NCBI RefSeq assembly: GCF_014203355.1
Contig: NZ_JACHIR010000002.1
Coordinates: 434,001-498,000 of the forward strand
Reading direction: 5' to 3'
From: Kutzneria kofuensis
GTDB taxonomy: Bacteria; Actinomycetota; Actinomycetes; Mycobacteriales; Pseudonocardiaceae
Length of the DNA stretch: 64,000 nt
Under the pieces are notes generated by a model, which saw only the letters and a list, made by a program, of their open reading frames with translations, was not told the origin of the DNA and did no database searches. Positions 1-64,000 of this stretch are shown here, in pieces; positions within the stretch are counted from its first letter, which is position 1, and every line of letters begins with the position of its first letter. The position numbers and the translations under genes were made by a program.

Positions 1-1037
1 TTGGCCTGGTCGAGATCCTGTTGCCGCTGCGGCAACTGCTTGGCGTAGGCGACGTCGAACGGCGCGTACAGGTCGTTGCCGATCCGGCCCTGGCCGTTGA
101 GGGCCTGGCTGACGAGCTGCCCCCGGTCGGCGACGAGCCGCAGCGCCTGGCGGACCCGGGCGTCGGCGAACGGCGCGGTGTCGACCCGCATGGTGAACGG
201 CGTCCAGTTGCCGGTCTCGGACACCAGCACGTTGGCGCCGGCGGCCTTCACGGTGGCCATCCGCTCCGCCGGCAGGTTGTCGATGGCCTCCACGTCCCCG
301 CCGAGCAGCGCCTCCAGCTGCGGCTCGGCCCCGGGGAAGTCGATGATCACCAGCTCGTCCACGTACGGCTGGTCGCCGCGCCAGTAGCCGGTGAAGCGCG
401 GGAAGGAGCTGCGGTCCCCCGGCGTGAACGAGCCGAACCGGAACGGCCCGGTGCCGACGGGTTTCGCGGGGTCGAAGCCGACCGGCACCATCCCGTTGTA
501 GTACTGGGCGAGCTCGTCCTGGAACTGCGCGTACGGCTGCGTCAGCGGGATCCGCAGCGTCCGGGAGTCCAGCTTCCTCAGGCCGGCCAGGTCGATGATG
601 CTCAGCGCCGCCGCCCCGTTGCCCTTGACGTCCACGATGCGCTTGAACGTGAAAATCACGTCGTCGACGTCGAATCGCTTGCCGTTGTGGAATTCCACGC
701 CGTCACGCAGCCGCAGCGTCCACACGCTGCCATGGTCGGACGGCTCGATCGACTCGGCCAGCACGGGCTGGATGTTGTACGCCGCGTCGTGCAGGAACAG
801 CGGCTCGTACAGGTTGGACACCCGCGCCTGGTCGGTGTACGTCGGCGGGTGGTGCGGGTCGAGACTGTCCGCCGTGCTGCCGCCGGCGATCCCCACCCGC
901 AGCACGCCGCCGTGCTTGCTGGGCCCGAGCGCCGCCGCGCTGACCGACCGGCTGTCCTGGTCGGCGGAGCAGCCGGCGACCGCGCCGAGGCCGAGCAAGC
1001 CGCCGGCGCGCAGGAAATCCCGTCGGGAAACCGTCAC
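1..1037 (-). CDS. Peptide-type ABC transporter solute-binding lipoprotein (family 5), 3' end outside window
   Basis: Extracellular solute-binding protein of the DppA/OppA type, expected to bind peptides or a similar solute outside the membrane and hand it to an ABC permease not seen here. About 345 residues are present and the C-terminus lies beyond base 1. The start is a GTG. RRDFL at residues 5-9, a hydrophobic run and the lipobox VAGC ending at Cys23 indicate a Tat-exported lipoprotein. Family features follow: a GGVLRVG strand, DSLDPHH, the LYEPL helix and WTLRLRDGVEFHNGK. The GTG overlaps the stop of the upstream GGDEF/EAL gene by four bases (GTGA), so translation of the two is probably coupled. 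The substrate cannot be told from sequence. Confidence 0.88.
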   Translation of the reverse strand, partial: MTVSRRDFLRAGGLLGLGAVAGCSADQDSRSVSAAALGPSKHGGVLRVGIAGGSTADSLDPHHPPTYTDQARVSNLYEPLFLHDAAYNIQPVLAESIEPSDHGSVWTLRLRDGVEFHNGKRFDVDDVIFTFKRIVDVKGNGAAALSIIDLAGLRKLDSRTLRIPLTQPYAQFQDELAQYYNGMVPVGFDPAKPVGTGPFRFGSFTPGDRSSFPRFTGYWRGDQPYVDELVIIDFPGAEPQLEALLGGDVEAIDNLPAERMATVKAAGANVLVSETGNWTPFTMRVDTAPFADARVRQALRLVADRGQLVSQALNGQGRIGNDLYAPFDVAYAKQLPQRQQDLDQA

Positions 1038-4000
1038 GAGACCGCAGTCCGCAGGGTCCGTAACGCCGCGATGTCGCCGGGCGGGCCGGGCTTGGGCCGT
1101 CCCAGCAGGTAGCCCTGCGCCTGGTCGCAGCCCAGCGCCCGCAGCATCTCGAACTGGGCGGGCTCCTCGACGCCCTCGGCGATGGTGGTGAGCCCGAGGG
1201 CCTGGCCCAGGCGGATCACCGCCGTGACGATCTCCCGGTCGGACGGATCCGTGACCAGTCCGGCGACGAACGACCGGTCGATCTTGACGAAGCTGACCGG
1301 CAGCCGCTTGAGGTACGTCAGCGACGAGTAGCCGGTGCCGAAGTCGTCGATGCCCAGCCCGACGCCCAGTTCCCGGATCCGCTCCAGCTGGCGCAGCGTC
1401 GCCGCGTCGGCCTCCATCAGCACGGTCTCGGTGAGCTCCAGCGTCAGGCCCGACGGTTCCAAACCGGTTTCCGCCAGCGCGCGCTCGATGGTCGCGGCCA
1501 GGTCCGGCCGGTTCGCCTGCCGCGCCGACAGGTTGACCGCGGTGCGCAGCCCCGCCGGCGCGGCCCCGGTCTTCCGCCACGTCACGAGCTGCCGGCAGGC
1601 CTGCTCCAGCACGGACGTCCCGATCGGCACGATCAGCCCGCTGTCCTCGGCGACCTGGATGAACGTGTCCGGCGCGAGCAGCCCGCGGTCGGGGTCGTCC
1701 AGCCGCACCAGCGACTCCACCGCCACGGTGTCGCCGGTGTCCATGTCGACGACGGGCTGGAAGTGCAGCACGAAGCGGTCGTCGCGCAGGCCCTGCCGCA
1801 GCGCCGAGGCGATGGCGATCCGGTCGACGGCGCGTTCCTGCAGGCCGGCGTCGAAGATCTCGCACCGGTTCTTGCCGCGGGTCTTCGCCCCGTACATGGC
1901 GGCGTCGGCCTCGCGCAGCAGGTCCTCCGGCGCGGGGTTGTGCCCGTTGGCCAGGGCGATGCCGACGCTGGCCGTGACGACCACCTCGAACGTCCCGACC
2001 ACCACCGGCTCGGACAGCACGCCGGCCAGCCGCTCGGAGATCTCGACGACGTTCTGCTCGGTGGCCAGATCCTGGCACAGCACCACGAACTCGTCGCCGC
2101 CGAGCCGGGCGACGGTGTCCAGCGGACGGATGTTGTCCTGCAGCCGGCGGCCGACCTCGGTCAGCACCTCGTCGCCGACGTCGTGCCCGAGGCTGTCGTT
2201 GACGTCCTTGAAGCCGTCCAGGTCGATGAACAGCACGGCGGTCAGCTCGGGATGGCGGTCGGCCCGGGCCAGCACCTGTCGCAGCCGGTCCATCAGCAGC
2301 GTCCGGTTGGGCAGGCCGGTGAGCGGGTCGTGCAGGGCCTGCCGCACCAGCCGGGCCTCGGCCTCGCGCCGCTCGGTGACGTCCTCGACCTGCGTGACGA
2401 AGTACGGGGACTCGCCGTTCTCGGAGTGGATCGTGCAGACGGTCACCTGGGCCCACACGGTCCGGCCGTCGGACCGCAGGTAGCGCTTCTCCAGGCGGTG
2501 CGGCGCGGAGTAGCCGTCCTTCGCGACCGCCACGGTCGCCACGGTCGCCGAGAGGTCGTCAGGGTGCGTGACGTCGGCGATCCGCAACGCCAGCAGCTCG
2601 TCCTCGGGGCGGCCGAGCATCTCGCACAGCGCCCGGTTGACCTGGGTGAACCGGCCGTCGATGTCGACCAGGCACATGCCGATGGACGCGTGGTCGAACG
2701 CCTTCTGGAACCGCTCCTTGGCCTCCCGCAGCGCGGCCTCGGCGGCGCGCTGCGCCGTGACGTCGATGCCGGTGGCGATCACGTGCGTGACGGCGGCGGA
2801 CTCGTCCACCAGCGCCGTGTTGGACCAGGCGATCCGCCGCTGCTCGCCGGCCTTCGTCAGCCATGGGCACTCGAAGTTGTGCGGGAACTTCGACGGCTGC
2901 AGGTCGTCGAACTGCTCCTCGATGCAGGGCCGGTCCTCCGGCAGCAGGAACAGCTCCCAACACAGCTTGCCGACGACGTCGTCGGCGGCGTAGCCGGTGG
3001 TGAGCTCGCAGGCCCGGTTGAAGCGGACGATGCGGCCGTCCTTGTCGATCACCAGCACGAGACTGCCGGCGATCTCCAGCACGGCGTCGACGAAGTCGCG
3101 CTCGGACCGCAGCGTCCGCTCCGCGCGCTGCTGCTCCTCCACCATCTGCTGGAGCTGCTCGGCCATGCCGTTGAACGCGGTCGCCATCACGCCGATCTCG
3201 TCCCGGCTGCGCACTCGCGCCCGGCCGGTCAGGTCGCCGCCGGCGAGCGACGCCGCGACCCGCGAGACGGTGCCGACGTCCGTGGTGATCCGGCGCGACT
3301 GCCAGACCACGAGCAGCACGGTGACGGCGAGGACCGCCAGCACCGCGGCGAGGGCCAGCTGCCGGCCCATCGAGTCCATGTCGATCCGGGCCTGCAGCAT
3401 CACGCCTTCACGCTGGGACAGCGCCGTCGACAGCGCCGACACCGCGCCGATGGCCTGGTCCACGGCGTGGCTCAGGGCCGGCCGCGAGAGCTGGAGCTGG
3501 GCCGCCTGCACGAAGTCCTGCGTGATCATCGTGCCGAGGTTGGCGACGTCCAGGTAGGTGGAGGTCAGCAGCGGGCCGAGCGCGTTCTGCACGGCGCGGG
3601 CCTCCGCGCTGCCGCCGCCGTCCTGGAAGATGGTGAACAGGTCCTCCTGCAGGCCGTCCGCGTCGGACGTCAGCGTGGCCACGGTGGCCGCGACGCCCGT
3701 CCGGTCCGGCAGCGTGACGCGCCCGTCGGCGACCAGCCCGTCCACGGTGTCGCCGACGGACCTGGTGTGGTCGATGATCGCGGGCGCGCGCACCGCCAGC
3801 GCGTCGGCGATGTGATAAGGGCTCAGTTCCGGGTCGAGCACGAGGTTGGACGTGACGCCGACGTAGGAGATCAGCGTGCGCACGTCGGTCACCAGCTGCG
3901 AGTGGAAGGCGTCGTCGGTGCCGGGGTCGTGGCGGCCGGACTCCCAGGTGTGCCAGTTCTTCGCCAGCGTCGCCGGCAGGATGTTGGCGTTGAGGTTCGC

Positions 4001-4363
4001 GCCCGTCGTCCGCAGGTCGCTGCCCACCTGGGCGTCGACCGCCGCCAGCGCGGCGAAGTCGGCGTCGACCTTGGTGCGGGCCGCCTCCACCTGCTCCGGC
4101 GTGGCCTGCCCGGCGGCGGCGAGCCGGTCCAGCGTCTTGTCGGCCGTGAGGTCGATCAGCAACGTCTCGAGCGGTCGCAGGTAGTCCAGGCCGCGCAGCT
4201 CGTTCCGGCTGAACTCGATGCGCTGGCCGTTGTTGACCATGAGCAGATATGTCGAGGTCACCAGGGGTAATGTGAACGCCAGTCCGATCAGCGCAAGTCT
4301 GTGCCAGACACGCGGCCGCCACCAGGTCGGGCGGGCACCGCGCGGACCGGGACACCTCGTCAC
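1034..4363 (-). CDS. Membrane-bound HAMP-PAS-PAS-GGDEF-EAL cyclic-di-GMP enzyme
   Basis: A 1109-residue protein that would make and/or break down cyclic di-GMP at the membrane. Order: short cytoplasmic arm, membrane segment at about 22-43, a long extracytoplasmic helical sensor to about 333, second membrane segment at about 335-355, HAMP to about 410, PAS at about 425-540, PAS at about 548-665, GGDEF, then EAL. The GGDEF signature is intact (755-759) after LFIDLDGFKDVND. In the EAL domain the signature reads ESL (883-885), but NLSARQ, ELTE, DDFGTG, KIDRSF and EGVEEP are kept, so phosphodiesterase activity is plausible. The start is GTG at 4363 with a GGGG stretch upstream. It overlaps the solute-binding gene by four bases. 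Confidence 0.93.
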   Translation of the reverse strand: MTRCPGPRGARPTWWRPRVWHRLALIGLAFTLPLVTSTYLLMVNNGQRIEFSRNELRGLDYLRPLETLLIDLTADKTLDRLAAAGQATPEQVEAARTKVDADFAALAAVDAQVGSDLRTTGANLNANILPATLAKNWHTWESGRHDPGTDDAFHSQLVTDVRTLISYVGVTSNLVLDPELSPYHIADALAVRAPAIIDHTRSVGDTVDGLVADGRVTLPDRTGVAATVATLTSDADGLQEDLFTIFQDGGGSAEARAVQNALGPLLTSTYLDVANLGTMITQDFVQAAQLQLSRPALSHAVDQAIGAVSALSTALSQREGVMLQARIDMDSMGRQLALAAVLAVLAVTVLLVVWQSRRITTDVGTVSRVAASLAGGDLTGRARVRSRDEIGVMATAFNGMAEQLQQMVEEQQRAERTLRSERDFVDAVLEIAGSLVLVIDKDGRIVRFNRACELTTGYAADDVVGKLCWELFLLPEDRPCIEEQFDDLQPSKFPHNFECPWLTKAGEQRRIAWSNTALVDESAAVTHVIATGIDVTAQRAAEAALREAKERFQKAFDHASIGMCLVDIDGRFTQVNRALCEMLGRPEDELLALRIADVTHPDDLSATVATVAVAKDGYSAPHRLEKRYLRSDGRTVWAQVTVCTIHSENGESPYFVTQVEDVTERREAEARLVRQALHDPLTGLPNRTLLMDRLRQVLARADRHPELTAVLFIDLDGFKDVNDSLGHDVGDEVLTEVGRRLQDNIRPLDTVARLGGDEFVVLCQDLATEQNVVEISERLAGVLSEPVVVGTFEVVVTASVGIALANGHNPAPEDLLREADAAMYGAKTRGKNRCEIFDAGLQERAVDRIAIASALRQGLRDDRFVLHFQPVVDMDTGDTVAVESLVRLDDPDRGLLAPDTFIQVAEDSGLIVPIGTSVLEQACRQLVTWRKTGAAPAGLRTAVNLSARQANRPDLAATIERALAETGLEPSGLTLELTETVLMEADAATLRQLERIRELGVGLGIDDFGTGYSSLTYLKRLPVSFVKIDRSFVAGLVTDPSDREIVTAVIRLGQALGLTTIAEGVEEPAQFEMLRALGCDQAQGYLLGRPKPGPPGDIAALRTLRTAVS

Positions 4364-4585
4364 GAGTTCAACACCCCATCGCTTCCTACATTTGTGGCGC
4401 CGCTCACCTTAGGGTTCGACAGTTTCAAGGGGGAAGCACTTGGGCTAATGCGTTCGCCGGACGGTAGGAACATCGGGTAGATCATAACGCTGCGCAGCCA
4501 TCCGGCCGCACGCCGACACATCGGGTCACGACTTCACCTGCAAGTTGACGGCCGCAAGTTGACGCCGTGAACGTTCACAGCGAAT

Positions 4586-4617
4586 GCGGCGGCGGGCTCG
4601 ACCGAACCCGCCGCCGC
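4586..4617 (-). terminator. Hairpin downstream of hupB
   Basis: An 11-bp perfect GC stem (arms 4586-4596 and 4607-4617) with a 10-nt loop, placed just past the hupB stop codon. It has no clear U-tract, as is usual for high-GC terminators. Between it and the GGDEF gene start there is only a tandem GCAAGTTGACG direct repeat (4540-4550 and 4554-4564) of unknown role. Confidence 0.6.
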
Positions 4618-4635
4618 AGCGTCAACTTACCGAGA

Positions 4636-5250
4636 TCACCGCTTCGCGCGCTTCTTCGCCGCCGGCTTCGCCTTCGTGGCCTTCTTGGCGACGGCCGTCT
4701 TCTTCACCGTTGCCGCCTTCTTGGTCGCCGGCCGGGTCGCCTTCGCCGTCGCCTTTCCGGCCGCCGTGCGGGTCGTCTTCGCCGCTGTCTTCTTCGCCGC
4801 CGTCGCCCTGGTCGCCGTCGACCTGCTCGCGGTCGCCCGCGCCTTTGTCGTCGACCTGCTCGACGTGGCCCGTGCGGTTGTCGTCGACCTACTGGCCGTC
4901 GCCCGCGCCGTTGTCGTCGCCTTTGCCGCGGGCTTCGCCGCCGGCATCGCCGCACCGACTCGGGGCAGCTTTCGGGTGCCGTCGACGACCTCCTTGAACA
5001 GCGTTCCCGGGCGGAAGTTCGGCACGTTCGTCTTGCGCAGCCGCAGCGTCTGGCCGGTGCGGGGATTGCGGGCCGTCCGGGCCGCTCGGGCGCGTTTCTC
5101 GAACACGCCGAAGCCCGTGAGCGTGACATTCTCGCCCTTGTCGACGTTGCGGACGATGATGTCGAACATGGCGTCCACGGCCTGCGCCGCCATCTTCTTC
5201 TCCATGCCGAGCCGCATGCCGAGCATCTCGATCAGCTGCCCCTTGTTCAT
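4636..5250 (-). CDS. hupB: HU-family nucleoid protein with long Lys/Ala-rich tail (HupB type)
   Basis: A DNA-binding nucleoid protein of 204 residues. Residues 1 to about 92 are a canonical HU fold: MNKGQLIEML start, NVTLTGFGVFEKR, RNPRTGQ and the beta-arm region NVPNFRPG. The rest is low-complexity, made of repeated Lys/Ala/Arg/Thr/Ser motifs such as AKKAAT and ARATASRS, like the histone-H1-like tail of mycobacterial HupB/Hlp. I start it at the ATG preceded by AGGAGG about ten bases upstream. A longer in-frame extension to 5361 runs through an RNA-structure-like leader and is unlikely to be translated. The tail probably modulates DNA compaction and may carry lysine modification (family knowledge). 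Confidence 0.95.
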   Translation of the reverse strand: MNKGQLIEMLGMRLGMEKKMAAQAVDAMFDIIVRNVDKGENVTLTGFGVFEKRARAARTARNPRTGQTLRLRKTNVPNFRPGTLFKEVVDGTRKLPRVGAAMPAAKPAAKATTTARATASRSTTTARATSSRSTTKARATASRSTATRATAAKKTAAKTTRTAAGKATAKATRPATKKAATVKKTAVAKKATKAKPAAKKRAKR

Positions 5251-5302
5251 TTCCTGCCCTCCTGTGCGCGAAACGGAACCGAATGCGTGCACGGTAAGCA
5301 GA

Positions 5303-5358
5303 AAATCCGCCGAGACGCAGGCACGACGACCCGAAATGCGCTGCGAATCGGCGGATTT
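5303..5358 (-). promoter_or_regulatory. Long inverted repeat in the hupB 5' region
   Basis: Perfect 11-bp arms AAATCCGCCGA (5303-5313) and TCGGCGGATTT (5348-5358), with an inner 5-bp continuation (5316-5320 pairing with 5341-5345). They lie about 50-110 bases upstream of the hupB ATG. The element could be a leader-RNA hairpin or a large operator; no promoter hexamers could be assigned with confidence. Confidence 0.45.
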
Positions 5359-5430
5359 CACTCCTTCGAGGGACTGTCCGAAGTGGATTCGCCACTGCCG
5401 GTCGGGGTGTGGTCGGCGGCGTCGGAGGGT

Positions 5431-5481
5431 GCACGTGAGTGGCTCACTTGGCCGCGGAAGCCAAGTGAGCCACTCACGTGC
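5431..5481 (-). terminator. Perfect 22-bp inverted repeat after the NCS1 permease gene
   Basis: Arms 5431-5452 and 5460-5481 are perfectly complementary over 22 bp with a 7-nt loop, starting 15 bases past the permease stop. Position and stability fit a terminator. The arm contains GAGCCACTCACGTG, the same core as the seven-copy array at 31991-32185, so this is a member of a dispersed repeat family. Confidence 0.65.
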
Positions 5482-5495
5482 AAGGGGCTGAAGCG

Positions 5496-6950
5496 TCAGG
5501 CGTCGGGGTCGAGACCGGCGTCGGCGACGGCGACACGCTCACGTTCGGCGGTGAGGTCGAGGGACCGGCACAGCAGGAGGTAGAGGCCGGCGGCGACGAG
5601 CAGGCCGATGGGCATGGAGATGTCGGCGCCGCCCAACAGCTTCGCCACCGGGCCCTGCACCTCGCCGACGATGGCGAACGGCATCATGGACGCGAAGCCG
5701 ACGGCGTAGGCGACCAGGCCACGCCAGCTCCACCGGCGGTAGATGCCGTGCGGGTTGAAGATCTCCCGGATCGAGTAGTGGCCCCGCCGGACGACGTAGA
5801 AGTCGACGAGGTTGATGGCGGTCCACGGGGTGAACAGGTAGCCGAGCACGGTGAGGAAGTACTCGAAGTCCTCCAGGAACGTGTCGTTGGAGGCGAAGGC
5901 GATGGCGGTGGCCAGCACGCCGACGACGACCAGGGCGTAGACCCGCTTGACCGGAGTGGGCCGGAACCGCTTCAGGGAGTCCACGCAGGACAGCAGGGTG
6001 AGGCTGCCGCCGTAGAAGTTCAGCGTGCCGATGGTGATCAGGGGCAGGACGGAGCCGATCAGCAGCGTCAGGCCGAAACCGGGAAACACCTTGTCCCCGG
6101 CGGACAACACGGCGTCGACGGTGTCGGCCTTGGGGAACAGGCCGGCGGCGAAGGTGCCGACGAGCATCATCCACGCGCCGCCGACGCCGGCGCCGAGATA
6201 GGTCCACCAGAACGAGGACCGGACGCCGACGTCGCGCGGCAGGTAGCGGGAGTAGTCGGAGACGTAGATCGACCACGACAGCTGGTACACGGCGGCGGTG
6301 AAGAACTGCACCAGGAACGGGGTCAGCGCGAACGCGCCGAGGTCCAGCTGCTCGGCGCTGAACGGGTGCGCGGCCAGCAGCCCGACGGTGAACACGATCA
6401 GCAGCGCCAGCATCAGGTACGTCAGCCAGCGCGAGGCCTTGTGGATGAAGTCGTAGCCGACGACGGCCAGCACCACGCTGATCACGGCGTAGCCGATGTA
6501 GCTGACGGGTTTCGGCAGGTCCACGAGATGCTGCATGGTGCTGCCGACCAGGATCTGGTTGAAGCCGGTGTACCCGATGTAGGTCACGAGGGCGACGACC
6601 CACACCAGCAGGGCGCCGACGAAGCCGAACTGGGGCCGGGACTGCACCATCTGCGGCAGCCCCAGCTGCGGCCCCTGGGTGGAGTGGAACGCCATGAAGA
6701 ACGTGCCGAACGCGTTGCCCAGCACGACCGCGATCGCGGTCCAGATCAGGTTCCCGCCGAGCGCGACGCCGATGATGCCGGTGGCGATGGTGGCGAGGTG
6801 GGCGTCCCCCGCGAACCACACGGGGAACAGGTGCCACACCTTGCCGTGGCGTTCGGCGATGGGCACGTAGTCGATGGACCGGGCTTCGATGCCCAGCGCG
6901 GGCCGGTGCGGTTGGTCGTCACGGACGATGGTGGGTGGATTGGCCGCCAT
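5496..6950 (-). CDS. NCS1-family nucleobase:cation symporter (purine/cytosine permease type)
   Basis: An integral membrane transporter of 484 residues with about twelve hydrophobic segments, the usual size for the CodB/FCY2 class that imports cytosine, purines, hydantoins or related ring compounds with a cation. It opens with a short hydrophilic arm, then the HLFPVWFAGD region entering the first membrane helix and GNAFGTFFMAFHSTQGPQLGLPQ, typical of the first helices of NCS1 proteins. SIYVSDYSRYLP and PWTAINLVDFY also match family positions. No deaminase or catabolic gene sits beside it, so the substrate is open. Its start is 67 bases past the enoyl-CoA hydratase stop, so it could be a distal member of that operon. 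Confidence 0.9.
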   Translation of the reverse strand: MAANPPTIVRDDQPHRPALGIEARSIDYVPIAERHGKVWHLFPVWFAGDAHLATIATGIIGVALGGNLIWTAIAVVLGNAFGTFFMAFHSTQGPQLGLPQMVQSRPQFGFVGALLVWVVALVTYIGYTGFNQILVGSTMQHLVDLPKPVSYIGYAVISVVLAVVGYDFIHKASRWLTYLMLALLIVFTVGLLAAHPFSAEQLDLGAFALTPFLVQFFTAAVYQLSWSIYVSDYSRYLPRDVGVRSSFWWTYLGAGVGGAWMMLVGTFAAGLFPKADTVDAVLSAGDKVFPGFGLTLLIGSVLPLITIGTLNFYGGSLTLLSCVDSLKRFRPTPVKRVYALVVVGVLATAIAFASNDTFLEDFEYFLTVLGYLFTPWTAINLVDFYVVRRGHYSIREIFNPHGIYRRWSWRGLVAYAVGFASMMPFAIVGEVQGPVAKLLGGADISMPIGLLVAAGLYLLLCRSLDLTAERERVAVADAGLDPDA

Positions 6951-7017
6951 GCCTGTTCTCCTCGTTGAGTCGCCGTGGTGGCGGAAGGCGCGCGTCCCTC
7001 AGTTCGCCACGCCCGGC

Positions 7018-7737
7018 TCAACCGATGCGGTTGAGCGTGGCGTAAGCGAGTTGCTCCAGCAATAGCGCGGTTTCGCGGGAGGCCTCGGTCGCCGCGGTGA
7101 TCACCTGTTTGGCCACGGACACCGCCAGCGGCGGCTGCCCGGCCAGCTCGCCGGCGATCTCCAGCGCGGTGGCCAGATGACCACCTGCGGCCGTCTTCTC
7201 GGTGATCAGACCCCACGAGTGGGCCTCGGTCACCGTCATGCGACGTCCCCGCAGCACCAGGTCGCGGGTGCGGGCCGGGCCGACCGCGCGGACCAGCCGT
7301 GTCACGCCGCCGGAGCTGGGCAGGATGCCCAGCCCGACCTCGGGCAGCCCGAACACGGCTGTCTCGTCGGCGACCCGGAGGTCGGCCGCGAGTGCGAGCT
7401 CGAAGCCGCCGCCCAGGCAGTAGCCGGCGATCGCGGCGACGGTCGGCTGCGGCAGCGCCGCCACCGCCTCGTACACCGCGCCGCTCTCCCGGTAGTACTC
7501 GGCGATCGCCACAGGCGTCATCTCCCGCAGCTCCGACGTGTCGGCCCCGGCCGAGAACACCTTGTCGCCGCCAGTGATCACGACGGCCCTGCTGCCCTTC
7601 ACGGCATCGCCGCGCACGGCATCGAGCAACCGCGACTCCAGGTGCGTGGACAGCGCGTTGAGCTTGGCCTCGCGGCGCAGGGTCAGGACGGCGACGTCGC
7701 CGTGGCGGGCGACCTCGACGTCGCCGGCGGTGGTCAC
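7018..7737 (-). CDS. Enoyl-CoA hydratase/isomerase (crotonase family)
   Basis: A 239-residue crotonase-fold protein, the expected length. Both general acid/base glutamates are present: Glu113 in GGGFELALA and Glu133 in GLPEVGLGI, the same 20-residue spacing as in authentic hydratases. The CoA/oxyanion region reads FSAGADTSEL and AIAGYCLGGG. It would hydrate a 2-enoyl-CoA formed by the acyl-CoA dehydrogenase upstream. The start is a GTG overlapping that gene's TGA by four bases; no separate ribosome site is needed. The substrate range is not readable from sequence. Confidence 0.92.
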   Translation of the reverse strand: MTTAGDVEVARHGDVAVLTLRREAKLNALSTHLESRLLDAVRGDAVKGSRAVVITGGDKVFSAGADTSELREMTPVAIAEYYRESGAVYEAVAALPQPTVAAIAGYCLGGGFELALAADLRVADETAVFGLPEVGLGILPSSGGVTRLVRAVGPARTRDLVLRGRRMTVTEAHSWGLITEKTAAGGHLATALEIAGELAGQPPLAVSVAKQVITAATEASRETALLLEQLAYATLNRIG

Positions 7738-8900
7738 GCCGCCGACGTGAAGGACAGCAGGCCGGACAGCCCGCGCTTGGCCACCTCGTTGGCGATCACC
7801 AGCCGCTGGATCTCCGAGGTCCCCTCCCAGATCCGATCGACGCGCAGCTCCCGCCACAGCCGCTCGACCGGGTAGTCCCGGATGTAGCCGCGGCCGCCGA
7901 AGATCTGCACGGCCCGGTCGGCGACCCGGTTGGACGCCTCCGACGCGGCCAGCTTCACCGTGGCGGCCTTGGCGTGCAACAGCTTCCGGTCCTCCCCGTG
8001 GTCGAACTCCCACGCCACCTGGTGGGTCAGGGCGCGGTTGGTGGTGATGTCCACGACCGAGTCGGCGATCATGCCCTGGATCAGCTGGCGCTCGATCAGC
8101 GGCTGGCCGCCCTGGATACGCTGTGCGGCCCACTCGGCGGCCAGCGTCAGCGCGCGTTCGGCGGCGCCGATGGTGCGGGCGCCGATCATCAGCCGCTCCT
8201 CGGTGAACCAGTCCCGGGTCAGCTCGTACCCGTTGCCGATGCCGCCGAGCACCGCGTCCCCGCCGACACGGACGTCCTCGAACAGGAACTCGGGGTGCTC
8301 GTAGACGAAGGTGTGCGTGTACCGCGGGGTGCGCTTGACCGACACGCCGGGAAGGTCCTTGTCCACCAGGAACAACGTCGGCGCGTCGCCCACCATGGCC
8401 AGCACGATGAGGAAGTCGGCGGCGTCGCCGACGGTGACGAACCACTTCTCGCCGTTGATCCGGTAGCCGTCGCCGTCCGGCGTGGCCGTGGTCTCGATGC
8501 CGGACGGGTCGGAGCCCGCGGCCGGCTCGGTGATCGCGACGGCGTCCCGGCGCTGCCCGAGGATGTCCGGCACCAGGTAGCGTTCCCGCTGCTCCGGGGT
8601 GCAGGCGCGCAGGCAGTTGGCCGGCCGCCACACGGTGTCCCACAGCGCGTTGGTCAGCTTGCCGAGCTCGTCCTGGACGACCACCTGCTCCAGCACGGAC
8701 AGCCCGGCGCCGCCCCAGTCGGCCGGCATGTTGACCGCCTGCAGCCCGCTGGCCAGCACGTCCTGCCGGATCGCGTCCAGCGCCGCCGCCGACAGGCCGT
8801 TGTCGGCCTCGCACGCGTCCTCGTACTGCATGATCTTGGCGGTGAGGTCGGCGGCGCGCTGCTTCAGCTCCGCCAGCCTCGGGGTGTAGGCGAACTCCAT
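7734..8900 (-). CDS. Acyl-CoA dehydrogenase
   Basis: An FAD enzyme of 388 residues that oxidises an acyl-CoA to its 2-enoyl-CoA. Family marks are visible: ITEPAAGSDPSG and GEKWFVT in the FAD/acyl pocket, IFGGRGYIRDYPVERLWRE near the C-terminus, and the catalytic glutamate of the IWEGTSEIQ motif. The ATG is preceded by AAGGAG at good distance. It follows the NDP-forming synthetase by 26 bases and overlaps the hydratase, so the order synthetase, dehydrogenase, hydratase matches the first steps of beta-oxidation. The ligand may be a branched or aromatic acyl chain; the genes do not settle this. Confidence 0.94.
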   Translation of the reverse strand: MEFAYTPRLAELKQRAADLTAKIMQYEDACEADNGLSAAALDAIRQDVLASGLQAVNMPADWGGAGLSVLEQVVVQDELGKLTNALWDTVWRPANCLRACTPEQRERYLVPDILGQRRDAVAITEPAAGSDPSGIETTATPDGDGYRINGEKWFVTVGDAADFLIVLAMVGDAPTLFLVDKDLPGVSVKRTPRYTHTFVYEHPEFLFEDVRVGGDAVLGGIGNGYELTRDWFTEERLMIGARTIGAAERALTLAAEWAAQRIQGGQPLIERQLIQGMIADSVVDITTNRALTHQVAWEFDHGEDRKLLHAKAATVKLAASEASNRVADRAVQIFGGRGYIRDYPVERLWRELRVDRIWEGTSEIQRLVIANEVAKRGLSGLLSFTSAA

Positions 8901-8926
8901 GGTGATTCTCCTTCTGGGGGCCGGCT

Positions 8927-10966
8927 TCAGCGTCCGACGAGCACGATCCTGGCGTCCAGGCCGAGGCAGCCGCTCGGCGTCGCCAGCAGTGGGTTGACTT
9001 CGAGTTCGGCGATCTCGGGATGGGCCGCGCCGATCCGGCTGATCGTCGCGACCGCACGGGCGGTTGCGGTGAGGTCGACGGGGTGGCGGCCCCGGGCGCC
9101 GTGCAGCAACGGGGCCGCTTTCAGGGTGCGGAGCATGGTCTCGGCCTCGGCCGGTGTCACGGGGGCCAGCGCGAAGGTGACGTCTTTGAGGATCTCGGTG
9201 AAGACGCCGCCGAGCCCGACCATGAGCACGGGCCCGAACCGGAGATCCCGGCGCACGCCGACGATGAGCTCCACTCCCCCGGCGGTGTCGGCCATCGCCT
9301 CGACGCAGTACTCGGACACGGCCAGCCGAGCGACCATGTCCTCGTGCGCAGCGGACAGCGAGTCCGCATCGGACAGTCCGATCGCGACTCCGCCGGCGTC
9401 GGACTTGTGCAGCAGGCCCATCGCCTTCAGCACGACGGGATAGCCGATCTCCTCCGCCGCCGCGACCACGTCGGTGGCCAGCCGCGCCTCGGGGAAGGCC
9501 AGGCCGCCGGCCTTCAACAGTTCCCGGGCGTGCCAGTAGTCGCTGTGCCGCACCGGGTCGGCGGCCTCCGGCAGCTGCGGGACGGATGGGTGCCGGTCGG
9601 CGTGGTCGGCCAGCATGCCGAGGGTGCGCGCGGCGTCGTCGACGACCCGGAACACGCCGATGCCGTGCCGGCGCAGCTCGTCGGCGGCCGCGCTGTCGCT
9701 GCACATCGTGTGCAGGGCAAGGGGTTTGCCGTGTCGGTGCACGTGTTCGGCGATCACGGTGGCGGTGGCGATCTCACGGGCGGCCAGTTCGGGGCCGTAC
9801 TCGCCGTAGCCGCCGAAGTAGCCGGTGACCAGCACGGAGTCGATGTCGGAATCGGACAGCACCCGGTCGATCGTGCGGGCGAACGAGGCGATGTCCTGCT
9901 CGCCGGCCCCGGCCAGGTCGACCGGGTTGGCCACGCCCGCGGACGGCGGCAGGTCGGCCTTGAGCGCGGCCACCAGTGAGGGCCGAAATTCCTCCACGGC
10001 AAGGCCGTTCGCGTCGGCGATGTCGCTGGCCGTGGACGCGTGCCCGCCGCCGTCGGCGATCACTGCCACCCGCCGCGCCGGCTTCGAGCCGTGCCGGTGC
10101 AGCGCGGCGACCAGGTCGGCCATCTCCCGGGGACTGCGTACCCGGTCCACGCCCGCGGCCCGACAGGCGGCGTCGATCACCGCGCTGTCGCTGGTCAACG
10201 CGCCGGTGTGGGAGCGGGCGGCGCGGTTGGCGGCGGTACTGCTGCCCACCGTCAGCAGCACAACCGGTTTGCCCGCGGCGACGGCCTCGCCGGCCGCCGC
10301 GACGAACGCGCGGCCGTCCTGGAAGTCCTCGCAGTACGCCGCGATGACCTCGGTCCCCGGATGCTCGGCGTAGGCGCGGATCAGGTCGGCGGCGCAGAGG
10401 TCGGCCTGGTTGCCGAGCGAGGCGAACCGGGAGAAGCCCAGACCGCGGTCGGCGAGGAACCGGCTCAGCTCCAACGCCATGTTGCCGCTCTGCGACACCA
10501 GCCCGACCGGCCCGCACGGCAACGGATTCGACACCAGGAACAGGTCGCTGGTGGTGTCCAGCACGCCGAGGCAGTTCGGGCCGAGCAGCACCGCCCCGGC
10601 GGCGCGAATCTTCCGCGCCACGGCGATCTGCGCCGCCCGCCCCTCGTCGCCGAGCTCCGCGAAGCCGGACGTGATGCCGACGATCGCCGTCGCGCCGGCG
10701 GCCAGCGAGTCGTCGACCGCGGCCTCGAAGCCGGCGGCCGGCACGGTGATCACCACGAGGTCGACGGGCTGCTGGATGTCAGCCATGCTGCGGTAGGTGG
10801 GCTGGCCCAGAACGGGCTCGCCGCGGCGGTTGACCAGGTACACCGGCCGGCGGTCGCGCATCCGCAGCGCCTGCACGCTGATCCAGTTGCCGTACTTGGT
10901 CTCGTCGTTGCTGGCGCCGAGGATCGCCACCGATCGTGGCGTGAACAGCGTGTCCAGGCTCCTCAC
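8927..10966 (-). CDS. NDP-forming acyl-CoA synthetase (CoA-binding plus ATP-grasp)
   Basis: A 679-residue single-chain ADP-forming acyl-CoA synthetase. It begins with a CoA-binding Rossmann domain (FTPRSVAILGASNDETKYGN), followed by a succinyl-CoA-ligase-like section with LGPNCLGVLD, SQSGNMALELSR and the phosphohistidine-type segment SHTGALTSD. An ATP-grasp domain covers about the last 210 residues (GYPVVLKAMGLLHKSDAGGV, and ELEVNPLL at the end). It would activate a carboxylic acid to its CoA ester using ATP to ADP. The GTG start overlaps the SDR stop by four bases, tying it into the TetR-controlled operon. The alternative reading as a protein acetyltransferase fusion is excluded because no GNAT domain is present. 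Confidence 0.92.
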   Translation of the reverse strand: MRSLDTLFTPRSVAILGASNDETKYGNWISVQALRMRDRRPVYLVNRRGEPVLGQPTYRSMADIQQPVDLVVITVPAAGFEAAVDDSLAAGATAIVGITSGFAELGDEGRAAQIAVARKIRAAGAVLLGPNCLGVLDTTSDLFLVSNPLPCGPVGLVSQSGNMALELSRFLADRGLGFSRFASLGNQADLCAADLIRAYAEHPGTEVIAAYCEDFQDGRAFVAAAGEAVAAGKPVVLLTVGSSTAANRAARSHTGALTSDSAVIDAACRAAGVDRVRSPREMADLVAALHRHGSKPARRVAVIADGGGHASTASDIADANGLAVEEFRPSLVAALKADLPPSAGVANPVDLAGAGEQDIASFARTIDRVLSDSDIDSVLVTGYFGGYGEYGPELAAREIATATVIAEHVHRHGKPLALHTMCSDSAAADELRRHGIGVFRVVDDAARTLGMLADHADRHPSVPQLPEAADPVRHSDYWHARELLKAGGLAFPEARLATDVVAAAEEIGYPVVLKAMGLLHKSDAGGVAIGLSDADSLSAAHEDMVARLAVSEYCVEAMADTAGGVELIVGVRRDLRFGPVLMVGLGGVFTEILKDVTFALAPVTPAEAETMLRTLKAAPLLHGARGRHPVDLTATARAVATISRIGAAHPEIAELEVNPLLATPSGCLGLDARIVLVGR

Positions 10967-11757
10967 GCCTCCACCTCCGGCACTGGATGGCCGGCGCCCC
11001 AGGCGTCGGCGCCGCCGTCGACGACGACGGTCGTGCCGGTCACGTAGGCGCCGCCTTCCGACGCGAGGAAGGAGATCAGCCCGGACACGTCCTGCGGGGT
11101 GCCGAGGCGGCCGAGCGGGACCGCCTGCGCCCAGCGCTGCCGGTCCGCGTCGGTGTAGTTCTCCCGCAGCCCCTCGGTCGCGATCGTCCCCGGCGCCACG
11201 CACACCGACCGGATGCCGTAGCGGCTCCATTCCAGCGCGAGGCCCGCCGCCAGGTTCTCCAGCGCGGCGCGGGCGGCGCTGGCGTGCACCATGCCGGGGA
11301 TGCCGCGGCGCGGCGAGAAGGCGATGAACACGATCACGCCGGTCCGCTCGGGGATCATCGAGCGGACGGCGACCTCCCTGGTCAGCGACCACGCCGCGTC
11401 CACGGCCAGCCGGTGCACGGCCCGCCACCCGCCCGGGCTGATGTCCTCGGCCGGCGCGGCGAACTGGCCGCCGGCGTTGTTGACCAGCACGTCGATCCGG
11501 CCGTACTCGGTCATCGCCGCGTCGACCACGCTGGTGACGTCCTCGCGGATGTCGGCCACTTGAGCCAGGCATTGCCCGCCGGCCTTGACGATCTCGTCGC
11601 GCACGGCCGCCAGCGGCTCGGGCCGCCGGCCACAGATCACCACCCGCGCACCGCCGGCGGCGAGGTCGAGCGCGACCGCCCGGCCGATGCCGGTGCCGCC
11701 GCCGCTGATCAGCGCGACCTTGCCCTCGTGCACGTCCGGCCGGAGAACACTGGCCAC
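10963..11757 (-). CDS. SDR oxidoreductase of the peroxisomal 2-enoyl-CoA reductase type
   Basis: A 264-residue short-chain dehydrogenase with cofactor motif SGGGTGIGRAVA, NNAGG and CVAPGTI. The usual YxxxK catalytic pair is missing: the region reads VHASAARAALENLAAGLALEW, close to the HSGAARAGV pattern of trans-2-enoyl-CoA reductase and 2,4-dienoyl-CoA reductase relatives, which also lack the Tyr. It therefore probably reduces an unsaturated CoA thioester with NAD(P)H rather than an alcohol or ketone. It is the first gene of the acyl-CoA operon, and its GTG start lies 15 bases from a perfect TetR-type palindrome. Confidence 0.85.
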   Translation of the reverse strand: MASVLRPDVHEGKVALISGGGTGIGRAVALDLAAGGARVVICGRRPEPLAAVRDEIVKAGGQCLAQVADIREDVTSVVDAAMTEYGRIDVLVNNAGGQFAAPAEDISPGGWRAVHRLAVDAAWSLTREVAVRSMIPERTGVIVFIAFSPRRGIPGMVHASAARAALENLAAGLALEWSRYGIRSVCVAPGTIATEGLRENYTDADRQRWAQAVPLGRLGTPQDVSGLISFLASEGGAYVTGTTVVVDGGADAWGAGHPVPEVEA

Positions 11758-11772
11758 CGTCGACCTCCCGTC

Positions 11773-11790
11773 TGACTGACGCGTCAGTCA
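11773..11790. promoter_or_regulatory. TetR-type operator 1
   Basis: Perfect 18-bp palindrome TGACTGACGCGTCAGTCA just upstream of the SDR start in the divergent promoter region. Its form fits regulators of fatty-acid or acyl-CoA genes. Occupancy would block the acyl-CoA operon. Confidence 0.8.
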
Positions 11791-11830
11791 GAGTCAGTAA
11801 ACAGGCCGTGTCAAGGGCAGGTGATGCTTT

Positions 11831-11848
11831 TGACTGGCGCGTCAGTTA
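11831..11848. promoter_or_regulatory. TetR-type operator 2
   Basis: Near-copy of operator 1, TGACTGGCGCGTCAGTTA, with two changes from the palindrome, centred 58 bp away. It ends 11 bases before the regulator ATG, fitting autoregulation of the TetR gene. Confidence 0.75.
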
Positions 11849-11859
11849 CGCTGGCCGGC

Positions 11860-12462
11860 ATGAGTAGGGCCGACGAGGACAGACGCGCCGCGATCCTGGA
11901 CGCCACCTGGCGGCTCATCGCCGAGCGCGGCTACCACGCCGTCCGGATCGCCGACATCGCCAAGGTCTGCGGCACCAGCACGGGCACCGTGCACTACTAC
12001 TTCCCCGGCAAGCACGACGTGCTGACCGAGGCGCTCAAGCACTGCGTCGAGCACGCTTTCGCCCGGCAGAGCCACGAACTCCGGCAGATCGACGACGCCT
12101 ACCAGCGGCTGCTCAAGCTCATCGACATGCAGCTGCCCAAGGTCGGCCCGGTCCGCGACGAGTGGTCGGTCTGGCTGCAGTACTGGGCCGAGTCGGCCAT
12201 CCGGCCGGAACTTCGGCCCGTGCACAACGAGTTCTACGCCCGCTGGCGCGAGACCGTCGTCCGCATCATCCACCGCGGGCTGCGCCAGGGCGTGTTCCGC
12301 GACGTCGACGCCGACCAGGTCGCGCTGCGCCTCACCGCCCTCACCGACGGGCTCGCGATCCAGGTGCTCACCGGCTCCCCCGCCGTCACCGTGACGGTGA
12401 TGCGCGAGCTCCTGGTGGACTTCGCCCGCCGCGAGCTGCTGGTCGGAGCGGTCACGGGATGA
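11860..12462 (+). CDS. TetR-family repressor of the divergent acyl-CoA operon
   Basis: A 200-residue TetR regulator. The N-terminal helix-turn-helix is clear: RRAAILDATWRLIAERGYHAV, then IADIAKVCGTSTGTVHYYF and the KHDVL turn. The remaining helices form a ligand pocket that probably senses an acyl-CoA (inference from the adjacent genes). I start it at the ATG giving SRADEDRR; an in-frame extension to 11821 would translate through operator 2. It is transcribed away from the SDR gene, and its own promoter overlaps operator 2. Confidence 0.9.
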   Translation: MSRADEDRRAAILDATWRLIAERGYHAVRIADIAKVCGTSTGTVHYYFPGKHDVLTEALKHCVEHAFARQSHELRQIDDAYQRLLKLIDMQLPKVGPVRDEWSVWLQYWAESAIRPELRPVHNEFYARWRETVVRIIHRGLRQGVFRDVDADQVALRLTALTDGLAIQVLTGSPAVTVTVMRELLVDFARRELLVGAVTG

Positions 12463-12466
12463 CTGC

Positions 12467-12501
12467 CCGAGGGCGGCGGCACGCCCCGCCGCCGCCCTCG
12501 G
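12467..12501. terminator. Bidirectional terminator between converging genes
   Basis: Perfect 14-bp GC stem (12467-12480 with 12488-12501) and a 7-nt loop, filling the 43-base gap between the TetR gene and the oppositely oriented membrane protein gene. Confidence 0.75.
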
Positions 12502-12505
12502 CCGG

Positions 12506-12883
12506 TCACCGTGCCGCCGTCGCCACGGCCGCCCGGTTCCGCATCGCCAGCAGCGCGATGCCGCCCACGATGCAGATCACCTCGGTGATCACGCTCCAGT
12601 ACTCCGGCTGGCTGTTGAACTCGTCGTGCTGGCCGAGGAAGCCCACCGTCGCCGCCAGCACGTAGGAGCCCAGCGTCAACACGCCGAAACCCAGCGCGCC
12701 CAGCGCCGGCAGCCAGTGCCGCCAGGTCAGCACCGCGATCGCCAGCACCAGGCCGCCGATCGCGTTCAGCAGGAACAACGGGGTGACGATGCCCGGGTAG
12801 CCCTGCGTGAACAGGAAGTAGTGCACGCCGGCCGAGCCCACCAGCGCCGCCGCGACAACGATCCGCAACACCCATCCGATCAT
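12506..12883 (-). CDS. Small four-helix membrane protein, function unknown
   Basis: A 125-residue hydrophobic protein with four predicted membrane helices (about 3-22, 33-52, 58-80 and 94-115). The ATG is preceded by GGAGG. I do not recognise a named family. The fold size and the HYFLFTQGYPG loop resemble small actinobacterial membrane proteins of unknown role. It stands alone between a shared terminator and a non-coding stretch, so its neighbours give no hint. Confidence 0.75.
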   Translation of the reverse strand: MIGWVLRIVVAAALVGSAGVHYFLFTQGYPGIVTPLFLLNAIGGLVLAIAVLTWRHWLPALGALGFGVLTLGSYVLAATVGFLGQHDEFNSQPEYWSVITEVICIVGGIALLAMRNRAAVATAAR

Positions 12884-13012
12884 GACGGTCCTCCACTTCG
12901 TGCCCCCGCCCGCAGGACACACGAGGAAACCGCCGACCTGGTTCAGCCGCGCCGAAGGCCCCGACCAGATGCACCCGGTCGGGGCCGAACAGGCCGGTCA
13001 GGCCCGGGCCCG

Positions 13013-13050
13013 GCGCCCCTGGCCGGCCGGAGAGAACCGGCCAGGGGCGC
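13013..13050 (-). terminator. Terminator of the phosphoesterase operon
   Basis: Perfect 14-bp stem (13013-13026 with 13037-13050), 10-nt loop, 12 bases past the stop of the phosphoesterase gene on the minus strand. Confidence 0.75.
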
Positions 13051-13061
13051 GTCCACGCGGG

Positions 13062-15788
13062 TCAGCCGTCGGACTCCGAGGACGGGATGAATGCGCCCGG
13101 CACCTGGTCCGGGGCGAACACCTTGTTCTCACCCGGGTAGGGCACCGTCCACCCGTGCGTCTGGTACCACGTGAGGTGGTCCATCTGCAGCGGGTTGGCG
13201 TAGTCCGGCACGGCGTTCGGGCCGGTCAGCCGCTGCTGCCCCGCCCACTGCTGCCATTGCGCCGCCAGCTGCTTCTTGTCGGCCGGCACGGTCGTCGCCG
13301 GCTGCGACGCGGCGAACTGCGGCGCCACCTGGTCCGCGCCGCACGACGGCGGCGTGGGCAGGCCGAGGGTCAGCGACGTGCGGTTGGGCACGGCGGTGAA
13401 CGGCGTGTAGTCGGGCTTGGTGGTGAACGCCGAGGCCATCGGGGTCGCGGCGCTGTCCTTCTGGTTCATCGGGTGGATCCCGAGGATCTGCTCGATGGTG
13501 CGGATCATCATGATCTGCGAGTAGTAGTGGTTGTCCACGACGCCGTGCTGCGCCCACGGGCTGATGATCTGGATCGGGGCCCGGTGGCCGTCGACGTGGT
13601 CCAGGCCGGCCTGCGAGTCGTCCTCGACAACGAAGATCGCCGAGTCCTTCCAGTACGGGCTGTGCGAGATGGTGTCGACGATCTGGCCGGTGGCCAGGTC
13701 GTTGTCGGCGACCTGGGCGGCCGGGTTGGGCGGGCCGCCGGTGTGGTCGCTGGACAGCCAGAACATGTTCAGGTTGGCCGGGCCGTTCTTCTCGAAGTCC
13801 TGCTTCCAGATCTGCTCCCGGTAGATGTCCGGCACCGAGGTGTCGAACTTCGGGAAGCCGGGCACCGACACGTTGTTCAGCGACGGGATCGGCGAGGACG
13901 ACACCAGCGGGTACGCGGTGGGCTGCCCGGTGGCGGCCATGTTCTTGGCGTCGCAGTACAGGTTCTGCCAGCTGGCGTCGGCCGGCTTGGTCAGGAACTG
14001 CTGGAACTCGCCGAAGTCCCGCACGGTCTTGCCGGCCGCCTGCGCGCCGGTCCAGATGAAGCCCGACTCCTGGTGGCCGAGCGCGTCGTCCTCGGTGTCG
14101 TAGCTGCGCAGGTACTCGCCGGCCGAGGACTCGGTGTACTCGGGATTGTCGGCCTGCATCAGCCAGTTGTGGCCCTCGGCCGAGTTGGTGCCGATGTCGT
14201 AGGTGTTGTCGTACAAGCCGAACTGCTGCTCCAGCGCGTGCTGGTTGGGGGTGACGTTCGCGCCGAACTGGGCCAGCGTCGGGTCGCCGCTGCCGCGCGG
14301 GTCGTCGCCGTACACCTGGTCGTAGGTCCGGTTCTCCTTGACGATCAGGAAGACGTGCTTGATCGTCGACGGGTCGCCGAGCCGCTGCGGCACAGGCACC
14401 GGCTTGGCCTTGCCCCGGTCCTTGGCCACCTCGACCGAGTTGGGGGTCCAGCCGTTCTGCTGGAACACCTTGCTCGTGTAGCCGCGGATGGTGTGGTCGT
14501 CGGGCAGGCGGAACTTCTGCACGCTCGACGTGGTGTCGTGGGTGCCGCGCCCGGCGGCCGTGGTCGGGCGGCGGGCGTCGATGCCGCGGGTGTTGGACAC
14601 GACGATGGTGTTGCCGACCGTGGCGATCGCCGTCGGGAAGTAGTCCGTCGGCAGCAGGCCGACGTAGCTGACCGGTTCCTGCGCGCGGGAGAACCGGTAC
14701 ACGGCAACGGCGTTGGCACGGCCGAGGGTCACCAGCAGGTGGCCGTCGGCGGTGAGGGTGATGCCGTCCGGCTCGTAGCCGACGGACGCCTCCGGCCACG
14801 GCTTCGTCGAGATCGTCTGCACGACCTTGTCGCGGCCGGTGTCGATGACGGAGACGCCGTTGCTGGCGGTGTTGGCGACGAACAGCGTGCTGCCCTTGGC
14901 GTACAACGCCGTCGGGTGCAGGCCGACGTCGATGCTGCCGACGGCGGCGGTCGGGTGCGCGAGGTCGATGACGCTGACCGTGCCGGTGGTCGTCGCGCCG
15001 GTGACCGGGTTGGCCGGCACCTGCGTGTTGTACGAGTTCAGCGTCGTGTCGCCGGGGCCGGCGGGGCGGCCGCCCTCGTTGCTGACGTAGAGCTTGGCGC
15101 CGATGCGGGCCAGGTCGCGCGGGGCGTTGCCGACGGCCCAGCTCTGCTCGATGGCGCCGCTCGCCGCGTTGATGGCGACGACCCGGTTCTGGCCGTTGAC
15201 CGCGGCGTAGACGGTGGCGCCGTCGGCGGAGAACACCGCCTGCGCCGGCAGGCCGTGCTTGGCTCCGTCGGCCGGGATGGTGACGAACGTGGGGTTGGCG
15301 AGCGTGCCGTCGGCGTTGACCGTGAACCGGCGGTAGCCGTCGGTCTGGGCCATCCACAGCGACTTGCCGTCCGGCGAGTACGACGGGCCCTCCTGGCCCA
15401 CGTCGTTGCCGGGGATGCGCAGGTTCGCCGTCGCCGAGTTGCCGACGAGCTGCTGCACCTTCCAGTTCTTCAGGTCGACGACGGCCAGCGCGAGGCCGCC
15501 GTCGGTGATCAGCGCCGCCAGGTGGCTGCCGTCGGGGCTGACCGCCGACGCCATGATCTTGCCGTTGTCGACGACAAGACGGTCGCCGATCGGCTTGATG
15601 TACTGGTCGTCGGACACGACCTGGCCCTGGCGGGTGACGTCGCCGACCTGGTCGTTGCCGAACTGCTTGGTCGACGCCGAGCCGACGCCCGTGCCCGTGA
15701 GGACGAGGGCGAGCGTGGCGGCGCCGGCGACCCAGCCGCGTGACCGGCTGCGCTTCTCGACACGTCTTCTGCGACGTGTTACCTGCAT
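13062..15788 (-). CDS. Secreted beta-propeller plus phosphoesterase protein
   Basis: A 908-residue exported protein. A basic N-terminus and hydrophobic helix (about 18-38) form a signal peptide. Residues of about 60-450 are a YVTN/YncE-like beta-propeller with repeated phrases such as SVIDLAHPT, ANTASNGVSVIDTG and SNTRGIDARR. The C-terminal part is an alkaline-phosphatase-superfamily phosphoesterase (phospholipase C-like) with VKENRTYDQVYGD, EGHNW and VEDDSQAGLDHVDGHRAP, which hold the usual metal ligands. It would cleave a phosphoester outside the cell. The gene begins four bases after the ABC permease stop, so the exporter and this enzyme are one transcription unit; whether they cooperate is unknown. 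Confidence 0.88.
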   Translation of the reverse strand: MQVTRRRRRVEKRSRSRGWVAGAATLALVLTGTGVGSASTKQFGNDQVGDVTRQGQVVSDDQYIKPIGDRLVVDNGKIMASAVSPDGSHLAALITDGGLALAVVDLKNWKVQQLVGNSATANLRIPGNDVGQEGPSYSPDGKSLWMAQTDGYRRFTVNADGTLANPTFVTIPADGAKHGLPAQAVFSADGATVYAAVNGQNRVVAINAASGAIEQSWAVGNAPRDLARIGAKLYVSNEGGRPAGPGDTTLNSYNTQVPANPVTGATTTGTVSVIDLAHPTAAVGSIDVGLHPTALYAKGSTLFVANTASNGVSVIDTGRDKVVQTISTKPWPEASVGYEPDGITLTADGHLLVTLGRANAVAVYRFSRAQEPVSYVGLLPTDYFPTAIATVGNTIVVSNTRGIDARRPTTAAGRGTHDTTSSVQKFRLPDDHTIRGYTSKVFQQNGWTPNSVEVAKDRGKAKPVPVPQRLGDPSTIKHVFLIVKENRTYDQVYGDDPRGSGDPTLAQFGANVTPNQHALEQQFGLYDNTYDIGTNSAEGHNWLMQADNPEYTESSAGEYLRSYDTEDDALGHQESGFIWTGAQAAGKTVRDFGEFQQFLTKPADASWQNLYCDAKNMAATGQPTAYPLVSSSPIPSLNNVSVPGFPKFDTSVPDIYREQIWKQDFEKNGPANLNMFWLSSDHTGGPPNPAAQVADNDLATGQIVDTISHSPYWKDSAIFVVEDDSQAGLDHVDGHRAPIQIISPWAQHGVVDNHYYSQIMMIRTIEQILGIHPMNQKDSAATPMASAFTTKPDYTPFTAVPNRTSLTLGLPTPPSCGADQVAPQFAASQPATTVPADKKQLAAQWQQWAGQQRLTGPNAVPDYANPLQMDHLTWYQTHGWTVPYPGENKVFAPDQVPGAFIPSSESDG

Positions 15789-15792
15789 GGGG

Positions 15793-17130
15793 TCATCCCT
15801 TCGAGAGCAGCTCGATGTGGCCGTCGAACTGCCAGAGCGGGTTGGGTTGATCTCCGGTGGGGGTTCGCACCTGGAAGTAGCCGTTCACTTCCTTCGGTCC
15901 GTCGCCGTCGGCCACGTACTGTCCGTCCGAGGCGACGTCGAGCTGGTAGATGGCCTGTCCGGTGGCCGTGACGCCGGGAAGGCGCCAGGTCACGACGCAC
16001 CGCCAGTCGTTGCCGGGGCCTTCGGCCTCGACGAGCCCGTCGCCCTTGGTGCACGCGGCCGTGCTGGCCAGCTGCGCCTCGGTGACGTCGGGCCGGTGGA
16101 GCTGCTGGGTCTGCAGCCGGTAGAGGTGCGCGAACGCCGTGGCGACGGACTGCTGCACCTTGTTCTGGTCGATGCCGGAGCCCGTCGACGGCGTCACCAG
16201 GGCCAGGATTCCCATCGTGACGACGAGAAGCCCGGCCAGTGGCGCGGCCGCGACGGTGAGGGCCCGCCGGCCGACGCCGTCGTGGCTGAGGTTGGTGAAG
16301 TCGCGGCGCATGAACAGCACGTACGCCAGCGCGGTCGCGGCGACGGCCCACACCAGGCTCACGGCGACGCCGATCAGCAATGGGCCCGCCTGCGCGGGAG
16401 TGGTGAACAAGCCGGTCCAGGCGATGAAGGCGTAGCTCGGCAACGCGAGACGGACGGCGACGGGCAGCGGCAGCAGCTGGGCGACCCCCATGGCGAGGGC
16501 GACGACCGCCGGCAGCAGCAGGCCCATCGGCGACCGGCCCAGGGCGACGGAGCCGAGGAGCCCGACGCCGGCCAGCGCCAGTGTCGGCGCCAGCACGCAG
16601 ATCCACGCCAGCGCGACCAGGCCGGCGGCGTCGGCCGGCGCGAGCAACTGGCCGTCGAGGGCGACCAGCGGCCGGCCGCCGACCGCCACGACCCCGCCGA
16701 CCGTGGCCGACACGGCCATCCCGACCACCAGCACCAGGATCACGGTCAGGCTGGCCAGCGCCTTCGACACGAAGATCCGTCGGTACGAGCGGACGGCCAC
16801 CAGCAGGTACCGCCATGTGCCGAGCCGGTCCTCGGCCGCGAACACGTCGCCGGCGACCACCGAGGTCAGCAGCGGCAACGCGTACGTGCCGGCGAAGCCC
16901 AGCATCACCAGCGGCCCGGCCCAGCCGGTGATGTTCATCCAGCGGCCGAACAACGTGTCGGTGGGCAGGTCGCTCTGCTGGCTCACCGCGGCGACGAACA
17001 CCGCCGGCGCCAGCCAGCACGCGAGCACCAGCAGCCGGATCCGCCACTGGGCCAGCAGCTTCACCATCTCGAAGCGGTAGCCGCGGGCCACCGGAACGGC
17101 CGTGACCGGGGCTACGGCGACGGCGGTCAT
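15793..17130 (-). CDS. ABC exporter permease with extracytoplasmic C-terminal domain
   Basis: A 445-residue membrane protein with about six helices in the first 320 residues, of the ABC-2/Nod-type permease class. After the last helix (about 300-320) there is a hydrophilic tail of about 120 residues with two cysteines (AACTKGDG, DWRCVVTW) that would sit outside the membrane and could form a disulfide. This tail is unusual for the class and might bind the exported substrate or the neighbouring phosphoesterase. The ATG overlaps the ATPase stop by four bases (ATGA). Confidence 0.85.
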   Translation of the reverse strand: MTAVAVAPVTAVPVARGYRFEMVKLLAQWRIRLLVLACWLAPAVFVAAVSQQSDLPTDTLFGRWMNITGWAGPLVMLGFAGTYALPLLTSVVAGDVFAAEDRLGTWRYLLVAVRSYRRIFVSKALASLTVILVLVVGMAVSATVGGVVAVGGRPLVALDGQLLAPADAAGLVALAWICVLAPTLALAGVGLLGSVALGRSPMGLLLPAVVALAMGVAQLLPLPVAVRLALPSYAFIAWTGLFTTPAQAGPLLIGVAVSLVWAVAATALAYVLFMRRDFTNLSHDGVGRRALTVAAAPLAGLLVVTMGILALVTPSTGSGIDQNKVQQSVATAFAHLYRLQTQQLHRPDVTEAQLASTAACTKGDGLVEAEGPGNDWRCVVTWRLPGVTATGQAIYQLDVASDGQYVADGDGPKEVNGYFQVRTPTGDQPNPLWQFDGHIELLSKG

Positions 17131-18038
17131 CGGTCGGTCTCCTGTTCGGTCAGGGCGAGGAACGCCGCCTCCAGCGGCGACACCACCGGCGCCAGTTCCC
17201 GCACCGCGACGCCGCCGCGCACGAGCCGCGAGACGAGGTCGTCGAGGGCGGGAATCTCCGCTCGCACCACCAGAAGCTCGGCGCTGTCAACGATGTCGAC
17301 GCCGGGTGTGTCGGCGGTCAGCCGGCGCGCGGCCTCCGGGTCGGAGGTGCGGATGCGGTAGTCGAGGGCACGGTTCTCAGCCGAGAGCTTGCCCAGCGGG
17401 CCGGTGAACACGACGCGTCCGGCGGCGAGGATGGTCACCTCGGAGCACAGCGCCTCGACGTCGTCCATGCGGTGGCTGGAGACGATCACGGTGGCGCCGT
17501 CGGCCGCGAGCCGGTTGAGCACGCCGTGCACGTGCCGCTTGCCGGCCGGGTCGAGGCCGTTGGAGGGCTCGTCGAGCACCAGAAGGCGGGGCATGGTCAG
17601 CAGGGCGGCGGCGAGGCCGAGCCGCTGACGCATGCCGAGGGAGAAGCCTCGGACCCGGTCGTCGGCGACGTCGGTGAGCCCGACCTGCGCGAGGACGTCG
17701 TCGATGCTCGCGCCACGACCGCGCAGCCGGGCCAGCGCGGCGAGGTTCTGCCGGGCCGTGAGCGACGGGTAGAGGCCGGGGCCGTCCACGAAGCCGGCGA
17801 CGCCGTCGGGGGCGGTCAGCGCCCGCCCGACCGGCGCGCCCAGGATCTCCAGGCTGCCCTCGTCCGGGACGGCCAGGCTCAGCAGCAGCCCGAGCAGCGT
17901 CGTCTTGCCGGCGCCGTTCGGGCCGACGAGCCCGTGGATCTGGCCCGGCGCGACGTCCAGGTCGACGCCGTCGAGGGCGACGACGTCGCCGAAGCACTTC
18001 GTGATCCCGCGCGCCCTGACCGCGAGAGTCGTGTCCAT
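17127..18038 (-). CDS. ABC exporter ATP-binding subunit
   Basis: A 303-residue ATPase with all motifs: Walker A GPNGAGKTT, signature FSLGMRQRL, Walker B LLVLDEPSNGLDP and the switch histidine in VIVSSHRM. The architecture, with a C-terminal regulatory extension after residue 220, is that of DrrA/CcmA-type exporters of lipids, drugs or peptides. It is the first gene of a three-gene unit with the permease and the secreted phosphoesterase. The ATG start is supported by a GGGACTGGA purine stretch. The transported substrate cannot be named. Confidence 0.93.
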   Translation of the reverse strand: MDTTLAVRARGITKCFGDVVALDGVDLDVAPGQIHGLVGPNGAGKTTLLGLLLSLAVPDEGSLEILGAPVGRALTAPDGVAGFVDGPGLYPSLTARQNLAALARLRGRGASIDDVLAQVGLTDVADDRVRGFSLGMRQRLGLAAALLTMPRLLVLDEPSNGLDPAGKRHVHGVLNRLAADGATVIVSSHRMDDVEALCSEVTILAAGRVVFTGPLGKLSAENRALDYRIRTSDPEAARRLTADTPGVDIVDSAELLVVRAEIPALDDLVSRLVRGGVAVRELAPVVSPLEAAFLALTEQETDR

Positions 18039-18154
18039 TCCAGTCCCCGTTCCGCGAGCTGTCACGGAACTTAGGCCACGACAAGTAACGCCCAGAAGGG
18101 CGCGGGTTGAACGTTCGCTGAACTGGACCTGTGACTCGGACAACCGGGCGGAAT

Positions 18155-18894
18155 TCAGCGCCCGGAGCGGCTCGCCTTCAGGAATTCCCGGTTGAGCGTG
18201 GCGATGCTGGCGAAGGGAATGCCCTTCGGGCACGACGCCACGCACTCGCCGGTGTTGGTGCAGCCGCCGAAGCCCTCGGCGTCCATGGTGTCGACCATGT
18301 CCAGCACCCGCTGCGCCCGCTCCGGCTGTCCCTGCGGCAGCAGGCTCAGATGCGTCACCTTCGCCGCGGTGAACAGCATGGCGGAGCCGTTGGGGCAGGC
18401 GGCGACACAGGCGCCGCAACCGATGCACGTGGCGTTGTCGAAGGCCAGGTCGGCGTCGGGCTTGGGCACGGGCGTGGCGTGGGCGTCCGGGGCGCTGCCG
18501 GTCGGCGCGGTGATGTAGCCGCCGGCCTGGACGATCCGGTCCAGCGCCGAGCGGTCCACGACGAGGTCCTTGACGATCGGGAATCCCTTGGCCCGCCACG
18601 GTTCCACGTCGATGACGTCGCCGTCGGCGAACGAGCGCATGTGCAGCTGGCACGAGGTCGTGCGCTCCGGGCCGTGCGCCCGGCCGTTGATCACGACACC
18701 GCAGGAGCCGCAGATGCCCTCACGGCAGTCGTGGTCGAAGGCCACGGGCTCGTCACCGTTGGCGATGAGCTCCTGGTTGAGCCCGTCCAGCATCTCCAGG
18801 AAGGACATGTCCGGGCTGACGTCCTCGACCGGGTAGGAGACCAGGCGGCCCTCGGCCTCCGGGCCGGATTGTCGCCAGATGCGGACGGTGAGTT

Positions 18895-18898
<4 letters not shown>
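18155..18898 (-). CDS. sdhB: Succinate dehydrogenase/fumarate reductase iron-sulfur subunit
   Basis: A 247-residue electron-transfer subunit of complex II. The [2Fe-2S] ligands are in [11 protein letters not shown] plus the later TTSC, the [4Fe-4S] ligands in [14 protein letters not shown], and the [3Fe-4S] ligands in [14 protein letters not shown]. It passes electrons from SdhA to the quinone site near SdhC at the inner face of the membrane. The ATG overlaps the sdhA stop (ATGA). Its short SdhB form matches the three-subunit complexes with a single cytochrome b. Confidence 0.96.
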
Positions 18899-20817
<1,919 letters not shown>

Positions 20818-20818
20818 G

Positions 20819-21526
20819 TCAGTGCACCAATCCCGTCATGACGGCGATCGGGACGACGGCGAACCCGGCCGTGGTCACGATTGCCGTCGCGCTGCCGAAG
20901 ATCTTGAGCGCCCGTTCCCGCTTCACGCCGGCGATGCCGAGCGTGCGGGCCGCGCTGGCGAAGCCGTGGTTGATGTGCAGGCCGAGCATGGCCAGCGCGA
21001 CCAGGTAGATCACGTTGACCCACCACACCCGGAAGTCGGCGACCAGGTTGTGGTACGGGTCGCCGGGCACGAAGTCCTGGTTCACCTTGCCCACGGTCAG
21101 GTCGAGGATGTGCCAGACGACGAACACCGCCAGGGTCGCCCCGCCCCAGCGCATCGTGTGCACGGCGAAGGTCGCCCTGACCGGGCGGCGGTGGGCGTAG
21201 CGCACGGGCCGGGCCCGGTGATCGCGGCGGACGAGCTGCACGGTGGCGGTGATGTGCAACACCACGGCGACGATCAGGCCCGCGCGCATGATCCAGAGGA
21301 ACCACTCGTAGTGCAGCACCGGCTCGCCGATGGTGCGCAGCCAGTGCGAGTAGGCGTTGAGGTCCGCGGCCCCGAGGAAGGTCTTGAGGTTGCCGACCAT
21401 GTGCGCGAACACGAACCCGAGCAGGGCCGCGCCCGTCACCGCCATGACGATCTTCTTGCCGATCGTCGAGTCCCAGAACTGCCGGGCGGCCGGGCGTCGT
21501 CGCCGCTGCGCCACATCGATAACCAC
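20819..21526 (-). CDS. sdhC: Succinate dehydrogenase cytochrome b558 membrane subunit
   Basis: A 235-residue membrane anchor with five helices and several histidines suited to two b-type hemes ([47 protein letters not shown]). It holds the quinone site of complex II. I start it at the GTG giving [10 protein letters not shown], which puts the conserved FWDSTIGKK block about 17 residues in, as in relatives. Upstream ATG codons at 21571 and 21568 are possible but fall against the divergent LysR dyad. It is the first gene of the sdhCAB operon. Confidence 0.92.
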
Positions 21527-21572
21527 CTCAAGGACGCTAGGTCGCCCGTGACCAGAGGTCAAAGACATCATA

Positions 21573-21589
21573 ACTCTCGTATTGAGAGT
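21573..21589. promoter_or_regulatory. Dyad in the lysR-sdhC divergent promoter
   Basis: ACTCTC-N5-GAGAGT inverted repeat in the divergent promoter of sdhCAB and the LysR gene. A TATCAT -10-like hexamer (21597-21602) lies six bases before the lysR ATG, suggesting a leaderless message. A TATGAT hexamer on the other strand (21567-21572) could serve sdhC. The dyad is the best candidate for the LysR binding site. Confidence 0.6.
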
Positions 21590-21608
21590 CAACGGCTATC
21601 ATCGGGAC

Positions 21609-22571
21609 ATGCAGTTCCAGCAGCTCGCCTACTTCGTCGCGGTCGCCGAGCACCGGCACTTCACCCGCGCCGCCGAACACATGCGGGTGGCGCAACCCTC
21701 GCTGTCCCAACAGATCCGGGCGCTGGAGCACGACCTGGGCGCGCCGCTGTTCCACCGGATCCGCGGCAACGTGTCCCTGACCGAGGCCGGCGAGACCCTG
21801 CTGCCGATCGCCCGGCGCATCCTGGCCGAGATCGAGGGCGCCCGGCGGGCCATCCGCGAGCTGGACGAGCTCGAACGCGGCCGGGTCCGGCTGGGCGCGC
21901 CGCCCAGCCTGTGCACGGGCCTGCTGCCGGCGATCCTGTCCGCCTTCCGCCGCCGATATCCGGGAATCCAGCTGGAACTGCACGAAAGCGGGTCCGGCGA
22001 CCTGCGGCAGCGGCTCGCCGAGGGCGCGTTGGACCTGGCCCTGCTCGCCGGTCCCCGGCACCCCGGCGATCACCAGCTGTCGACGACGGAACTGCTGCTG
22101 GAGGAGCTGGTCCTGATCTCCTCCGGGGACGCCTGGGAGTCCGCCCGCACGCGGCTCGCCGTCCGCGAGCTGGCGGACGTGCCGCTGGTGATGTTCCGGC
22201 GCGGCTATGACGTGCGCGAAGTCACCGTCAACGCCTGCCGGGCCGCCGGATTCGAGCCGTCCTTCGCGATCGAGGGCGGCGAGATGGACGCCGTGCTCGA
22301 ACTCGTGCGCGCCGGCGTCGGCGCGGCCGTCGTGCCGAGTACGGTGGCGGGCGGGCGGTTCCGGATGACGCGGTTCGCCACGGACGCCGGCATGACCCGG
22401 ATCGTGCAGTTGGCCTACCGCAAGGACGTCGACCCCACGCGGGCGGTTCGTGCCCTGCGCTCGGCGATCGTCGCGTTCATCGCCGACCCGGCCCGGCGGT
22501 CGGAGCTGCCGCCCGGCACCGAACCGCTCGTCGACTACGGTGAACTCGGCCTTGTGGACAGGAGTGTGTGA
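21609..22571 (+). CDS. LysR-family regulator divergent from sdhCAB
   Basis: A 320-residue LysR regulator. The N-terminal winged helix-turn-helix is textbook (QLAYFVAVAEHRHFTRAAEHM, then QPSLSQQIRALE), followed by the periplasmic-binding-protein-like effector domain (VRLGAPPSLCTGLLPAIL, LALLAGPR). The effector is unknown. Divergent placement against sdhCAB with a shared dyad suggests that it controls succinate dehydrogenase and itself. The next gene begins one base after its stop and may be co-transcribed. Confidence 0.92.
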   Translation: MQFQQLAYFVAVAEHRHFTRAAEHMRVAQPSLSQQIRALEHDLGAPLFHRIRGNVSLTEAGETLLPIARRILAEIEGARRAIRELDELERGRVRLGAPPSLCTGLLPAILSAFRRRYPGIQLELHESGSGDLRQRLAEGALDLALLAGPRHPGDHQLSTTELLLEELVLISSGDAWESARTRLAVRELADVPLVMFRRGYDVREVTVNACRAAGFEPSFAIEGGEMDAVLELVRAGVGAAVVPSTVAGGRFRMTRFATDAGMTRIVQLAYRKDVDPTRAVRALRSAIVAFIADPARRSELPPGTEPLVDYGELGLVDRSV

Positions 22572-22572
22572 C

Positions 22573-22989
22573 GTGACCACCGCGGCGGCGGCCCTGGCGT
22601 TCGTGTGGCTCGGCATGGTGCTGGCGATCTCGTTCGTCGAGGCGCCGCTGAAGTTCCGGGCCCCGAACGTGACGATCCCGATCGGACTCGGCATCGGCCG
22701 GCTGGTGTTCAAAGCCTTGAACGGCATCGAATGCGTGCTGGCGGTGGCGGTTCTCGGGCTGGTTCTGGTCGGTGGCGCGGGCGTCGGCGTGATCGCGTCG
22801 TTGGCGGTCGTGCTGGTGGTGCTGGTCGTTCAGCTGGCGGCGGTCCGGCCGCGGTTGAACCGCCGGTCCGACGCCGTGCTGGCCGGCGAGGAGGGGCCGC
22901 GATCCCACGCGCACGTGGCGTACGTCGCCCTGGAGTGCGTGAAGGTCGTCGGCCTCATCGTGCTGGGAGTCCTCGCCCTGGCGGTGTAG
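22573..22989 (+). CDS. Small conserved membrane protein
   Basis: A 138-residue protein with four hydrophobic helices (about 5-25, 45-68, 70-92 and 118-138) and a polar loop VRPRLNRRSDAVLAGEE between the third and fourth. WLGMVLAISFVEAPLKFRAPNV resembles the opening of small DUF4149/DUF1772-like membrane proteins, but I cannot assign it firmly. The GTG start has AGGAG upstream. It follows the LysR gene by one base, so the two are probably one unit. Confidence 0.72.
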   Translation: MTTAAAALAFVWLGMVLAISFVEAPLKFRAPNVTIPIGLGIGRLVFKALNGIECVLAVAVLGLVLVGGAGVGVIASLAVVLVVLVVQLAAVRPRLNRRSDAVLAGEEGPRSHAHVAYVALECVKVVGLIVLGVLALAV

Positions 22990-23046
22990 GGGGCAGGGCC
23001 TGTCCGGCCGATGACACGGGCCCCTGGGTGCGGCGACACTCGACCG

Positions 23047-23676
23047 GTGGGATTCCTGGACATGCTGATCGACGCCGCCCGCCAGGTTCCCAGCACCGCG
23101 GACGTGCTGCGCGCCGTCCACCTCCTCGCGCGGCGGATCGGCTCCGCCGAGCTCGAGGCCTGGGCCGACCGGGAGCTGTCCGGTTACCCCGACGACGGCC
23201 ACGTGCCCTCGTACCGGGGTCCGTTCCACTCCGAGGCCCACGTCCGCTACCGGCGCGTCGTCGGCGGCATCGCGCCCGGCCTGGCCCCGCTGCCGCCGAC
23301 CGCGTTCGCCGAGGAGTTACGGGAGTCCAAGCTGATGCGGGTGTACGAGGTCAGCGTCGTGGACCCCGTCGACGACCTCGACGACCTCGTCCGTGTCGGC
23401 GCTCCCCTCGTGCGGCCGTGGGGCGGCGTGCAGATCGACCTGATCAACCGCCTGATCGACATCGGCGGGCTGGCCGTCGAGCCCGGGCACACCATCGCCG
23501 CCGCGGAGACCCGGCTGGCCGGCGACCGGGTCGCCAAGGTCGTCGACTCCGTGCGCAGCCGGGTGCTGGGGCTGGCCCTCGGCCTGGAGCGCGTGGCGCC
23601 GGACGCCGGCGACGAGGACGGGCCGTCGACCGTCACCCCGGCCATGCACGAAGTCATCGCCAAGACGCTGGTCTAA
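23047..23676 (+). CDS. AbiTii-domain protein (abortive-infection type)
   Basis: A 209-residue cytoplasmic protein whose first half matches the AbiTii domain: an N-terminal helix FLDMLIDAARQ, then VLRAVHLLARRIGSAELEAW followed by ADRELSGYPDDGHVPSYRG, the Leu-Arg...E-W...EL-x-GY...YR pattern of that family. AbiTii was first described as a lactococcal phage-abortive protein, but most homologues are uncharacterised. The start could be this GTG, an ATG at 23062 or an ATG at 23011; none has a strong ribosome site. No partner toxin, nuclease or methylase lies beside it. Confidence 0.75.
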   Translation: MGFLDMLIDAARQVPSTADVLRAVHLLARRIGSAELEAWADRELSGYPDDGHVPSYRGPFHSEAHVRYRRVVGGIAPGLAPLPPTAFAEELRESKLMRVYEVSVVDPVDDLDDLVRVGAPLVRPWGGVQIDLINRLIDIGGLAVEPGHTIAAAETRLAGDRVAKVVDSVRSRVLGLALGLERVAPDAGDEDGPSTVTPAMHEVIAKTLV

Positions 23677-23691
23677 GCCCCCGAGCACCCG

Positions 23692-24651
23692 TCAGGCGTG
23701 CGCCGGACGCTGCCCGAGCACCCGGGCAAGCCACTCGGTGCGGGTCCGGCGGGCCTCGGCCGACACCTTCGCGTTCGGGTACTGGGCGTCGAAACCGTGG
23801 AAGCCGCCGGCCCAGACGTGCAGCTCCGCCTGGCCGCCGGCCGCCCAGATCCGGCTGGCGTAGTCGACGTCCTCGTCACGGAAGACCTCGGCGGTGCCGG
23901 CGTCGACGTAGGTGGTCGGCAGGCCGGACAGGTCCTCGGCCAGCGCCGGGGAGACGTAGGCGGGCACGTCGGTGAGGTCCCCGAGCACCGACCGCCAGCC
24001 GAACGCGTTCATCTCCCGCGTCCACACGCCGGGGTCGCCGGAGTACTGCCGGCTGGAGGTGCTGTCGTTGCGGTGATCCAGCATCGGGCAGACCAGCACC
24101 TGGGCGGCGATCGCCGGGCCGCCACGGTCGCGCGCCATCAGCGTGACGCCGGCCGCCAGGCCACCGCCGGCGCTGATGCCGGCGACGATGATCCGTGCGG
24201 GGTCGATGCCCAGTTCGTCGGCGTGCTCGGCGGTCCAGGCGAGGCCGAGGTAGCAGTCGTCGACCGGGATCGTGCCGGTGGCCTCCGGCGCCAGCCGGTA
24301 GTCGACGGTGACGACAACGGCGCCGAACGCGTCGAGCCAGTCGAAGGGAATGTCGATCTGTGAGAACCGGTCCCCCATGACCATGCCGCCGCCGTGGACC
24401 CAGAACACGCACGGCGCGGCGGTGGATCTCCGGGCCGGCGTGAAGATCGAGAGCGGGATGCGCGCGCCGCCCGGGGCGGGGATGGTGAGTTCCCGGCGGT
24501 CGACGACGCGGCCGTCAAGGACGGCGTCGATCGGGCCGGCGGAGAACGGGCGCAGCTGGGCGAGCGTCCCGACGTCGAGGTCGGACCGCAGCGGCAGATC
24601 GGCGAGCAGCGTGCGCAGCTCGGGGTCGAGGGCGGGGCGTGCCGGTGTCAT
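23692..24651 (-). CDS. Alpha/beta-hydrolase, hormone-sensitive-lipase-type esterase
   Basis: A 319-residue esterase of the HSL/BD-FAE class. The oxyanion motif HGGG is at 86-89, the nucleophile Ser160 in GISAGG, the acid in the FRDED region, and the histidine in GGFHGFD. It hydrolyses small carboxylic esters in the cytoplasm. The gene lies 21 bases after the antibiotic-biosynthesis-monooxygenase-type gene in the same direction, so the two are likely co-transcribed from the promoter near 25000, next to the remains of an AraC regulator. Confidence 0.9.
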   Translation of the reverse strand: MTPARPALDPELRTLLADLPLRSDLDVGTLAQLRPFSAGPIDAVLDGRVVDRRELTIPAPGGARIPLSIFTPARRSTAAPCVFWVHGGGMVMGDRFSQIDIPFDWLDAFGAVVVTVDYRLAPEATGTIPVDDCYLGLAWTAEHADELGIDPARIIVAGISAGGGLAAGVTLMARDRGGPAIAAQVLVCPMLDHRNDSTSSRQYSGDPGVWTREMNAFGWRSVLGDLTDVPAYVSPALAEDLSGLPTTYVDAGTAEVFRDEDVDYASRIWAAGGQAELHVWAGGFHGFDAQYPNAKVSAEARRTRTEWLARVLGQRPAHA

Positions 24652-24672
24652 GGCTGGTTTCCTTTCCTGGTC

Positions 24673-24978
24673 TCAGAACGCGGCCTTGCCACCGACCGGC
24701 ACCTCGTCGGTGTACTGCGACTCACCGACGAGCAGCGGCTGGAGGCTCTCGACCAGGGCCCGCGCCGGTGCGGTCGCGAAGAACCGGCTGTGCGCCTCGT
24801 CGCTGACCCAGCCCTCGGTGACGTGGATGACGTCCGGGTCGCCGGCCGAGCGGCCGACCAGGAAGACGACGCAGTCCTCGTGGGTCATGGACGGGGCCTT
24901 GAGGAGCATCTCCACCACCTCGCCGCCCTTGCCGGGCCGGGCGGTCATGGTGGCGTGGAAACCGTGGTTGACGATCAT
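24673..24978 (-). CDS. Antibiotic-biosynthesis-monooxygenase-fold (ABM) protein
   Basis: A 101-residue ABM-fold protein (ferredoxin-like dimer). The pattern GFHATMTARPGKGGEVVEMLL, then VIHVTEGWVSDEAHSRFFAT matches putative quinol monooxygenases, in which two subunits form the active site. The ATG has AGGAG upstream. Co-directional with the esterase gene. Possible roles are aromatic or quinone detoxification; the substrate is not known. Confidence 0.85.
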   Translation of the reverse strand: MIVNHGFHATMTARPGKGGEVVEMLLKAPSMTHEDCVVFLVGRSAGDPDVIHVTEGWVSDEAHSRFFATAPARALVESLQPLLVGESQYTDEVPVGGKAAF

Positions 24979-25123
24979 CGTGATTGTCTCCTGGCTCTCG
25001 TTCTCGGGATTCCGATGAGCCAATGCAATCACGCTGACCAGCGCAAACGTTAGAACGATCCTGCCTATCTCTTGCCTGATTCTCTCGTTGTCGCGAGGAT
25101 CAGACTCATGCTTGACTCGGGTC

Positions 25124-25335
25124 GTGCGCCTCGACGAACTGCGCACCCTGCTCGACCGGCACGTGCGACCCGACTCCACCACCGCCATCGACGGCGCCCT
25201 GATCTCGGGGGTCGAGCAGTCGACGCCGCCGCCACCGGAGATGTCGCCAGCCGGGTCGGCTACGAGAGCCCGTCGCAGTTCAGTCGCGAGTACCGCCGCC
25301 AGTCCGGCGCCGCCCCAGCCAGGACGCCGCCCGGC
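25124..25335 (+). pseudogene. Remnant of an AraC-family regulator (internal deletion, two frames)
   Basis: From a GTG at 25124 one frame reads VRLDELRTLLDRHVRPD then TTAIDGALISGVEQS, which is the first 40 residues of an AraC_N-type regulator. About 100 bases on, another frame reads DVASRVGYESPSQFSREYRR, the last helix-turn-helix of an AraC protein. The central 200 or more residues are gone and the frame has shifted, so this is a deleted regulator gene. It faces away from the ABM/esterase pair, the usual place for such a regulator. Confidence 0.75.
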
Positions 25336-25348
25336 TACGCTCGCGGCC

Positions 25349-25693
25349 ATGATTACCGCGGTTCACACCCTGGTGTACGCCTCCGACGCGGAGGCCGCCC
25401 GCGCGTTCTTCCGGGACGTGCTGGGCTGGCCGCACGTGGATGCCCACGACGGCTGGCTGATCTTCAGGACGGGTCCGTCGGAGCTGGGCGTGCACCCCGG
25501 CACGCCGGGCCACGAGATCTCGCTGATGTGCGACGACCTCGAGCAGACCATGGCCGAGCTGGGCGCGAAGGGGGCGGAGTTCGCCGGCGACGTCCAGGAC
25601 CGGGGGTTCGGCCGTACGGTCGCGCTGAAGGTGCCCGGGGCCGGGGAGATCATGCTGTACCAGCCTCGGCACCCGGTCGCCTTCGACCTGTGA
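25349..25693 (+). CDS. VOC-family (glyoxalase/dioxygenase fold) protein
   Basis: A 114-residue vicinal-oxygen-chelate protein made of one betaalphabetabetabeta unit pair: MITAVHTLVYASDAEAARAFF opening and GRTVALKVPGAGEIMLYQPRHP at the end. Metal-ligand positions are plausible at His6 and Glu in GEIMLYQP. The reaction is not predictable from the family alone. The ATG follows the AraC remnant directly; the gene may originally have been in that regulator's transcript. Confidence 0.8.
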   Translation: MITAVHTLVYASDAEAARAFFRDVLGWPHVDAHDGWLIFRTGPSELGVHPGTPGHEISLMCDDLEQTMAELGAKGAEFAGDVQDRGFGRTVALKVPGAGEIMLYQPRHPVAFDL

Positions 25694-26188
25694 TCAGCAG
25701 TCGCCGGTCCAGCGGACCTGGCTGATCAGCGGCCACAGCTGCGGGTCCATCCTGGCGTACTGCCAGTGGTACTCGGAGTACTCCCAGTTGATCTTGGTCA
25801 TCTGCGGGCCGTCGAAGCCGCCCACGGTCAGCACCGTGGTGCCCCAGGCCGTCATGAACTCGAACTTCTGGTGCCAGACGTCCGCGTGGTTGGTGTGGTG
25901 CGTCAGCAGAATTCCCGTGCCCCAGCCCATATAGACGTTGCCGTCGGCGTCCGGCGGCGACAGCGTGACGTAGCCGTTCTTCTCCTCGCAATCGCCGGCC
26001 GACATGGTGGTGGCCTCGACGGCGAACCACTCCCGGCCGTAGTCCCAGTTGTAGTCGTGCTGCGTCGGCCAGACCGTGCTGCTCTTCGCCGCGTACGCCG
26101 GCGCCTGCGTCGCCAGCACCGCCACCATCGCCGTGGCCGTGCTGGCGACGAACATGCGCCACCGCCGGGCGTTTCTCCGATCAGTCAT
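25694..26188 (-). CDS. Secreted protein of unknown function
   Basis: A 164-residue protein with an obvious signal peptide: basic start TDRRNARRWR, hydrophobic core to about residue 28, and cleavage near AYAA at about 31-34. The mature part of about 130 residues is rich in Trp, Tyr and His, and has two cysteines (AGDCEEKN and the C-terminal TGDC) that could form a disulfide. I recognise no family. Its stop is one base past that of the converging VOC gene. Confidence 0.78.
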   Translation of the reverse strand: MTDRRNARRWRMFVASTATAMVAVLATQAPAYAAKSSTVWPTQHDYNWDYGREWFAVEATTMSAGDCEEKNGYVTLSPPDADGNVYMGWGTGILLTHHTNHADVWHQKFEFMTAWGTTVLTVGGFDGPQMTKINWEYSEYHWQYARMDPQLWPLISQVRWTGDC

Positions 26189-26237
26189 GATCGCGAAAGC
26201 TAGCGCCGCGGTCCCGCCCCGAACATCGGGGAAACCC

Positions 26238-26852
26238 CTATGCCGGTGTGACGTAGAGGGTGAAGTCCTTGCGGGCCTTCGCGTCGACGGCCATCGGCAG
26301 GAGGATCCGTCCCGAATCGACCATGCCTCGCACCGCCGCCCGGCTCAGGCCGAACCCGGCCATCAACAGCTTCTCGACCCGGATCGGCGCCGGGAGCTCG
26401 AACCTGACGACGACCTCCAGCGGCGCCGCGTCCTCGCTCTCGAGCTCGTAGAACGGCATGTCGGTGTCCAGCTTCCAGGTGCCGCTCCAGTCGAGCCGGT
26501 ACTGTGCCCGGCCCGCCAGCGCCGTGTCCATGGCCAGCTGTCGCACCGTGGCCGGGTCGTTCTTCTCGAACATCACCAGCCGCTCGTGGTCCAGCATCTG
26601 CACGTGGACACGCTCGTAGACCGGGATCTTCGACGTGCGGCCGCACTGCTCGCAGCCGATCAGCAGCCAGACGTCGAGGAGCTTGCCGCTCGCGTTCACC
26701 CGGACCTTGCCCGTGGGGTGGTGTCGCGTCGACCGGCACGCCGGGCACGCCCTGATGATTGCCGGCAGGCCGAGCTCCCTGACCACCCACAGCGCTTTCC
26801 GGTCGATGCCGGATCCGTCGGCGGGCACACGGGTACCACGAAAGTCATTCAT
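26238..26852 (-). CDS. DUF1062-family protein with zinc-ribbon
   Basis: A 204-residue protein of the DUF1062 family. It has a four-cysteine zinc-ribbon: CPAC near residue 36 and CEQC near 69. A middle segment follows with LERLVMFEKNDPATVRQLA-like helices, ending in VEKLLMAGFGLSRAAVRGMV, an S4/HTH-like end. The family is widespread but functionally undescribed. I use the ATG of MNDFRGTR; longer starts run into the structured non-coding stretch. The gene stands alone. Confidence 0.75.
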   Translation of the reverse strand: MNDFRGTRVPADGSGIDRKALWVVRELGLPAIIRACPACRSTRHHPTGKVRVNASGKLLDVWLLIGCEQCGRTSKIPVYERVHVQMLDHERLVMFEKNDPATVRQLAMDTALAGRAQYRLDWSGTWKLDTDMPFYELESEDAAPLEVVVRFELPAPIRVEKLLMAGFGLSRAAVRGMVDSGRILLPMAVDAKARKDFTLYVTPA

Positions 26853-27171
26853 CGTGTCGGCGAACTCCAGAGCTGATGGAGGCGGCCCGCTTTTACGGCA
26901 GCGGGAATCGCCTCTCCGAACCAGTGGCATACGGCCGGCGCGTGAAAGCACACCGGCCGGCGCGACGGCGCATGGGCACGTCACGTGAAGGAAACCCGCA
27001 CCGATCACACGGTGCGGGCTTCGAGAGGTACGGCGGAAGAGACGGGCGCGACTCGCACCCGTCCTCATTCCGCGCCAAAGCCACTGGCTACAACTCCATG
27101 CCCGCCATGATGGTGAAGCGGGGGCCGTCGGGCAACCGGTTTTCGTCACCCCCGAACAGGCGGGATCGCCG
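26853..27171. other. Non-coding stretch with two strong hairpins
   Basis: About 320 bases with no supportable gene. It holds a perfect 9-bp hairpin (26995-27003 with 27010-27018, 6-nt loop) and a longer imperfect hairpin (27033-27073) built from GCGGAA/TTCCGC, GACGGG/CCCGTC and GCGA/TCGC stems. The second hairpin looks superficially like a tRNA arm but no cloverleaf can be drawn. It could be a pair of terminators, an mRNA leader or a small RNA. Confidence 0.4.
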
Positions 27172-27552
27172 ATGACATCGCAGCCTGCGTTGCGGGCGAG
27201 GCGTTGTGGCAGGCTGCGCTTCGTGGCAGCGGACCGGTCGGAAGACGAGCTCGGAGTCGTTCACACCTGGGGCTCCGGTCCCGAGGTGGTTTTCCTGAGC
27301 AACGCCTTGCCGATCCCGTGAATCGGCACCTACCAGGAGCGGTTGTCGGCCCTCGCGGCGGTGACGACGCCGTGTCTTGTCATGGGATTCGAGCTGGACA
27401 CCGACACGTTCGCCGCCCGCGCCCGCGAGGTCGCCGCGGTCATTCCGGGTGCGCACTACGTCGAACTGGAAGGCCTCGCGCACGGCGCGCCGTTCAGCGA
27501 CCCGCAGCACGTGTGGCCGCCGGTGATCGATTTTCTACGACGCCACCACCGC
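27172..27552 (+). pseudogene. Decayed alpha/beta-hydrolase gene
   Basis: An ATG at 27172 opens a frame reading ELGVVHTWGSGPEVVFLSNALP, the first strand of an alpha/beta-hydrolase, then stops at TGA 27319-27321. The same frame continues after the stop with VTTPCLVMGFELDTDTF and YVELEGLAHGAPFSDP, the acid- and histidine-bearing C-terminal part of the fold. The nucleophile-elbow section is missing. So this is a gene with an internal deletion plus an in-frame stop. The frame runs on without another stop into the HIT gene. Confidence 0.75.
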
Positions 27553-27615
27553 CCCCACCGACTCCCGCCGACAAGTGAATTGCAGCTGTCTGGGCGCACT
27601 GGAACTATTGCGCGC

Positions 27616-28071
27616 ATGGCACAGAACGCGACATCGGCAGCGCATGAGTGCATCTTCTGTGCCATTGTGGCGCGACAGGCCGAGGCCAGCGTGGTGTACG
27701 AGGACGAGACCGTTGTCGCCTTCATGGACCTGAAGCCCGTCACACCCGGCCATCTTCTCGTCGTGCCACGCGAACACGCGGTGGGCCTCGAAGACCTTGA
27801 CGGAGCAACGAGCGCTCACGTCTGGTCGGTCGGTCACGACATGGCGCGAGCCTTGCGACGCTCACGCATGCGCTGCGAGGGAATCAACGTCCTCCTCTGT
27901 GACGGCGAAGTCGCCTTCCAGTCGGTCTTCCACTTCCACCTTCACGTCATCCCTCGCTACGCGGGAGACGGCTGGACCTTCAAGGCCGAGTCGCCGGAAC
28001 GCAAAAGGTCGCTCCTCGACAGCGACGCGCAAGCGATCAAAGACGCCATCACTGGACGGACTGACTGGTGA
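27616..28071 (+). CDS. HIT-family nucleotide hydrolase
   Basis: A 151-residue histidine-triad protein that would hydrolyse or transfer nucleotidyl groups (for example AMP-lysine or Ap4A type substrates). It starts with the zinc-like ECIFCAIVAR, has the VVAFMDLKPVTPGHLLVVP block, and ends with the catalytic triad HFHLH at 106-110 followed by VIPR. Its ATG has no clear ribosome site; a weak TTGCAG/AACTAT-like promoter lies close upstream, so the message may be nearly leaderless. The upstream hydrolase remnant is in the same frame, but the conserved HIT fold begins here. Confidence 0.9.
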   Translation: MAQNATSAAHECIFCAIVARQAEASVVYEDETVVAFMDLKPVTPGHLLVVPREHAVGLEDLDGATSAHVWSVGHDMARALRRSRMRCEGINVLLCDGEVAFQSVFHFHLHVIPRYAGDGWTFKAESPERKRSLLDSDAQAIKDAITGRTDW

Positions 28072-28199
28072 CTTCCGCTCATGCCGCGAGTCCGGCGTGG
28101 CGTCGGCCGACGTGCGCGACGGCTCCGGGACGGGCATCATCTGCTCGCATCAGGAGTGCCTTCGTGGCCGGTGGACGCGGCGACGCGGGAGGAGGGCCG

Positions 28200-29087
28200 A
28201 TGCCGAGGTCCGAGGAGGTCCGGAACGCCCAGCGAGCGACGTGGGCGGGGCTCGCGGCGGGCTGGGACAAGTGGGGCTCGGTGATCATGGATCAGCTGGG
28301 CCCGGTCGGCGCGGCGATCATCGAAGGTCTCGACATCGCGGACGGCCATCGGCATCTCGACATCGCGTCGGGCACGGGCGAGCCGGGTTTGAGCATCGCG
28401 AAACGGTTGCCGACGGGGCGCGTCGTGCTGACCGACCTCGTGCCGGAGATGCTCGACATAGCCACGCGACGAGCCAGGGCGCAGGGGGTCGCCAACATCG
28501 AGACGACGGTGTGCAGCGCCGATGATCTCCCGTTCGACGACGCCACGTTCGACAGCGTCTCCGTGCGTTTCGGGTACATGTTCTTCCCTGACGTGGCCAA
28601 GGCGACGGCCGAGTTCGCGCGCGTGCTCAAGCCGGGCGGGCGGCTCTGCTCGTCGGTGTGGGTCAAGCCCGAGGAAAACCCGTGGACGGCGATCGCCATG
28701 CGGGCGATCGCCGCCGAGACGGTGGTGGCGCCACCCGACCGGGACGCGCCGAACATGTTCCGGTGCGCGGCCCCGGGATATGTCAGCGACCTGTACGAGA
28801 GTGCTGGGCTACGCGACATCGCCGAGTGGGATGTCCCCGTCGAACTCGTGACGGAATCGCCCGAGCAGTACTGGAAGGTGATCAGTGAGCACGTCTCGCC
28901 GGCGGTTGCCGCGCTGCGGCAGGTCGACGAAGCGGCGCGGGAGCGGATTCGGGCACACGCCATTGCCGACGTGAGTGCTTTCGAGAAGAACGGCAAGGTC
29001 CGGGTTCCGGGCATGGCCCGGTGCATCGTGGGAAGGAAACAGGGCACGAGGGGCACGCGCCCAAACGACGACCCACCAAACGCGTAA
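28200..29087 (+). CDS. Class I SAM-dependent methyltransferase (UbiE/Coq5-like)
   Basis: A 295-residue methyltransferase. SAM-binding motif I is LDIASGTGEPG, followed by VVLTDLVPEMLDIA, CSADDLPFDDATFDSV and EFARVLKPGGRL, as in the UbiE/menaquinone-methylase class. The acceptor may be a quinone precursor or a small secondary metabolite; no menaquinone genes are near. The ATG has AGGAGG seven bases upstream, a clear start; no gene is supported in the 128 bases before it. Confidence 0.9.
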   Translation: MPRSEEVRNAQRATWAGLAAGWDKWGSVIMDQLGPVGAAIIEGLDIADGHRHLDIASGTGEPGLSIAKRLPTGRVVLTDLVPEMLDIATRRARAQGVANIETTVCSADDLPFDDATFDSVSVRFGYMFFPDVAKATAEFARVLKPGGRLCSSVWVKPEENPWTAIAMRAIAAETVVAPPDRDAPNMFRCAAPGYVSDLYESAGLRDIAEWDVPVELVTESPEQYWKVISEHVSPAVAALRQVDEAARERIRAHAIADVSAFEKNGKVRVPGMARCIVGRKQGTRGTRPNDDPPNA

Positions 29088-29117
29088 ACCGTGCAAGGCC
29101 GCCAGACCGGGCCAGGG

Positions 29118-29837
29118 TCAGGCGGTCACCGGGTCGACGAGGTGCGGCCCGTTGTTCCGCACGCTGTTCACGGCCGTCGACACCTCGTACGGCTCCAGGT
29201 GCGGCTCGGGCAGGCTGTTGATCAGCGCCTGCACGTCGTCGGGGTCGTCCAGCCGGGGGTCGAGCCACGCGTCGAGCAGGTCACCGCCGGGAATCAGCAG
29301 CGGACTGCGGTCGTGGATGTGGCCGAGGGTGTCGGCGGCGGTGGTGGTGATCACGGTGCAGGTCCACAGCCACCGGTCGGGGTGGTCCTCGGGCAGTTCG
29401 GGGTCGGGGCGCAGCTCGTACAGGCCGGCCATGGCCAGCGGCTGCCCGTCCTCGGGGTGCAGGAAGAACGGCACCTTCCGGTTGTCGATCTTCATCCACT
29501 CGTAGTAGCCGTCGGCGGGGATGACGCACCGCCGGCGCCTGGCGGCGGACTTGAAGGCGGCCTTGGCCAGCAGGGTCTCGACCCGGGCGTTGATCATCTT
29601 GTTGCCGACCTTGACGTCCTTCGCCCACGACGGCACCAGGCCCCAGCGCACCGAACGGAGCAGCCGAGCGGCGGGCGCCTCCGGCTCGTCCTTGGGCGCG
29701 CGTTCCAGCACGGCGCGAACCTGCTGCGTCGGCGCGACGTTCCAGGACGGCTCGGGCTCATCGCCGACGACATCGACGACCTCGAACGCCTTGGCCAACT
29801 CGGCGTCGGTCTGAGCACTGGCGTATCGACCGCACAT
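29118..29837 (-). CDS. SRAP-domain protein (SOS response-associated peptidase, YedK/HMCES type)
   Basis: A 239-residue SRAP protein. Members form a covalent thiazolidine between Cys2 and abasic sites in single-stranded DNA, protecting them. Cys2 is present (MCGRYAS), as are WNVAPTQ, RWGLVPSWAKD, INARVET, the glutamate of GYYEW and the histidine of HIHDRSP, so the active site is complete. It stands alone between a methyltransferase and a STAS protein. SOS regulation is known in other bacteria; I saw no clear LexA box here. Confidence 0.93.
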   Translation of the reverse strand: MCGRYASAQTDAELAKAFEVVDVVGDEPEPSWNVAPTQQVRAVLERAPKDEPEAPAARLLRSVRWGLVPSWAKDVKVGNKMINARVETLLAKAAFKSAARRRRCVIPADGYYEWMKIDNRKVPFFLHPEDGQPLAMAGLYELRPDPELPEDHPDRWLWTCTVITTTAADTLGHIHDRSPLLIPGGDLLDAWLDPRLDDPDDVQALINSLPEPHLEPYEVSTAVNSVRNNGPHLVDPVTA

Positions 29838-29876
29838 GTCACGGATTCTGCCGCAAACCCCACGCCGGAGGTGTCG

Positions 29877-30248
29877 TCAACCGGCCCGGCGCGGCAGCGC
29901 GACGAGGGCCTCGTCGACGGTGGCGTCGATCGTGATCAGGCTGTCGAGCGCGGTGATCTGCAGCGGCCGCAGCGCCTGCCGGCGGGAAGCCACCACCCGG
30001 AAGCCGAAGCCCTCCTCCTCGGCCCGGGCCGACCACCGCGCGAGCAGGCTGAGCCCGGTCGACGCCAGGAAACTCAGCCCGTCGAGGTCGACGACCAGGG
30101 CGGTGATATCCGTTGCGGCCTCGGTGATCCGCTGGTCGACGTCGTCGACGGTCGCGAGGTCGAGCTCGCCGAACAGGTGCAGGATGGCGATGGTGCCGAT
30201 ACGCTCCGTGCTCACGGAGATGGGGGTCGTGCCGGGCGTCGCTGACAT
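29877..30248 (-). CDS. STAS-domain anti-sigma factor antagonist
   Basis: A 123-residue STAS protein of the SpoIIAA/RsbV type. The phosphorylatable serine region reads LSFLASTGLSLL, matching the D-x-S-x-G-x-x-L loop with Ser/Thr available, after the GELDLATVDDVDQRI strand. Such proteins bind an RsbW-like kinase and release a stress sigma factor. No cognate kinase lies beside it; the nearest SpoIIE/HATPase genes are at 43-45 kb. The ATG has GGAAG upstream. Confidence 0.88.
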   Translation of the reverse strand: MSATPGTTPISVSTERIGTIAILHLFGELDLATVDDVDQRITEAATDITALVVDLDGLSFLASTGLSLLARWSARAEEEGFGFRVVASRRQALRPLQITALDSLITIDATVDEALVALPRRAG

Positions 30249-30399
30249 GGGAACCGCTTCCAGAAGTAGGTGGAAGACGCAGCCCGAACTGGACACGGAC
30301 GTGCCACGCCATCGGCTGCTCGCTCAACCACTACCGACAGTAGAGGCGGCCGGGAGGAGGGACAACGCGCATACCCAGAACCGATTCGAATAAACCCAC

Positions 30400-30452
30400 G
30401 GGCCGGTGAATTCTTCACGGATTCACCCGGCCCCCGCCGGGGTAGCCCCGGC
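30400..30452 (+). promoter_or_regulatory. Two hairpins immediately before the Ppx/GppA start
   Basis: First stem 30400-30411 with 30421-30433 (one bulge); second stem GCCGGGG/CCCCGGC (30436-30442 with 30446-30452, 3-nt loop) ending one base before the ATG. No Shine-Dalgarno is free. They may be an upstream terminator or a translational control element. Confidence 0.4.
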
Positions 30453-30453
30453 C

Positions 30454-31482
30454 ATGCGATTGGGTGTGTTGGACATCGGGTCGAACTCGGCGCAGCTGCA
30501 GGTGGTGGACATCGTCCCGGGCGGCCCGCCGCTGCCCGCGTACGCCGTCAAGGAGCCGACACTACTGGCGGAGTCGTACACACCCGACGGCGCCATCGAC
30601 GAACACGGAGTCAGACGCGCGGTCGAGGCGGTGTCCAGAGCGCTGGACGCCGCCCAACGACTGGAGGTCGACCAGCTCTACACGTTCGCCACCTCGGCGA
30701 TCCGGGACGCCACCAACCGGGACGCGATCGTGTCGCGGATCGAGGACGGCACGGGCATCCGGCCGCAGTTCCTCAGCGGCGAGGACGAGGCCCGGCTGAC
30801 CTATCTCGCCGCCCGCCGCTGGTACGGCTGGTCGGCGGGCCGGCTGCTGGTGCTCGACATCGGCGGCGGCTCGATGGAGATCGTGTACGGCACCGGCCTG
30901 CTGCCCGACCTGGTCGTGTCGCTGCCACTCGGCGCGGGCCGGTTGACCCGCCGGTTCCTGCCGGACGACCTGCCGACGGCCAAGCAGCTGCGCCGGCTGC
31001 GCCGGCACATCCGGGACGAACTGGGCGAGGTGGCCGAGCGGCTGGCCTGGGAGGGCACGCCGAACCGGGCCGTGGCGACGTCGAAGACGTTCAAGCAGCT
31101 GGCCCGGCTGGCCGGCGCCCCGCCGCAGCGGCAGGGGCCGTTCGTGCGCCGCCGGCTGACCGTGGACGACGTCGCGAAGTGGGTGCCGCGCCTGGCCCGC
31201 ACACCGATCGCCGAGCGTGCCGAATTCCGTGGCGTGTCCCGGTCCCGGGCCGGGCAGATGGTGGCCGGGGCGATGGTCGCGCACGCCGCGATGAGACAGT
31301 TCAAGGTGCCGTCGGTGGACGTGTGCCCGTGGGCGCTGCGCGAGGGTGTCGTGCTGTGCCACGCGGTGTGGGACGCCCGCGGTTTCCTTCCGCTGCAGCC
31401 GATTTCACTGGCCGACCAGCCGAAAGTCTACGATATCCCGCGACAACTGATGATCGGGTCCGCCGCGGCCGCCGGCACCTGA
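30454..31482 (+). CDS. Ppx/GppA-family phosphatase (exopolyphosphatase / pppGpp phosphatase)
   Basis: A 342-residue ASKHA-fold phosphatase. The two phosphate-binding loops are LDIGSNSAQLQVVD near the start and LDIGGGSMEIVYG at about 145-157; TFATSAIRDATN also matches. Family members cut polyphosphate from the chain end or convert pppGpp to ppGpp. The short, one-module form is like mycobacterial Ppx1/Ppx2. The ATG matches the family N-terminus (MRLGVLDIGS); an in-frame GTG at 30406 is less likely. Confidence 0.92.
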   Translation: MRLGVLDIGSNSAQLQVVDIVPGGPPLPAYAVKEPTLLAESYTPDGAIDEHGVRRAVEAVSRALDAAQRLEVDQLYTFATSAIRDATNRDAIVSRIEDGTGIRPQFLSGEDEARLTYLAARRWYGWSAGRLLVLDIGGGSMEIVYGTGLLPDLVVSLPLGAGRLTRRFLPDDLPTAKQLRRLRRHIRDELGEVAERLAWEGTPNRAVATSKTFKQLARLAGAPPQRQGPFVRRRLTVDDVAKWVPRLARTPIAERAEFRGVSRSRAGQMVAGAMVAHAAMRQFKVPSVDVCPWALREGVVLCHAVWDARGFLPLQPISLADQPKVYDIPRQLMIGSAAAAGT

Positions 31483-31537
31483 TCCGTTTCGCCCGGCTGA
31501 TCCGTTTCGCCGCCCGGCCGCCGGGCACTCCGTCGGC

Positions 31538-31990
31538 ATGATGGAGGTCAGCAGGACGGTCGAGGTGTCCCCGGAGCACGTGTTCGCCGTGCTCGCCGAC
31601 GGCTGGTCCTACGCCGGGTGGGTGGTCGGCAACTCCCACATCCGGGAGGTCGACCCGGAGTGGCCCGCGGCGGGCACGCGGATCCACCACAGCGCGGGGC
31701 TGTGGCCGCTGCAGTTCAACGACTGGACCGAGGTCACCGCGGTGGCGCCGGACCGGATGATCGAGCTGCGGGCCCGGCTGTGGCCGTTCGGGGTGGCGAG
31801 GATCCGCTTCGACCTGACGCCCACGGCGAACGGCACCCGGATCGTCATGGGCGAGCAGGCCACCGAGGGGCCGGCCGCGCTGATGCCGACCGCAGTGCAG
31901 GCCGTGTTGCTGCGCCCACGCAACCGGGAAGCCCTGTCTCGGCTGGCCGACCTCGCCGGGGGCCGCGCCCGCTCCCAGCAAGCCAAATGA
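31538..31990 (+). CDS. SRPBCC-family (polyketide cyclase/dehydrase-like) protein
   Basis: A 150-residue START/SRPBCC protein: VSRTVEVSPEHVFAVLADG opening, then GWVVGNSHIREVDPEWP, WTEVTAVAPDRMIEL and a C-terminal helix with MPTAVQAVLLRPRNREALSRLA. The fold makes a hydrophobic pocket for lipids or polyketides; no catalytic role can be assigned. Two adjacent ATG codons are possible starts. It ends one base before a tandem repeat array. Confidence 0.85.
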   Translation: MMEVSRTVEVSPEHVFAVLADGWSYAGWVVGNSHIREVDPEWPAAGTRIHHSAGLWPLQFNDWTEVTAVAPDRMIELRARLWPFGVARIRFDLTPTANGTRIVMGEQATEGPAALMPTAVQAVLLRPRNREALSRLADLAGGRARSQQAK

Positions 31991-32185
31991 GCCACTCACG
32001 TGGCCCCGAGAGCCACCTGAGCCACTCACGTAGGCCCGAACGCCACCTAAGCCACTCACGTGCTCCCCAAACCAAGCGAGCCACTCACGTGCCCCCCGAA
32101 AGCCACCTAAGCCACTCACGTGCCCCCTGAAAGCCACCTGAGCCACTCACGTGCGCCCCAAAAGCCAACTGAGCCACTCACGTGG
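31991..32185. repeat. Seven direct copies of a 30-bp repeat between convergent genes
   Basis: The core GCCACTCACGT starts at 31991, 32021, 32051, 32080, 32111, 32142 and 32172, a period of 29-31 bp. Between cores lies a looser C-rich, A-rich, then AGCCACCTGA segment. All copies have the same orientation, unlike the inverted pair at 5431-5481 that shares the core. The array fills the space between two converging genes. There is no coding signal; the Leu-Trp/His-Val-Ser-Gly-rich frame on the opposite strand is only the repeat translated. Confidence 0.9.
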
Positions 32186-32212
32186 CGTGCGGGGCAGGAG
32201 GGCGGGGCGGGG

Positions 32213-33802
32213 TCAGCCGTAGATGAGGCGGTGGGCCGCGTTGATCGTGGCCTGGTAGCCGCCGCCGGCCCACCCGTTCCGGGCCAGCGCCGCCCGCGCG
32301 GCGTTGCTGCCGGGGCCGCCGTGCACGGCACCGCCGGGATGGGCGGAGGCGCTGGCCAGGAACAGCCGCTGCACGGGAGTGTCGGCCCGGGCCAGGCCAG
32401 GCACCGGACGGAGGAACAACTCCTGGTGTATCGCCGAGGTTCCGCCGTTGATCGCACCGTCGACCAGGCTCGGGTTGTGCCCCTGCAGATCGCCCGGCCC
32501 CTGCACGGCCCGGCCGACGACCAGCGAGGAGAAACCGGGGGCGTGTCGCTCGACGACACGCTCGATCCGGTCGGCGGCCCGCGCCAGCTTGGCGTTGTCC
32601 CAACGCTGTCCGTGCGGCACATGCGTGTACGCCCAAACGGCTTCCGTGCCGGCCGGGGAACGTGACGGGTCGGCGGTGGTCATCTGGCCCAGCAACAGGA
32701 ACGGGTCACGGGGCGTACGCCCCCGCGCGAGGTCCACGGTGAAGGCCGACAAGCCGTCCATGTCCGCGCTGAGGTGCACGGTGCCCGCGCCGCGAACCTG
32801 CTCCGCGATCCACGGCACCGGCCCGGACAGCGCCCAGTCCACCTTGACGGTCGCGGGATCCCAGTGGAACCGCGACAGGTCGTCGACGAGCCGGGCCGGC
32901 AGATGCTCGGCGCCGACGAGGTCGAGATAGAGCGCGGGCGCGGGCACATCGGCCAGCACGGCGCGACGGGCCCGCACCGGCTGGCCCTCCGCGTCCCGCA
33001 CGCCGACCGCCTGTCCACTCGCGACGAGAATCTTGTCGACCCGGCGGCCACACACGACTTTGCCGCCACGTGAGGTCAGCCGGCGCACGAGTGCCGCGGT
33101 GATCTGCCCGGCGCCGCCCTCGGGCACCGGAAACCCGACGTCCTGGCCCAGCATCGCCAGCAGCCAACCGAAAACACCGCTGCCGGCGTTGTCGACGCCG
33201 ACGTCGGCGTGCATCGCGTTGCCGGCCAGCAACAACCGGGCGCCCTCCCCCGCGAACCACTCGTCGGTGAAGGTGCGCGCGGACAACGTCACCATCCGGG
33301 CGAGGCGAAGGCCCTCGGCGGTGCCGACCCGGCGCAGCAGGCGCATACCGGCGCGGACGGGCGGGAAGGGTCGGAACAGCGCGTCCAGGAACGGATCCCG
33401 CAGCCGGCTCCACTGGTCGTACATGCGACGCCAGGCGTCGCCGTCCTCGGCGGCGAACTCGGACACCGATCGCGCGGTCCGGTCGAGGTCCCGGGACAGC
33501 ACCACGCTGCGGTCGTCCGGCAGGACGTGGGCCACGACCTCGGGCGCGTGCCGCCACTTCAGGCCGTAACGCCCCAGGTCGAGGCCGGCGAACACGGGCG
33601 AGGCGGCGGTCATGGGGAAGAAGGCGCTGCACAGGTCGCTGTGGAACTCCGGCGCCGCGAGTTCCTCGGTGCGCACGGCCCCGCCGGGTCGGTCGGCGGC
33701 CTCCAGGACGAGGACCTGCCATCCGGCGTCCGCCAGCAGGTTCGCAGCGACCAACCCGTTGTGGCCGGCACCGACGACCACGGCGTCCGCGGACTCCGTC
33801 AT
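32213..33802 (-). CDS. Phytoene-desaturase-like FAD-dependent oxidoreductase
   Basis: A 529-residue flavoprotein of the carotenoid-desaturase/amine-oxidase superfamily. The N-terminal nucleotide-binding motif is VVVGAGHNGLVAANLLADAGW ending in VLVLEAADRPGGAVRTEE, with conserved FAD-contact segments later and the C-terminal GAVHGGPGSNAARAAL. There are no carotenoid genes near, so the substrate is open; many actinobacterial members are retinol-saturase-like or unknown. It converges on the SRPBCC gene across the repeat array. Confidence 0.88.
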   Translation of the reverse strand: MTESADAVVVGAGHNGLVAANLLADAGWQVLVLEAADRPGGAVRTEELAAPEFHSDLCSAFFPMTAASPVFAGLDLGRYGLKWRHAPEVVAHVLPDDRSVVLSRDLDRTARSVSEFAAEDGDAWRRMYDQWSRLRDPFLDALFRPFPPVRAGMRLLRRVGTAEGLRLARMVTLSARTFTDEWFAGEGARLLLAGNAMHADVGVDNAGSGVFGWLLAMLGQDVGFPVPEGGAGQITAALVRRLTSRGGKVVCGRRVDKILVASGQAVGVRDAEGQPVRARRAVLADVPAPALYLDLVGAEHLPARLVDDLSRFHWDPATVKVDWALSGPVPWIAEQVRGAGTVHLSADMDGLSAFTVDLARGRTPRDPFLLLGQMTTADPSRSPAGTEAVWAYTHVPHGQRWDNAKLARAADRIERVVERHAPGFSSLVVGRAVQGPGDLQGHNPSLVDGAINGGTSAIHQELFLRPVPGLARADTPVQRLFLASASAHPGGAVHGGPGSNAARAALARNGWAGGGYQATINAAHRLIYG

Positions 33803-33835
33803 GGCAGCGGATTCCCCCGTTCCCGCGCCCCAAAC

Positions 33836-34270
33836 TCAGGAGCGCCGGTCGAGCGGCCCCCACTCGGCGGAATGCTGGTCCGCAACCTCCTTCTCGCACT
33901 CCTCCAGCACCGCGTCGTCGATCCAGGCCACCGGCCGGACGTCGACGACCAGGGGCTCGTTGTCCGGGCCACGGCCGCATTCGGTCGCCGCCAGCACCCA
34001 CGGCCGCACGCCGGGCCCGCGCAGTTCACGGAGATGGCGGTAGTCGTACAGCCGACGGGCCAGCCACAGCCGCAGCGACCGGTCGCCCCACCACGGTTCG
34101 ACCCGTAGCGGGTTCGCCGACAGCCCGGGCAGCGGGACGCCGGTCAGACCGTCCCGACTGGACATTCCGTCCCCGTCGGTGTCCGGGCCTTGCGACCACC
34201 GGACGTACAGGTCGTCGTCGTCCTCGGTCACCAGGTCGACCAGCCCCGCCAGGTCGTGCACCACGGGCAT
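33836..34270 (-). CDS. DUF6098-like protein
   Basis: A 144-residue cytoplasmic protein. The block LYVRWSQGPDTDGD, then ESGV-like LTGVPLPGLSANPL, WWGDRSLRLWLARRLYDY and the C-terminal GRGPDNEPLVVDVRPVAWID recall the actinobacterial DUF6098 family, which has no known function. The start is uncertain: ATG at 34270 or GTG at 34285. It is flanked by an oxidoreductase downstream and a VOC protein upstream, all on the minus strand. Confidence 0.65.
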   Translation of the reverse strand: MPVVHDLAGLVDLVTEDDDDLYVRWSQGPDTDGDGMSSRDGLTGVPLPGLSANPLRVEPWWGDRSLRLWLARRLYDYRHLRELRGPGVRPWVLAATECGRGPDNEPLVVDVRPVAWIDDAVLEECEKEVADQHSAEWGPLDRRS

Positions 34271-34301
34271 GTTTCGATCAGACACGGAGCCCGGATGCCC
34301 G

Positions 34302-34685
34302 CTACGACCGCGTTGAACCACTCAATTCCGCGAGGCAGAACGGATGCCCGTCGGGATCGAGCATCACCCGAACGGGGTCCTGCGGCTGGAAGTCGGCCGG
34401 CCGCGCCCCGGCCCGCACGGCGTGCGCGCAGGCCGCCTCCAGGTCGTCGACGTCGATGTCCAGGTGCAGCATCATCTGCTGCTCCGCGTCCCGGCTCGGC
34501 CACACCGGCGGCCGGTAGTCCTCGTCGTGGTGGAACGACAGCCGAACCCCCTGCCGCGTCACCACGGACACCCAGTGCTCGGAGTCCTGGTCGGGTTCCA
34601 GGTCCAGCAGCCGGCAGTAGAAGGCCGCGAGCTTCCGCGGCTCCCGACTGTTCAGCACGACACCCGACAGGCGCAACCCGTTCAT
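34302..34685 (-). CDS. VOC-family protein (glyoxalase-like)
   Basis: A 127-residue glyoxalase/bleomycin-resistance-fold protein: LRLSGVVLNSREPRKLAAFYC opening, then LHLDIDVDDLEAACAHAVRAGA and MLDPDGHPFCLAEL at the end, with His and Glu at metal-ligand positions. It is typical of the numerous actinobacterial members of unknown substrate. It is divergent from the RecQ-like helicase across a 71-base gap. Confidence 0.85.
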   Translation of the reverse strand: MNGLRLSGVVLNSREPRKLAAFYCRLLDLEPDQDSEHWVSVVTRQGVRLSFHHDEDYRPPVWPSRDAEQQMMLHLDIDVDDLEAACAHAVRAGARPADFQPQDPVRVMLDPDGHPFCLAELSGSTRS

Positions 34686-34756
34686 GGCCGGGGATTTCCC
34701 GCCAAGACCGCGCGTCCAAACGGTTTTGACGCCGCGGGCGGTGGTAACTCGCCCGG

Positions 34757-36379
34757 GTGACCGAAGACCTGCGCCGTGTGGCCGAGGAGACGTTCGGCTG
34801 GCGTCATCTGCGTGACGAGCAGCTCAAGGCGATGCGACACGTGCTCGCCGGGCATGACGTGCTGGTCGTCCTGCCCACCGGCGCGGGGAAGTCGGCGATC
34901 TACCAGACCCCGACCGTGCTGCTCGACGGGCCGACTGTGGTGGTGTCGCCGCTGATCGCGCTGCAACACGACCAGCTCGACGCGATCGAGGGCAGCGACG
35001 CGCCGCGCGCCGTCGCGGTCAACTCCACGCAGCGCGGCTCCGAGCAGACGGAAGCGTGGGAGGCGTTGCGCGCCGGCGAGGCGCGATACGTCTTCCTGTC
35101 GCCGGAGCAGCTGGCCAAGCCGGAGGTGGTCGACGAGCTGACGGAATTACAGGTGTCGTTGTTCGTGGTGGACGAAGCACACTGCGTTTCGTCCTGGGGA
35201 CACGACTTCCGGCCCGAGTACCTCCGCCTCGCGCCGGTGATCGGCCGGCTCGGGCATCCGCCGGTGCTCGCGCTGACCGCGACCGCGGCTCCGCCGGTCC
35301 GTGCCGACATCGCCGAACGACTCGGTCTGCGCGATCCCGTGCAGGTCGTCGCCAGCTTCGACCGTCCCAACCTGCACCTGTCCGTGCAGCGGTTCACCGA
35401 GGACGCGGAGAAGCGCAACGCCGTCACCGCGCACGTCCGCACGCTCACCGCCGACCCGGCCACCCGATGCGGCCTCGTCTACACGGCCAGCCGCAAGGAC
35501 GCCGAGTCGCACGCCGAGGAGCTCGCCCGAATCGGGGTTCGGGCGGCCGCCTATCACGCCGGTATGAAGGCGGCCGATCGTGAGCGCGTGCACGAGCAGT
35601 TCATGGCCGGCGAGCTCGACGTCGTGGCGGCGACCTCGGCGTTCGGCATGGGCATCGACAAGCCGGACGTGCGCTTCGTGGTGCACGCCTCCGTGCCGGA
35701 CTCACTGGACTCCTACTACCAGCAGATCGGGCGGGCCGGCCGCGACGGCGACCCTGCCCACATCACCTTGTGCTACCGCGCCGAGGACCTCGGCCTGCAA
35801 CGGTTCCTGACCGCGGCGAATCCGCCCGAGCAGGCGCTCGACGCCGTCGCGCAGGTCCTGCATGACGAGGACGGCCCGGTGGCACTGAAGGAGCTGGAGG
35901 TCGACGCCTCCCCGGCCCAGCGCACGAGGGCGGTGAACCTGCTCGAACAAGCCGGTGCCGTCACCGCGGCCGAGGACGGCACCGTCGACCTCCGTCCTGA
36001 TGAGACGGTCGACCATGCGGTGTCGGAGGCGGTCGAGGTGGCGGAGCGGCACCGCCGCATGCTGCGGTCGCGCCTGCACATGCTGCGCGGGTACGCCGAG
36101 ACGACCGGCTGCCGCCGGCAGTACCTGCTCGGCTATTTCGGGGAACGGCTTGACGATCCGTGCGGCAACTGCGACACCTGCGAGGCCGGCACGGCGCAGC
36201 GCCTCTCCCCCGGCACCGACGAGTTCCCGCTCAACGGCCAGGTCCGGCACGCGCAGTGGGGTCACGGCGTGGTGATGTCGATCGAGGAGGACCGCATGGC
36301 CGTGCTGTTCGACGAGGAAGGCTACAAGATCCTGTCGCTGGACGCAGTGCGCGAACAGAACCTGCTGGCGCCGGAGTGA
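34757..36379 (+). CDS. RecQ-family ATP-dependent DNA helicase
   Basis: A 540-residue superfamily-2 helicase that unwinds DNA 3' to 5' in recombination repair. Motifs: 0 in FGWRHLRDEQ, I PTGAGKS, II DEAHC, III TATAAP, and VI QQIGRAGRDG. A zinc-binding region follows with four cysteines (GCRRQYL and CGNCDTC). Instead of an HRDC domain it ends with a small beta domain, HAQWGHGVVMSIEEDRMAVLFDEEGYK, like the DUF3553-type tail of mycobacterial RecQ-like proteins. The start is a GTG. Confidence 0.93.
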   Translation: MTEDLRRVAEETFGWRHLRDEQLKAMRHVLAGHDVLVVLPTGAGKSAIYQTPTVLLDGPTVVVSPLIALQHDQLDAIEGSDAPRAVAVNSTQRGSEQTEAWEALRAGEARYVFLSPEQLAKPEVVDELTELQVSLFVVDEAHCVSSWGHDFRPEYLRLAPVIGRLGHPPVLALTATAAPPVRADIAERLGLRDPVQVVASFDRPNLHLSVQRFTEDAEKRNAVTAHVRTLTADPATRCGLVYTASRKDAESHAEELARIGVRAAAYHAGMKAADRERVHEQFMAGELDVVAATSAFGMGIDKPDVRFVVHASVPDSLDSYYQQIGRAGRDGDPAHITLCYRAEDLGLQRFLTAANPPEQALDAVAQVLHDEDGPVALKELEVDASPAQRTRAVNLLEQAGAVTAAEDGTVDLRPDETVDHAVSEAVEVAERHRRMLRSRLHMLRGYAETTGCRRQYLLGYFGERLDDPCGNCDTCEAGTAQRLSPGTDEFPLNGQVRHAQWGHGVVMSIEEDRMAVLFDEEGYKILSLDAVREQNLLAPE

Positions 36380-36406
36380 GGGCGGGCGGAGCGGGTATTC
36401 GTCGCC

Positions 36407-37474
36407 GTGCGGATCGTGGTGACGGGTGCCAGCGGGAACGTGGGCACCGCTCTGTTGAGGACCTTGCGCCGGGCCGGGGACTGGCAGGTGACGGGGATCG
36501 CCCGACACCTGCCGGACCGGTCACGGCCGCCGTACGACCTGGCCGATTGGGTGGTCTGCGACGTCGGCGAGCCCGATGCGACCGACCGCCTCGCGGACGT
36601 GTTCGCCGGCGCGAGCGCGGTGGTGCACCTGGCCTGGGCCATCCACCCGCACCGCGACGATCCGCCGATGCACCGCACCAACGTGTCCGGCAGCGAGCAC
36701 GTGCTCGCGGCGGCGGCGCGGGCGCATGTGCCGCATCTGGTGGCCGCGTCGTCGGTGGCGGCCTACGAGGCGCCGCAGCGGTGGGTCCGGATCGACGAGA
36801 ACTGGCCGCGGCACGGCATCCCGGGCAGCGCCTACAGCCGAGGCAAGGTCATCTTCGAACGGATGCTGGACGAGTTCTCGGCCCGCCATCCGGACGTGAC
36901 GGTGGCTCGCATCCGGCCGTGCGCGATCCTCCAGCACGATGCGGGCGGGCAGTTCGCCCGGTGGACGCTGAGCCCGCTGCTGCCGGAACGCCTGCTCGGG
37001 CAGCGGTGGCTGCCGTTGCCGTGGTGGAAGGGCCTGCGCGCCCAGGTGGTGCACGCCGGCGACGTGGCCACCGCGCTGCAGGCGATCGTCGTGCGTGGCG
37101 CCGGCGGGGCGTTCAACCTCGCCACCGAGCCCGTGTTGTCCGGTTCCGACCTGGCCCGGCCGTTCGGCGGCGGCCCGCGGATCCCGGTGCCGCGCTGGCC
37201 CAGCAGTGCGGCAGCCTGGCTGGGCTGGCGGATGGGGCTGCAGCCGTTGCATCCCGGCTGGCTGGTCCTGGCCGACAAGGCGGCACTGGTGGACACGGAC
37301 CGGGCGCGCCGCGTGCTGGGCTGGCGTCCCGAGCACGACGCGCACGACGTGCTGGCCGAGCTGGCCGCCGGCCTGCGGGCGGGCGCGGGCACCGGTAGCC
37401 ATCCGTTGCGGCCGCTCGACTGGAAGGGGCGGTTGGGTCGTGGGCGGCCCACCCACCAGTCCCAGGCGGGATGA
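36407..37474 (+). CDS. NAD-dependent epimerase/dehydratase (extended SDR)
   Basis: A 355-residue extended short-chain dehydrogenase: cofactor loop GASGNVGTALLRTL, VVHLAWAIHP, catalytic-type YSRGK (Tyr-x-x-x-Lys), and a C-terminal substrate domain. Members act on nucleotide sugars or related alcohols; the substrate is not predictable. The start is a GTG 27 bases after the helicase stop, so the two may be one transcript. Confidence 0.88.
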   Translation: MRIVVTGASGNVGTALLRTLRRAGDWQVTGIARHLPDRSRPPYDLADWVVCDVGEPDATDRLADVFAGASAVVHLAWAIHPHRDDPPMHRTNVSGSEHVLAAAARAHVPHLVAASSVAAYEAPQRWVRIDENWPRHGIPGSAYSRGKVIFERMLDEFSARHPDVTVARIRPCAILQHDAGGQFARWTLSPLLPERLLGQRWLPLPWWKGLRAQVVHAGDVATALQAIVVRGAGGAFNLATEPVLSGSDLARPFGGGPRIPVPRWPSSAAAWLGWRMGLQPLHPGWLVLADKAALVDTDRARRVLGWRPEHDAHDVLAELAAGLRAGAGTGSHPLRPLDWKGRLGRGRPTHQSQAG

Positions 37475-37562
37475 GTCGCCCACACCGGACAGACCGGTTC
37501 GCCCCGCCGTCCCCCGCGCATTGAGTCGGTTCAATCGGGCTAAAACCCGGGTACTCGGCGGC

Positions 37563-38333
37563 ATGAAGATCGGTGAACTTCTCTACCTGGCGCGGTGTTT
37601 CGCCCGCGAACAGGCCATCGTGGCCCTGCTGGGGATGCCCGCCCTGCTCGGGCACCCGGTATGGCGGACCGCCGACCCGGACCTGGGCGGCGGTCAGGGT
37701 GTGCTGCTGGTGCCGGGGTTCGGGGCCGGCGATCGGAGCCTGTCGCTGACCAGGAGATGGTTGACGGCACGGGGCTTCCACCCGGCCCCGGCGCGGATCG
37801 GCCTCAACATCGGCTGCACGTCCACGCTCGTCGACCGGGTCGAGCGCCGGCTGGAGGAGCACGCGGAGGCCACCGGCCGCCGGGTCGTCCTACTGGGACA
37901 GAGCCGCGGCGGCGCGCTCGCCCGGCTGGTCGCGGCGCGTCGGCCGGAGCTGGTGCGCGGGCTGGTCATGCTGGGCAGCCCGGTGCTGGACCTGCTCGGC
38001 GCGCGGCTGGGCGTGATCCCCATCGCCCGCGCGCTGGCCCGGCTGTCCACTCTCGGCATCGCCGGCCTGCTCGACAACGACTGCTTCGGCGGCGACTGCT
38101 ACTCCCTGCACTCGGAGGCGCTGCGGGCGCCGCTGCCGGAGTCGGTGCCGGCCGTCGCGTTCTACTCGCGTAACGACGCGATCGCCCCGTGGTGGCTGTG
38201 CATGGACCCGTACGCGACCTGCATCGAGGTCCGCAGCACGCACACCGGCATGGCCTTCGACCCCGCGGTGTACGCGGCGCTGGGCCCGATCCTCGCGGAA
38301 TGGTCCGCCGATACGAAGGCGCTGGTCGCATAG
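37563..38333 (+). CDS. Alpha/beta-hydrolase (lipase/esterase-like)
   Basis: A 256-residue alpha/beta-hydrolase. The nucleophile elbow is VVLLGQSRGGALA (Ser in G-x-S-x-G), the acid is likely Asp in YSRNDAIAPW, and the histidine is in STHTGMAF. GVLLVPGFGAGDRSL forms the oxyanion side. It resembles triacylglycerol-lipase-like proteins of actinobacteria without a signal peptide, hence cytoplasmic. A longer frame upstream overlaps the epimerase and is not used; the ATG gives the conserved start of the fold. Confidence 0.83.
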   Translation: MKIGELLYLARCFAREQAIVALLGMPALLGHPVWRTADPDLGGGQGVLLVPGFGAGDRSLSLTRRWLTARGFHPAPARIGLNIGCTSTLVDRVERRLEEHAEATGRRVVLLGQSRGGALARLVAARRPELVRGLVMLGSPVLDLLGARLGVIPIARALARLSTLGIAGLLDNDCFGGDCYSLHSEALRAPLPESVPAVAFYSRNDAIAPWWLCMDPYATCIEVRSTHTGMAFDPAVYAALGPILAEWSADTKALVA

Positions 38334-38389
38334 ACGGCCGGTCCGGTGGGTAGCCCGGGGCATCTGTTGTCGACCCCGAGGAGCCAACA

Positions 38390-41300
38390 GTGGGCGTCCG
38401 CCGATGGATCGAGTCCTGGCCGGTGTACCGCCAGCTGCAGGGTGAGGACCCGCTGGGCCGGGGAGCGGCGGTCACGTCCGCCACGACCGAGCGGCTGACC
38501 CCCAGGACGGTGACGGCGGACCGGGTGGCGAAGTCGGTTTGTCCGTACTGCGCGGTTGGTTGCGGCCAGAACGTGTACGTCAAGGACGAGAAGGTCGTGC
38601 AGATCGAGGGCGACCCCGACTCCCCCGTCAGCCGCGGCCGGCTCTGTCCCAAGGGCGCCGCGAGCCTGCAGCTCACCACCGGCGAGTCCCGCCGGCACAA
38701 GGTGCTCTACCGCGCCCCGCACGCCAGGGACTGGCAGGAGATTCCGCTCGACCGGGCCATGGAGATGGTGGCCGACCGGGTGTTGAAGTCCCGTGCGGAG
38801 GGCTGGGAGGACGAGAAGGACGGCGTTCGGGTGGCCCGCACGATGGGGCTGGCCAGCCTCGGCGGGGCGACGCTGGACAACGAGGAGAACTACCTCATCA
38901 AGAAGCTCCTCACGGCGCTGGGCGTGGTGCAGGTGGAGAACCAGGCCCGGGTCTGCCACAGCGCGACCGTGGCGGGGCTCGGCACGTCCTTCGGGCGCGG
39001 CGGCGCCACGATGTTCCTTCAGGACCTGCAGCATTCCGACTGCATCGTCATCCAGGGCTCCAACTTCGCCGAGGCGCACCCGGTCGGCTTCCAGTGGGTG
39101 ATGGAGGCGAAGGCCCGCGGGGCCAAGGTGATCCACGTCGACCCGCGATTCAGCCGCACCAGCGCCCTGGCCGACCTGTTCGTGCAGATCCGCCCCGGCA
39201 CCGACATCGCCTTCCTCGGCGGCGTCATCAACCACGTGCTGAGCAACGACAAGTACTTCCACGACTACGTGCTCAACTACACCAACGCCGCCTCGATCGT
39301 GGGCGAGGACTTCCGCGACACCGAGGACCTCGACGGCGTGTTCTCCGGTTTCAACGCCGAGACCCGGCACTACGACTTCGACACGTGGCAGTACGAGGGC
39401 GTGGAGATGACCGCGGCCACCGGTGACCGCGACCAGGGCTACGAGGAGCACAGCAGCGGCGGGGAGAGCCAGCACCGCGCCGGCAAGGCCGAGGGCCGGG
39501 GCTCCGGCGGTGTCGGACTGTCCGGCAAGCCGAAGACGGATCCGACGCTGCAGCATCCGCGCTGTGTCTTCCAGATCCTCAAGCGCCACTACGCCCGCTA
39601 CACGCCCGAGCTGGTGTCGGAGATCTGCGGCACGCCCGTGGAGAAGTTCCTGGCCGTCTGCGACGCGCTGACCGAGAACTCCGGTCGCGACCGGACGAGC
39701 GCCTTCGCCTACGCCGTCGGCTGGACCCAGCACACCGTTGGCTCGCAGTACATCCGCACCGCCTCCATCCTGCAGTTGTTGCTGGGCAACATCGGCCGGC
39801 CGGGCGGCGGCATCCAGGCGCTGCGCGGGCACGCCAGCATCCAGGGCTCCAGCGACATCCCGACGCTGTTCAACCTGCTTCCCGGCTACATTCCGATGCC
39901 GCACGCGCATGCCAACGAGACGCTGGACGACTTCGTCAAGGCCGACGCCGCCGAGACCGGCTACTGGGCGTACATGCGCTCGTACCTGGTGAGCCTGCTC
40001 AAGGCGTGGTGGGGCGACAAGGCCACTGTCGACAACGACTTCTGCTTCGACTACCTGCCGCGCATCACCGGCTCACACGCCCACTACGACACGGTGATGG
40101 AGCAGCTGGCCGGCAACTGCAAGGGCTACTTCCTGATGGGCGAGAACCCGGCCGTCGGCTCGGCCAACGCCAAGCTGCAGCGGCTGGGCATGGCCAAGCT
40201 GGAATGGCTGGTGGTGCGGGACTTCTCGCTGATCGAGAGCGCGACCTGGTGGCAGGACGGACCGGAGATCGAGACCGGTGAGATGCGCACCGAGGACATC
40301 GGCACCGAGGTCTTCTTCTTCCCGGCCGCCTCGCACACCGAGAAGTCCGGCACCTTCACCAACACCAACCGCTGGGTGCAGTGGCACGAGCAGGCCGTCG
40401 AGCCCGAGGGTGACGCCCGCAGCGACCTGTGGTTCATGTTCCACCTGGGCCGGATCATCCGGGCGAAGCTGGCCGGGTCCACCGACCACCGCGACCGCCC
40501 GGTGCTGGACCTGACCTGGGACTACCCGATGATCGACGAGATGGGCGAGCCCGACGCCGCCGCCGTGCTGGCCGAGATCAACGGCTTCGACGCCGACGGC
40601 AAGCATCTGGGCTCGTACAAGGAACTCTCCGATGACGGGTCGACGTCGTGCGGCTGCTGGATCTACTGCGGCGTCTACGCCGACGGCGTCAACCAGGCCG
40701 CGCGCCGCAAGCCCGGCCAGGAGCAGGACTGGATCGCCGCGGAATGGGCGTGGGCGTGGCCGGCGAACCGGCGCATCCTGTACAACCGCGCGTCGGCCGA
40801 TCCGGACGGCAAGCCGTGGAGCGAGCGCAAGAGCCTGGTCTGGTGGGACGGCGAGAAGTGGACCGGCCACGACGTGCCCGACTTCGACACGGACAAGAAG
40901 CCCGACTACGAGCCGGATGAGGATGCCCGCGGCGCGGACGCGTTGAGCGGCAAGGATCCGTTCATCATGCAGGGCGACGGCAAGGGCTGGCTGTACGCAC
41001 CGGCCGGGTTGGACGACGGCCCGCTGCCCACCCACTACGAGCCGCAGGACTCGCCGTTCGTCAACGCCCTCTACCCCCAGCAGCGCGGGCCGAGCCGGCT
41101 GGTGTTCGACAGCGAGCACAACCGCTACCACCCCACCGGATCGAAGGTTTTCCCTTACGTCGTCACGACGTATCGGCTGACCGAGCACTTCACCGCCGGC
41201 GGCATGAGCCGGTGGACGCCGTACCTGGCCGAGCTGCAGCCGGAGTTCTTCTGCGAGGTGTCGCCGGAACTGGCCCGCGAGCGAGAACTCGAACACGGCG

Positions 41301-41626
41301 GCTGGGCCACGATCGTCACCGCCCGCAACGCCATCGAGGCGCGGGTGATGGTCACCGACCGCATGCCGACGCTGACCGCGCAGGGTCGGAAGGTGCACCA
41401 GATCGGCCTGCCCTACCACTGGGGTCCCAACGGCCTCGCGTCCGGTGACGCCGCCAACGAGCTCACCGCGATCTCCCTCGACCCCAACGCGCACATCCAG
41501 GAGGACAAGGCGCTCACCGCGGACATCCGGCCCGGGCGGCGGCCGCGTGGAGCGGATCGCGTCGACCTCGTCCGCGAGTACCAGCGACGAGCCGGCATCA
41601 CCGACCGCACCGGCATGGAGGTGTGA
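38390..41626 (+). CDS. Formate dehydrogenase catalytic (molybdopterin) subunit, Cys type
   Basis: A 1078-residue Mo/W-bisPGD enzyme of the FDH-N/FDH-O class, oxidising formate to CO2. The N-terminal [4Fe-4S] ligands are Cys51, Cys54, Cys58 and Cys86. At the active site NQARVCHSATVAG, Cys189 replaces the selenocysteine of E. coli FDH-N and is followed by the conserved His190. There is no Tat signal, so the complex probably faces the cytoplasm. A Gly/Ser/charged insertion lies near residues 348-383. The start is GTG. The order alpha, beta, NrfD-type gamma with four-base overlaps makes one operon. Confidence 0.95.
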   Translation: MGVRRWIESWPVYRQLQGEDPLGRGAAVTSATTERLTPRTVTADRVAKSVCPYCAVGCGQNVYVKDEKVVQIEGDPDSPVSRGRLCPKGAASLQLTTGESRRHKVLYRAPHARDWQEIPLDRAMEMVADRVLKSRAEGWEDEKDGVRVARTMGLASLGGATLDNEENYLIKKLLTALGVVQVENQARVCHSATVAGLGTSFGRGGATMFLQDLQHSDCIVIQGSNFAEAHPVGFQWVMEAKARGAKVIHVDPRFSRTSALADLFVQIRPGTDIAFLGGVINHVLSNDKYFHDYVLNYTNAASIVGEDFRDTEDLDGVFSGFNAETRHYDFDTWQYEGVEMTAATGDRDQGYEEHSSGGESQHRAGKAEGRGSGGVGLSGKPKTDPTLQHPRCVFQILKRHYARYTPELVSEICGTPVEKFLAVCDALTENSGRDRTSAFAYAVGWTQHTVGSQYIRTASILQLLLGNIGRPGGGIQALRGHASIQGSSDIPTLFNLLPGYIPMPHAHANETLDDFVKADAAETGYWAYMRSYLVSLLKAWWGDKATVDNDFCFDYLPRITGSHAHYDTVMEQLAGNCKGYFLMGENPAVGSANAKLQRLGMAKLEWLVVRDFSLIESATWWQDGPEIETGEMRTEDIGTEVFFFPAASHTEKSGTFTNTNRWVQWHEQAVEPEGDARSDLWFMFHLGRIIRAKLAGSTDHRDRPVLDLTWDYPMIDEMGEPDAAAVLAEINGFDADGKHLGSYKELSDDGSTSCGCWIYCGVYADGVNQAARRKPGQEQDWIAAEWAWAWPANRRILYNRASADPDGKPWSERKSLVWWDGEKWTGHDVPDFDTDKKPDYEPDEDARGADALSGKDPFIMQGDGKGWLYAPAGLDDGPLPTHYEPQDSPFVNALYPQQRGPSRLVFDSEHNRYHPTGSKVFPYVVTTYRLTEHFTAGGMSRWTPYLAELQPEFFCEVSPELARERELEHGGWATIVTARNAIEARVMVTDRMPTLTAQGRKVHQIGLPYHWGPNGLASGDAANELTAISLDPNAHIQEDKALTADIRPGRRPRGADRVDLVREYQRRAGITDRTGMEV

Positions 41627-42456
41627 GCGTGGAAACGCAGCCCCGGATGGGTTTCTTCACCGACACCAGCGTCTGCATCGGCTGCAAGGCGTGCGAGGTG
41701 GCGTGCAAGGAGTGGAACGCCGTCCCCGAGGACGGGCTCAACTTCAGCGGCAACTCGTTCGACAACACCGGCGGGTTGAGCGCCGACACCTGGCGGCACG
41801 TCGCCTTCATCGAGAAGCCCGTCGAGAAGCCCGCCGAGGGAGTCCAGGCGGTGGACCTGGGAATGCCGACCGTCGGACAGTCCACTCCGGACTTCCAGTG
41901 GCTGATGTCCTCGGACGTGTGCAAGCACTGCACGCACGCCGCCTGCCTGGACGTGTGCCCGACCGGCGCGCTGTTCCGCACCGAGTACGGAACCGTTGTC
42001 GTGCAGGAGGATGTGTGCAACGGTTGCGGCTACTGCGTGCCGGCGTGCCCGTTCGGCGTGATCGACCAGCGCGAGAACGACGGCCGGGTGTTCAAGTGCA
42101 CGATGTGCTACGACCGGCTCGGCGCCGGCCAGGAACCGGCCTGTGCCAAGACGTGCCCGACCGACTCCATCCAGTTCGGCGAGTTGGAGGAGCTGCGGGA
42201 ACGGGCCGCGCAGCGGGTCGAGCAGCTGCACGCGGACGGCTTCGAGAAGGCCCGGCTGTACGGCGAGAACCCCGATGACGGTGTGGGTGGCGCGGGGGCG
42301 TTCTTCCTGCTGCTGGACGAGCCCGAGGTGTACGGGCTGCCGCCGGATCCCGTTGTGACCACACGGGACCTGCCGTCGATGTGGCGGCACGCGGGTGTCG
42401 CCGCGGCGACCCTGCTGATCGGACTGGCGGCGACTTTCCTTGGTGGCAGGCGATGA
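41623..42456 (+). CDS. Formate dehydrogenase iron-sulfur (beta) subunit
   Basis: A 277-residue electron-transfer subunit with four cysteine clusters (CIGCKACEVAC, CKHCTHAACLDVCP, CNGCGYCVPACP, CTMCYDRL...CAKTCP), enough for four [4Fe-4S] centres. A C-terminal hydrophobic helix at about 255-273 (VAAATLLIGLAATFL) anchors it in the membrane, as in FdnH. It passes electrons from the Mo subunit to the NrfD-type partner. The GTG start overlaps the alpha-subunit stop, and its own stop overlaps the next gene. Confidence 0.95.
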   Translation: MSVETQPRMGFFTDTSVCIGCKACEVACKEWNAVPEDGLNFSGNSFDNTGGLSADTWRHVAFIEKPVEKPAEGVQAVDLGMPTVGQSTPDFQWLMSSDVCKHCTHAACLDVCPTGALFRTEYGTVVVQEDVCNGCGYCVPACPFGVIDQRENDGRVFKCTMCYDRLGAGQEPACAKTCPTDSIQFGELEELRERAAQRVEQLHADGFEKARLYGENPDDGVGGAGAFFLLLDEPEVYGLPPDPVVTTRDLPSMWRHAGVAAATLLIGLAATFLGGRR

Positions 42457-43334
42457 AGAACTCCAAGCCCCAGTTCGACTCGTACTACGGCAAGCCCGTC
42501 CTCAAGGCCCCCGTCTGGTCGCCGCTGGACATCGGCGGCTACCTGTTCCTCGGCGGCCTGGCCGGCGCCTCCTCGGTGCTGGCCGCCGGCGCGGAGCTCA
42601 CCGCGCGGCCGGGGCTGGCCCGCGCCGGCAAGGTCGCGGCGCTGGGCGCGATCTCCGCTTCCGCGGCGGCTCTGGTGCACGATCTCGGTAAGCCGACGCG
42701 GTTCGTGAACATGCTCCGAGTGGTCAAGCCGACCTCGCCGATGAGCATCGGCTCCTGGCTGCTCGCCGGCTACGGCCCGGCCGCGGGCGTCGCGGCGGCG
42801 ACGGCCGTCACCGGGCTGTTCCCGGGCATCGGCCGGGCCGCCACGATCGGCGCGGGCCTGCTCGGGCCGGCCGTCGCCTCGTACACGGCCGTGCTGATCT
42901 CGGACACCGCGACGCCGGCGTGGCACGGCGGCTACCGGGAGATGCCGTTCGTGTTCGTCGGATCGGCCGCGACGGCCGCCGCCGGGCTCGGCATGCTCGC
43001 CGCCGACCCGGCCGAGGCCGGGCCGGCCCGGCGCGCGGGGTTGTTCGGCGCGGCTCTGGAAACCGTGGCCATGCACCAGATGCGGTCCCGACTGGGCCTG
43101 GTCGCCGAGACCCACCACCAGGGCAAGGCCGGCAAGCTGCTCAAGGCCGCCGAGGCGCTGACCATCGGCGGCGCGGCCGTCGGCGCGCTGCTCGGTCGCC
43201 GCAGCCGCCTGGCCGCCGCGGTCGGCGGGGCCGCCCTGCTGGCCGGCTCCGCGTGCACCAGGCTCGGCATCTTCCACGCCGGCGTGCAGTCGGCCGAGGA
43301 CCCGAAGTACACCGTGGAGCCGCAGCGGGCCTAG
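42453..43334 (+). CDS. NrfD/PsrC-type membrane subunit of the formate dehydrogenase
   Basis: A 293-residue polytopic membrane protein with about eight to nine helices. The opening PVWSPLDIGGYLFLGGLAGASS and later VHDLGKPTRFVNMLRVVKPTSPMS are characteristic of NrfD/PsrC quinone-reactive subunits that carry no heme. It takes the place of the cytochrome b556 FdnI and would pass formate electrons to menaquinone. Its stop shares a CTAG with the stop of the converging SpoIIE gene. Confidence 0.88.
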   Translation: MKNSKPQFDSYYGKPVLKAPVWSPLDIGGYLFLGGLAGASSVLAAGAELTARPGLARAGKVAALGAISASAAALVHDLGKPTRFVNMLRVVKPTSPMSIGSWLLAGYGPAAGVAAATAVTGLFPGIGRAATIGAGLLGPAVASYTAVLISDTATPAWHGGYREMPFVFVGSAATAAAGLGMLAADPAEAGPARRAGLFGAALETVAMHQMRSRLGLVAETHHQGKAGKLLKAAEALTIGGAAVGALLGRRSRLAAAVGGAALLAGSACTRLGIFHAGVQSAEDPKYTVEPQRA

Positions 43335-44947
43335 CCGTCCTCGGTGCGGTGCACGACCAGCAGCGCGACGTCGTCGGCGGTGGGCTGGCCCTCGACGAAC
43401 TCGGTCATGAGCTCGGCGCACACCGTCTCGGACGGCACCGCCGCGACGGCGTTCAGCAGCTCGGCCAGGCCGGCGTCGATGGGCCGGTCCCGGCGCTCGA
43501 TCAGGCCGTCGGTGTAGAAGCACACGGTGGCGCCCGGCGGCACGTCGACCACGTGGCTGCGGCGGTGCCGGCCCTTGAGCGAGAAGCCGATCGGCGGGTC
43601 CACGGGGGCGTCGACGAACTCGCTCGGGCGGCCGGGCATGGCCAGCACCGGCCGCAGGTGGCCGGCCAGGCACAGCGTCAGCCGGCCGGCCGTGGGCTCG
43701 ACCACCGCGTACGCCACGGTGGCCATGACGCCGGCCTCGAAGTGGCTCGCCTTGCGGTCCAGCTTGTCCAGCACCACCTCGGGCGCCTCGTTGTCGAGCG
43801 CGTACGCCCGCAGCGCACTGCGCAGTCGGCCCATGACCACGGCCGCGGGGAAGCCGTGCCCGGCGACGTCGCCGATGACGATGCCGATGCGGCCGCCGGA
43901 CAGCGGGAACACGTCGTACCAGTCGCCGCCGACGCCGAGGTCGGCGCCGGGGGCGTACCGGCCGGCGAAGTCCAGGCCGGCCACGGACGGCAGGCGGCTG
44001 GGCAGCAGGCTGCGCTGCAGCGCCGTCGTCGCGCTGCTCTCCGCGTTGGACGAATGCGCCTGGACCGCGAGCGCGAGCCGGTCGGCGGCGACCCGCAGCA
44101 GGAGGATGTCCTGGTCGGTGAACTTCCGCTCGCCGGTGACGCCGACCCGCAGCACGCCGACGAGCGTTCCGGCGGCCACCATGGGCACGCCCAACAGCGA
44201 GGTGACACCGCTCTCCCACAACAGCGGCGTCTCGACGGTCGTGTGGTCGATCTGGTCGACGATCAGCGGCTCCTGGGACTGGGCCACCCGGCTGGCCAGG
44301 CCGCCGCTGTTGCCGTTGCCCACCGCGATTCGCGTCGGCCGGAGGATCTGCTGCTCCAGGCCGACGGTCGCGGTGGCGACGAGATGGTCGCCCGACCGGT
44401 CGTAGGTCAGCACGGACGCGGTGTCCACGAGCAGCAGGTCGTGGATGCGGGCCAGCAGCTCCCGCAGCACCGCCTCGGTGCTCAACCTGGCCAGGCCGGC
44501 GTCGGTGACCGCGTCCAGGAACCGCAGGCGGGCATCGGTGTCCGGCTCCTTGCGCTCGATCGGCCAGCGCATGCGGACCTTGGTGCCGGTGTTGCCCGGC
44601 AGCACGGTGACCTGCGCGGCGAGCCGCTCGATCAGCGCCAGGCCCCGCCCGCGGTGGTGCTGCTCCTCGGGCGTGCTCACATGCCAGTGGCCCTCGTCGG
44701 CGACGACCCCGAGGATGGCGTCGCGGTCCCGGCGGAGCTCGACGTCGAGCGTGCCGATGCCGTCGTCGCGGTAGGCGTGCTCCACGACGTTGGCCATCGC
44801 CTCGTACATGGCCAGCGCCACCATCTGCGACAGGTCGACGGACAGCCCGGCGCGTTCGTTCCACTCCTCGATGGAGCGGCGGATGCCGGAGAGCTGTTCG
44901 GCCTTGGCCAGCCCGTGCCATCGCAGCGGTGTGTCGGCGTCGCTCAT
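43331..44947 (-). CDS. HATPase-GAF-SpoIIE phosphatase (partner-switching regulator)
   Basis: A 538-residue regulator. Residues 1 to about 135 are an RsbW-like histidine-kinase ATPase (VALAMYEAMANVVEHAYR; EEQHHRGRGLALIERLAA). A GAF sensor occupies about 155-305 (LLVDTASVLTYDRSG; SLLGVPMVAAGTLVGVL). The C-terminal PP2C/SpoIIE phosphatase has GADLGVGGDWYDVF, GDVAGHGFPAA and CFYTDGLIERRD. Kinase and phosphatase activities on STAS antagonists would be opposed in one chain. It overlaps the STAS gene upstream (ATGA), the obvious partner, and its stop overlaps the formate dehydrogenase gene end. Confidence 0.93.
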   Translation of the reverse strand: MSDADTPLRWHGLAKAEQLSGIRRSIEEWNERAGLSVDLSQMVALAMYEAMANVVEHAYRDDGIGTLDVELRRDRDAILGVVADEGHWHVSTPEEQHHRGRGLALIERLAAQVTVLPGNTGTKVRMRWPIERKEPDTDARLRFLDAVTDAGLARLSTEAVLRELLARIHDLLLVDTASVLTYDRSGDHLVATATVGLEQQILRPTRIAVGNGNSGGLASRVAQSQEPLIVDQIDHTTVETPLLWESGVTSLLGVPMVAAGTLVGVLRVGVTGERKFTDQDILLLRVAADRLALAVQAHSSNAESSATTALQRSLLPSRLPSVAGLDFAGRYAPGADLGVGGDWYDVFPLSGGRIGIVIGDVAGHGFPAAVVMGRLRSALRAYALDNEAPEVVLDKLDRKASHFEAGVMATVAYAVVEPTAGRLTLCLAGHLRPVLAMPGRPSEFVDAPVDPPIGFSLKGRHRRSHVVDVPPGATVCFYTDGLIERRDRPIDAGLAELLNAVAAVPSETVCAELMTEFVEGQPTADDVALLVVHRTEDG

Positions 44948-45321
44948 CCCTCGATCGCGGCCTTCAGGGTGGGCCGGATGAACAGGTCCTCGGTCAGCCC
45001 GGTCAGCTCCAGCGGGCGCATCACCGCCGGGTCGCTCGCGACGACCCGCAGCTGCGTGTGGTCGTCGGCCTCGCGGTGGGCGAGTGCCAGCACGGCCAAG
45101 CCGGCCGACGAGAAGAAGCGGACGTCGGTGAGGTCGATCACCAGTACCCGGGGCTTCTCCCCCAGCAGTGTCACGACCTGGCTCTCCAGCGCCGGCGCCG
45201 TGACCATGTCGACCTCGCCGTCCACGTGCACGACAGCGATGTCGTCGGCCGGACGCTCGACGGCGACGGTCGCCAACCCTACCTCCGCGTTGTTCGGTTC
45301 ATCCGCACTGAGACCGGTCAC
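44944..45321 (-). CDS. STAS-domain anti-sigma factor antagonist, partner of the SpoIIE protein
   Basis: A 125-residue STAS protein: VVHVDGEVDMVTAPALESQ strand/helix and the phospho-loop DVRFFSSAGLAVLAL with two serines. It is encoded directly before, and overlaps, the HATPase-GAF-SpoIIE gene, which could phosphorylate and dephosphorylate it. I start it at GTG 45321; the putative ribosome-binding purines lie inside a strong hairpin. Its target sigma/anti-sigma pair is not in the window. Confidence 0.87.
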   Translation of the reverse strand: MTGLSADEPNNAEVGLATVAVERPADDIAVVHVDGEVDMVTAPALESQVVTLLGEKPRVLVIDLTDVRFFSSAGLAVLALAHREADDHTQLRVVASDPAVMRPLELTGLTEDLFIRPTLKAAIEG

Positions 45322-45330
45322 ACCGACATC

Positions 45331-45356
45331 ATGCCCCCTGCCATCGCAGGGGGCAT
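45331..45356 (-). terminator. Hairpin between the alcohol dehydrogenase and STAS genes
   Basis: Perfect 11-bp stem ATGCCCCCTGC/GCAGGGGGCAT with a 4-nt loop, 64 bases after the alcohol dehydrogenase stop and 10 bases before the STAS GTG. It is probably a terminator, but it also buries the only purine-rich stretch that could bind ribosomes for the STAS gene. Confidence 0.65.
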
Positions 45357-45419
45357 GCGCAGCGTGCACCACCGATGCGAGGGTGACCAGCCGGGCGGTG
45401 GTTCAAACCTCCTTTTTCG

Positions 45420-46604
45420 TCAGGGCTGCAGCAGCACCTTCACGGCGCCGTCCCGCTTCTCCTGGAACATCTGGTACGCGGCCGGCGCCTGCCCCAGCCG
45501 AACCCGGTGGGTGGCGAAGCCCTCCACGCCCAGCGGATCGCCGTCGACCAGCAGCGGCAGGATGTCGGGGACCCAGCGGTGCACGTTGGCCTGGCCCATC
45601 CGGAGCTGGATCTGCTTGTCGAACATGCGCAGCATCGGCATCGGGTCGGCCATGCCGCCGTACACGCCGGACAGCGAGATCGTGCCGCCGCGGCGAACGA
45701 TGTCGATCGCCAGGTACAGCGCGTGCAGCCGGTCCACGCCGACCCGCTTCATCAGCCAGCCCTGGATCGCGTCCGGCAGCATCGCCGTCATCTGCTGGGT
45801 CACCTGCGCGGTCGGCGAACCGTGCGCCTCCATGCCGACGGCGTCGACCACCGAGTCCGGACCGCGGCCGTCGGTCATGTCCCGGATCACCTTGGGCAGG
45901 TCCTGGCCGTGCTCGCGGAGGTCCAACGCCTCCACACCGTTGGACCGCGCGCGTTCCAGCCGCTCCGGCACCAGGTCGACGCCGATCACCTTGCCGGCGC
46001 CGCGGTGCTGCGCGACCCGGCACGCCATGTCGCCGATCGGCCCGAGTCCCAGCACCACCAGGCTGCCGCCGTCGGGCACCGACGCGTAGTCCACCGCCTG
46101 CCACGCCGTCGGCAGCACGTCGGACAGGTAGACGAACCGGTCGTCCGGCGGGCCGTCCGGGACCTTGATCGGCAGCGTGTTGCCGAACGGCACGCGCAGG
46201 AACTCCGCCTGCCCGCCCGGCACCTGGCCGTACAGCTTGGTGTAGCCGAACAGGGCGGCCCCGCTGCCCTGTTCGTGCACCTGGGTCGTCTCGCACTGCG
46301 AGTGCAGCCCCTGGCCGCACATGAAGCAGGTGCCGCAGGAGACGTTGAACGGGATCACCACCCGGTCGCCCGGGCGCACCGCCGTGACCTCCGGCCCGAC
46401 CTCCTCGACGACGCCCATCGGCTCGTGCCCCAGGATGTCGCCCTCCTCCAGGAACGGCCCCAGCACCTCGTACAGGTGGAGGTCCGAGCCGCAGATGCCG
46501 CTGGAGGTCACGCCCACGACGATGTCCGTCGGCTGCTCGATCCGCGGGTCCGGGACGGTGTCCACGCGGACATCCCGCCGACCGTGCCAGGTCACTGCCT
46601 TCAT
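45420..46604 (-). CDS. Zinc-dependent alcohol dehydrogenase (formaldehyde-dehydrogenase-like MDR)
   Basis: A 394-residue medium-chain dehydrogenase. Catalytic-zinc ligands are in GICGSDLH and the DILGHEPMGVV block; the structural-zinc cysteines are in CGTCFMCGQGLHSQC. The Rossmann part is LGLGPIGDMACRVAQ. Length and the extra loop VHEQGSGAALFGYT match the glutathione-independent formaldehyde-dehydrogenase/threonine-type branch common in actinobacteria. The substrate is probably an aldehyde or alcohol; being near the formate dehydrogenase it might feed formate from formaldehyde, an inference only. Confidence 0.92.
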   Translation of the reverse strand: MKAVTWHGRRDVRVDTVPDPRIEQPTDIVVGVTSSGICGSDLHLYEVLGPFLEEGDILGHEPMGVVEEVGPEVTAVRPGDRVVIPFNVSCGTCFMCGQGLHSQCETTQVHEQGSGAALFGYTKLYGQVPGGQAEFLRVPFGNTLPIKVPDGPPDDRFVYLSDVLPTAWQAVDYASVPDGGSLVVLGLGPIGDMACRVAQHRGAGKVIGVDLVPERLERARSNGVEALDLREHGQDLPKVIRDMTDGRGPDSVVDAVGMEAHGSPTAQVTQQMTAMLPDAIQGWLMKRVGVDRLHALYLAIDIVRRGGTISLSGVYGGMADPMPMLRMFDKQIQLRMGQANVHRWVPDILPLLVDGDPLGVEGFATHRVRLGQAPAAYQMFQEKRDGAVKVLLQP

Positions 46605-46632
46605 CGGCTTCCTCCCATGTCGTCAGCACCGG

Positions 46633-47004
46633 CTACCCGGTGAGCGACTGGGCAATCCCGATGTCACCGGCTCGTACCGCACGCACGAACCGGACCAGCA
46701 CCTCGGGCGCGGGGCGGACGCCGTGGACCGGGTCCGGCCGGCCCAGGACCAGGTCGTCGCCGGAACGCGTCTCCACCACGGCCGACCAGCCGACGCGCTC
46801 GTCCCACAGCAGCGCCAGGTCGCGGTCGGGAAACGCCGGGGTCGAGCCGTCCAGCGCCAGGTAGGCCGAGGCCGGGGTGGTGGCATCCACCATGGTCGAC
46901 TCCGGGCCGACACCGAGCGCGGCGGCCACCTCGGTGACGTAGGCCCGCAGTTCCCGCCCGAACGTGTCGTCGTCCAACCAGACCGTCTGCGGCGCCGCTA
47001 ACAC
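46633..47004 (-). CDS. DUF6292-family protein
   Basis: A 123-residue protein recalling the DUF6292 family of Pseudonocardiaceae: LRAYVTEVAAALGV, ASAYLALDGSTPAFPDRDLA and LLWDERVGWSAVVET, then PAPEVLVRFVRAV. The function is unknown; some members sit near regulatory or mobile genes. The GTG start has AAGGAA upstream. It is separated from the hsp18 gene by a terminator. Confidence 0.7.
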   Translation of the reverse strand: MLAAPQTVWLDDDTFGRELRAYVTEVAAALGVGPESTMVDATTPASAYLALDGSTPAFPDRDLALLWDERVGWSAVVETRSGDDLVLGRPDPVHGVRPAPEVLVRFVRAVRAGDIGIAQSLTG

Positions 47005-47030
47005 TCCGCGGTTCCTTTCGTTGCCGTGCG

Positions 47031-47061
47031 GAGCCCTGCCGGCCTGGCGCCGGCAGGGCTC
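47031..47061 (-). terminator. Terminator downstream of hsp18
   Basis: Perfect 12-bp stem (47031-47042 with 47050-47061), 7-nt loop, about 90 bases past the hsp18 stop and 27 bases before the DUF6292 start. Confidence 0.7.
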
Positions 47062-47150
47062 ACGGAGGACGTTTCGGTCATTCGCACTGATGAGGGATGT
47101 CGATCGGGCACCACCTGCCTCTCACCGAACCACCTGATTCACCGAAGCCG

Positions 47151-47588
47151 TCAGGCGTTGATCTGCTTGGGCTCCGGGTGTCCGCTGTCGATGGCGATCT
47201 TGCGCGGCTTGGCCTTCTCCGCCACCGGGATCCGGACGGTCAGCACGCCCTGCTCGTAGCTGGCGGCGATGCGGTCCGCGTCGAGCGCGTCCCCCAGGAA
47301 CAGCTGGCGCGAGAACACGCCCAGCGGGCGCTCGGCGACCTGCATCTCCACGTTCTCACCGCGCTCGACCGGGCGGCGCTCCGCCTTCACGGTCAGCACG
47401 TTGCGCTCGACGTCCAGCTCGATCGCCTCGGGGTCGACGCCGGGCAGGTCGAAGTGCACCACGAACTCGTCGCCGCTGCGGTAGGCGTCCATCGGCATCG
47501 CCGTCGGGCGGGACCACGTCCCCTGGGTGCCGAAGACCTGCTGGGTCAGCCGGTCGAACTCCCGGAACGGGTCGGTGCGCATCAACAT
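47151..47588 (-). CDS. hsp18: Small heat-shock protein, Hsp20/alpha-crystallin family
   Basis: A 145-residue ATP-independent chaperone. The alpha-crystallin domain spans about 40-130: [46 protein letters not shown], and [23 protein letters not shown] with the conserved GVL. It holds unfolding proteins during heat stress. The ATG is preceded by GGAGGTGGAGA. It is divergent from a RheA-like regulator across a 175-base region with four operator-like dyads, the hsp18/rheA arrangement described in Streptomyces albus. Confidence 0.95.
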
Positions 47589-47642
47589 CGTCTCCACCTC
47601 CGTTGTCCTCGTCTCGTGTCAACGCGCACCATCTTTGTAACA

Positions 47643-47687
47643 TGTCGTCCTAACGATGACAAGTGTGATGTCGTCCATATGACGACA
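47643..47687. promoter_or_regulatory. RheA-type operators, pair proximal to hsp18
   Basis: Two 19-bp dyads, TGTCGTC-N5-GATGACA (47643-47661) and TGTCGTC-N5-GACGACA (47669-47687), start to start 26 bp. They match the RheA operator TGTCATC-N5-GATGACA, as I recall it, and lie upstream of hsp18. Confidence 0.85.
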
Positions 47688-47717
47688 CCTGACAGAGTGA
47701 CCACCGGGGATCTACGA

Positions 47718-47762
47718 TGTCATCAGGAAGACGACACGGAGAACGTCATCGGAAGGGTGACA
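47718..47762. promoter_or_regulatory. RheA-type operators, pair proximal to the regulator gene
   Basis: TGTCATC-N5-GACGACA (47718-47736) and the weaker CGTCATC-N5-GGTGACA (47744-47762), again 26 bp apart. The second ends one base before the regulator ATG, so bound protein would cover its own start. Confidence 0.8.
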
Positions 47763-47763
47763 G

Positions 47764-48447
47764 ATGGACGCGGGTAGCGAACGCGAACGAGCCAGACAGT
47801 GGCTGAAGGACCGGGAGCTGGACGGCGAGCACGACCACGGCGGCGACCTGGCGCTCACCGACCTCGACCTGGTCAACCGCGTCGCGCACCGCAAACTCGG
47901 CCATCAGGTCGCGGACGAGACGGGCGTCGCCGACGCCCTCGCCGCGCTCACCCTGCTCCGGCATCTCCGCGAGGAACTGGCCGAATGGGAGCCGCGGCTG
48001 ATCGCCTCCGCCCGCGCGCACGGGGCGAGCTGGATCCAGCTGGCACCGGCCCTGGGCGTGGCCAGCCGACAGGCGGCCGAGCGCCGCTACCTGCGGCTGC
48101 GCCCCGACGGCACCGGCGAGGCGACCACCGGCGAGCAGCGGGTTCGCGCCGAGCGCGACCGCCGCGCCGGCGACCGCGCGGTGACCAAGTGGGCTCGGGA
48201 CAACGCGATCGGGCTGCGGCAGCTGGCGGCACAGGTGAGCGCCCTCGACGGCGACCAGAACCTCGACGGCGACGCCCAGCGCCACGTCGACACCGTCACC
48301 GCGGCGCTGGGCGAACCCGACACCGCCGCACTGCTCGGCCCGCTCACCGACGCCCTGCAGCACCTGCACGCCAGCCATCCCGACCTCGCCGACAAGATCG
48401 CGTCCGTCACCGGCGAGAGCAACGAGGCCCGCCGCCCCAAGGGTTAG
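47764..48447 (+). CDS. rheA: RheA-like heat-shock repressor of hsp18
   Basis: A 227-residue regulator divergent from hsp18. A helix-turn-helix-like region reads ASWIQLAPALGVASRQAAERRYL (about 88-111), preceded by helices LADALAALTLLRHLREELAEWE. Homologues annotated as Hsp18 transcriptional regulators share this layout; RheA of Streptomyces albus is itself the thermosensor. Assignment rests on gene order, the recognition-helix pattern and operators of RheA form in the intergenic region. Its stop overlaps that of the converging P450 gene by four bases. Confidence 0.8.
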   Translation: MDAGSERERARQWLKDRELDGEHDHGGDLALTDLDLVNRVAHRKLGHQVADETGVADALAALTLLRHLREELAEWEPRLIASARAHGASWIQLAPALGVASRQAAERRYLRLRPDGTGEATTGEQRVRAERDRRAGDRAVTKWARDNAIGLRQLAAQVSALDGDQNLDGDAQRHVDTVTAALGEPDTAALLGPLTDALQHLHASHPDLADKIASVTGESNEARRPKG

Positions 48448-49580
48448 GCCAGCACGAACCCGCTGCGGACCTTGGCCGGAATGCGGCGCAACAAGATGGT
48501 CAGGTCCTGCGGCGGCACCTCGTAGTCCAGCCGGGCCAGCCGCGTGGCCAGCGCCGCGAGCACCGACACGGCGATGCCCTCGCCCGGGCAGCGGTGGCCG
48601 ACGTCCGGCCAGCCCGCCCCCTGCGGCACGAGTTCGAACGGGCCGATGTCGTGGCCGACGAACCTCTCCGGGGAGAAGGCGTAGGGATCCGCGAACAGCT
48701 CGGGGTCGTGGTTGTGGCCGTAGATGTCCAGCACCACCAGGCTTCCGGCCGGGATCGACTCCCCCTGCCAGTCCAGGTCCCTGGCCGCGAGGCCGCCGAG
48801 GAACGGCGCGAACGGGTAGAAGCGCCGCACCTCGTGCGCGAACGCGTCGGCGAAAACGCCGCCGCCGGCGAGGTCCGCGCGGTGCTTGGGCCAGCGGTGC
48901 AGGGCGTGCGCCGCGAACGTCACGAACCAGCTCAGCGCGACCGTCGGCCGGACCACGTTGAGCAGTTCCACCGCCCGCACGTGCGGATCCGGGAGGTGCG
49001 CCGACATGACGTCGTACAGGAAGCCCTCTCGCACGCCGGCGAACCACTTCTCGCGGCGCTTGCGGGCAAAGCGGGCCTTGAAGTGCCGTGGACCGGCCGT
49101 GGCGAAGCCGTCGACCATCGCGATCAGGTCGGCGGCCATCGCCGGCACCTCGGCCGGCGTGACCCGGATGCCGGCCCAGTCGCAGACCGCACGGGTCAGG
49201 ATCCGGCTGGTCTCGTCGAACAGCACCACCGGCCGCTGCCAGGCCGGCACCGTCTCGTCCCAGACCTCGGTCACCCGCCGGGTCAGGTCGGCGACGCCGT
49301 CCGGTCCCATCACCGACAGGAACATCGCCTTGCGGGACCGGTGTTCCGCGCCGTCCAGGGTGTGCACGGCATCGTGGCCGAACAGCGTGCTCAGCACCGG
49401 GCCGGGGATCGCGCCGTGCCGGCGGATGTTCCGCTCGTCGTAGAAGAACCGCGCGGCGTCCACGCCGCCGATGCACACCGCCCGTTGACCCATCAGCCGG
49501 GTCTTCACGGTCGGCGTCTCGCGGCGGCGGTCCGGCAGCCACGCGTAGCCCTCCGCCAACAGCTGCAGCGAGTTGTCCAT
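48444..49580 (-). CDS. CYP152-family P450 (fatty-acid peroxygenase/decarboxylase)
   Basis: A 378-residue P450 of the H2O2-using CYP152 class. The heme thiolate is Cys331 in GHRCPGEG. The I-helix holds Arg211-Pro212 (NVVRPTVAL) in place of the usual acid-alcohol pair; this Arg binds the fatty-acid carboxylate. AVHTLDGAEH puts His73 where OleT has its proton-donor His85 (Gln in P450-BSbeta), and Phe67 matches OleT Phe79. So it may decarboxylate fatty acids to 1-alkenes as well as hydroxylate them. It is co-directional with the SDR, start overlapping its stop by one base. Confidence 0.92.
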   Translation of the reverse strand: MDNSLQLLAEGYAWLPDRRRETPTVKTRLMGQRAVCIGGVDAARFFYDERNIRRHGAIPGPVLSTLFGHDAVHTLDGAEHRSRKAMFLSVMGPDGVADLTRRVTEVWDETVPAWQRPVVLFDETSRILTRAVCDWAGIRVTPAEVPAMAADLIAMVDGFATAGPRHFKARFARKRREKWFAGVREGFLYDVMSAHLPDPHVRAVELLNVVRPTVALSWFVTFAAHALHRWPKHRADLAGGGVFADAFAHEVRRFYPFAPFLGGLAARDLDWQGESIPAGSLVVLDIYGHNHDPELFADPYAFSPERFVGHDIGPFELVPQGAGWPDVGHRCPGEGIAVSVLAALATRLARLDYEVPPQDLTILLRRIPAKVRSGFVLA

Positions 49581-50383
49581 CACTTCTCCGCGCTGCCGGG
49601 TTCGCTCATCTTGCGGTGCTGCGCGGCCATTGCCTTGTCCGGCACCACCTTCGCCGCCGCCACCTGGGCCTTGTTCATGAACGAGCCGGCGACCACACGG
49701 TCCTTGCCGGCCATCATCGCCTCGAAGCCCTGCTTGGCCACCTCCGCCGGGTCGTCCTTGTTCTCCGACGCCCCCAGCTTGGTGTCGCGCATGTCGGCGC
49801 GGTCGAAGAACTCCGTCTCGGTCGGACCGGGCATCAGCGCCGTCACCGTGACGCCGCTGTCCTTCAACTCCTCCCGCAGCGCCTCCGAGAACGACAGCAG
49901 GAACGCCTTGGAGGCGTTGTAGACCGTCTGGAACGGCCCCGGCATCACCGCCGCGATCGACGACGTGAACAGGACCCGTCCGCTGCCCCGCGCCGCCATG
50001 TCCGGCAACAGTCGCTTGGCCAGGTGCACGGCCAAGCGCACGTTCAGGTCGACGACGTTCAGCTGCTCGTCCAGCGACGAGTCGCCGACGAACGGCCCCG
50101 ACACACCGACGCCGGCGTTGACCACCAGTGCGTCCACCGGCCGGCCGGTCACCGTCACGCGCTCGACCAGCTGCTCGACGCCCTCGGGCCGGGCCAGGTC
50201 GGCCCGCACGGCCTCCACCGCCACGTTGTTGGCCCGCAACGCATCCGCGGCGATGGTCAGCTCGTCGTCCTCCGCGCAGGCCACGATGTCGAAGCCGTTG
50301 GCCGCGAGCTGGTGGGCCAGTTCGAGCCCGATCCCGCTGGATGCTCCGGTCACCACCGCGAGCGGGTTGAGGGGTGTGGTCAC
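49580..50383 (-). CDS. SDR oxidoreductase upstream of the P450
   Basis: A 267-residue short-chain dehydrogenase: cofactor loop VVTGASSGIGLELAHQL, NAGVGVSGPFVG, catalytic Ser of FTSSIAAV and YNASK. A C-terminal extension of about 70 residues (after PTETEFF) includes a lysine-rich end. The GTG start has GGAGGAG close upstream. It overlaps the CYP152 start by one base (TGATG), so the P450 product, perhaps a 2- or 3-hydroxy acid, could be its substrate; this is inference from order only. Confidence 0.88.
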   Translation of the reverse strand: MTTPLNPLAVVTGASSGIGLELAHQLAANGFDIVACAEDDELTIAADALRANNVAVEAVRADLARPEGVEQLVERVTVTGRPVDALVVNAGVGVSGPFVGDSSLDEQLNVVDLNVRLAVHLAKRLLPDMAARGSGRVLFTSSIAAVMPGPFQTVYNASKAFLLSFSEALREELKDSGVTVTALMPGPTETEFFDRADMRDTKLGASENKDDPAEVAKQGFEAMMAGKDRVVAGSFMNKAQVAAAKVVPDKAMAAQHRKMSEPGSAEK

Positions 50384-50443
50384 GTCTCCTCCTTCGCTGT
50401 GCCTCCCGACGGCCATACCCCACAGCGCGGCGGCTAATCCGGC

Positions 50444-50926
50444 TCAGCTGGCCAGCACCTGCGGCGAGAGCGTCTTGAGCATCGCGTTCGTCCACTTCAA
50501 CTGGCGCAACGTCTCCGGATGGCACCGTCGGGTGAGTTCCACCAACTCGCTGTCCTTGACCGCCTGCGCCCCCTGCGCCAGCAGCTCCCAGTCCAGCGAC
50601 ACGCCCGCCGCCATGCGGTGCAGCTGACGCAGGTCGGCCAGCAGCAGCACGCCCGGCACGGCTTGCCGGCCGGTCAACACGCTGAACGCCGTCCGCAGCG
50701 GTTCGAGCAGGCCCGAGCTGCGCGGCATCTCCTCGCCGACCTTGACCCCGTACCGCCGGCCGGCCACCGCCAGGTCCCGGATGTGATCCGCCGACCACGC
50801 CGCCAGGTCCTTGGCCACGTAATGGATCTCGTGCTCGACGTGATGCCGGTCCGCGGCCTTCAGCAGCGCCCTCGCCAGGGACTTCTCCGACCGGTGCAGC
50901 TCCCGGATGGCCAGTCCGATCTTCAT
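50444..50926 (-). CDS. Small helical partner of the molybdopterin oxidoreductase, unknown function
   Basis: A 160-residue mostly helical protein, rich in His and Leu, opening MKIGLAIRELHRSEKSLARAL with HHVEHEIHYVAKDLAAWS. I do not recognise a named domain; the four-helix look and His/Glu spacing recall ferritin-like or DUF892-like proteins, but metal ligands are not convincing. The ATG overlaps the end of the molybdoenzyme gene (ATGA), so the two are co-translated and probably act together. Confidence 0.75.
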   Translation of the reverse strand: MKIGLAIRELHRSEKSLARALLKAADRHHVEHEIHYVAKDLAAWSADHIRDLAVAGRRYGVKVGEEMPRSSGLLEPLRTAFSVLTGRQAVPGVLLLADLRQLHRMAAGVSLDWELLAQGAQAVKDSELVELTRRCHPETLRQLKWTNAMLKTLSPQVLAS

Positions 50927-53433
50927 CGCCGACCTCCCGGCACGGTGGTGGCGTCGTGTTCCTCGACGCGGGCGGCAGGACCGCCATGGGTCTCCGGCAC
51001 GGCGGGCGCGGTGGGCGTGGGCGGTGGCGCATCCGCCGGCCCGGTGTCCGCGGCCGGGATCCCGGTCGCAGCCGGTGCCGACGCCGCCGTTGTCGGCGCG
51101 GGCGCCGGCCCCTCCCCCGCCTTCACCCGTTCCACCGCTGCCGCCGTCGTCTTGAAGATCGGCTGCTTGGACACCGGATCCCAGTCCGTCGGCGTGAGCT
51201 CGTTGGCGGCCCGGTCGTGGTTCGGATCGTCGGTGTCCCAGTAGCCGTAGTGGAACGGCAGGAACACCACGCCGTCCCGGACGGCCGACACCCGCAGCGC
51301 GACGCGGACGGCGCCACGGGCGGTCCGCACCTCCACCAGGTCGCCCTCGGCGGCCCCGATGCGCTCGGCGTCGTGCGCGGACATCTCCAGCCACGGCTCC
51401 GGCGCGGCGTCCCGCAGCTGCGGGGCGCGGCCGGTCTTGGTGCGGGTGTGGAAGTGGTAGACGGTCCGGCCGGTGATCAGCATGAACGGGTGGTCCCGGT
51501 CGGGTTTCTCGTGCAACTCCACGTACTGCGCGGCCTTCAGCATCGCCTTGCCGTCCGGATTGGTGGCGCGGTACTCCACCGGCTCGGTCGGCGCGCCGGT
51601 CACCAGGTCGCGGCCGTAGCTCTCGCAGTAGTCGGGCTTGGCGAAGAACTTGCCGTCGGCGTAGAGGCGGTCGGCGCCGTCGGGGTGGTCCTCGTTGCAC
51701 GGCCACCGCACGCCGCTCACCTCGCGCAGCTTGGCGTAGCTGAGCCCGCTGTAGTCGCACGGCCGGCCGGCGGACGCCCGTTTCCACGCCTCGAAGGCCG
51801 ACTCGGCGTCGTTCCAGGGCGGGAACGGCTGGTCGTCGCGGTCGCGGAAGTCCATGCGGCGGGCGTACTCCAGCCAGATGTCGAGATCCGGCCGGGCCTG
51901 GCCGGGCGGCTCGACGGCCTTCTCGTTCAGGTGCACGGTGCGGTCGGCGTTGGTCGACACGCCGGTCTTCTCACCCCAGATCGCCGCCGGCAGCACGACA
52001 TCGGCCAATTCCGTGGTCTCGGTGGGGAAAGCGTCCTGCACGACGAGGAACAGCCGCTCCTGACTCAGGATCGAGCGCACACGCCGCAGTTCGGGCAGCG
52101 ACACCGCGGGATTGGTCGCCGAGACCCACAGCATGCCCAAGGTGCCGTTCTCGGCATAGCGCAACATCTGCATCAGGTGCGTCGGCGGCGCGAAGTGCGG
52201 GATCTGGGTGACGTCCAGGTTCCACAGCCCCGCCAGCTCGGCGACGTGGTCGTCGTTGGCCCAGTTGCGGAAGCCGGTTAGGTCGCCGTCCGCGCCGCAC
52301 TCACGGGTGTTCTCCGCGGTCGGCTGGCCGTTCATCTGCAGCACGCCGGCGCCCGGCCGGCCGAGCATTCCCCGCAGCAGCACCAGGTTGTTGACCTGCA
52401 CCGCCGCCGCGGTGGCCTGGTGGGACTGGTAGAAGCCCTGAAGAACAGTACACAGTAGACGCTCGGCCTGGCCGACAATCCTGGCAGCCGCCCGGATCTG
52501 GTCGGCCGGCACGTCGCAGACCTCGGCCGCCCGCTCCGGCGGGTAGTCGGCCACCAGCCTGGCGAAGTCGTCGTAGCCGACGGTGTGGTTGTCGACGTAG
52601 TCGTGGTCGATCCGGTCGTTGGCGATGAGCTCGTGCAGAACGCCGTTCATCAGCGCGACATTGGTGCCGGGCAGCGGCGCCAGGTGCAGCGTGGCGGCCT
52701 TGGCCACGGGCGTCTCGCGCGGGTCCACGCACAGCAGCGCCGGCGGGTTCGGGCCGGCCAGCCGGTCGAGGATCCGGTCCCACAGCACGACCTGCGTCTC
52801 GGCCGCGTTGTGGCCGAACAGCGCGATCACGTCGGCGTGGTCGATGTCGTCGTAGCAGGCCGGTTGCCCGTCGCAACCGAAGGATTCCTTCAGCGCCGCC
52901 GCGGCCGTCGCCGTGCACAGCCGGGTGTTGCCGTCGAGGTGGTTGGTGCCGATGGCCCCGTGCGCGATGGCCGACAGCGTGTAGTACTCCTCCGCGAACA
53001 GCTGGCCGCTGGTGTAGAAACCGATCGAACCCGGCCCCGAGCTGTCGAGAAGTTCCTTGCTGCGCTTGACGATCAGCGCCATCGCCTCGTCCCAGGTGGA
53101 CTCGACCAGCCGGCCGTCACGACGGATCAGCGGGGCGGTGAGCCGATCCGGGCTGTGGTTGGCCTGCCAGCCGAACAGGTCCTTGGGATCGAGCCGGCCG
53201 CGGTTGACGTGGTCGTCGGCACGGCCGCGGACGCCGACGATGCGGCCGTCCTTCACGGCGAGGTCCATGCCGTCGCCGTTGGAGTGCAGGACTGCGGCCG
53301 CGCGCACCCAGGAATCCACGTCCTCCTCGGCCACGCCCTCGGCGAGGTGGCTGTCGACGCGGACCGGCCAGGGCGTGCCGGGTCCGTACGGAGTTCGGGC
53401 GCCCCAGGGATCGGCGATGCCGTCGCGCACCAT
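50923..53433 (-). CDS. Molybdopterin oxidoreductase lacking the N-terminal Fe-S cysteines
   Basis: An 836-residue Mo-bisPGD oxidoreductase with the full fold: GFYTSGQLFAEEYYTL, DGNTRLCTATAAAALKESFG, VLWVSATNP-like LGMLWVSATNP, NGQPTAENTRECGADGD, and a C-terminal dinucleotide-binding barrel (FMLITGRTVYHFHTRT). Relatives are nitrate-reductase- or formate-dehydrogenase-like. Where they have the CxxC(x)nC cluster motif, this protein reads AVLHSNGDGMD, and the later GRLDPKD also lacks Cys, so no [4Fe-4S] cluster is expected. An Ala/Pro/Thr-rich tail of about 60 residues ends the chain. The ATG has GAGGAGG upstream. Confidence 0.88.
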   Translation of the reverse strand: MVRDGIADPWGARTPYGPGTPWPVRVDSHLAEGVAEEDVDSWVRAAAVLHSNGDGMDLAVKDGRIVGVRGRADDHVNRGRLDPKDLFGWQANHSPDRLTAPLIRRDGRLVESTWDEAMALIVKRSKELLDSSGPGSIGFYTSGQLFAEEYYTLSAIAHGAIGTNHLDGNTRLCTATAAAALKESFGCDGQPACYDDIDHADVIALFGHNAAETQVVLWDRILDRLAGPNPPALLCVDPRETPVAKAATLHLAPLPGTNVALMNGVLHELIANDRIDHDYVDNHTVGYDDFARLVADYPPERAAEVCDVPADQIRAAARIVGQAERLLCTVLQGFYQSHQATAAAVQVNNLVLLRGMLGRPGAGVLQMNGQPTAENTRECGADGDLTGFRNWANDDHVAELAGLWNLDVTQIPHFAPPTHLMQMLRYAENGTLGMLWVSATNPAVSLPELRRVRSILSQERLFLVVQDAFPTETTELADVVLPAAIWGEKTGVSTNADRTVHLNEKAVEPPGQARPDLDIWLEYARRMDFRDRDDQPFPPWNDAESAFEAWKRASAGRPCDYSGLSYAKLREVSGVRWPCNEDHPDGADRLYADGKFFAKPDYCESYGRDLVTGAPTEPVEYRATNPDGKAMLKAAQYVELHEKPDRDHPFMLITGRTVYHFHTRTKTGRAPQLRDAAPEPWLEMSAHDAERIGAAEGDLVEVRTARGAVRVALRVSAVRDGVVFLPFHYGYWDTDDPNHDRAANELTPTDWDPVSKQPIFKTTAAAVERVKAGEGPAPAPTTAASAPAATGIPAADTGPADAPPPTPTAPAVPETHGGPAARVEEHDATTVPGGRR

Positions 53434-53497
53434 CGCGGGCCTCCTCGTCGTCGATTGACGACGAGTACCCACGCTCCGTTCGGGTTACACCGCTCGG

Positions 53498-54343
53498 TCA
53501 GGTGGCGGAGTCAACGCGCACACCGGTCAGCTTGAGCGCCTCGATCACGTGCGCCGGGGTGTGCAGGTCGGTGCGTACCACCACCGTGACGCCGTGGTCA
53601 CGGGCGTGGTCGTCCAACGCCATCAGGCTCCGGTGGTCCATGAAGTCCACCCGGGACGCGTCGAGCACCACCCGGCCCGCGCTGGGATGCGGCTCCGCCC
53701 GGCGCAGCGCCAGTGGGAACAGCTCGGCGCTCAGAATGTCCAGGTCGCCGGCCAGTTCCGCGGAGCAGTCGGCCGACCCGTACAGCCGGAACGGCGTCGC
53801 GTCCTCGGTCGTGTTGGGATGCATGCAGGCCAGCTGCGCCACCGCCCGCTTGCCCAGCTCGACCCGGTCGTAGCCGCACAGCGCGGCGAAGGGCCGCACG
53901 GTCATGTAGCGGTCGACGAGGTGCTCGTAGCGGGCGAACGCGTCGTGCTGGGCCGGCTGCCGCACCATGGTGGTCACGTCCGCGGCGACCCGCAGCCCGG
54001 AGAAGCCGTCGGCCAGCGCCTGTTCGGTGGCCGAAGCGTACGTCGCGACCTGCGCAGCCGGTTCGACCACGGCGTCCGGGCGATATGTGTCCCGGACCGC
54101 CGCCACGCACGCCGCGCCCCGCCGCAGCGCCGCGTCCATCCCGTCGACCTCGCGCAGGTCCGCCGCGAGGGCGTCCGCCGTGTCGTCGCCGATGTAGCAA
54201 ACACGTTGGCCGAGGGCCAATCCCTCGATGAGGAAGTCGCGGGCATGGCTGCGGAACTCGGCATCGTCGTCGTAGCTCCAGCAGACATGGTCGTGAAGCC
54301 CGAGGCCGAGCGCGTTGTCAACTGTTCCGCTGGCCCGCACCAC
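53498..54343 (-). CDS. MEDS-STAS sensor/antagonist protein
   Basis: A 281-residue protein. Residues 1 to about 180 are a MEDS (DcmR-type) sensory domain: LGLHDHVCWSYDDDAEFRSHARDFL, QRVCYIGDD, FSGLRVAADVTTMV, PFAALCGYDRVEL. The rest is a STAS domain (RVVLDASRVDFMDHRSLMALDDHAR) in which the usual phospho-Ser position reads MDHRSL, so regulation by phosphorylation is uncertain. Such fusions belong to sigma-B-like signalling in actinobacteria. It starts at one of two adjacent GTG codons and stands alone. Confidence 0.85.
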   Translation of the reverse strand: MVRASGTVDNALGLGLHDHVCWSYDDDAEFRSHARDFLIEGLALGQRVCYIGDDTADALAADLREVDGMDAALRRGAACVAAVRDTYRPDAVVEPAAQVATYASATEQALADGFSGLRVAADVTTMVRQPAQHDAFARYEHLVDRYMTVRPFAALCGYDRVELGKRAVAQLACMHPNTTEDATPFRLYGSADCSAELAGDLDILSAELFPLALRRAEPHPSAGRVVLDASRVDFMDHRSLMALDDHARDHGVTVVVRTDLHTPAHVIEALKLTGVRVDSAT

Positions 54344-54381
54344 ACCAGTAGCCTACGCCGATCATCATGGGCACGCAGCAC

Positions 54382-54689
54382 TCACCGGCACGTAACCCCC
54401 GCCGGGACGATCTGAGTTTGCTGGATGACATCGTTGATTGTCAACGCCGCGATGACGCCGGCGAGAGCGAGGGCGGCGACACACGTGGCGACGGTGAGGT
54501 AGAGCTCGGTCTCGCGGGGCCACTGCAGCCGGAACCGGCGGCCGGCGGCGCGCCGGTGTCGGCCGCCACCGTGCAGATCGCGGCGATCAGCGGCACCACG
54601 ATCGAGGCCGCCACCGCCAGCGCGAACCGGAGGCCGGGCTCCTCCGACACGCAGTCCGACAGCCGGTGGCGGCCAGCCACGCCGATCAC
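54382..54689 (-). pseudogene. Frameshifted small membrane protein gene
   Basis: From a GTG at 54689 one frame gives a membrane helix (LRFALAVAASIVVPLIAAICTV). Near 54550 the signal moves to another frame that gives WPRETELYLTVATCVAALALAG, a second membrane helix, and a natural stop. Each frame alone is hydrophobic on only one side of the break. Joined, they make a two-helix protein of about 100 residues. Either a one-base indel has broken the gene or the base call there is wrong. Family unknown. Confidence 0.55.
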
Positions 54690-54706
54690 CTCGCATCCGA
54701 CACTCC

Positions 54707-54742
54707 TTGCACTACGGTGGTGTCGATCCCTCAGCAGTGCAA
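54707..54742. promoter_or_regulatory. Inverted repeat upstream of the XRE gene
   Basis: TTGCACT (54707-54713) and AGTGCAA (54736-54742), 22 bases apart. The right arm belongs to CAGCAGTGCAACCGAC (54732-54747), which recurs with two changes as CAGCAGTACAATCGAC at 54785-54800. This is a likely operator for the XRE regulator. Confidence 0.55.
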
Positions 54743-54790
54743 CCGACGGTAGCGGTCATGTCAACTGTGGTGGAAGCCCTCCCACAGCAG

Positions 54791-54796
54791 TACAAT
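54791..54796 (+). promoter_or_regulatory. -10 element of a leaderless XRE-operon promoter
   Basis: TACAAT lies seven bases before the GTG start of the XRE gene, the spacing expected when transcription starts at the start codon. It overlaps the second direct repeat, so a bound repressor would cover it. No convincing -35 hexamer was found. Confidence 0.55.
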
Positions 54797-54803
54797 CGAC
54801 CGG

Positions 54804-55469
54804 GTGAGAAGCGGCGAGTTCGCCACGGTGCTGGACGACCTGTGCGCGACCCGGTCCAATGTGGCGCTGGCGGCCGAGATCACCCGCAGGGGTGGCGACA
54901 TCGGCCACGGCTACATCGCACAGCTACGCAAGGGCCGCAAGGACAATCCGACCCGCAGGACCATCGAGGACCTCGCGGGCGCGCTCGGCGTGCACCCGGC
55001 CTGCTTCGTCGGCGGACGTCGGGAACTACGCCCCGGGGAACGCCCGTCGTGGCGCGGGCACGCGATCCGGCAGCTGTTCGAAACAGCGGACCGGCCGCAG
55101 TCGCCGGAAGAGGTGGCGGCGGCGATCGGGTCGATCTCCGGCAGCTACCTGCGCGAGCTGCTGACCGGCGCCAGTGACAATCCGAGGTTGCGTCACATTC
55201 ATGGGCTCGCCCAGCATTTCGGCGTGCCCGCCGCGTATTTCTTCGACGACGACCTGGCCCGGCGGGTCGACGAGGAACGGACCGATCTGGAGGCGATGCG
55301 TGACCTGGGGGTCATCGAGTTCGCCACCCGGCTCAGCGAGCGGGCGCCACACCTGAGCGCCAGGACGCGGGCGGCCGCGATCCGCGCCGTGACACAGGCA
55401 CTGCGGACCAAGGAAGGCGAGCGATGGAGTTTCGACTCCCCCACCGTCGACGAGGACGGCGCCAGTTAG
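54804..55469 (+). CDS. XRE-type regulator with two helix-turn-helix domains
   Basis: A 221-residue regulator with two lambda-repressor-like units in tandem: first ALAAEITRRGGDIGHGYIAQL then GRKDNPTRRTIEDLAGALGVHPACF (about 20-70), second PEEVAAAIGSISGSYLRELL then NPRLRHIHGLAQHFGVPAAYFF (about 97-145). The C-terminal helical part may dimerise. It overlaps the metallopeptidase gene by 46 bases. In ImmA/ImmR-like pairs the peptidase cleaves the XRE repressor, and that is the likely logic here. The start is a leaderless-looking GTG. Confidence 0.88.
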   Translation: MRSGEFATVLDDLCATRSNVALAAEITRRGGDIGHGYIAQLRKGRKDNPTRRTIEDLAGALGVHPACFVGGRRELRPGERPSWRGHAIRQLFETADRPQSPEEVAAAIGSISGSYLRELLTGASDNPRLRHIHGLAQHFGVPAAYFFDDDLARRVDEERTDLEAMRDLGVIEFATRLSERAPHLSARTRAAAIRAVTQALRTKEGERWSFDSPTVDEDGAS

Positions 55470-55858
55470 TCGACGCCGTGGTCGCCGAGCTCGCCGTCCC
55501 GCCGGACGCCTCGCACCAGGCCACGGCCCGTCGGGTGTGCGAGGTCATCCGCGACCGTCTCGGCGGCCGGCTCGAGGTGTGCTTCACGCCGATGACCGAC
55601 GCCGGCCTGAGCGGGCTGACCCTGGCCCTCGCCGACGGCAGCTACCTCATCGTGTGCGCGGATTCGCCGCGGTGGTACCACCGGCTGCAGATCCTGCTGC
55701 ACGAGCTCGCCCACATCGTGCTCGAGCACGAGCGAACTCCGTGCGCTCGCAGCGGTTTCGCCGATCCCGTCGAGCGTGACGCCGAGGAGTTCGCGGACGC
55801 GCTGCTCGCGGCGCTGACCGAGCGGCGGCCGCGCCGGGGCGACGAGGTGGGCTGGTGA
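55424..55858 (+). CDS. ImmA/IrrE-family metallopeptidase
   Basis: A 144-residue zinc peptidase. HELAH at 93-97 (HExxH) follows the helix HRLQILL, with IVLEHE next and a downstream acidic helix ERDAEEFADALLAAL that supplies the third ligand in the family. Related proteins cleave a partner repressor (ImmA on ImmR, IrrE on DdrO) when DNA damage or quorum signals arrive. The gene starts inside the XRE gene and overlaps the membrane-protein gene by four bases, so all three are one unit. Confidence 0.88.
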   Translation: MEFRLPHRRRGRRQLVDAVVAELAVPPDASHQATARRVCEVIRDRLGGRLEVCFTPMTDAGLSGLTLALADGSYLIVCADSPRWYHRLQILLHELAHIVLEHERTPCARSGFADPVERDAEEFADALLAALTERRPRRGDEVGW

Positions 55859-56877
55859 CCGCCGCCCTGAACGCCGGCTACGTGGTGCTTTCCGTGCTGG
55901 GCACGATGACCCTGCTGTTCCGGATTCCGGCCGTCGGCGACCGGCGGTGGCAGCCGCGGGCGTGGACGGCGTACGCGTTGATCAACTGCGGCACGGTGCT
56001 GTCGACCTCCGTCGGGCCACTGGCCGGCTCCGCCGACCGACCGTTGCCGCCCGACGCGATCCGGGTGATCGTCTGCACCGCCGGCGTGTCGGCGATCGTC
56101 GCCGGCGTGACGCTGTTCGTTCGGTCGATGTCGCCATGGCTGCGACGACTGCTCGGTTGTTACGACATTTCCGTTGTGGCCGCCAATATTCTCGTCGCGA
56201 CGCTGGTGATGTCGATCCCGGGTCGGTGTCCCTGGTGGATGGCGCCAATCTACGTGCTGCCGCCCGTGGTCGGCGCCGTCGTGCTGGTCCACCGCTGCCT
56301 TCGCGTCGCCGTGCGAGGCCGCTTGGACGTCGTGGCGTGCGTGGTCGGCGCGCTGGCCGTGGCGCTGCTGATCTACCAGTTCGGACACCACCGCACCGGG
56401 ACGACCTTCCTGCCCACCACTGCACTGGTCGCACTGGTCGCCCGCCTGCCGGCCGGCGTCGATGTCGCGCTTCGGGCCTGGCGGTGGGCCACCATGTGGC
56501 GGGTGTTCGGCCGGCTGCGCCCGCTCCACCGCCTCGTCGACCCCGCCACAGTGTTGGTCCGCCGCGGAAAGCGGTTCGATCCCCATCACCGCGTACGCCG
56601 TGCGTTGCTCGAACTCGGCGAGTGGCGTTGGGCCCTGACCTCGCGCTTCGACCCCGCCGTCGCCGCCCGCGCCGAACGCCGGGCCCGCCGCGCCGGCCTC
56701 ACCGGCACGGCGCTTCTCGCCGCCGTCGAGGCCGCGCAGCTCAAGGCCGCCGCACGAAGCGAGCGCCGGCACGCCGCCCACCCCGCCCCGACCGCTGACG
56801 GCATCGGCGTCGTCGATGAATGCACGTGGTGGACCGCGGTCGCCCGCGCCTACCGAGCCCGGATGCAACTCGACTGA
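55855..56877 (+). CDS. MAB_1171c-type membrane protein with DUF6545-like domain
   Basis: A 340-residue membrane protein: about six to seven helices in the first 210 residues (TAALNAGYVVLSVLGTMTLLF; ALINCGTVLSTS; VIVCTAGVSAIVAGVTLF and others), then a soluble C-terminal domain of about 130 residues (RLRPLHRLVDPATVLVRR; YRARMQLD at the end) that fits the DUF6545/MAB_1171c type. These are annotated as putative transporters but no activity is known. They regularly follow an XRE regulator and an ImmA/IrrE peptidase in actinobacteria, as here. Confidence 0.82.
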   Translation: MTAALNAGYVVLSVLGTMTLLFRIPAVGDRRWQPRAWTAYALINCGTVLSTSVGPLAGSADRPLPPDAIRVIVCTAGVSAIVAGVTLFVRSMSPWLRRLLGCYDISVVAANILVATLVMSIPGRCPWWMAPIYVLPPVVGAVVLVHRCLRVAVRGRLDVVACVVGALAVALLIYQFGHHRTGTTFLPTTALVALVARLPAGVDVALRAWRWATMWRVFGRLRPLHRLVDPATVLVRRGKRFDPHHRVRRALLELGEWRWALTSRFDPAVAARAERRARRAGLTGTALLAAVEAAQLKAAARSERRHAAHPAPTADGIGVVDECTWWTAVARAYRARMQLD

Positions 56878-56888
56878 AAACGTTTACA
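56875..56888. promoter_or_regulatory. LacI/CcpA-type operator
   Basis: TGAAAACGTTTACA fits the TGWAARCGYTWNCW consensus of LacI/GalR-family sites. It overlaps the stop codon of the membrane-protein gene and lies upstream of the promoter of the secreted beta-sandwich protein, suggesting sugar control of the latter. Confidence 0.6.
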
Positions 56889-56949
56889 GTCAAGTGTGAA
56901 CACACCCCCTCTGAGCACGGCCGAGCGGGGTTGGAAGGCGCTTTCCGCA

Positions 56950-56978
56950 TTGACGCTTTCCGTTGCCCTCACTAGCTT
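56950..56978 (+). promoter_or_regulatory. Promoter of the secreted beta-sandwich gene
   Basis: TTGACG (56950-56955), a 17-base spacer and TAGCTT (56973-56978), placing transcription about 45 bases before the ATG. The CGCTTTCCG element occurs twice around the -35. Confidence 0.5.
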
Positions 56979-57032
56979 CGCCTCCGATTCCCGGCCGAAC
57001 CCGGTTCAGCCACATGAACATTTGGGGTGCAC

Positions 57033-57635
57033 ATGTCTCTGAAACGCTATGCGGCCGCCCTGTGCGGCGCCGTCTGCGGGGTGACGATGATGGTCGCTCC
57101 CGCGGCATCGGCGCAGACGCCGGCCGCGACCTGGATCGAATACTCGCCGAGCTTCAAGGTGCAGCAGGAGGGTTGCGGCAAGGTCAGCGACCTGACGTTC
57201 CAGCTGACCTGTTCGAAGTCCGGGGCGTCGCACGACCGCGCGGAGCGCCGCTACGTCGACTACACCTCCGGAGCGCACAAGTTCGAGGGCACTTTCAAGA
57301 TCACCAGTCAGGGCGGCTCGCGGATCAGTCTCAAGCAGACGTTCCACGGCACGCAGGGCCCGTACTTCCTGCTGGCCGTGGAGAACGGTGGCCGGCTGTA
57401 CTCGGTGGAGAACCAGAAGACCATCGCCACCGGCGCCACCATCGGGACGCCCGTCACCGTCGACACGGTGCACACCGCCGGCAAGACGATCCAGGTGTAC
57501 ATCAACGGGGCGTTGAAGTACACCGAGTCCAGCCCCGGTGGCACGTTCTACGACAAGTTCGGCGCCTATCGCACGGCCAGCGGCAAGGGACCGATCACGG
57601 TCCAGTGGAGCGACATCCACTTCTGGCACCAGTGA
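57033..57635 (+). CDS. Secreted beta-sandwich protein, possible polysaccharide lyase or lectin
   Basis: A 200-residue exported protein with a clear signal peptide (SLKRYAAALCGAVCGVTMM, cleavage near ASAQ at about 28). The mature part is a beta-jelly-roll: SHDRAERRYVDYTSGAHKFEG, ISLKQTFHGTQGPYFLLAVEN, VTVDTVHTAGKTIQVYINGA and YDKFGAYRTASGKGPITVQW, a pattern seen in alginate-lyase-like and concanavalin-type folds. I cannot name the catalytic residues. A LacI-type site and a good promoter lie upstream, which suits a carbohydrate-active protein. Confidence 0.75.
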   Translation: MSLKRYAAALCGAVCGVTMMVAPAASAQTPAATWIEYSPSFKVQQEGCGKVSDLTFQLTCSKSGASHDRAERRYVDYTSGAHKFEGTFKITSQGGSRISLKQTFHGTQGPYFLLAVENGGRLYSVENQKTIATGATIGTPVTVDTVHTAGKTIQVYINGALKYTESSPGGTFYDKFGAYRTASGKGPITVQWSDIHFWHQ

Positions 57636-57693
57636 TCGCTCGCGCCGGTCCTCGCGCGGGGACCGGCGCTCCCCGCGCAGCGAGGTGACCACG

Positions 57694-58422
57694 ATGATCA
57701 AGCGGCTGCTGGCGACCGCCCTCCTGCTCGCGGCGTTGACCGCCTGCGGCACAACACCTTCCGCCGCGGGAGTCCGCCTCGACGCCGCTCTCGTCACGCC
57801 CGTGGACGTCACACTGACATGGCACGACGACGGGCCCGCACCCGCCGGACACGTGGTGGAATACGCGACGCACCAGGACGGTCCGTACACCACCTTGGGC
57901 TTCGTGCCCCCGGCCCAGACCAGCTACCGGCACCAGAACCTCATGCCCAACACCACGTTCTACTACCGCGTGCGGCCGTACTACGGTCCCGCTTCCGACA
58001 CCGTCGACGTCACGCTGCCGCCCGGCGCCTACGACGACGAGGCCCACGCCGACGACCAGGCCTGGGCCGCGCCGAGCACCGAACCGGGCCGAAACCAGGC
58101 CACGCAACCGATCCGGCGGCCCGCCACCGCGACCTCGGGCGCTCCCACCAATCTGGCCGCGACCGTGATGAACGACAACGGCATCCGGCTCACCTGGGTC
58201 GACCACGCGCGGGACGAGGACGGGTACCTGATGGAGATCAAGGCCGCCGGCGCCGAGGACTTCCAGGTGGTGCAGGTGATGGATCCGCGGGTGAACTCCT
58301 GTGGCGTCGTCACTCTGCCGGACGAGAAGCGGGCCACGTATCGGGTGCGCGCCTTCTACTACGGCGGTCCGTCCACCGTCGCCCACGCGACGACCGGTGA
58401 TGCGCCGGCCGGTCCGGGGTGA
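57694..58422 (+). CDS. Lipoprotein with two fibronectin-III-like domains
   Basis: A 242-residue lipoprotein: MIKRLLATALLLAALTAC with lipobox LTAC at Cys18. Two fibronectin type-III-like modules follow, at about 28-110 (PVDVTLTWHDDGPAPAGHVVEYA; FYYRVRPYYG) and about 155-240 (APTNLAATVMNDNGIRLTW; YRVRAFYYGG), joined by an acidic, Ala/Pro/Thr-rich linker. It is probably a cell-surface binding protein. GAGGTG precedes the ATG. It follows the beta-sandwich gene by 58 bases and may share its transcript. Confidence 0.83.
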   Translation: MIKRLLATALLLAALTACGTTPSAAGVRLDAALVTPVDVTLTWHDDGPAPAGHVVEYATHQDGPYTTLGFVPPAQTSYRHQNLMPNTTFYYRVRPYYGPASDTVDVTLPPGAYDDEAHADDQAWAAPSTEPGRNQATQPIRRPATATSGAPTNLAATVMNDNGIRLTWVDHARDEDGYLMEIKAAGAEDFQVVQVMDPRVNSCGVVTLPDEKRATYRVRAFYYGGPSTVAHATTGDAPAGPG

Positions 58423-58482
58423 CGGGCGCGAGCCAGCCACTCGCCGATCGGTCCGGCGTGACGAGCCCGAATCCGCCACTCG
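58410..58482. repeat. Imperfect 34-bp direct repeat between convergent genes
   Basis: Two copies, 58410-58443 and 58449-58482, 39 bases apart, share CGGTCCGG, GTGACG and CCACTCG blocks. The first overlaps the end of the lipoprotein gene. It may be a distant relative of the CCACTCACGTG element, but the similarity is short. Confidence 0.5.
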
Positions 58483-58500
58483 AACGCCCGCACCGCGCCC

Positions 58501-59496
58501 TCAGTCGGCTCGCTCCGGCGGCGGCGTGCGGATCGTGCGGATCTCGGGTCTGCCGTCGCCACGGGTCCGATCGGTCCCCTCGTGCCATCGGCCGGCGGCC
58601 CTGCGGGTGAGCGTCGTGAGCCAGCGGAACACGGCCGAATCGGAGGCAACCGCCCGTCCGGGTTGCGCGGTCGGGCTCTCGTCGGTGGGCAGCATGCGGT
58701 CGACCAGGGTCAGCGCACGGGTGGTCAGCTCGGGCAGCAGCCCGTGGACGCGGGCGGCCACCTGCGCCGCCGGCGTGAGGATGATCTCCGGCCGCCCGCG
58801 GAGCCCGGCGCGCACGATGGCCCGGGCGGCGCGTTCGGCGTCCATGGTCAGGAACGGCAGGCTGTCGGCGATGGTGAACCACGCGTGCTCGGCGGTCTTG
58901 TTCCCCTTGAACAGGGCATTGTCGGGCGAGCCGGTCCGCATCAGCCCGGGAACGGCGGTGGTGACGCTGATGCCGTACTTGGCCAGTTCCACGCACAGCC
59001 CCTCGGAGAAGCCGACGGCGGCGTGCTTGGCGGCGGCGTAGGGCAGCAGGTGCGGGGCCGGCACCTTGCCGCCCAGCGACGTCACCGTGATGATCCGGCC
59101 CCGGCCGGCGCGGCGCATCACCGGCACGGCCGCGAGCACGGGATACGCCACGCCCCAGTACATCGTGCCCATCGCCATGGTGAAGTCGTCGACGTCCATC
59201 GCGGCCACTGGACCGACCTGGATGGTGCCGGCATTGGTGACGAGGACGTCCAGGCGGTTGAAGTCGGCCACCGCCCGCGCGACCAGCGCGTCGGCGTCCG
59301 CGCGCACCGAGACGTCCGCGACGACGGCACTGACGGTGGCTCCCTCCCGTCGCAGCGCCTCACCGGCGGCGGTGATGCCCTCCGCCGACCGGGCGCACAC
59401 CACCAGGTCGAAGCCCTGCCGGGCGAGTTCACGGGCGAGCAGGTAACCGAGGCCCCGGCTGGCCCCGGTCACCACCGCCACCGGCCGCCCGTTCAC
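58501..59496 (-). CDS. SDR oxidoreductase with C-terminal extension
   Basis: A 331-residue short-chain dehydrogenase: VVTGASRGLGYLLARELARQG, NAGTIQVGP, catalytic Ser in TVTSLGGKV and YAAAKHAAV (Tyr-x-x-x-Lys). After the fold, about 80 residues include a hydrophobic helix and a basic, Arg-rich end, as in the membrane-associated classical SDRs of actinobacteria. The substrate is not known. The ATG overlaps the stop of the small upstream gene (ATGA). Confidence 0.88.
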   Translation of the reverse strand: MNGRPVAVVTGASRGLGYLLARELARQGFDLVVCARSAEGITAAGEALRREGATVSAVVADVSVRADADALVARAVADFNRLDVLVTNAGTIQVGPVAAMDVDDFTMAMGTMYWGVAYPVLAAVPVMRRAGRGRIITVTSLGGKVPAPHLLPYAAAKHAAVGFSEGLCVELAKYGISVTTAVPGLMRTGSPDNALFKGNKTAEHAWFTIADSLPFLTMDAERAARAIVRAGLRGRPEIILTPAAQVAARVHGLLPELTTRALTLVDRMLPTDESPTAQPGRAVASDSAVFRWLTTLTRRAAGRWHEGTDRTRGDGRPEIRTIRTPPPERAD

Positions 59497-59720
59497 CGGC
59501 GGAACCAGCGCTTGCGCCTGCCGTCCCGGCTCGGCACGGCGATCGACCGGTGGCGGCGGGCCAGGTGGGCCACGCTGCCCACGGACATCAGCAGCAGCTC
59601 CTGGTCGGCCGTCGGGCGGCCGTCGGCCATCGCCTGCTCGGCACGGGCCAGCGTCTCCAGCTCGTCCAGCCGTCGTCCGACGGCATCCGGTATTGCAGCG
59701 GGGATCTCGTGCACGCTCAT
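59493..59720 (-). CDS. Small protein of unknown function upstream of the SDR
   Basis: A 75-residue hydrophilic protein (SVHEIPAAIPDAVGRRLDEL... ending KRWFRR). The helix DELETLARAEQAMADGR is followed by QELLLMSVGSVAHLARRH. No family recognised. Four-base overlap with the SDR gene and similar codon use support it as a real gene. It is divergent from the cytochrome oxidase gene. Confidence 0.6.
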   Translation of the reverse strand: MSVHEIPAAIPDAVGRRLDELETLARAEQAMADGRPTADQELLLMSVGSVAHLARRHRSIAVPSRDGRRKRWFRR

Positions 59721-59885
59721 GGTCACGCCTCCGGCCGCTCGGGAATCAGGGCGGCAGTACCCGTCCGGAACCGGCTCAATCCGAGTGTCACTCGAACGGA
59801 CCACGGCCAATCCGCGCCACGAGGTTTGTTCCCGCCCCGAGCAGGTAGCCCGGGCCGGCAGTCGACCACGGCGTGAGGAGCGGCA

Positions 59886-61640
59886 ATGGCGGCCACGATC
59901 GAGCAGACACCGGTGCGGCTGGCGCCGGCGATGCGCGCGCCCAAGGGATCCGTGCTGCTCAGCCTGTTCCGCACGACCGATCACAAGCAGATCGGGGTCA
60001 TGTACCTGACCACGTCGTTCTTCTTCTTCGTGGCCGGTGGCGCGATGGCCCTGCTGATGCGCACCGAACTGGCCCGGCCGGGGCTGCAGTTCCTGTCCCA
60101 GGAGCAGTACAACCAGCTGTTCACCATGCACGGCACGATCATGCTGCTGCTCTATGCCACCCCGAACCTGTTCGGCTTCGCCAACTTCATCCTGCCGCTG
60201 CAGATCGGCTCGCCGGACGTCGCCTTCCCGCGGCTGAACGCGTTCGCCTACTGGGCCTACCTGTTCGGCGGCCTGATCGTGCTGGGGAGTTTCATCACCC
60301 CCGGCGGGGCGGCCGACTTCGGCTGGTTCGCCTACACGCCGCTGTCGGACGTCATCCGCTCCCCCGGCATCGGCGCGGACCTGTGGATCACCGGCCTGAT
60401 CCTGTCCGGCCTCGGCACCATCCTCGGCGGCGTCAACATGATCACGACCGTTGTCTGCCTGCGCTGCCCGGGCATGGTCATGTTCCGGATGCCGATCTTC
60501 ACGTGGAACATCCTGATCACCTCGATCATGGTGGTGATGGTCTTCCCGCTGCTGACCGCGGCCCTGTTCGGCCTGCTGGCCGACCGGCAGCTCGGGGCGC
60601 ACGTGTTCGACCCGCACAACGGCGGCTCGATCCTCTGGCAGCACCTGTTCTGGTTCTTCGGCCATCCCGAGGTCTACATCGTCGCGCTGCCCTACTTCGG
60701 CATCATCTCCGAGGTCCTCCCCGTGTTCAGCCGAAAACCGGTGTTCGGCTACAAGGGGCTGGTGTTCGCCACGCTCGCCATCGCCGCGCTGTCGCTGACC
60801 GTGTGGGCGCACCACATGTTCGCCACCGGCGCGGTGCTGCTGCCGTTCTTCTCGTTCATGACCTTCCTCATCGCCGTGCCGACCGGGGTGAAGTTCTTCA
60901 ACTGGATCGGCACCATGTGGCGAGGGCAGCTCACCTTCGAGACGCCGATGCTGTGGAGCCTGGGCTTCCTGCTCACCTTCCTGCTCGGCGGCCTCACCGG
61001 CATCCTGCTCGCGGCGCCGCCGATCGACTTCCACGTCACCGACAGCTACTTCGTGGTGGCCCACTTCCACTACGTGCTGTTCGGCACCATCGTGTTCGCC
61101 ACGTTCGCCGGCATCTACTTCTGGTTCCCCAAGATCACCGGGCGGATGCTCGACGAACCGTTGGGCAAGCTGCACTTCTGGACCACGTTCATCGGCTTCC
61201 ACACGACATTCCTGGTGCAGCACTGGCTCGGCGCGGAAGGAATGCCCCGCCGCTACGCCGACTACCTCGGCAGCGACGGCTTCACCACGCTGAACACGGT
61301 CTCCACCATCGGCGCGTACATCCTGGGCGCCTCCACACTGCCGTTCATCTGGAACGTCTTCCGGAGCTACCGCTACGGCGAACGGGTGGAGGTGGACGAC
61401 CCCTGGGGCTTCGGCAATTCCCTCGAATGGGCCACCACCTGCCCGCCGCCCCGGCACAACTTCACCTCGCTGCCGCGGATCCGCTCCGAGCGTCCCGCGT
61501 TCGAACTGCACTATCCGCACATGATCGACCGGCTGCGCGACGAGGCCCACGTGACGCCGACCGCCGCGCCGTCGGAAGTCGGCGCGGCGGCCGTGCAGTC
61601 CGACACCGGCTCGGACCAGGGCGATCCGAAAAAGAAGTGA
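59886..61640 (+). CDS. ctaD: Cytochrome c oxidase subunit I
   Basis: A 584-residue heme-copper oxidase subunit. Ligands are in place: the heme-a histidine in TMHGTIM; the CuB/Tyr site [17 protein letters not shown]; the two CuB histidines in WAHHMFATG; and heme a3 and a histidines in HFHYVLFG. K-pathway features ([10 protein letters not shown]) are kept. It is the proton-pumping A1-type core. No other cytochrome oxidase or bc1 subunit lies beside it, so this is an orphan or second copy of ctaD, paired instead with DUF4383 and hemerythrin genes. Confidence 0.97.
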
Positions 61641-61699
61641 GGCGTAGTGCAGGACAGTGCGGGTAGTCGGCGGGACCGACGAAGAATCGAGGCGCTCCC

Positions 61700-62182
61700 A
61701 TGAGCAGCAAACAGCCACTCGCCCCGTCGCGGAATCTGGCCAGCACGCTGGCCCTGGTCGTCGGCGCGGTGTTCCTGCTGGTCGGCATCCTGGGCTTCAT
61801 CCCGGGCGTGACGACCGACTACGACATGATGGGCTTCGCCGGTCACGACTCGATGGCGAAGCTGTTCGGACTGTTCCAGGTCTCCGTGCTGCACAACATC
61901 GTCCACCTGGTGTTCGGCGTGGCCGGCATCGCGCTGGCCCGCACCGCCCGCACGGCGGCGGCCTATCTGGTGGTCGGCGGCGTGATCTACCTGGTGCTGT
62001 GGATCTACGGCCTGGTCATCGACCAGCAGAGCCGGGCCAACTTCGTGCCGCTGAACACCCCCGACAACTGGCTGCACTTCGGGCTCGGGATCGGCATGAT
62101 CGCGCTCGGGCTGCTCGCGTACCGCGCGGTCCGCGCCGGCACGGCCACGGGCGTCGACGACCTTGGTGGGAGGAAGGCGTGA
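61700..62182 (+). CDS. DUF4383-family membrane protein
   Basis: A 160-residue membrane protein with four helices (about 14-36, 56-84, 92-112 and 128-148). The LALVVGAVFLLVGILGFIPGVT opening, LGLFQVSVLHNIVHLVFGVAG and NTPDNWLHFGLGIGMI define DUF4383. Its function is unknown; homologues often accompany cytochrome or stress genes in actinobacteria. The stop overlaps the hemerythrin gene start. Confidence 0.88.
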   Translation: MSSKQPLAPSRNLASTLALVVGAVFLLVGILGFIPGVTTDYDMMGFAGHDSMAKLFGLFQVSVLHNIVHLVFGVAGIALARTARTAAAYLVVGGVIYLVLWIYGLVIDQQSRANFVPLNTPDNWLHFGLGIGMIALGLLAYRAVRAGTATGVDDLGGRKA

Positions 62183-62757
62183 GCACGACTTCCGACGAGG
62201 AACTGGACGTCATCGAGTTGCTCCTGCGACAGCACCGGGAGATCAAGGGGCTGTTCAGCAAGGTGGAGATGTCCACCGGCGACCAGCGCCGGCAGGCGTT
62301 CGAGCGGCTGGTGCACCTGCTGGCCGTGCACGAGACGGCCGAGGAGGAGGTCGTCCACCCGGCGGCCCGGGAGGCGGGCGTCGACCAGGTCGTGCGGGCC
62401 AGGCTGCGGGAGGAGCACGACGCCAAGGAAGTGCTGCAGCAGTTGGACAAGCTCGGGCCCGACGCCGAGCACTTCATGGAGGCCTTCCGCCAGCTGCGCC
62501 AGGACGTGGCCGAGCATGCCGAGCACGAGGAGCGCGAGGAGTTCCCGGCGCTGCGCGCCCGGCACGACCGGGACCGGCTCAAGACGATGGCGGCGGCGGT
62601 CCGGGCGGCGGAGGCCATCGCGCCGACGCATCCGCATCCCGGCGTGGAGAGCGGCACCGCGAATGTTGTCGTCGGCACGCCGACGGCGCTCGTGGACCGG
62701 GTCCGCGACGCGATCCGCAAGGTGATGGGCCGCAGCACGACCGGCACGTCCGAATGA
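62179..62757 (+). CDS. Hemerythrin HHE-domain protein
   Basis: A 192-residue four-helix protein with the di-iron-type histidines and glutamates: LLRQHREIKGLF, LLAVHETAEEEVVHPAA, REEHDAKEVL and EHAEHEEREEFPAL. It may bind oxygen, nitric oxide or iron. The GTG start has GGAGG upstream and overlaps the DUF4383 stop, so ctaD, DUF4383 and this gene are probably one unit. Confidence 0.9.
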   Translation: MSTTSDEELDVIELLLRQHREIKGLFSKVEMSTGDQRRQAFERLVHLLAVHETAEEEVVHPAAREAGVDQVVRARLREEHDAKEVLQQLDKLGPDAEHFMEAFRQLRQDVAEHAEHEEREEFPALRARHDRDRLKTMAAAVRAAEAIAPTHPHPGVESGTANVVVGTPTALVDRVRDAIRKVMGRSTTGTSE

Positions 62758-62759
62758 CC

Positions 62760-62793
62760 GGTGAGGGGCGCCGCCCGATCGGCGCCCCTCACC
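62760..62793. terminator. Bidirectional terminator at the end of the hemerythrin operon
   Basis: Perfect 14-bp stem (62760-62773 with 62780-62793), 6-nt loop. It follows the hemerythrin stop by two bases and overlaps the stop of the converging Nramp gene. Confidence 0.8.
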
Positions 62794-64000
62794 CTTGCAC
62801 CACCAATAGCATGTTCAGGCCGCAGATGACCGCCGCCACCAGGGTTCCCAGGACCACGGTCGGGCGGCGGTTCACCGTCTTCCCCATCACGTCCGGTCGG
62901 CTGGTCAGCACCACCAACGGAACCAGCGCGAACGGCAGGCCGAAGGACAGCACGACCTGACTGATCACCAGCGCCGTCGTCGGGTCCACACCCGTGCACA
63001 GCAACACCAGTGCCGGGGCCATCGTCACGAGCCGGCGCACGGCGGTCGGGATCTTGGCGCCGAGGAAACCGGTCATCACCATCTCCCCCGACCGCGTGCC
63101 GACGCAGGCCGAGGCAAGGCCGGCAATGAGCAACGCCAGCGCGAACACCAGGCCGACCGTCGGTCCCAGCGCGCTGGCCAGGCCGGCCCGGATCTCGTCG
63201 ATGGTCTCGAAGGCGCCGCCCCGACCGTGCAACGCGGCGGCGGCGATCATCAGCATCGCCAGGTTCGCCACGCCGGCGATACCCAGCGCCACCAAGATGT
63301 CACCGCGGATGCTCCGTAGGGTGCGACGGCCATCCCCGCCGCTGGTCAGTCCGGAGTGGAGATACACGGCGTGCGGCATCACCGTCGCGCCAACGATTCC
63401 GCACGCGAGCAGGACGCCGTCCCCGTCGCCGATGCTGGGCACCAGACCGCCGAACGCCTCGCTGCTGACGCCGGCGCGGCCGATCTGCCACAGGAACGCC
63501 AGCACGACCGCCATCAGCAACACCGCGATCGTCACCGTGAACCGACGCCGCCCGGCCGGCGCGGCCGCCAGCACCACACAGGTGCCGACGGCGGTCGCCA
63601 GGCCCGCCGCCGGCATCGGCATGCCGAACAGCAGGTGCAGGGCCAGCGCCGCGCCGACGAACTCGGCCAGATCCGTTGCCATCACGACGATTTCCGCCTG
63701 CGCCCACATCAGCCACACCACCGGCCGCGGCCACCGCTCCCGGCACAGCTCGGGCAGGCTCCGCCCCGTGGCCAGGCCCAACTTCGCCGACAGGTACTGC
63801 ACGAACATCGCCACGACGTTGGCCAGGCCGATCACCCACAGCAGCTGGTAGCCGTGCCGTGCGCCGGCCGCCATGTTGGTGGCGAAGTTGCCCGGGTCGA
63901 TGTAGGCGACGGCGACCACGAACGCCGGCCCGACCAGGGTCCAGCCGGGGCGGACGGCCTTGGCCCGGGCGGTCGCGACCGGCGCCGAGCCGACCGGGGA
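62789..64000 (-). CDS. mntH: Nramp-family divalent metal transporter, 5' end outside window
   Basis: At least 404 residues of an Nramp/MntH proton-coupled Mn/Fe importer; the start lies beyond base 64000. The first-helix metal motif is IDPGNFATNM and the sixth-helix motif MPHAVYLHS, both diagnostic. About ten membrane helices are visible. The upstream part visible (VRPGWTLVGPAFVVAVAY) is in frame and confirms that the gene continues. Its stop lies in a terminator shared with the converging hemerythrin gene. Confidence 0.94.
   Translation of the reverse strand, partial: SPVGSAPVATARAKAVRPGWTLVGPAFVVAVAYIDPGNFATNMAAGARHGYQLLWVIGLANVVAMFVQYLSAKLGLATGRSLPELCRERWPRPVVWLMWAQAEIVVMATDLAEFVGAALALHLLFGMPMPAAGLATAVGTCVVLAAAPAGRRRFTVTIAVLLMAVVLAFLWQIGRAGVSSEAFGGLVPSIGDGDGVLLACGIVGATVMPHAVYLHSGLTSGGDGRRTLRSIRGDILVALGIAGVANLAMLMIAAAALHGRGGAFETIDEIRAGLASALGPTVGLVFALALLIAGLASACVGTRSGEMVMTGFLGAKIPTAVRRLVTMAPALVLLCTGVDPTTALVISQVVLSFGLPFALVPLVVLTSRPDVMGKTVNRRPTVVLGTLVAAVICGLNMLLVVQG

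Follow-up and report, generated by a model that had tools for sequence, protein, structure and literature searches.

A palindromic gene-end repeat in Kutzneria kofuensis as a putative U-less mRNA 3'-end hairpin related to repeats across Pseudonocardiaceae

What does a short repeat do when it stands seven times in one direction between two converging genes, and recurs some distance away as a perfect inverted pair behind another gene? The question arises from a 64,000-nucleotide stretch of the Kutzneria kofuensis genome, referred to here as the window, for which an earlier note had proposed a terminator, a nucleoid-protein site or a spreading intergenic repeat. Judged from sequence, we consider it reasonably probable that a Pseudonocardiaceae-wide palindromic repeat is present here in its Kutzneria form and that it serves as a hairpin at mRNA 3' ends.

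The array at 31989-32184 is a tandem run of seven direct half-units on the forward strand, each with a GAGCCACTCACGTG-type core and no inverted partner, at a period of 29-31 bp. Its cores occupy 31989-32002, 32019-32032, 32049-32062, 32078-32091, 32109-32122, 32140-32153 and 32171-32184, giving successive steps of 30, 30, 29, 31, 31 and 31. The 14-mer GAGCCACTCACGTG is exact in four of the seven, one base differs in the second, third and fifth, and the 12-mer AGCCACTCACGT is exact in all. The first unit shares the TGA stop (31988-31990) of a forward-strand Polyketide_cyc2 (SRPBCC-type) gene (31538-31990), and a reverse-strand FAD-dependent amine-oxidoreductase-type gene (32213-33802) converges on the array, 28 nt separating its stop from the array. 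A window scan for the core with three mismatches yielded 10 matches against 14.4 expected in shuffles and is uninformative on chance. Predicted folding is strong on the reverse strand (-130.7 kcal/mol, z -8.0) and modest on the forward strand (-62, z -1.3), the G/U-rich strand pairing with its own copies. The array is most likely a one-sided expansion, in which left arms would have been lost and right arms amplified, with a strong fold only in the transcript of the FAD gene. Through G-U pairs it would fold strongly only as reverse-strand RNA, and it should therefore act mainly for that gene. The orthologous site in a second Kutzneria genome (G002) carries five units, and no core within three mismatches was found at this site in two others (G001 and G003). 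The G002 ortholog of the Polyketide_cyc2 gene has an apparent internal deletion beside the array (L088, near 9881-10300).

The distant copy, at 5430-5482, is a basic hairpin composed of a perfect inverted repeat of 23 bp around a 7-nt loop, and it contains GTGAGTGGC...GCCACTCAC at 5435-5477. It begins about 14 nt past the stop of a reverse-strand cytosine/purine permease gene (Transp_cyt_pur, 5496-6950), and its RNA has a predicted folding energy of -49.3 kcal/mol (z -9.1). Both structures described in the earlier note are thereby confirmed: the seven same-direction cores 29-31 bp apart between two converging genes, with coordinates agreeing within a base or two, and the perfect inverted pair with the array's core after another gene. 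Six further perfect hairpins in the window, unrelated to the repeat and with arms of 12-14, lie 3-90 nt past a stop codon (62760-62793, 13013-13050, 12467-12501, 47031-47061, 45330-45357 and 4585-4618). Rfam gave no match above the gathering score in the window, and a known RNA family was ruled out there.

Across the host genome (G000; 10,435,448 bases in 5 contigs), the 12-mer AGCCACTCACGT occurs 134 times, compared with once for its reversed control. Counts of the 14-mer in seven Kutzneria genomes were 88, 42, 11, 8, 4, 0 and 0, and exact hairpins are also present in records of Kutzneria sp. CA-103260 and 744. The host sample consisted of the window and 40 regions, together 46 places holding 124 of the 134 12-mers; the other copies are eight in five listed places outside the sample and two that were unlocated. 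Most of these places contain an inverted pair ('<>') with a step of 35-36, followed by additional '>' units at about 31. Only the window array (all '>') and L053 (all '<') are purely direct in this sample, and many arrays combine both orientations; direct runs keep to the 31-bp step, other steps ranging from 24 to 49. The inverted pair, that is the hairpin, is the basic unit and direct units are expansions of it. The notion of two architectures is accordingly too simple: both forms exist, but the inverted pair underlies the direct runs, and many arrays are mixed. The consensus of 87 Kutzneria hairpins has the GTGAGTG motif at both ends, as do the printed 40-nt forms. Copies of the 9-mer GCCACTCAC numbered 129 inside clusters and 3 outside in the host regions (reversed control 8), 46 inside elements and none outside in G002, and 48 and none in G202, a genome of genus g5. 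The G000 and G002 counts should not be taken as genome densities, since presence of the element decided which regions entered the sample.

Among arrays opening with '<' and closing with '>' (38 in G000 and G002 together), similarity between the two outermost arms exceeded that in within-array shuffles, a small effect (25.2 versus 24.0 of 40 positions, p=0.0008) found in each genome alone (G000, p=0.007; G002, p=0.019), and neighbouring arms inside the arrays were unmatched to each other (p=0.99). We read the better match of the outermost arms as growth inside an original hairpin, such that arrays would expand by units added within them. Two near-identical three-hairpin arrays about 1 Mb apart (L045:9382-9564 and L051:9912-10094) have one common flank, which indicates block copying.

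Placement relative to genes, called with a custom script, is highly biased in the host. The 46 places comprise 21 convergent, 22 tandem and 2 divergent sites and one inside a gene, a lone half-site; 43 are intergenic with an adjoining gene 3' end, and 21 of the 22 tandem sites are closer to the upstream stop than to the next start. Element-free intergenic bases are 9% convergent and 35% divergent, so that 21 convergent and 2 divergent sites among 45 represent an excess (p=6e-11) and a deficit (p=1e-6), respectively. With 134 genomic copies, 43 of 46 places at a 3' end and a single place in a gene, the data support the idea of an intergenic repeat that spreads at gene 3' ends, and the core is far from equally frequent inside genes. 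Placing is looser in G002, with 13 tandem, 4 convergent and 3 divergent sites (20 of 22 listed places), 11 of 21 gene ends within 30 nt and three distances above 370 nt. The 29 hairpins of G202 are 18 convergent, 9 tandem, 1 divergent and 1 'inside', and lie at most 30 nt from 43 of 45 gene ends (median 4). In genus g16 (two genomes, 23 matches, one of them probably chance), 12 are convergent, 8 tandem and 3 divergent, with a hairpin within 30 nt of just 14 of 30 gene ends.

To judge by the shared pattern, the window repeat is the Kutzneria version of a hairpin found across Pseudonocardiaceae, in which GTGAGTGGC arms enclose a lineage-specific, compensating inner stem. The pattern used for searching (GTGAGTGGC, 4-34 any bases, GCCACTCAC) occurred in 76 of 297 Pseudonocardiaceae genomes and 17 of 46 genera, and was absent from 221 genomes; 28 genomes of 7 genera had at least 10 copies, up to 79, and the reversed control never exceeded one. 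Some single GC-rich matches may be chance hairpins. Outside the family, 2 of 207 genomes in an order sample matched, one GC-rich and one with two 40-nt forms, and none of 196 other genomes did in a class sample with a narrower spacer, part of which overlaps the order sample. The two 40-nt forms, in G436 of another family, lie 18 kb apart (C32:196583-196622 and C32:215011-215050) and may reflect transfer or contamination. Among the matches listed, genera g3, g5, g16, g20 and g37 each have a stem body of their own in an element that almost invariably measures 40 nt, examples being GATGCGAGC in g3, GATAGTCGC in g5, GTTTCGGGTT in g16 and TACGCGAGTT in g20. G104 (g46) contains 14 hairpins with the wide spacer and none with the narrow one, so the family element is not always of the 40-nt form. 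Single hairpins were also seen in Actinomycetospora callitridis, with Kutzneria-type outer arms (L032, 3066-3111), and in G188, a 40-nt form with the same core as the Kutzneria type. In open papers, the 9-mer with Amycolatopsis, or its complement with Pseudonocardia, gave no match; the motif alone gave none on these bacteria by title among the matches listed; a search on Amycolatopsis intergenic repeats gave none, and one on repetitive extragenic palindromic sequences gave papers unrelated by title. The element may thus be called undescribed only in the sense that these searches did not find it.

Pairing of the inner stem is preserved while its sequence varies in two other genera. In g5, pairs 8, 10, 12, 13, 15 and 17 are Watson-Crick in 23, 21, 21, 20, 19 and 23 of 24 distinct sequences, compared with shuffle values of 16.6, 15.3, 13.4, 8.8, 12.7 and 14.6, and a like excess appears at pairs 9-15 in 15 distinct sequences of g16, where, at one locus, a compensated pair distinguishes two genomes. 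Because the search pattern prescribes the outer seven pairs, nothing follows from their constancy among g5 and g16 matches; their conservation was seen in the host consensus, with mismatches allowed, and in G202 matches with up to three mismatches. Locus-specific covariation in simple Kutzneria hairpins is weak, both for the inner stem (5.05 versus 4.82 of 8, p=0.16) and for the outer arms (3.67 versus 3.11 of 10, p=0.04). In a comparison bearing on whether pairing is kept at the RNA or the DNA level, G-U was not clearly favoured over A-C on the sense strand of tandem elements (20 versus 12, p=0.22), and the strength of the sense-direction fold did not lean consistently either way among arrays in tandem contexts.

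Comparison between species reveals that the sites are retained and rearranged. For seven host sites, the G002 ortholog has the element too, with flank identity of about 80-96%, and the number or order of units mostly differs. Two sites are not shared: at L069 of G000, the orthologous G002 site has different palindromes instead, and at L092 of G002, the orthologous G000 site lacks the element. At L092:15459-15661, G002 contains two copies of another, gtcaggaagggccccttactgacg-like palindrome where K. kofuensis has an array. One g16 locus presents two stem versions across genomes, a wholly different hairpin in G157 and none in G193; in G126, G089, G110 and G021, further palindromes interrupt the hairpin at its tip or close by. 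Such swaps, absences and other hairpins at orthologous sites indicate that the slot is kept and its filling changes. In g16 genomes (L139, L140, L143 and L147), other palindromic repeat families, resembling tgaaggaggccttcacg and gcgaaagtggctttcgc, were found embedded in the GTGAGTGGC hairpin, at its tip or close to it.

The proposal of a terminator stands only for a U-less 3'-end hairpin. At least three U in the next 8 nt were found at 6 of 160 gene ends overall and at 2 of 64 element-adjoining ends in the host; since no U-rich tract directly follows the hairpin, a canonical Rho-independent terminator was rejected. A stable predicted hairpin soon after the stop, without a U-tract, is a feature that the element shares with I-shaped terminators, the stop being less close in G002 and g16. 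In the cited passages of PMC12288462, U-less terminators of this type, GC-rich hairpins within about 50 nt of the stop, are described in mycobacteria, work requiring a U-tract is also cited, and whether related RNA polymerases need a U-tract is a matter of dispute. They are not presented in those passages as one repeated sequence family, whereas in the element the arm base is fixed and the stem body differs from lineage to lineage. The highly structured 'HS-U-lack' 3' ends of Streptomyces are likewise U-less and, in the part of PMC8269248 concerned, are regarded as such terminators or as trimmed ends of Rho-terminated RNA. Hairpin-cluster terminators, as outlined in the relevant section of PMC8355165, consist of several hairpins after one stop codon that act jointly; clusters of the element differ in being copies of one unit, nested inside the outermost arms.

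The element is most likely a U-less, bidirectional mRNA 3'-end hairpin that would multiply as a REP-like repeat. Its base form would be a single GTGAGTGGC...GCCACTCAC inverted pair located immediately past a stop codon, in untranslated sequence; as the pair often lies between two converging genes, either transcript can fold the hairpin. The folded RNA would halt RNA polymerase without a U-tract (I-shaped termination), block 3'-to-5' exonucleases after Rho termination, or both, and copies would spread by some mechanism needing the fixed arm base. Position after stops, bidirectional pairing and unrelated hairpins in the same slot all point to an RNA 3'-end function. The fixed arm base, in turn, asks for a reader of RNA, DNA or a mobile end, and so unusually constant an end sequence suggests that something specific recognises the hairpin.

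If the reader were a mobilising enzyme acting on the GTGAGTG ends, the element could be a selfish REP- or MITE-like palindrome with no host function, piling up at gene 3' ends because insertions elsewhere are harmful. Fixed ends with a free interior, one stem body per genome that differs between genera, 14-mer copy numbers from 0 to 88 in Kutzneria and differing presence at orthologous sites all fit this view. With regard to MITEs, the element is palindromic throughout, and none of the loci compared presented a clean empty site with a duplication. It is also REP-like in the broad sense of a short, extragenic palindrome in many copies: REP and BIME sequences, as treated in the cited portion of PMC3733652, are short, intergenic, palindromic, copied within genomes and found singly, paired or in arrays, and CGTC repeats without a dedicated transposase are mentioned there as well. 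Unlike these, the element has no GTAG or CGTC tag at one palindrome end but the same motif at both (GTGAGTG...CACTCAC), lacks a RAYT partner in Kutzneria and is placed beside stop codons. No match to the Y1 (IS200/IS605-type) transposase PF01797 was obtained in six of the seven Kutzneria genomes, and the single match in the other is fragmentary (33 of 121 positions, 58-aa open frame, 23.8 bits against a cut-off of 23 bits, E 3e-4); a RAYT-driven REP was consequently rejected for Kutzneria, the transposase being practically missing. The missing enzyme, retention between two species at seven Kutzneria sites, and the compensating stems and G202 placement a few nt from stop codons, which suggest use as a hairpin, make a purely selfish element rather unlikely. 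By its sequence features, the element would be REP-like in the broad sense and work like an I-shaped terminator, lacking the REP tag, the transposase and the U-tract.

A DNA site for a nucleoid or regulatory protein reading GTGAGTG, which the earlier note had also raised, would account for an arm base fixed across genera beyond the needs of a plain RNA hairpin and for a 31-bp step near three helical turns. It receives little support and is improbable, as steps vary from 24 to 49 outside direct runs, arm pairing is what is kept, the paired element is confined to gene 3' ends with practically no unpaired copies, and a DNA site needs no inner stem compensation. Hairpin-templated repair is a mechanism known to act on quasi-palindromes, and it could maintain arm pairing neutrally, without selection on RNA, explaining both compensation and hairpin-tip insertions without function and agreeing with G-U not being clearly favoured; it leaves the 3'-end placing and the fixed arm base unexplained, and we regard it as very unlikely. 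Most doubtful of all is a DNA-uptake-like tag doubling as a terminator. Uptake tags are frequent singly and within genes too, whereas just 3 of 132 9-mer copies in the host regions lie outside clusters. The uptake sequences used as terminators in Neisseria and Haemophilus are likewise repeated motifs forming inverted pairs at gene ends, and the gene-end pairs seen here resemble the paired uptake sequences described in the relevant passages of PMC1852404; the element differs in having practically no unpaired copies, and an uptake sequence or Chi-like tag was rejected on this ground.

For the U-less 3'-end hairpin that we favour, one extension is offered tentatively, as possible rather than probable: GTGAGTG/CACTCAC may be the recognition mark of a dedicated Pseudonocardiaceae factor, a protein or RNA system, that either terminates transcription in the absence of a U-tract or places copies of the palindrome at gene 3' ends. 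A mobile repeat would then have been turned into a family-wide supply of terminators, with new palindromes added at hairpin tips. The repeat family multiplies at precisely the positions expected of terminators, and does so without a transposase of the kind that serves REPs. With it, the antibiotic-rich Pseudonocardiaceae offer a defined collection of gene-end hairpins that lack a U-tract and have one motif in common. Mutating this one motif could test the disputed U-less ending of transcripts in actinobacteria.
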